A model generated the notes under the pieces. It did not search any database. It saw only the letters and a program-made list of their open reading frames with translations, and was not told the origin of the DNA. 19,858 nt of DNA from Geobacter sp. (GTDB lineage Bacteria > Desulfobacterota > Desulfuromonadia > Geobacterales > Geobacteraceae): NCBI GenBank assembly GCA_003857395.1, contig RPRC01000137.1:1-19858 (forward strand), read 5' to 3'. Within the stretch, counting starts at the first letter, position 1. The number at the start of each line of letters is the position of its first letter. This document shows, in pieces, positions 1-19,858 of this stretch. The position numbers were made by a program, and so were the translations under genes.

Positions 1-126
1 GAGAGGATCCGCGTCAATCAGCAGGACACGATCGCCTCCTTCGGCAAGTGCAACAGCTAGGTTTAAGGCTACCGTAGTTTTTCCGGTACCACCTTTTGAA
101 CTAACAATGGAAACAATATTCGCCAT
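1..126 (-). CDS. ParA/MinD-family ATPase, N-terminal fragment (runs off the window)
   Basis: The first 42 residues of a ParA/MinD-type P-loop ATPase are visible, from ATG at 124-126 to the window edge. They contain the deviant Walker A motif KGGTGKTT (residues 11-18), including the signature first Lys, and the start of the Walker A' region (VLLIDADP, about residues 34-41). This superfamily dimerises on ATP and positions plasmids, chromosome origins, division proteins or chemosensory arrays on the nucleoid or membrane. Which subfamily this is cannot be decided from the fragment. A GGGGAG ribosome site lies about 7 bases before the ATG. The gene follows the DUF4388/Roadblock-like gene by 19 bp, so it is probably the distal cistron of that operon. 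The cluster has no ParB visible, and ParB could lie outside the window. Confident as a ParA-type ATPase; its role is inferred only from neighbours. Confidence 0.9.
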
Positions 127-145
127 TTCGTCTCCCCAATCGGGC

Positions 146-1057
146 TTACTGCATTTCCGACAGTTTCCGAACGTCTGGTATCAATTCTGACATCTTGTGC
201 TTCACAACTCCCGGTTTTGCTTTCTCATCACAGGCAACCACAAGAAAATAACTGCTTCCGTTGTCGACCATGTGCAGAAAAAGAGAACCCTCCTGACACT
301 GGACAAATCCGAACAGGACCTTGCCCATTTTCAATTCATTAGAGCTTAAAGAAGAAGCTCCGAGCCAGACAAGGAGCGACGGGAGTAGCTGCCTTGTATC
401 GACAGACACTCCATCTGCCACATGGTACGCAAGCTGATTCCCCTCTGTGTCCGAAACCACTGAGTAGAGGTAGCCGGGCAGTACGGCAAGGGCTTGCAGA
501 AAATCCCTTTCATCCGGCTGCGACTCCGCTTTTTTCTCCCAGGCATCTGAATCATCTGCTACGTTCACCGGAACCGCTGAGAGAACATCTTCCTCGAGTT
601 CCGGATAGACCTCACTCAGAAGAAATATCAGACTGGTATCGACTACCATCTCGCCGCCTCGGGCCTGAAGTGTTATCCCTGAAATATTCATCATGGAAGA
701 GATAGCAGCTTTCACATGAGCCTTAAGGCATTCTCGCAAGGTAGCGTGAGAAATAAGGCCGGTTTCTTCCAGCAGCACACCAAGTTTTTTTGACTTGCCT
801 AGGGAGCGGTATTTCAGTACGACCTCATCGAGCCTATCTTTCGGAACCATGCCGATTCGCTCGAGAAAAGAAGCGAAGTTTTCCGTCTGGGTATTGCTGA
901 CTGCCCAGGCAACATGACCATCACGAAGGACGACCACACCAACCTGTTGCAGATCTTTCATGGCATTTAGAATGCCGCTCCACTTGATTTCAACGGCGTT
1001 TCTCAGAGCCACACTAAAGGAGTGCCCATCAATTATGTCGACTACGTGATCTCCCAC
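146..1057 (-). CDS. DUF4388-like N-terminal plus Roadblock/LC7-like C-terminal protein
   Basis: About 303 residues if translation starts at GTG 1055-1057. The N-terminal half (about residues 25-140) resembles the DUF4388/PATAN region: a segment reading [14 protein letters not shown] is followed by a helical stretch, [20 protein letters not shown], like the LGxLLxxxGLIxxxxLxxAL repeat common in such proteins. The last 110 residues ([20 protein letters not shown] to the end) look like a Roadblock/LC7 fold, a small alpha/beta dimerisation domain that in bacteria often regulates small GTPases. No catalytic residues or membrane segments are seen. It lies between the V4R-like pair and the ParA ATPase in an apparent operon and may be the adaptor to that ATPase, which is inference. 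A TTG at 1061-1063 is in frame, but GGAG at 1064-1067 abuts it and is correctly spaced for the GTG. Family assignment is moderate, more certain for the C-terminal half than the N-terminal half. Confidence 0.75.
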
Positions 1058-1063
1058 TGCCAA

Positions 1064-1067
1064 CTCC
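1064..1067 (-). promoter_or_regulatory. Ribosome binding site that favours the GTG start at 1055-1057
   Basis: GGAG on the minus strand is six bases before GTG 1055-1057 and directly touches the alternative TTG at 1061-1063. Spacing favours GTG. An in-frame TAG at 1091-1093 limits any further extension. Confidence 0.55.
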
Positions 1068-1113
1068 GCAAAATCCGTTACAGGTGACTGCTAAAATTAC
1101 TTCGTGACTTCCG

Positions 1114-1695
1114 TTATTTCTTTGTTACGAGAAACTCGCCATAGGGATCGCCCACTTCAAGTCCTTTTGTTTGCACGCACACATACGTGTCCATCCCGTC
1201 CGGGTAAGGTTCGGCATATGCAAGGTCAAAGAAAGCCTGACTCAGACCTCGGAGCATAAAACCGCTCATGCCGCCGCTCCCGCTTTCTGAATCGTAATAG
1301 TCAAAAGCACGAATGATCATTTTCTCGCCATCTTTCAGTTGCACTATTCCTGACTTTGCCCAACCCCACGCAGTAAAAGCTGCATAGGCGCCCCGCAGGA
1401 TATCTTTTTCTCCTTCAGTAACCATTGGCAGAACCACTTCACTGAAAATTTCCGACGTGATGATGCCACAGCCGGTGTGGTATCCGCATTCATAGGCTGC
1501 TCTCACAAAGCCGGCTTCTATTTCTGTCTTTTTTTCCGGAGGAGCCGCCGTTAAGAGTCTCTCTGTAAAAGTATTTAAAAGGGATACGGGAAGAAGGTTT
1601 ACCAACACCTCGTATTCAGGAATCAAACCGTTCTCATCAGCCTGGACGGTAATCTTGGCAAGTGACTTTACAACGGTATCACGCATTACTGTCAT
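1114..1695 (-). CDS. V4R-like domain protein (first of two paralogues)
   Basis: 193 residues, ATG start with an AGGAGGAG ribosome site 7 bases upstream. The C-terminal half has the layout of a V4R (4-vinyl-reductase) small-molecule-binding domain: a helical segment, a central strand pair, and a final strand ending VGDPYGEFLV (residues 181-190), matching the V4R ending GDxxCxF. Both usual Cys positions are Gly here (178 and 186), so the metal or hydrocarbon site proposed for V4R may be lost. Other Cys (70, 76, 173) and His73 (CGYHTGC) lie elsewhere. It is similar in length and layout to the next upstream gene, with which it forms a tandem divergent pair; that gene's TGA ends 18 bp before this ATG. 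Soluble; no signal peptide or membrane helix. V4R domains usually act as ligand sensors, so a sensory role is an inference. Distant homology, moderate confidence. Confidence 0.6.
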   Translation of the reverse strand: MTVMRDTVVKSLAKITVQADENGLIPEYEVLVNLLPVSLLNTFTERLLTAAPPEKKTEIEAGFVRAAYECGYHTGCGIITSEIFSEVVLPMVTEGEKDILRGAYAAFTAWGWAKSGIVQLKDGEKMIIRAFDYYDSESGSGGMSGFMLRGLSQAFFDLAYAEPYPDGMDTYVCVQTKGLEVGDPYGEFLVTKK

Positions 1696-1713
1696 GAAAA
1701 AACTCCTCCTCTC

Positions 1714-2229
1714 TCAGGATGCCTTAACAATAAACTTCCCTTCTGAATCCCCTACCGCTATGCTGGCAGCCTCGGTAACCACGTAACTTTTTGAGGGCTT
1801 TTTGAACGCCGCGGCAAACATGGCAGCCACATAGCCACAAGTAAAATGGTTGATCGGTTTGCTATGCACGCCCCACTTTTTCACCCAGCCCTCATCCAGA
1901 TGGGACCTGACCAAGCGTACCTCTCCACCGTTTTCATCCCCGGTGATAATCATCTTTCCCAAGCCGAAAGCAGAATAATACTCCCTGCCGACATTGCACC
2001 TGTCCTGTGCGGAAGTAATCCCGTTTTTTTCAATATAATCCTCAAAGACAGCTCGCATGGTGTCTTCCACTGAATCCCGGAGGATCTCCGCGGCATTGAT
2101 GCCATCCTGATCTTCCACCAGCTTTGTCAACAAGGCGAGATAGTGGTGGGAATGCATAACAACTGGTTGACCGTTCAGATAGTTACGATGCGTTTCATTA
2201 TCGTGACTGTAGTCTAATCTCAACGCCAT
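1714..2229 (-). CDS. V4R-like domain protein (second paralogue, His-rich N-terminus)
   Basis: 171 residues, ATG start, preceded by AGGAGGAG that overlaps the region just after the upstream gene's TAG (12-bp gap), which suggests translational coupling. The C-terminus ends VGDSEGKFIV (residues 159-168), the same final strand as its neighbour and like V4R GDxxCxF, with the two Cys positions again changed (Ser156, Gly164). The N-terminus carries MHSHHY (residues 25-30) plus His9 and His14, a dense His group that could bind a metal or cofactor; this is speculation from composition. Conserved features shared with the 193-residue neighbour include a helix with A-x-G near residues 87-90 and a final beta hairpin. 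Soluble, no signal peptide. It is encoded between the DUF4388-Roadblock protein and its paralogue, so the two V4R-like proteins are probably made together and might pair. Function unknown. Confidence 0.6.
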   Translation of the reverse strand: MALRLDYSHDNETHRNYLNGQPVVMHSHHYLALLTKLVEDQDGINAAEILRDSVEDTMRAVFEDYIEKNGITSAQDRCNVGREYYSAFGLGKMIITGDENGGEVRLVRSHLDEGWVKKWGVHSKPINHFTCGYVAAMFAAAFKKPSKSYVVTEAASIAVGDSEGKFIVKAS

Positions 2230-2241
2230 TGAACACTCCTC

Positions 2242-3018
2242 CTAGAATGATTGTCCAAGCTCTTCAAAGAGCTTCTTGGTTTTATGCCTGATAATTCCAA
2301 GCTTGGAAGCATCCGGGGTAATGATCGCCGCAACAGCGTCGCCAACCGGCCTGCACATGATTACCGCTCTTCCGTACTCAATGAACATGTCCTGAAACTT
2401 GTTGACATTCAACTCACTTCCCATTTCCTCAATTCCGTTGATAGAGTGGGCAAGTGATGCGCCTAATTCGTCAATATTCACCCGGGCACTGCTCCCTGCG
2501 GATTCGATAACGAAACCGTCTCGTCCAACAACAACGACAGCATCCACCCCGGGAACCTCCAGCAAATCATTCATGACCTCTGTAGAACCCCTCTCGGTCT
2601 GTTGCATTTCATAGCTCCTTTCTTCTGAACCGGTCTTTAGCGTAGCAGCATTGTCTCTTGCCTGTTTATCCAACAGTACAGCCGCTTCCATAATGGCGTG
2701 TTGTACAGATAATCCAATATTTGTCTTTTGTGCAGCCACCCCGGGAACAAAATGGAAGGTGCCCTGATCCCAGGAAAGTAGATCGGCGAAGCCCTCCAAC
2801 CCGGTTATGTTTTTTGATTCAGCGGAAACCAGCTCACCGCCCACAAAATGGATCTTCCCTTCCTCACCCCCAGGATGGCGCACCAGTCTGATCATTCCGC
2901 TTTTCGCGCTTGACGAAAGGAATTGCAGCAAGTCGGTAATATTTGTCAGCGCAAGATTTCCTTTCAGCCCACTGTCCTTCGTAAGCAACTCGATGCTTTC
3001 TTCAATTTGAACAGGCAT
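2242..3018 (-). CDS. DUF4388 plus Roadblock/LC7 domain protein
   Basis: 258 residues. Residues about 15-115 are a DUF4388 (PATAN-type) domain: GNLALTNITDLLQFLSSSAKSGMIRL, then GKIHFVGGELVSAES, then FADLLSWDQGTFHFVPG, which is the family's typical order. A polar linker (about 118-143) leads to a Roadblock/LC7 domain (about 145-245) with MNDLLEVPGVDAVVVVGRDGFVIES and a hydrophobic strand AVIMCRPVGDAVAAIITP. Roadblock domains dimerise and can regulate MglA-type GTPases; DUF4388 is found in bacterial signalling proteins. ATG start with GAGGAT 6 bases upstream. It is the first gene after a 217-bp gap and heads the run to the ParA ATPase. A second, more divergent protein of similar layout lies at 146-1057, so heterodimers are possible (inference). 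The domain calls are secure; the partner is not identified. Confidence 0.88.
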   Translation of the reverse strand: MPVQIEESIELLTKDSGLKGNLALTNITDLLQFLSSSAKSGMIRLVRHPGGEEGKIHFVGGELVSAESKNITGLEGFADLLSWDQGTFHFVPGVAAQKTNIGLSVQHAIMEAAVLLDKQARDNAATLKTGSEERSYEMQQTERGSTEVMNDLLEVPGVDAVVVVGRDGFVIESAGSSARVNIDELGASLAHSINGIEEMGSELNVNKFQDMFIEYGRAVIMCRPVGDAVAAIITPDASKLGIIRHKTKKLFEELGQSF

Positions 3019-3235
3019 TGCAGTATCCTCAAAGGAAACGAACGGAAATACTTACAACAAAACTACCCTTCCCATATCATCGAAAAATCGAATCATGAGA
3101 AAAAGCAGCACACTTGGGAGAGACCTGAAACCAAATCGTTGTGTAATGCAGGCCGGATACAGGGAACGCAAATCAGTAGCGACCCTTTCCAGTCCGCCCG
3201 GAATCTATGAAGTTCCAGCATGAAACTTCAAAAAA
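3019..3235. other. Intergenic gap between the FIST gene and the DUF4388-Roadblock gene
   Basis: 217 bases without a credible gene. On the minus strand it follows the FIST stop with a run of T and then a small inverted repeat (TGAAGTT/AACTTCA, 3208-3214 and 3224-3230). No U-tract follows the hairpin in the direction of transcription, so it is not a standard terminator. No convincing sigma70 or sigma54 promoter was seen. Whether the FIST pair and the downstream five genes are one transcript is therefore open. Confidence 0.4.
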
Positions 3236-4342
3236 TTATTTAAACACAAGCATCGTCGCAGTCTGATTGATGTGCCCGATGTATTCTTCACCGTAGGAGC
3301 TGAAACCAATTGTCGGAACATCCGAAAACAGTTCACCGTAAGCCTGGTCAAGACCATTTTGTCTGAGTTCCAGCGTCCTGAGGATGCAGTTGAAATTAAT
3401 CAGACCGGAAATATTTCCAAGCTCCGATTTTGCCTGCTGGATTGCAGTCCGGGTATCTCCGATTACGTCAGTACCTTCCAGGAGCGACAGTTCCATCCCC
3501 TCCATGACACTGCAATAAAACAGCATGCTGCTTCCCTTGATCTGCTGAGGACTGCGGACATACGGTTCATCCTCGATGAACAGGCCTACGGGGTTATGCA
3601 TAAAATGCTTGGGAGCATCTTCAATGGTCGTCCCGAGAGCCTCAGCATAGGCGACTGCGGCAGGCTTTCCATTGAATTCGACAACCTCTCGCTGCTCTTC
3701 ATTTGCCTTCGTGACTTCGAGGCTTTTTCCAAGGTCACGAAAACTCTGTGTCTTGATGAAGCTGAACTCGACACCTGGTTTGAGCATTGCTAAAACAGCC
3801 GCATTGGTAAAGTTTTTACCGTTTGCGTAGACATTCGTTGAGGCGAATTTAAGATCATCTCCCGCCGAGCCACCGATGATGGTCACATTGGTAAGGTCCC
3901 CAATGGTCTCCATCAAGCCTTCCTCAGCCCCGCTCAAGCCATCGATAAGAATGATCCCCACATACTTCTCCGGGTCCATTTCCGCCACAGGCTCCTTGAA
4001 ATAGGTTTCCAAGGATTCAAAAGCCTTTTTCACGGAATTTTCATCCTTGAGGTTTTCAATAACCTCGATCTTTACGTCTTTTACCGCCTGACCATTGAAT
4101 GCCATGGCCACAATGGAATTTTCCAGCATCTTCCCGGATACAATCTCTCCCGCCGTTGAACAACCGAATACCTGCGCCATGGGGAAAGCGTTCTGCATCA
4201 GGCTGCTGACTTTTTCCGGCATATATTTCGTTGAGGCGAAGAAAAGAACCAATTCTGTGTCGAACATCTCGAATTGCTTGGCAATTTCATCGACACTCTG
4301 CTCAGCGGTTTCATTAATGGAAAAAGCGGTTTTAATATTCAT
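3236..4342 (-). CDS. FIST N- and C-domain signal transduction protein
   Basis: 368 residues containing a complete FIST_N and FIST_C pair. FIST_N signatures are GCSTAGEI (60-67), GIILIDGLSGAEE (129-141) and IIGGSAGDDLKF (155-166). FIST_C signatures are NPVGLFIEDEPYVRSP (250-265), GLINFNCILRTLEL (313-326) and PTIGFSSYGEEYIGHINQTA (343-362). FIST domains are predicted small-ligand sensors, possibly for amino acids, and are often fused to kinases, cyclases or chemoreceptors. Here the protein stands alone with no output domain, so it must signal through partners. Soluble, no membrane helix. ATG start, with GGAGG about 7 bases upstream. It follows a 63-residue protein by 33 bp, clearly in one transcript, and precedes the DUF4388-Roadblock run. 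Assignment secure; ligand unknown. Confidence 0.93.
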   Translation of the reverse strand: MNIKTAFSINETAEQSVDEIAKQFEMFDTELVLFFASTKYMPEKVSSLMQNAFPMAQVFGCSTAGEIVSGKMLENSIVAMAFNGQAVKDVKIEVIENLKDENSVKKAFESLETYFKEPVAEMDPEKYVGIILIDGLSGAEEGLMETIGDLTNVTIIGGSAGDDLKFASTNVYANGKNFTNAAVLAMLKPGVEFSFIKTQSFRDLGKSLEVTKANEEQREVVEFNGKPAAVAYAEALGTTIEDAPKHFMHNPVGLFIEDEPYVRSPQQIKGSSMLFYCSVMEGMELSLLEGTDVIGDTRTAIQQAKSELGNISGLINFNCILRTLELRQNGLDQAYGELFSDVPTIGFSSYGEEYIGHINQTATMLVFK

Positions 4343-4375
4343 TCTTACCCTCCTACCAATAGGCGTATTCTTGTT

Positions 4376-4567
4376 CTATTTGAGGTCTGCGATCATCTTC
4401 TCGAGCTTGCCAAGAACAACAGGGTCATCTTCGGACTGAAGTGTATACTTGTTCGGATTGATACCCTTGAGAATCAGTTTCGTTTTGATGACACGTTCGA
4501 GCATCGGATTGTCCTTTGCTCTCTGGGTAATGATGGAGTCTATCATCTGCCTGATTTTTCCTGCCAT
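4376..4567 (-). CDS. Small helical hypothetical protein, first gene of the FIST transcript
   Basis: 63 residues; I do not recognise a family. It is predicted mostly helical and basic at the N-terminus (MAGKIRQMIDSIITQRAKDN), with a second segment around VIKTKLILKGINPNKY (residues 26-41) and a C-terminal helix GKLEKMIADLK. No Cys, signal peptide or membrane helix. Evidence for a real gene: a very strong GAGGAGGT ribosome site 6 to 7 bases before the ATG, a short 33-bp gap to the FIST gene, and a sigma70-like promoter about 170 bases upstream. Its position suggests a FIST partner or an anti/co-regulator, but nothing in the sequence proves this. Conservation of the pair in other genomes would settle whether they work together. 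Confidence 0.75.
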   Translation of the reverse strand: MAGKIRQMIDSIITQRAKDNPMLERVIKTKLILKGINPNKYTLQSEDDPVVLGKLEKMIADLK

Positions 4568-4703
4568 TCAAATACCTCCTCATTGATTATTACACATCAT
4601 GCAATATAACCTGGGATACACAAGTCGGCGGATACGTCGCAAGTCATAGCCTGCCACCCAACCGAATCAGAAAGCATAAATACACTTTTAAATAATCAAT
4701 TGT

Positions 4704-4719
4704 TATAGTTAAAACTATA
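4704..4719. repeat. Palindrome TATAGTT-AA-AACTATA
   Basis: Exact 7-base arms separated by AA, just downstream of the predicted transcription start. Operator-like, but AT-rich DNA gives such palindromes by chance more often. Confidence 0.4.
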
Positions 4720-4728
4720 TTTAGAAAT

Positions 4729-4756
4729 TTTAAATGTGCAGCTTTATACATTTAAA
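4729..4756. repeat. Inverted repeat over the -10 element
   Basis: TTTAAATGT (4729-4737) and ACATTTAAA (4748-4756) are exact 9-base arms around a 10-base spacer. The repeat covers the candidate -10 and start site, a typical place for a repressor operator. It could also fold as a weak hairpin, but AT-only arms make that less likely. Confidence 0.5.
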
Positions 4757-4772
4757 CCCCAGTATATGTCAA
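4743..4772 (-). promoter_or_regulatory. Candidate sigma70 promoter of the 63-residue protein/FIST transcript
   Basis: On the minus strand TTGACA (4767-4772) is followed after 18 bases by TATAAA (4743-4748), a perfect -35 and a 5/6 -10. Transcription would start near 4736, giving a leader of about 170 bases to the ATG at 4567. The -10 lies inside the inverted repeat 4729-4756, which suggests repressor control. Confidence 0.6.
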
Positions 4773-4790
4773 CCTTATTATGACGTATAC

Positions 4791-4803
4791 ATAACACTGT
4801 TAT
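4791..4803. repeat. Palindrome ATAACA-C-TGTTAT
   Basis: Exact 6-base arms around one base, roughly 20 bases upstream of the candidate -35. This is a usual activator position. No known regulator site was recognised. Confidence 0.4.
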
Positions 4804-5106
4804 ATTATTTTTTCTTTCCCCCTTTAATTCCTGCAAAACAACCAGCTGCGCCCTGACCAGCACAATGACTCGCGCTTAAGGTGAACACATTTAACAAAAC
4901 TAACCTAATCACCAAGGGGGATGAGCAAAAAAATCTGAGAGTTTCAAAGCAGTGCTTAATTCCAATAGAGTAATGAACGAAAATTTACAGCAATTAGAAG
5001 GGAATATGAGACGAGAATAAATTTATTGAACTGGCGAGGACTGAAACCATGCGTTACGCAAAAGACGGTTGATTCTTTTCTTCAAAAGGAAAACCAGTAC
5101 CTGCCG

Positions 5107-5613
5107 CTACCCGCCACTTTTTGCCGTCAGAATTTTCTTTTCTGCCCAGTGCCGCACACCGCCTTCACGCTTTTTCTCAAAGCGCATGACAGGGACACTG
5201 AGTCCACAGCTATTTTCAACAGCCAAAACAGAAAGTCTGAACACCTGACGGACAATTTCCGGTTCTCCGGCAGAAAAGCTCTTCACAATCGAGGTAAATT
5301 CAGGGTCGTCTTTTCCGACAACCTCTCCGGAACAGAAAATCCTGAGAACCCGGGCATCGTCGTCAAAGGAACAAAACATGAGGGTCAGAAAACCACCGGC
5401 AGCAAGATCTCGTCCGGTTCGGTTGCTGCTCCCGGGGTAGTCAAGGAGAAGCAATGTCCTGGAGTCAAGAAAAAGCAGACAATCCTCACCCTTTGGAGCA
5501 AGGTTCACTTCTTCACCAGAGGCACTGGCAAGAAAAAAAACCTTCTGTCGTGAAGCAAACTTCACGTCCTTTTCCAGCAACTCCGAATACTGTTTACCCA
5601 TGCCTGCCCCCAT
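5107..5613 (-). CDS. Pyridoxamine 5'-phosphate oxidase-like FMN-binding protein
   Basis: 168 residues of the split-barrel flavin-binding family. Recognisable stretches are KVFFLASASGEEVNLAPKG (24-42), TLLLLDYPGSSNRTGRDL (53-70) and GGFLTLMFCSFDDDARVLRI (about 73-92), the order seen in the PNPOx-like proteins of about 180 residues whose substrate is usually unknown. They are not true PdxH enzymes: the PdxH substrate-binding C-terminus is absent. A role as FMN- or F420-dependent reductase or as a flavin-binding stress protein is possible. ATG 5611-5613 is used; a second in-frame ATG at 5599-5601 (MGKQY) is an equally possible start. A perfect TATAAT is found about 60 bases upstream. The 142-bp gap to the preceding gene suggests its own promoter. 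Family secure, reaction unknown. Confidence 0.85.
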   Translation of the reverse strand: MGAGMGKQYSELLEKDVKFASRQKVFFLASASGEEVNLAPKGEDCLLFLDSRTLLLLDYPGSSNRTGRDLAAGGFLTLMFCSFDDDARVLRIFCSGEVVGKDDPEFTSIVKSFSAGEPEIVRQVFRLSVLAVENSCGLSVPVMRFEKKREGGVRHWAEKKILTAKSGG

Positions 5614-5672
5614 TTCCCCGCAATTTTCAAGAAACAGTCATACATTACTATCTCCGGTCTGCCCGGGATAAA

Positions 5673-5678
5673 ATTATA
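5673..5678 (-). promoter_or_regulatory. Candidate -10 element of the flavoprotein gene
   Basis: A perfect TATAAT on the minus strand, about 60 bases before the ATG. No good -35 is found at 16-18 bases (the best, TTGGGG, is at 20), so this promoter call is weak. Confidence 0.35.
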
Positions 5679-5755
5679 CCCTACCTGCAAAAGGCCGTCC
5701 CCAAGCCGGAGCAACAGAAATTACAGAATCTCGCTTTGCCAGAAGTTGCCACCTG

Positions 5756-6508
5756 TCACCAAATACCCATGCCTGACCTGACCACCTGCGAAGCAAGACG
5801 TGACGAATAGGTCACCCCCTTGCCGCTGCCATCCTGGCGAAGAACCAGAACTCCAAGATCGTCACCTTCCACCCAGCGACGCCCCTTTTTGTTCAAATCT
5901 TCAAAATCGATCACCTTGCAGTGAATTTTTCGCCCCTTGATATCTACGTCCTCGTCCCGTACCCAGTTATACCTTCTCGTAACGATCAGCAGATTTTCAA
6001 GGTCAAGAATTCTCAGAACCCTTTCCTTTTCGCCCGGGCCCATTGTTATCTCAGGACAGTCCAGGGTAGTGAAATCATATTTATTACGAGGGATGACCAA
6101 GGTACGCTTAGAACCGCCCTCATCGATGACGAACCGGAATGCGCCAGTCTCTACCTTTCCATCAACCAGAACAGCCTTATCATTTTCCTGCATTGTCCGT
6201 CGATAGTTATACGTTCCTTCCTCCCCAATCATCGCCTCCTCTTTTTTTTCAAGGCGATAAGAGAAAAAGAGGAGGTGAACATCGATGCTGGTAGACGATT
6301 CAAATCGAAAGGCCGTCTTCCTGTCCTGCACAACCGGACCGCACATGGTCTTCACCTGACCGACCTTCATACCATGGCTGAAAACCTCATAGCGAGATTC
6401 CCTCACTTCATTGGTCCTGGAGGGAGATGCCTGTGCCGCCAGACACAAAACAGAAACAAGCAGGATTTCGACAAAGGCAACTAACCCAAATTTCTTACAC
6501 CGGCGCAT
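5756..6508 (-). CDS. Exported protein, DUF3108/DUF6134-like
   Basis: 250 residues with a Sec signal peptide: basic MRRCKK, hydrophobic core about residues 8-24, and likely cleavage after AQA (25-27). The mature part starts with YEVFSHGMKVGQVKT, resembling the YxVxxxGxxxGxxxxxV opening of DUF3108/DUF6134 periplasmic proteins. It continues with many beta strands, including KEEAMIGEEGTYNYRRTMQ and RWVEGDDLGVLVLRQDG near the end. This suggests a beta-rich periplasmic fold; no catalytic motif is seen and no lipobox is present. The ATG at 6506-6508 has only a weak GGAAG-type ribosome site. It has its own candidate promoter and runs divergently from the dikinase gene. The export call is good; the family call is tentative. 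Confidence 0.7.
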   Translation of the reverse strand: MRRCKKFGLVAFVEILLVSVLCLAAQASPSRTNEVRESRYEVFSHGMKVGQVKTMCGPVVQDRKTAFRFESSTSIDVHLLFFSYRLEKKEEAMIGEEGTYNYRRTMQENDKAVLVDGKVETGAFRFVIDEGGSKRTLVIPRNKYDFTTLDCPEITMGPGEKERVLRILDLENLLIVTRRYNWVRDEDVDIKGRKIHCKVIDFEDLNKKGRRWVEGDDLGVLVLRQDGSGKGVTYSSRLASQVVRSGMGIW

Positions 6509-6549
6509 AACAACTTCCGTTCACTGGGGGCAGTGTAAACACAGAGTTA

Positions 6550-6578
6550 ATAGTATTCCCTGACATCAATTACGTCAA
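6550..6578 (-). promoter_or_regulatory. Candidate sigma70 promoter of the exported protein
   Basis: On the minus strand TTGACG (6573-6578) and TACTAT (6550-6555) are separated by 17 bases, with a start about 35 bases before the ATG. An imperfect palindrome, TGACATCAATTACGTCA (6561-6577, six of eight pairs), fills the spacer and -35 and may be an operator. Confidence 0.5.
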
Positions 6579-6978
6579 GAGCCTCTTTGGCAACAGAGTC
6601 CTCCGTTTGCAGACTGTCAAAACATGCCAGCCAAGGATCCGAATGTTACAAAGCATCGACGCGCTGTCTGGCACCGGCCCGGTATCTTTGTGCTTTTTCC
6701 AAGCTCCCTCGGGATTAACTGCGCGCCCCATTCTCTGACTGATCAATTATTCTGTTTTCTTACCTCACCGGATATGATACATTTTCGAGGGTATCACTTC
6801 CTGTCATCTGGCACTATGGAGAAAACAGAAGTGTAGAAAGTCAGGCCGCAAAAACCCTTCTAGACGAAAAGCTCCCAGATCACCCTCACATTCAGTCAGA
6901 TTGTACCAGCCCACTAAGGCGCCTCTCGGGCAACAACTCCCGAGGGCATTAACTTTTGGTGACTATGCGGACACTACG
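6579..6978. other. Intergenic region before the dikinase gene
   Basis: About 400 bases with no convincing gene. A TATGAT at 6773-6778 on the plus strand could be a -10 for the dikinase gene, but no matching -35 is present. A 70-codon open frame at 6624-6836 has no ribosome site and was rejected. The reading frame from TTG 6901 to ATG 6979 is open but unlike a conserved N-terminus. Confidence 0.4.
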
Positions 6979-9900
6979 ATGAAAAAATTCGTTTCCAAGG
7001 CTTTGGAAGTAAATCTTGCCGTCACCCGAAGCACGATAGAAATCCCGCCAGAGTACCAATGGTTGCTTTCCCTCTCCCGCAGCCATTTCGGGATTCACAA
7101 TCGAGCGGAAGAACTGATACTGGAATACCACCATCCGTATTCAAACCCGGAATTGGTGGTTGACCTCCTGCGCAGGATTGCCTTGGATGACCTCTGGTTT
7201 TATCTCTCGCTGCCGGAGAATGAGAAGCCGCTGGAAATGCTGCTGGAAATCTTCCGAACACTGTTGCACCGCCGCCTGCCTGACCAGCAGCAGGAAAGGG
7301 CCTTTCAGACTCTGCTGGAATTCGCAGACCTGCTTCACCGCCAGAAAAAAACACCGCTCAAAAGCATGGATGAAGTCATCGCACTGATCCGTGACACACT
7401 TGCCATCAATCAGTATGTCATGGTGCGTTCTTCCGGATTCTTGAAAGAAAGAATGAAACATGTGGCTAAGGATTCCCGGTATACTGACTCAATAGTTGGC
7501 ATGCTCCGCCTGGCACTTCAGGAAAACATCGTCTTCTGGGAAAAAAGCACCTCCATCGAGTCCTGGCTGACCAACAAGAAATCACTGTTCCACTCTGATA
7601 TGACATCCCGGATCGACCATATCGGAAAACCCTTCTTTGACGAGCTTCAAAAGCAGCTTGCCCAGGCCTCAACCTGGGAGGAACTTCAGCAGGTAGCTGA
7701 CTTTTCCGGGATTGCCAACCGCTTCCGCAGCTGCATGGACGAAGAGGAGCCGGCTCTCGACCGTATCTATTATCTTTTCTATCTCCTGAGCCTTCCTGGT
7801 CTGGCGCACCTGAAGGACCATCTCCTCTGGGATCTCAACCGGATGCTCCGCATCATAAAAAGCGCCTGCACCGAGAAAGAGCTGATAATTTTTCTGGAAC
7901 GGATCTTCCATCTCTTCCAATCACAAAGAGACGGTCACCTGGGAACCCTCCTTGATTGTATCCTTACTCTCGGGACAGAAGTGATCGAGCAGGGCAACCC
8001 CGCCGTCATCAACAGCTTCATCGATCGGCTGATCTCTTTCGGCTTCGTGCCGGGAAATGTCTTCGGCATCAATCAAGACTGGCAAGTCTGCATCGACAAA
8101 AACCACATCAAGAACATCCGGGTCTGGATGGAACTGATCGAATGCAGTCCCGAAAAAATGCTGAAACTGCTCTCGGCCCTGATCGTGAATCTTCGCGTCC
8201 AGGGAATTTTCATCTCCGACACGGACCTGTTCCAGCGGGACATCACCAAGCTCCTGAATTCAGAGGTTGCACCCATCTTCAAGATGATTAAACAATTGGC
8301 CCGCATCTTTCCGGTCTACTATAACGAGATCGGTGCCGAAGGCGAACTGCGCGACATCACCACGAAAATGGATGAGGTTTCCTTCCGACAGGACCGCTTG
8401 ATTCATTTTCTCCGCAAACAGGTGCACACGGAGAGCAACAACACTCATATCGAGCTGACCAAAAAGATCATCCGCTTCTGGCACAACGGCAATGTGGAGG
8501 CACTGGAAAACTTTGTGCCCCAGGATGTGTATTTGACCCTGCAGAATTCCGGCGAATGGTTCGAACCGGTCCACGAAATTGTCACGTCCCTGTGCGAAAA
8601 GTGCGGTATCTTGCCGGAAGAACTTCTCGACAGGGAAGATATTAACCTTTCAAAATATATGAAAGGGCATCCCAAAAAGGACCAAATTCGTTTCAAGGGA
8701 CTGGTTGACCTCTACCGTCTTTTAAAAACAAAATACACCCTGGACTACCACAACATTATCCCGGTAATGAATCAGCTCCACCTGTTCCCCGATGAAGAGA
8801 TAGAAGAATTCGCGAAGCAGCTCGACGAAAACAACACCGAAGCAGCTCTCCGTCGAGTGTACTATTTCATGGAACGACTTCGCGAGGTCATCCTGAATCC
8901 GGAAAAATCGGAAGCATGCGAGGATATTTACCACAAGCGGCACATTGCCGCGGGAATTCCCTCCATGTACGGGAAATACCATGAAGTAAAATTCGAGGCC
9001 ATGGGCCTTACCTTCCGCCTTGAAAGGCTGGCAACCGCCCTGATGGCGACCCTTATCGGCCAGAAGAACATGAATTATATTACCGCCAAGTCACTCCGCC
9101 GGATTGCCAGAATCATTGAGCTTTTCCGCCACGGGCTCATGCTTGACGGAATCACCAATCAGGGTTTCGACGCAAACCTGAAGATGTTCCAATACAGCCT
9201 CACCTCCGCAAGCTTTTCCCTGGATCAATTCGTCAACCTTTTCCAATTCATGGCCCAGAACATCCGCGAGATAATCCACGAGTATTTTCTCCGCAACTTT
9301 GACACGCCATTGAGAGTCGTGGCCCTCCATCAAACCGGTCGTGAGCGCATAGCAGGGCCGGAAGATCAGCAGGAAGTTCACCGGATTTCGGAAAAGTTTT
9401 ACCGCGAAGTACTTTCTTCCGCCTTTCTCGTGCAGCCGCTGGACAACTTCATCTCCGACGTGCTCAATACCTTGAGGACCATGGTGGGCAGTCTGACGCC
9501 CGAGGTACTGCACAACATTATGAGCTTCGACTCGGATCTGATCATCAGTCCCATTTACCGGAGCACACCGGAGATGGACAACCAAATTTTCCTCGGCGCC
9601 AAGGCCTATTTTCTGAAACAGCTCTATGCCAATGAGTTCCCCATACCGCCCGGCTTTGTCCTGACCACCGAACTCTTCCGGCATCGCCGGGCGATTCTGC
9701 AGAACCCCGAACTGACGGCCGAAATCGAGGAACTGGTCCGGCAGAAGATTACGGAACTGGAAGAGATCACCGGCAAAAAGCTGGGAGACCCGGAAAACCC
9801 GCTTCTTTTCTCCGTCCGCTCCGGCACCGCGATCTCCATGCCGGGAGCCATGGATACCTACCTTAACGTCGGTATGAATGACAAGGTGGCCGAAGGACTG

Positions 9901-11058
9901 AGCCGCAAACCACATATGGGCTGGACCGCGTGGGACTGTTATCGGCGCTTCCTCCAAGGCTGGGGAATGGCCCACGGCATCCCACGGGACGAATTTGACC
10001 GTAGAATGTCCCACTTCAAACACCTCTACCAGGTTGCGCGCAAGGTTCAGTTCACGGAAACTCAGATACGCGAGATAGCCCTTTCCTACAAGAATCTTCT
10101 CAAAGAACACCGCGTCCACGTTGAACAGGACCCCTTCCGCCAGATCATCCAGGCCATCCTCTCAACCATGGATTCCTGGTACACGGACCGGGCCAAGACC
10201 TACCGCCGCCATCTACAAATTGCGGAAGAATGGGGCACAGCGGTCATGGTGCAGGAAATGGTCCTCGGGAATCTCGGTTCCGACTCCGGCACCGGAGTTT
10301 TCTTCACGCGCGACCCAATGGAGGAAAAGCCGGGGGTTAACCTCTATGGCGACTTCACCCTCTTCAGCCAGGGAGAGGACGTCGTTTCCGGTCTGGTTCA
10401 TACCCTGCCGATTTCTGAAAAACAGCGAACGAGTGCCCCGGGTAACCTGAGGATATCTCTGGAAAAAGACTTCCCCGAAGTTTACCAGGAACTGCTCTAT
10501 CGTGCTAAACTTCTCGTGGAAACCTACGGATTCAACCACCAGGAAATCGAATTCACCTTCGAGTCCCCGCGCAAGGAGGACCTGTACATCCTCCAGACAA
10601 GGGACTATACAACCAGCCAACCGGAAAAACTTTGTGTCTTTGCCACAGAGCAGGACTCCATGCATTTCCTCGGCTCAGGCATTGGAATTGGCGGTGGCGC
10701 AATGAACGGCATGATTGTTTTCGATCGGGATGACTTGAAGGAAGCCGACAGCAAGTTCCCTGGCATAAAAAAAATCCTCGTTCGGCCAGACACCGTCCCC
10801 GATGATATCGACATGATCTTCGACTGCGACGGACTCCTGACGGCACGGGGCGGGGCTACCTCTCACGCGGCGGTTACCGCGGCCCGACTCGGTAAAATCT
10901 GTATCGTCAACTGCAAGGTGCTCCAGGTCATTGAAGCGGAGAAAAAATGTTTCATCAATGGGGTGGAGCTCGGACTGGGAGATAAAATCGGCATCGATGG
11001 CAGATTGGGAAATATCTATCAAGGGAATTATCCGTTAGAATACACGGAAAGCTATTAA
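6979..11058 (+). CDS. PPDK-related dikinase-like protein without PEP/pyruvate barrel
   Basis: 1359 residues from ATG 6979. Residues 1 to about 865 are a large, mostly helical region I do not recognise. Then comes a PPDK-type ATP-grasp domain (about 870-1215): PPGFVLTTE near 892, FSVRSGTAISMPGAMDTYLN near 945, GTAVMVQEMVLGNLGSDSGTGVFFTRDP near 1085-1112, SQGEDVVSGLVHTLP, and YILQTRDY. A phosphohistidine domain follows, with LLTARGGATSHAAVTAARLG and phospho-acceptor His1296. The protein ends 63 residues later, so the C-terminal TIM barrel of PPDK/PpsA that binds PEP/pyruvate is absent. ATP could phosphorylate the His, but the final acceptor is unknown and might bind the N-terminal region. TTG 6901 would add 26 residues but has no ribosome site. 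The GAPDH gene follows by 53 bp, suggesting a central-carbon role. Domain calls are secure, function is not. Confidence 0.88.
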   Translation: MKKFVSKALEVNLAVTRSTIEIPPEYQWLLSLSRSHFGIHNRAEELILEYHHPYSNPELVVDLLRRIALDDLWFYLSLPENEKPLEMLLEIFRTLLHRRLPDQQQERAFQTLLEFADLLHRQKKTPLKSMDEVIALIRDTLAINQYVMVRSSGFLKERMKHVAKDSRYTDSIVGMLRLALQENIVFWEKSTSIESWLTNKKSLFHSDMTSRIDHIGKPFFDELQKQLAQASTWEELQQVADFSGIANRFRSCMDEEEPALDRIYYLFYLLSLPGLAHLKDHLLWDLNRMLRIIKSACTEKELIIFLERIFHLFQSQRDGHLGTLLDCILTLGTEVIEQGNPAVINSFIDRLISFGFVPGNVFGINQDWQVCIDKNHIKNIRVWMELIECSPEKMLKLLSALIVNLRVQGIFISDTDLFQRDITKLLNSEVAPIFKMIKQLARIFPVYYNEIGAEGELRDITTKMDEVSFRQDRLIHFLRKQVHTESNNTHIELTKKIIRFWHNGNVEALENFVPQDVYLTLQNSGEWFEPVHEIVTSLCEKCGILPEELLDREDINLSKYMKGHPKKDQIRFKGLVDLYRLLKTKYTLDYHNIIPVMNQLHLFPDEEIEEFAKQLDENNTEAALRRVYYFMERLREVILNPEKSEACEDIYHKRHIAAGIPSMYGKYHEVKFEAMGLTFRLERLATALMATLIGQKNMNYITAKSLRRIARIIELFRHGLMLDGITNQGFDANLKMFQYSLTSASFSLDQFVNLFQFMAQNIREIIHEYFLRNFDTPLRVVALHQTGRERIAGPEDQQEVHRISEKFYREVLSSAFLVQPLDNFISDVLNTLRTMVGSLTPEVLHNIMSFDSDLIISPIYRSTPEMDNQIFLGAKAYFLKQLYANEFPIPPGFVLTTELFRHRRAILQNPELTAEIEELVRQKITELEEITGKKLGDPENPLLFSVRSGTAISMPGAMDTYLNVGMNDKVAEGLSRKPHMGWTAWDCYRRFLQGWGMAHGIPRDEFDRRMSHFKHLYQVARKVQFTETQIREIALSYKNLLKEHRVHVEQDPFRQIIQAILSTMDSWYTDRAKTYRRHLQIAEEWGTAVMVQEMVLGNLGSDSGTGVFFTRDPMEEKPGVNLYGDFTLFSQGEDVVSGLVHTLPISEKQRTSAPGNLRISLEKDFPEVYQELLYRAKLLVETYGFNHQEIEFTFESPRKEDLYILQTRDYTTSQPEKLCVFATEQDSMHFLGSGIGIGGGAMNGMIVFDRDDLKEADSKFPGIKKILVRPDTVPDDIDMIFDCDGLLTARGGATSHAAVTAARLGKICIVNCKVLQVIEAEKKCFINGVELGLGDKIGIDGRLGNIYQGNYPLEYTESY

Positions 11059-11111
11059 CGGGACCCGGAAAGGCAGCGGGCCAGGCAGACATATCACTAA
11101 GGAGGGCAACA

Positions 11112-12362
11112 ATGAGTACAGGAGACAAGTCATCACAACCGTTGGGCATCAACGGGCTGGGGCGGATAGGGAAACTGACCCTTTGGAACCATCTTCTCAC
11201 GAGAGGCTTCAACAGGATCATCGTAAACACCGGAAGGGAAGTCGGCAAGAGCCTTGATGACCTTATCCAGGTAATTGAAACCGATTCCACCTACGGCACC
11301 CTCAGCAGATTCCTGTACGGCTATTCCCGCAAATGCGAAATCAGAATCGTTGATGCCGACCAGGCAATTTTAGATATTGACGGAATCACGGTAAAAATTC
11401 TCCGGGAAGCGAGGAATCCAAAAGACATCGCCTGGAGAAAAGAAGGGGTACGACTTGTCGTGGAGACCACCGGCCAGTTCCTTGACCCAACCCTGCCGGC
11501 CGACCATAAATCGGGAAGCCTCCGCGGCCATCTGGAAGCGGGAGCGGAAAAAGTTCTGGCATCTGCCCCCTTCAGGATCAAGGACAAAACCAAATCGCTG
11601 CCCGATGACAGCATTCTCCTGGTGCAGGGAATCAACCACACCGACTTCGATCCCTCCCGGCACCATGTCATTTCCGCCGCATCATGTACCACCACCGGAT
11701 TGGCTCACATGATCAAGCCGCTGCTGGAATCAAAAGAGACCTCCCACATCCTGACCGCATCCATGTCCACTATCCACGCGGCGACCAATACCCAGAGCGT
11801 CCTCGACTCGGTGCCAAAAACTGCAGCCGGGGACCTGCGCAAAAACCGCTCTGTCATGAACAACATCATCCTCTCCACAACAGGATCCGCCAAGGCCCTG
11901 GAAATGGTCCTGCCGGAGATCAAACGTGTCGGATTCATGGCGGATTCGGTCCGCATTCCCACCAGCACCGTTTCTCTGATTATTCTCAACCTGACCTTTC
12001 ACAACCCGTTGGACGAGGCAGGCGAACCAGTGATTACCCATACTCTTCTGAACGAAATGTACCGCAAAGCAGGCGAAGGATCCCAGAAGGACCTGCTCGT
12101 CTTCAGCAACCGACAGAACGTCTCGTCCGACATAATCGGCGTACAAGCAGCCGTTGTCATCGAAGGGCACGAAACCCACACCCGCACCGGCTTTATCAAC
12201 CTCCCGCCGGAAACCCTCCAGGGCCTTGGCGTTCCGGCTGAAACCGAGGTACAGATACCCGTAACTCACGCAAAGCTGTTCGGCTGGTATGACAACGAAT
12301 ACGGCAGTTACGTAAATTGTCTCGGTCAATTGACTGGCTATATCGCCAAAAACCTGGGCTGA
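11112..12362 (+). CDS. gap: Glyceraldehyde-3-phosphate dehydrogenase, enlarged divergent type
   Basis: 416 residues against about 335 for standard GAPDH. The Rossmann motif GINGLGRIGK (12-21), the catalytic Cys192 in SAASCTTTGLA and His222 in STIHAATN, the phosphate-site segment STTGSAKALEMVLPEIK, the Arg in VRIPTSTVSL, and WYDNEYGSY near the C-terminus are all present, so the enzyme is probably active. Differences are clear: the usual SNASCTTN is SAASCTTT, and the Asp that normally contacts NAD (ND after the second strand) is replaced by NTG (39-41), which might permit NADP. Extra length is spread over several loops, for example ETDSTYGTLSRF. It would act in glycolysis/gluconeogenesis, converting glyceraldehyde 3-phosphate and 1,3-bisphosphoglycerate. 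AAGGAGG lies just before the ATG. It shares a transcript with the dikinase-like gene and is closed by a strong terminator. A second, standard GAPDH may exist elsewhere. Confidence 0.9.
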   Translation: MSTGDKSSQPLGINGLGRIGKLTLWNHLLTRGFNRIIVNTGREVGKSLDDLIQVIETDSTYGTLSRFLYGYSRKCEIRIVDADQAILDIDGITVKILREARNPKDIAWRKEGVRLVVETTGQFLDPTLPADHKSGSLRGHLEAGAEKVLASAPFRIKDKTKSLPDDSILLVQGINHTDFDPSRHHVISAASCTTTGLAHMIKPLLESKETSHILTASMSTIHAATNTQSVLDSVPKTAAGDLRKNRSVMNNIILSTTGSAKALEMVLPEIKRVGFMADSVRIPTSTVSLIILNLTFHNPLDEAGEPVITHTLLNEMYRKAGEGSQKDLLVFSNRQNVSSDIIGVQAAVVIEGHETHTRTGFINLPPETLQGLGVPAETEVQIPVTHAKLFGWYDNEYGSYVNCLGQLTGYIAKNLG

Positions 12363-12388
12363 CGTTCAACCAGGAAATTTACGACAAG

Positions 12389-12422
12389 AAAGGCCTTGCG
12401 AGGTAATTGCAAGGCCTTTTTT
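12389..12422 (+). terminator. Rho-independent terminator after gap
   Basis: AAAGGCCTTGC (12389-12399) pairs with GCAAGGCCTTT (12409-12419) around a 9-base loop and runs into a T tract (12417-12422). A strong intrinsic terminator about 30 bases after the GAPDH stop. Confidence 0.9.
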
Positions 12423-12478
12423 CATTGTGAATACGCGGTGAGAAATACCTGACGGATCCTTTTTTGAAGCGTGGAAAA

Positions 12479-12508
12479 TTGACAAGCTCTACTAATCCGG
12501 TGTAAGAA
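12479..12508 (+). promoter_or_regulatory. Weak candidate promoter for the UPF0182 gene
   Basis: A perfect TTGACA at 12479-12484 is followed after 18 bases by TAAGAA, a poor -10 (3/6). It sits between a terminator and the next gene, where a promoter is needed, but the -10 makes the call weak. Confidence 0.35.
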
Positions 12509-12567
12509 TGATAAACGCAATCCGTCGGGAACCTTCCCCCATATTTCCCACGAGCCGCAGAGATGCC

Positions 12568-12573
12568 AAGGAG
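12568..12573 (+). promoter_or_regulatory. Ribosome binding site that sets the UPF0182 start
   Basis: AAGGAG is 7 bases before ATG 12581 and lies downstream of the alternative in-frame ATG 12563, so it selects the later start. Confidence 0.75.
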
Positions 12574-12580
12574 AACTCAC

Positions 12581-15268
12581 ATGCCCGGAAGAAAAACTGG
12601 TTTTATCATCCTAGCTGCCCTCATTCTGGTCCTGCCCTTTCTTGCTTCACTACTGAACCTTTACATCGACTGGCAATTCTTCGCGGAAACAGGCTATTCA
12701 GAAGTACTCACGGCATCCCTGCTGGCAAAAATTGGCTGCGGGCTTTTCTTCGGGGTCCTCCTGCTGGCATTTCTCCTTATCAACCTGATTCCGGCTCTCC
12801 GTTCGAGATTCCCCCGGGCCGCCATCACTATCATGGAGGGAACTGTCTATCAGTTGAAGACCGCTGAGGCTGAGCGACTCATCAAACCCATCGCATTGAT
12901 CGCCGCTTTTATCCTCGCCCTTTTTGCCGGCAACTGGGGCGCTCTGCAGTGGGAAAAACTCCTCCTGTTCAGAAACATGCTGCCGGTCGGCACCACCGAT
13001 CCCATCCTTGGCAAAGACATCGGGTTCTACTTGTTCAGTCTGCCTTTTCTGCAGATCCTGGCAGCTTTTTCCCGCTTGACATCACTTTTCGGCATTGTCA
13101 TGGTAAGCGTTGTCTACTTCGTCAACGGCGGCATCGCGCTGACGCCACGCGGAGCGCACATCGCCGAAAAGGTCAGAAAACACCTGGCACTTTTAACGGG
13201 ATTGTTTCTCCTGACCTTTTCCATTGGCTTCTACCTGGACTGCTTCAAGCTGCTCTTTTCGGAAACCGGCGCGGTCTACGGAGCCGGCTACGCCGATGTA
13301 ACCGCCCGACTCCTGGTATACCGCACCCTCGCCGTCCTTACCCCTCTAGCAGCTGTCATCGTCGCGGCAGGCATTTGGAAAGCCCGCTGGCGTCAGGCAC
13401 TAGTTGCTCCGGTAGTACTCATGGCCATCTTTGGAATCGGGATTAAAGTATATCCCGCACTTCTGGAAAAATTCAAGGTTGCCCCAAATGAACTCGCCCT
13501 GGAGATGCCCTATCTTGAGCATGGCATCACGTTCACCCGCCTCGGCTATGATCTCGACAAAATTGAAACCATCCCCTTTGATGTGGACGACAAACTCAAC
13601 GCCGCGGACATCGCCAACAATGACCAGACAATCAAGAACATTCGGCTCTGGGATCATGCTCCGCTCCTCAGGACTTACAGCCAGCTTCAGCAGATCAGGA
13701 CCTACTACAAGTTTCACGACGTGGACAACGACCGCTACCTGGTTAACGACCAGTATACTCAAGTCATGCTCTCGCCACGTGAACTATCGTACAACGATCT
13801 CCCCAGCAGAAACTGGATAAACGAGCGGCTGATCTTCACCCACGGCAACGGCCTCACCTTCGGACCGGTCAGCCGGATCAGCAAGGAAGGGCTCCCCGAA
13901 TTTTTCATTAAGGACATTCCCGCGGTCAGCCTTGCCGATATTACCGTGTCCAAGCCGGAGATCTACTATGGGGAGTTGTCCAACGACTATGTCATCGTAA
14001 AAACCAGGGTCCCTGAATTCAGCTATCCCACTGCCACAGGCAACATTAACACCACCTATAGCGGAAAGGGCGGAGTTCCCCTCGACTCGCTGCTGAAACG
14101 AGCACTTTTCGCAACATATTTCAGAACCGAGAAAATCCTCCTTTCGTCGGATATCAGCAAAGAAAGCCGTATCCTCTATTACCGGAACATTGTTCAACGG
14201 GTTAAGACGGTGGCGCCGTTCCTGCTTCTGGACTCCGACCCTTACATGGTCGTTACCAAGGACGGCAGGCTCGTGTGGATGATCGACGCATACACATATT
14301 CAGACAACCTCCCCTACTCCAAGCCGGTCTCGAATGGTATCAATTACATGAGAAACTCGGTTAAAATCGTCGTTGACGCCTACAACGGAACTCTCAATTT
14401 TTACATCAGTGATTCGAAAGATCCACTGGTAAAAGTCTATGCCCGAATCTTCCCGAAACTGTTTAAGCCCTTGGAGGCCATGCCGGAAGATCTGCGCTCG
14501 CATATCCGCTATCCCCACCAGTTCCTGAGAATCCAGGCCGCCATGTTTGCCGCCTATCACATGACCGACCCAAAGGTTTTTTATAACAAAGAAAACCTCT
14601 GGGAAATTCCCTCTCTCGGTGAAAATCCGATGGAGCCCTACTACACCATCATGAAGCTGCCGGGTGAGAAAAAAGAAGAGTACATACTCCTTCTGCCCTT
14701 TACCCCGGCAAAAAGGGACAACCTGGCAGCCTGGCTCACCGCCCGTTGCGACGGACCAAACTACGGAAAGCTCCTGGCCTATACCTTCCCCCGCGACCGA
14801 CTCATCTACGGACCGAAACAGATTGACGCGCGGATTAACCAGGATTCCGCTATCTCACAGCAGTTGACTTTATGGGGACAACGTGGCTCCGAAGTAATCC
14901 GGGGCAGCATGCTGGTAATTCCTATCGAAAAATCACTCCTGTATGTGCAGCCGCTCTACCTGGCGGCAACGGACAAGATCGGCCTCCCGGAACTGCAGCG
15001 GGTCATTGTCGCCTACCGTGACGAGGTTGTTATGGAGGAAACTCTCGAACTGGCTCTGCAGAAACTTTTTGGGGGCGCTCGGACAACCCCGAAAACAGCC
15101 GGAGAAATCGGTCCTGCTCTGCCCCAAAGCCAGAGTGGTTTGGCAGCGGAAGCGATGAAGGTCTACGATAGGGCGCTTGAGATGCAGCGCCAGGGAAACT
15201 GGGCAGGGTATGGTGAAGAGCTGCGCAAACTCAAGCAGATTCTGCAACAGATGGCCCAAAAGCAATAA
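12581..15268 (+). CDS. UPF0182 family membrane protein
   Basis: 895 residues, the usual size for UPF0182 (about 900). The N-terminal third has about seven hydrophobic helices: GFIILAALILVLPFLASLLN, a helix with CGLFFGVLLLAFLLINLI, IALIAAFILALFAGNW, SLFGIVMVSVVYFVNG, LALLTGLFLLTFSIGFYL, LAVLTPLAAVIVAAGIW and APVVLMAIFGIGIKV. A large soluble part follows, typical of the family (LEMPYLEHGITFTRLGYDLD, NIRLWDHAPLLRTYSQLQQI, YYGELSNDYVIV, NYMRNSVKIVVDAYNGT, GEKKEEYILLLPFTP, LLYVQPLYL). After a variable linker a short charged helix near the end (KVYDRALEMQRQGNWAGYGE) completes it. The family is widespread but uncharacterised; the soluble part is probably outside the membrane. Start at ATG 12581 is set by AAGGAG. 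It is preceded by the GAPDH terminator, so it is probably transcribed on its own. Family secure, function unknown. Confidence 0.93.
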   Translation: MPGRKTGFIILAALILVLPFLASLLNLYIDWQFFAETGYSEVLTASLLAKIGCGLFFGVLLLAFLLINLIPALRSRFPRAAITIMEGTVYQLKTAEAERLIKPIALIAAFILALFAGNWGALQWEKLLLFRNMLPVGTTDPILGKDIGFYLFSLPFLQILAAFSRLTSLFGIVMVSVVYFVNGGIALTPRGAHIAEKVRKHLALLTGLFLLTFSIGFYLDCFKLLFSETGAVYGAGYADVTARLLVYRTLAVLTPLAAVIVAAGIWKARWRQALVAPVVLMAIFGIGIKVYPALLEKFKVAPNELALEMPYLEHGITFTRLGYDLDKIETIPFDVDDKLNAADIANNDQTIKNIRLWDHAPLLRTYSQLQQIRTYYKFHDVDNDRYLVNDQYTQVMLSPRELSYNDLPSRNWINERLIFTHGNGLTFGPVSRISKEGLPEFFIKDIPAVSLADITVSKPEIYYGELSNDYVIVKTRVPEFSYPTATGNINTTYSGKGGVPLDSLLKRALFATYFRTEKILLSSDISKESRILYYRNIVQRVKTVAPFLLLDSDPYMVVTKDGRLVWMIDAYTYSDNLPYSKPVSNGINYMRNSVKIVVDAYNGTLNFYISDSKDPLVKVYARIFPKLFKPLEAMPEDLRSHIRYPHQFLRIQAAMFAAYHMTDPKVFYNKENLWEIPSLGENPMEPYYTIMKLPGEKKEEYILLLPFTPAKRDNLAAWLTARCDGPNYGKLLAYTFPRDRLIYGPKQIDARINQDSAISQQLTLWGQRGSEVIRGSMLVIPIEKSLLYVQPLYLAATDKIGLPELQRVIVAYRDEVVMEETLELALQKLFGGARTTPKTAGEIGPALPQSQSGLAAEAMKVYDRALEMQRQGNWAGYGEELRKLKQILQQMAQKQ

Positions 15269-15349
15269 GACGAATAGACTAACTTCGGTGTAGAGGGGAG
15301 GCCTGCTTCCCCTGCAGCCCATTCTCACCGAGCCAGGTGCAAGATGTAT

Positions 15350-15379
15350 TTGACACTCATTGTCGTTATAGAGTAATAA
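15350..15379 (+). promoter_or_regulatory. Candidate sigma70 promoter of the REC-PilZ gene
   Basis: A perfect TTGACA (15350-15355), 18-base spacer and TAATAA (15374-15379, 4/6) lie about 100 bases before the ATG. There is no closer candidate. Confidence 0.45.
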
Positions 15380-15481
15380 CTTCAATTACATGGCGTTTCA
15401 TATTATGCCCAGCGAAAACAGGAATATCAGGTATCGATGGTAGTTGCTCTTTAGAATCCTATTCCAGAGGGTTATACAAAC

Positions 15482-16195
15482 ATGAAAAAAATTGTCATGA
15501 TCGATCCATCGGAAACCTTTATAAAATTTGTCAGCCGCACACTCACGCGGATGGGATACGAGGTGTTCCATGCCTGCGATCTGGAATCAGGATTTTATGT
15601 CATTGAGGAGACAAAGCCTAGCCTGGTCCTCGCGGAGACCAATGTCCCGAACTGCAAAGGTGCGGAACTCTGCGAAATACTTTGTAGCGATCCCCGCACG
15701 TCAACAATTCCGATAGTAATCGTTACCACGGACGGCAATGAGCAGAGCTTGGAACAGGCAAAAAAAGCCGGCTGCTCCGACTACCTGACCAAGCCGCTGA
15801 CTGTCAGTGACATCCACCTGATGCTGCAGCGGAACCTGCCCTTTGTCGTCAAACGGCAGATGCTCCGACTGGATATTGAGGTCGATACGATAATCCGGAT
15901 AAAGGATCAGACGTTCGAGACCAGGACTAAAACCCTTAGTGAAGGCGGTCTGCTGGTTCAAATCGATCATCCTGCGATGCATACCGGCTCACAGGTAGAA
16001 ATATCTCTTCTCCTGTCGCCATCCGCCACCCCCCTTGAACTGACGGGAGAGGTCATCTATCTTCTGGGCCCCACAGCCACCTGTTCAGCACGAGATGTGG
16101 GGATCAAATTCTCAGACATCAGTAAAAAGTCTTCAGAACGCCTGAGAAACTTCATAGAACAAGCCGCCTCAGGGGAAGCGGGAAGTACTCTGTAG
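15482..16195 (+). CDS. Degenerate receiver (REC) plus PilZ domain protein
   Basis: 237 residues. The REC domain (1-118) has the receiver fold pattern with conserved Thr82/Thr83 (IVTTDG) and Lys104 (LTKP), but the phosphoacceptor Asp is Glu52 (LVLAETNVP) and the usual second acidic residue near the N-terminus is Pro9 (MIDPSE). Normal phosphorylation is therefore unlikely, and Glu may mimic the phosphorylated state. The PilZ domain (about 122-230) has RxxxR at Arg125/Arg129 and TLSEGG at 151-156, close to the c-di-GMP-binding D/NxSxxG, with Thr in the first position. It may bind c-di-GMP and regulate motility, exopolysaccharide or adhesion through contacts with other proteins. It is convergent with a hybrid kinase, with a shared terminator between them. 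Ribosome site GAGGG about 10 bases upstream. Domain assignment secure; c-di-GMP binding unproven. Confidence 0.9.
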   Translation: MKKIVMIDPSETFIKFVSRTLTRMGYEVFHACDLESGFYVIEETKPSLVLAETNVPNCKGAELCEILCSDPRTSTIPIVIVTTDGNEQSLEQAKKAGCSDYLTKPLTVSDIHLMLQRNLPFVVKRQMLRLDIEVDTIIRIKDQTFETRTKTLSEGGLLVQIDHPAMHTGSQVEISLLLSPSATPLELTGEVIYLLGPTATCSARDVGIKFSDISKKSSERLRNFIEQAASGEAGSTL

Positions 16196-16206
16196 CAACA
16201 GAAAAC

Positions 16207-16245
16207 AAATAAGGCGGAAAACCTGATCGGCCCCCCGCCTTATTT
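16207..16245. terminator. Bidirectional terminator hairpin between convergent genes
   Basis: AAATAAGGCGG (16207-16217) pairs with CCGCCTTATTT (16235-16245), an exact 11-base stem. U-rich tails exist on both strands, better on the minus strand (TTATTTGTTTTC). It would end both the REC-PilZ and the kinase transcripts. Confidence 0.75.
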
Positions 16246-16295
16246 CCGTAGGTAAAAAGTTCCACTGCACGGAACTCAAGGACATCCTGCAGCAC

Positions 16296-18200
16296 TTATT
16301 CCAGGATCTCATGAATTTTCCGCACCAGATCCTTTGGCGAGACAGGCTTTCCGATAATTTCGACAGCACCGTCCGGCAAGCCATCGGCAGAATCCATTTT
16401 TTCCTGATATCCGCTCACAAAAAGAACCGGAATCTCCGGTCGTTCTGCATGAATTTTTTGAAACGCTTCCATGCCATTCATCCTCGGCATAACAATATCG
16501 AACAGCAACAGGTCAGGGGCAGTTTCCATCTCCCTGAATTTTTCCACGGCATCGACACCATCTACCGCCACATTTACGGTGAACCCGGATTTTTCGAGAA
16601 TTTCACGGGTTACCGATCTGACAAGATCATTGTCATCCGCCAGCAGAATGACCGGGTTTGCCATGCGTTCCGCCAAGTGGTGTTCTCTTGGACTTCGATC
16701 GATACCGTCCGCGGCACTGGGCAGATAGATGGTAAATACGCTTCCTGATCCCAGGGCCGACTTGGCAGTAATAAATCCACCCAACTGCTTCACCGTCCCA
16801 TAGGCGCTGGGGAGGCCGAGACCCGTCCCCTGGCCCACATCCTTTGTGGTAAAAAACGGCACAAAGATATTTCGCTGGGTCTCCGGGTCCATACCGACTC
16901 CGGTGTCGGAAACCGTCATGCATGCATAGCGACCCGCCTTACCAAAACCGTTTTCCTGGATGAAGTCGCTTCCCATTTCAGCAAAGGTTGTTTCAATAAT
17001 GAAATTACCACCATCGGGCATGGCGTCACGAGAGTTCGAGGTAAGGCTCAAGAGAATCTGCTCAATACAGTGACAATCAGCAACCACCTGCAACTCCGGC
17101 ACTTCGTGTCTGAGTTGCAGATGGACCTTATCACCCAATACAGGAGCCAGCTTTTCCGCAATCACATTAACACACTCCACCAGATTGATCCTGCGAACAG
17201 ATATCATCTGTTTACGGCTGAAAGCCAGGAGCGATTGCGTAAGCCCGGCGGCTTTCTCCGCTGCGCTAAGAATCCTCTCTTGGTATTGGTGTATCGGATC
17301 ACTCTCGTCGGTCCTCATTTTCGTTAAGGTGCAGAAACCGATGATCGCCGTGAGGATATTGTTGAAATCATGGGCAATGCCGCCCGCAAGTCGCCCCACC
17401 GCCTCAAGTTTCTGGGTCACACGGATTTTTTGCTCAAGCTTTACCTGGTCGGTAATGTCCTGCCCGACACCTATGTTTGTCCCATCCGAGAGCTGCACAT
17501 TTGCCCAACTGGTTTCGATAATTCGACCGTCCCGCACCCTGGTATGGAAGCGCTGCCAGACACCATCCGCCCGCATGATGAACTCGCTGACGGAACGCCG
17601 GTACTCGGGATCCGGATAAAACTCTTCAAGGAGATCCCGCTCTTGGAGATCCGCTAATGTCCAACCGGTCAAACGTTCCCAGGCAAGATTTCCGTAGGCA
17701 ACCTTCTGTTCAGGGTCAAAATAGACTATCATTACCGGGATTGTGTCGAGAATGGTCTGCAGCATTTCTTTCTGACGGATAACATGATGCTCGGCATTTA
17801 TTCTATCCGTTACATCAAGTAACATCCCCTGGTAAGCATAAGGCTTCGAATCCTTGTCCCGCAGAATCACGGTTCGGACGTCCAGCCAACGTACCCTGCC
17901 CTTTCCATCAACGATTCGGTACTCACCGGAAAATTCGTCAATCCCAGTTCGTGAATATCTCGCCACCTCTTCGCGGACACGCGACAAGTCATCAGGATGA
18001 AAGATATCGGTAAAACACAATCCGTTTGAAAGAAATTCCTCGGCACTGAATCCGAATTGCCCAATGTTGTCGGATACAAACTGGACAGACCACTTATCAT
18101 CGGCGTTCCAGCGAAAAGCAACTGCGGGACTCTGGTTGATAATGGTTTCAAGCTCTAGGAGCTTCTCTTCATGGGTTTTTCCATTGCTGGCATCATTCAT
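16296..18200 (-). CDS. PAS-PAS hybrid sensor histidine kinase with C-terminal receiver
   Basis: 634 residues from ATG 18198-18200. In order: PAS with PAC (about 20-136, ending [13 protein letters not shown]), a second PAS (about 145-255, [20 protein letters not shown] to [10 protein letters not shown]), HisKA (about 265-335, [15 protein letters not shown] with His277), HATPase (about 375-495, N-box [14 protein letters not shown]-boxes DTGVGM and GTGLGL), and a REC domain (about 517-630, LLADDND, Asp568 in FDIVMP, Lys in IGKPV). The first N-box Asn of NLxxN is Ser, but the essential second Asn is kept. Cytosolic; no membrane segment, so it senses an internal ligand or cofactor through the PAS domains. 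His277 would phosphorylate Asp568 or a separate response regulator. In-frame TTG 18309-18311 would add 37 residues unlike any PAS start. Nothing directly shows a link to the convergent REC-PilZ gene. Confidence 0.92.
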
Positions 18201-18628
18201 AATACGATCCGCTATACGAAGAGGTAAGAATCGACCCAAGCCAATGCCTGAGAGGTGGTTTTCTTCTTCACTGTCCCCTTCCTGGAGGTAAACCTTCGAA
18301 CAGTTGAACAATCAGGCAACGAGCAGGGCAGCAAGACATTGCGTATCTTCGCAATTGCCCCCCCCTCGAAAAGCAGCGGGGCGGAATTTGACAACACTGC
18401 TTACACAAGATTTCTATAAGCAAAGTATACTCGTCCGTTACAGCCTGGCAACAGGCTATTTTCGTATTAATAGCAGGATCTTCGCCATTATCAGGGTGCA
18501 CACAGGTTGATTGAAAACCAGGGGATTTTGACACAGAGTAAAAGTCGATAGAGGATTGGGCCGAATTGGATTCTGCTGTGCTCTTTAGAGGGATATCCGG
18601 CCTAAACGCCCTTCCTTCACAACAGAAA
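18201..18628. other. Leader/intergenic region upstream of the kinase
   Basis: About 430 bases with no credible gene on the plus strand. The minus-strand leader holds a run of G facing a C-rich block (about 18357-18385), which may fold. No riboswitch family was recognised. Confidence 0.4.
18424..18451 (-). promoter_or_regulatory. Candidate sigma70 promoter of the hybrid kinase
   Basis: TTGCCA (18446-18451) and TATACT (18424-18429) on the minus strand, 16 bases apart, each 5/6. The -35 lies in an inverted repeat, AGCCTG-GCAA-CAGGCT (18442-18457), a possible operator. Transcription would start near 18417, giving a leader of about 215 bases to ATG 18200 or 105 bases to TTG 18311. Confidence 0.55.
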
Positions 18629-18659
18629 AGGGCTGGGGGATTTCGTATCCCTCAGCCCT
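18629..18659 (-). terminator. Rho-independent terminator of the feo operon
   Basis: On the minus strand AGGGCTGAGGGAT pairs with ATCCCCCAGCCCT (13 pairs including one G-U), loop of 5, followed by TTTTCTG. It lies about 40 bases after the DtxR-FeoA stop, so it ends the feo transcript. Confidence 0.88.
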
Positions 18660-18697
18660 ATTTTATCCACTCCTGGAAGTGGCTACAATGTTACTTC

Positions 18698-19342
18698 CTA
18701 CCTCCGGACAAATATCTCGCGAGCCATATTGGTATCAATGGCAAATTCGGAGAAACCGACACTGAATATGTATGAGGGAAAACACATGATAAGGCGGATT
18801 CTGTTGCCGGGGAGAACCCCCATGGCCATGAGCTTCTGCATCTTTTTGTTGTCTTCGGTTTGGATGTAGGCAATCTCACCCTCATCATTCGGCTTCAGTT
18901 CCGTGAGAGGGACCACCCCTAGATTGCCGCTGCGCTGTGCCTCCAGGCAACACTCACCGGGAGGAATCGACTTACCGTGCGGACTGGTGGAAGGGTGATT
19001 CAGCAGGGTGCAGACCTTCGTGTCCACCCCTTCGTTCAGGAGGTGTTCAAACTGGCAGGCCTTTTCCTTGGCAGCATCGCCGCGAATATTGAAGACATCC
19101 ATCATGAGCCGCTCAGCGAGACGGAAGCGACGGACGATCTTTCGCCCCTCATCTTTTCCTTCCGGACGGAGGTAGACCCGCCCCTCTTTCACCTCGATCA
19201 GGGCAAGATCGGTCAGTTCCTGAAAAACAGGCTCTTCCGGAACAAGCTGAAGTTTCTCCATATCCGTGAAGAGATTTCCCTCTTCCTCTACCTTAATCCA
19301 AAGTTCTTCCAGTATTTCTTCTGCTTTTTCAGACAGTTTCAT
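18698..19342 (-). CDS. DtxR-type metal-dependent regulator fused to a FeoA (SH3) domain
   Basis: 214 residues. An N-terminal DtxR-type helical HTH part (1-70, KAEEILEELWIKVEEEG, then VFQELTDLALIEVKEG) is followed by a dimerisation helix region (71-130, RRFRLAERLMMDVFNI, KACQFEHLL) and a FeoA-like SH3 domain (about 140-214, VPLTELKPNDEGEIAYIQ, KLMAMGVLPGNRIRLI). Primary metal-site residues Cys96, Glu99 and His100 match DtxR CxxEH, but the ancillary-site His in RRHRL is Phe73 and the second ancillary His is Lys, so ancillary metal binding is probably lost. Cys131/Cys132 (PGECC) are extra. It would sense iron and repress, and possibly also act through its FeoA domain on FeoB. GGGGAG ribosome site; it starts 1 bp after the 59-residue gene's TGA. 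The assignment is secure; the metal specificity is inferred. Confidence 0.9.
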   Translation of the reverse strand: MKLSEKAEEILEELWIKVEEEGNLFTDMEKLQLVPEEPVFQELTDLALIEVKEGRVYLRPEGKDEGRKIVRRFRLAERLMMDVFNIRGDAAKEKACQFEHLLNEGVDTKVCTLLNHPSTSPHGKSIPPGECCLEAQRSGNLGVVPLTELKPNDEGEIAYIQTEDNKKMQKLMAMGVLPGNRIRLIMCFPSYIFSVGFSEFAIDTNMAREIFVRR

Positions 19343-19343
19343 G

Positions 19344-19523
19344 TCAGCTCCCCAACTTTTTGAACAGTTTTCTAATTTTCCTTACGAGTGATGGCTCCGG
19401 AGGATTTTCATAATTGCAGCGAGGGCATTTGAGCTTATTGCAAGCTGGGTTCATCGGACAACTGCTGCACCCCTGGCTGGCATCTTCTTCGCGAAACTCA
19501 TAGCCGCAGAATCCGCACTTCAT
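19344..19523 (-). CDS. Small Cys-rich protein of the feo operon
   Basis: 59 residues. Its ATG (19521-19523) overlaps the FeoB stop (TGATG), and its TGA lies 1 bp before the DtxR-FeoA ATG, so the three are tightly coupled. There are seven Cys: C3xxC6, C19xxC22, C28, and C33xxC36, the last two pairs in CSSCPMNPACNKLKCPRC. The C-terminus is basic (RKIRKLFKKLGS). It looks like a zinc ribbon or an iron-sulfur/metal-binding domain, perhaps an iron sensor or metal donor for FeoB or the regulator (inference). It has no membrane helix, unlike the known FeoB-associated Cys-rich membrane protein. I do not recognise a named family. A longer frame to 19661 overlaps FeoB and is not credible. Confidence 0.75.
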   Translation of the reverse strand: MKCGFCGYEFREEDASQGCSSCPMNPACNKLKCPRCNYENPPEPSLVRKIRKLFKKLGS

Positions 19524-19858
19524 CAGAGGATCCCGGTAATGGACAGGAATTTGTTCAGGGCGTAGCCGGTGCTGAACGCCAAAAGGCTGACAAACAGGGC
19601 AATGGACACGGCTACCTTGGTTCCCCTTTCTCTCTGCATCACCAGGAACTGGGCAATGCACGGGATAAACAGGGTCAGGGTGACCGCCGCTACCGTCAGC
19701 TGTCGGGCATCCAGAAGGCCCTGCATCTGCAGGTCATAAAGTCCCGCGGCACCATAATCCCGACGGAAGAAGCCGAAGATAAAAGCAATTGCGGTCTCCT
19801 GCGGCAAACCGATACTTGCCATGACCGGCTTCATCCAACCGATGAGAATCGGGAAGAA
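19523..19858 (-). CDS. feoB: FeoB ferrous iron transporter, C-terminal part (runs off the window)
   Basis: The last 111 residues are visible, beginning FFPILIGWMKPVMASIGLP and continuing IAFIFGFFRRDYGAAGLYDL, then a helix with TLFIPCIAQFLVMQRERG and a last helix SIALFVSLLAFSTGYALNKFL. This is the C-terminal membrane part of FeoB, whose N-terminal G domain lies outside the window. The second gate motif, usually PCxAT, is PCIAQ here, a form I believe other FeoB proteins also carry. FeoB takes up Fe2+ across the inner membrane under low-iron, anaerobic conditions. It is the upstream cistron of the operon; a separate feoA is not seen in the window. Family call secure for such a fragment. Confidence 0.88.
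   Translation of the reverse strand, partial: FFPILIGWMKPVMASIGLPQETAIAFIFGFFRRDYGAAGLYDLQMQGLLDARQLTVAAVTLTLFIPCIAQFLVMQRERGTKVAVSIALFVSLLAFSTGYALNKFLSITGIL

Follow-up and report, generated by a model that had tools for sequence, protein, structure and literature searches.

In a Geobacter sp. genome, a run of minus-strand genes places candidate sensory proteins beside a ParA/MinD-type ATPase, raising the question of whether they form a unit and, if so, how sensing would reach the ATPase. The window is the whole stretch of DNA analyzed (19,858 nucleotides; contig RPRC01000137.1 of assembly GCA_003857395.1), and the genes lie within its positions 1-4567:

4376..4567, minus strand: p63, small protein (reading frame)
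3236..4342, minus strand: FIST_N + FIST_C protein, 368 amino acids (Pfam, 148.7 and 80.1 bits)
2242..3018, minus strand: DUF4388 + Roadblock/LC7 protein, 258 amino acids (Pfam, 71.8 and 41.8 bits; alignment)
1714..2229, minus strand: V4R-A, 171 amino acids, V4R fold (structure model, alignment)
1114..1695, minus strand: V4R-B, 193 amino acids, V4R fold (structure model, alignment)
146..1063, minus strand: p305, divergent, with a DUF4388-like N-terminal part and a Roadblock-like C-terminal part (weak profile matches)
1..126, minus strand: ParA/MinD-type ATPase, first 42 codons, cut by the window edge (deviant Walker A motif KGGTGKTT)

A Co-conserved Gene Block in Desulfuromonadia

The gene set proposed in an earlier note on this DNA (FIST, two DUF4388/Roadblock proteins, two V4R-like proteins, a small protein, and ParA/MinD) was borne out by reading frames, Pfam matches, and structure models. 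Strong matches to V4R-B were found in 20 of 244 Desulfuromonadia-class genomes searched, and all 20 keep the order DUF4388-Roadblock, V4R-A, V4R-B, ParA, ruling out chance neighbors (a 21st genome, G142, with E = 1.4e-20, has a fused distant pair and was left out of the 20). Matches to ParA at E ≤ 1e-60 occur in 19 of the 244 genomes, all within the 20 with strong V4R-B; genome G064, where ParA is a weak fragment (L015 and L073, 49 bits), has no match at this threshold. Neither scattered homologs nor a ParA gene beside unrelated genes turned up across Desulfuromonadia. The notion of a single unit therefore stands for this class, but more widely it is the V4R pair that is conserved, mostly without FIST or ParA. 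A literature account of the combination of FIST, DUF4388-Roadblock, V4R pair, and ParA was not found among the matches listed.

Two nearby genes were rejected as members, PNPOx (5107-5613) being present in only 4 of 64 V4R loci and p250 (5756-6508) in only three. A scan of positions 4300-5150 gave two promoter-like signals versus 2.2 expected and one terminator-like signal versus 0.6 expected, and no Rfam family reached its gathering score.

The ParA frame starts at base 126, leaving a gap of 19 bases to p305. Its relatives resemble ParA/MinD positioning ATPases in matching AAA_31 (119 and 113 bits) and in having a deviant Walker A motif, KGG[TAS]GKTT, in 12 of 12 cases. A C-terminal membrane helix is not evident in ParA by eye. 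Among the conserved operon genes, none was recognized as a known ParB- or MinE-type partner; the neighbors are instead Roadblock and sensor genes. To the left, where the earlier note suggested extending the window, ParA is followed in relatives by c7, a third Roadblock-like gene that would lie past the window edge.

The 258-amino acid protein exceeds the cut-offs for both DUF4388 (71.8 bits vs 25) and Robl_LC7 (41.8 bits vs 23). Similarities of the other two candidates are weaker. The DUF4388 match of p305 (18.9 bits) is under the cut-off of 25, Pfam finds no Robl_LC7 in it, and its likeness to Roadblock is weak (hhalign E = 3e-4, probability 40%), as is that of c7 (E = 1.6e-4, probability 51%), for which two proteins scanned had no Pfam match. 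Homologs of p305 are often 303 amino acids long, so its true start may be two codons downstream, and p305 was not found in some relatives. DUF4388 is presumably the domain called PATAN and, on that equivalence, is a likely output domain, as in the PATAN response regulators of cyanobacterial phototaxis. Those regulators have a receiver domain, whereas here DUF4388 is joined to Roadblock/LC7 and a receiver is absent. In Synechocystis, PilB, the motor of the pilus, is a binding partner of PATAN domains (PMC10519157).

The V4R Pair as a Candidate Sensor

The Pfam V4R model does not match V4R-A or V4R-B of the window and, at E up to 0.1, matches only 2 of 35 V4R-A relatives and none of 26 V4R-B relatives; the weak Pfam match of V4R-A is MetOD1. 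Because MAFFT applied to mixed rows misplaced the two proteins relative to their own halves of a natural fusion (L057), V4R-A and V4R-B were modeled separately as single chains. Both models have a V4R fold, and their best matches are the aromatic sensor domains of PoxR, MopR, and DmpR. In those proteins, the V4R domain is inside a transcription activator, whereas here it is free-standing and in an adjacent pair. The MopR cluster of C155, E178, C181, and C189 has a zinc role. V4R-A has N127, E153, S156, and G164 at these columns, keeping the Glu alone, while V4R-B has Q175 in place of Glu and lacks Cys at all three Cys columns; the distant pair, in contrast, keeps Cys there. Residues conserved in the window proteins are H26, H28, and H29 of V4R-A (HxHH; invariant in 35 of 35 aligned relatives) and E69, C70, Y72, H73, T74, and G75 of V4R-B (EC.YHTG; invariant in 26 of 26).

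In 62 of 64 loci, the two genes are direct neighbors with the same orientation (some gene distances are negative, the longest frames having been used). In the other two, they are fused (L057) or the locus stops just past V4R-A (L012), and two more fusions were found (L085 and L134). V4R-A and V4R-B are thus a putative heterodimer. Another known system for comparison is TRAPP, in which Bet3-fold pairs occur with longin subunits; here, Roadblock proteins are present instead and no GTPase is seen in the operon. As a separate observation, V4R-A and V4R-B distances are correlated (r = 0.91), a value confounded by species relatedness and not counted as evidence.

The 64 loci were found by exact motif patterns and are a biased sample, spanning approximately 15 labeled phyla as counted from record titles. 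A neighbor was counted when a gene on either strand matched a profile and lay no farther than 4.5 kb away, some loci being short. Recognized signal-transduction genes adjoin the V4R pair in other phyla, which fits the sensory role suggested in the earlier note: MCPs, CheA (L054), a hybrid kinase (L052), a receiver-HD protein (L053), SpoIIE (L037 and L057), and six receiver-DUF4388 proteins, including one that was scanned (L027). Several other scanned neighbors are unrelated to signaling. In a related pair from the class of G010, a PAS-HisKA_3 kinase and a LuxR-type regulator are downstream in two of three regions (L138 and L140), and in the third (L139) the kinase frame is broken by a masked stretch. 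Among the 22 loci of the distant clade, a profile search detected no V4R-A in two (L101 and L102), and the gene is split in L107. Gene context and predicted fold together suggest that the V4R pair likely acts as a small-molecule sensor.

p63 and FIST

The FIST protein has both FIST_N and FIST_C, and p63 is fused to its N-terminus in seven relatives (L007, L008, L009, L011, L014, L019, and L064). Cassettes of p63-FIST also occur outside the module. Fifteen such stretches, covering 17 of the 23 p63 matches outside the module, were read: seven have chemosensory neighbors, either MCP-profile genes (L121, L122, L124, and L132) or CheW-CheA (L119, L125, and L126), five are by metabolic genes, and three are by genes that were unscanned or without a Pfam match. 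We do not claim homology between p63 and c4, a small gene that precedes V4R-A elsewhere. Their hhalign comparison gave E = 4.4e-4, a probability of 34%, and 25 columns, and under the filters applied the c4 profile found no p63 gene and the p63 profile found only p63 and p63-FIST frames. No FIST match is present within 4.5 kb in 45 of the 64 V4R loci, some of which are short, so the V4R pair seems able to work without FIST.

A Possible Sensory Switch and Its Alternatives

Pfam finds no kinase among the operon genes, in agreement with the earlier note, and we tentatively favor the possibility that the operon is a sensory switch that operates without one. The gene set, its co-conservation, the V4R folds, the V4R-A/V4R-B and p63-FIST fusions, and the transmitter neighbors elsewhere are the computed basis of this explanation, which we consider the best one. 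V4R-A and V4R-B would be obligate partners in a heterodimer whose V4R fold, having lost the MopR-type Cys cluster while keeping HxHH and EC.YHTG, would hold a small ligand or cofactor, and p63-FIST may serve as an additional sensor or as an adaptor. The DUF4388 (PATAN)-Roadblock protein would receive the sensor state as part of a Roadblock assembly that also includes p305 and c7. We infer that this assembly tunes the nucleotide cycle of the operon's ParA/MinD ATPase and hence its location, and that the cargo would be localized in response to the ligand, the likeliest candidates being the chemosensory machinery and that of type IV pili.

Alternatively, the target of the Roadblock proteins could be an MglA-type GTPase whose gene lies elsewhere, leaving ParA as a separate output or scaffold-positioning factor, which we regard as unlikely. 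As in the MglA/MglB polarity switch, Roadblock/LC7 proteins are presumed to control a P-loop NTPase, but there it is a Ras-like GTPase and in this operon it is of the ParA/MinD type. The earlier observation that no GTPase is visible holds for the operon, where Pfam finds none of the Ras-like kind, but not for whole genomes: all 20 module genomes in Desulfuromonadia have a short frame (157-233 amino acids) matching the Arf profile, as tallied by eye and with a profile that other GTPases match too. In the two regions read out of three retrieved (G056 and G058), a 196-amino acid MglA-like GTPase directly adjoins a 165-amino acid Roadblock-like protein (in G058, Arf 30 bits and Robl_LC7 51 bits), and because such genes exist the operon's Roadblock proteins could act on the GTPase. 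However, in both regions the GTPase already has this Roadblock-like neighbor of its own and is outside the operon, whereas a matching ParA is in 19 of 20 module genomes and 0 of 224 others at E ≤ 1e-60. PATAN genes are occasionally near MglA genes (PMC4316618).

It is also improbable, in our view, that the module serves a cytoplasmic chemosensory array as an accessory sensor, with ParA positioning or segregating that array and the Roadblock proteins acting as structural adaptors. ATPases of the array-positioning kind include ParC and PpfA. Of 45 loci without FIST, 14 have an MCP-profile match no more than 4.5 kb from the V4R pair, and the chemosensory neighbors of 7 of the 15 p63-FIST stretches point the same way. 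Yet MCP and CheA were not found in the Desulfuromonadia operon, five of the other eight stretches are by metabolic genes and three by genes unscanned or lacking a Pfam match, and two of the 29 module genomes (G004 and G576) yielded no CheA, suggesting that chemotaxis is not a universal output.

An enzymatic or cofactor-carrying role for the V4R pair in place of a receptor role, with its state reported by linked signaling genes, is quite unlikely. Cysteine desulfurase (in one member scanned, TIGR01977 was the best match at 353 bits, under its cut-off of 377) and c5, a protein of approximately 95 amino acids with an invariant Cys, accompany the pair in 31 and 34 of the 45 non-FIST loci, respectively, and V4R-B has invariant Cys and His. 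A hydrolase-related activity has been suggested for MetOD1 (PMC5847659). Against this, the closest folds are ligand-binding sensor domains, and c5 was found in just one of the 20 module genomes of Desulfuromonadia and is thus dispensable there.

A dominant input from FIST as a NosP-type heme nitric oxide sensor, with the V4R pair as its cofactor-binding partner, fits the domain content, identical to that of NosP (which uses a heme-bound FIST domain and controls a partner kinase; PMC12570481), and a second linkage in which a FIST gene adjoins a fused V4R pair (L085), but is also quite unlikely given the many V4R loci without FIST and a single His, H357, conserved in at least 95% of 20 aligned FIST sequences. 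NosP/NosK is likewise a stand-alone FIST protein in a likely signaling operon. It has a partner kinase, whereas no histidine kinase is among the window's operon genes by Pfam, relatives add ParA and c7, and the present system has the V4R pair, Roadblock, and ParA instead.

Evolution and Implications

A tree of concatenated V4R genes from 90 loci, which leaves out loci with a missing or short V4R gene (including L003 and L012 of the FIST set), places the 22 FIST/ParA tips in one clade with support of 1.0. Beside it are six loci with DUF4388/Roadblock relatives, and next outward are seven loci, six with a receiver-DUF4388 cluster. A fuller version of the sensory switch, that the V4R heterodimer controls ParA/MinD with Roadblock proteins as adaptors and with neither phosphorylation nor a small GTPase and that the system arose by stepwise swaps of output parts, from receiver-PATAN to PATAN-Roadblock and then to PATAN-Roadblock with ParA and p63-FIST, is possible but doubtful.

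The V4R pair is a candidate modular receptor, present in approximately 15 labeled phyla and mostly missed by the Pfam V4R model. Its series of partners, from MCP, kinase, and phosphatase to receiver-DUF4388 and Roadblock with ParA, provides natural material on the rewiring of sensors. If the proposed switch is true, the Desulfuromonadia version would tie ligand sensing directly to a positioning ATPase, and control of ParA by V4R and Roadblock proteins would constitute a novel category of output in bacterial signaling, one that leads from a ligand to a position within the cell.

Conservation of the Operon

The operon (1–4567, minus strand) is real, tightly conserved, and of a sensory type. Its genes run in the order p63 (a small protein), FIST, DUF4388-Roadblock, V4R-A and V4R-B (adjacent V4R-fold proteins), p305 (a divergent DUF4388/Roadblock-like protein), and the start of ParA (first 42 codons); we take DUF4388 to be equivalent to PATAN. 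Intergenic gaps from p63 to p305 are 33, 217, 12, 18, and 50 bases, and 19 bases separate p305 from ParA. In full-length relatives (e.g., L002), p305 is followed by a 271-aa ParA and then by c7, a Roadblock-like protein of ∼198 aa with a C-terminal half that can be weakly aligned to the Roadblock portion of DUF4388-Roadblock. Because PNPOx and p250, both upstream of the operon, are present in only 4 and 3 of the 64 loci from the contig search, p63 and c7 are taken as its ends. Elsewhere in the window, a response regulator with a PilZ domain is encoded at 15482–16195 (plus strand), and a frame on the opposite strand (16296–18311) clusters with PAS-type kinases.

Profile searches of 244 Desulfuromonadia genomes recovered V4R-B in 21, of which 20 are strong matches. 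Each of the 20 strong loci carries, in this order, DUF4388-Roadblock, V4R-A, V4R-B, and ParA, the last at least in part. Eleven include p305 and nine include c7, which often falls beyond the locus end because these loci span only ∼3.6 kb. A matching ParA (E ≤ 1e-60) was found in 19 of the 244 genomes, every one among the 20 with strong V4R-B, and p63 in 29, namely these 20 and nine others. FIST lies within 4.5 kb in 19 of the 64 loci, accompanied by DUF4388-Roadblock in 19, p63 domain in 18, ParA in 17, c7 in 15, and p305 in 12; the two loci without ParA (L003 and L012) come from contigs 3.5 and 4.0 kb long. In genome G064 (L015:12083 and L073), the ParA frame is a fragment only, which may reflect a broken gene or an assembly error, and one p63 match in a genome with the operon (G243:C45:74560-74751) has one TGA within the matched stretch.

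No published account of the V4R pair, FIST, DUF4388-Roadblock, and ParA as a set was present among the matches listed (subscription journals are mostly outside the search), and the literature search found no paper that joins V4R with FIST or DUF4388 with ParA. Published papers relate MetOD1 to V4R and HNOB (PMC5847659), note PATAN genes near MglA (PMC4316618), report PYP-V4R fusions (PMC12826048), and mention Myxococcus PATAN proteins (PMC11580455). The operon is a new arrangement of known parts.

Partners of the V4R Pair

The module proposed in the earlier note holds as a conserved operon and has a broad V4R core, which lay outside the view of that note. Within 4.5 kb of the V4R pair, the 45 loci that have no FIST yield profile matches to c4 (a small gene before V4R-A; 37 loci), c5 (34), cysteine desulfurase (31), and MCP (14). 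The c5 family (∼95 aa) has an invariant Cys, and the one member scanned has no Pfam match; it is present in 1 of 20 Desulfuromonadia genomes with the operon and 0 of 10 others, and is therefore dispensable in the former. Cysteine desulfurase and c5 accompany the V4R pair in most loci without FIST (L023–L063; e.g., L028:6708-8146). Pfam scans of chosen neighbors identified both signaling and unrelated proteins.

Chosen neighbors of the V4R pair (Pfam)
MCP: L054, L055, L030, L062
CheA: L054
PAS-HisKA-receiver-Hpt kinase: L052
Receiver-HD: L053
SpoIIE with HAMP: L037, L057
Receiver-DUF4388: L027
Among unrelated or unmatched neighbors:
Glycosyltransferase: L033
Pseudouridine synthase: L047
Bmp-family substrate-binding protein: L052
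Radical SAM protein: L021
Iron hydrogenase-like protein: L036
KAP ATPase: L062

The iron-only hydrogenase-like gene (L036:7395-8825; Fe_hyd_lg_C, 112 bits) immediately precedes c4 and the V4R pair and adjoins a receiver-DUF4388 cluster gene. A fused V4R pair of 422 aa (L134:3642-4910) shares its stretch with a DUF4388 protein.

FIST is the domain of NosP, in which it binds haem and regulates a kinase in response to NO, according to two papers (PMC12570481, PMC8738867). It is fused to p63 in seven loci and, judged by frame length, in 11 of 20 genomes with the operon. The two also form a cassette away from the V4R pair (L118–L132): outside the module, FIST adjoins p63 in every one of the 15 stretches read, and these take in 17 of the 23 p63 matches of this kind. 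Four stretches have an MCP-profile gene nearby (Pfam confirms it in one, L121), three are beside CheW-CheA, three beside acetyl-CoA hydrolase genes, and two beside aldehyde ferredoxin oxidoreductase; in the remaining three, neighbors lack Pfam matches (L123, L129) or are outside the scanned set (L118). V4R and FIST are linked a second time away from the main operon, at L085:1-2056 (minus strand), which encodes in succession a 76-aa protein, a fused V4R-A/V4R-B protein, and FIST.

A second V4R clade occurs in the class of genome G010, where V4R-B matches in 28 of 291 genomes comprise six strong matches, 21 to a distant protein, and one 38-residue fragment. Loci of the distant protein number 22, counting one from a genome with a strong V4R-B as well. 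V4R-A adjoins V4R-B in 20 of the 22 and is split in L107; the profile search of these loci did not find V4R-A in L101 and L102. The distant pair precedes a long co-directional frame, with PAS domains in the five scanned. Three regions were read further: L139 has its kinase frame broken by a masked stretch, and the other two encode a PAS-HisKA_3-HATPase kinase along with a LuxR-type response regulator. In L138:387-6363 and L140, the V4R pair, with its Cys cluster kept, is followed by the PAS-HisKA_3 kinase, the LuxR-type regulator, and a further gene, which in L138 has weak B12-binding and radical SAM matches. The Cys/Glu cluster residues of MopR bind zinc. Cys aligned with this cluster are kept in the 13 aligned second-clade V4R-A sequences and are lacking from V4R-A of the window clade; the HxHH motif of V4R-A is kept in both.

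Proposed Order of Assembly

A concatenated tree of 90 loci, with its root on the second clade, places all 22 FIST/ParA tips in a single clade (support 1.0). The next to join are six loci that carry DUF4388 or Roadblock relatives (L017, L018, L020, L021, L088, and L089), which gives a group of 28 (support 1.0), with L020 nearest to the FIST/ParA clade (support 0.50). Seven loci then join (0.965), six of which have the protein cluster typed as receiver-DUF4388 from its member L027. At L017, the V4R pair occurs with DUF4388-Roadblock, cysteine desulfurase, c5, and the first part of a ParA. A simple reading is that DUF4388 was retained as the receiver was swapped for Roadblock, and that ParA and p63-FIST were added later.

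Proposed Mechanism

V4R-A and V4R-B may form a heterodimeric receptor, whose state in Desulfuromonadia would be read by PATAN-Roadblock adaptors, perhaps together with FIST. The decisive step would be from Roadblock to ParA. In the main rival explanation, the Roadblock proteins would act on an MglA-type GTPase from outside the operon. Arf profile matches, which also count other GTPases, occur in all 29 genomes with the operon that were searched, and a tally of the listing gives a short-frame match in all 20 from Desulfuromonadia. An MglA-like protein is beside a Roadblock-like protein in both regions read (three fetched; family scan for one). We consider ParA the likeliest effector because, among the genomes searched, those with the matching ParA all have the module. 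CheA is present in 27 of the 29 genomes. PATAN regulators contact the pilus motor, according to two papers (PMC10519157, PMC7690835), and p63-FIST is often by chemosensory genes; the likeliest outcome is therefore localization of motility or chemosensory machinery.
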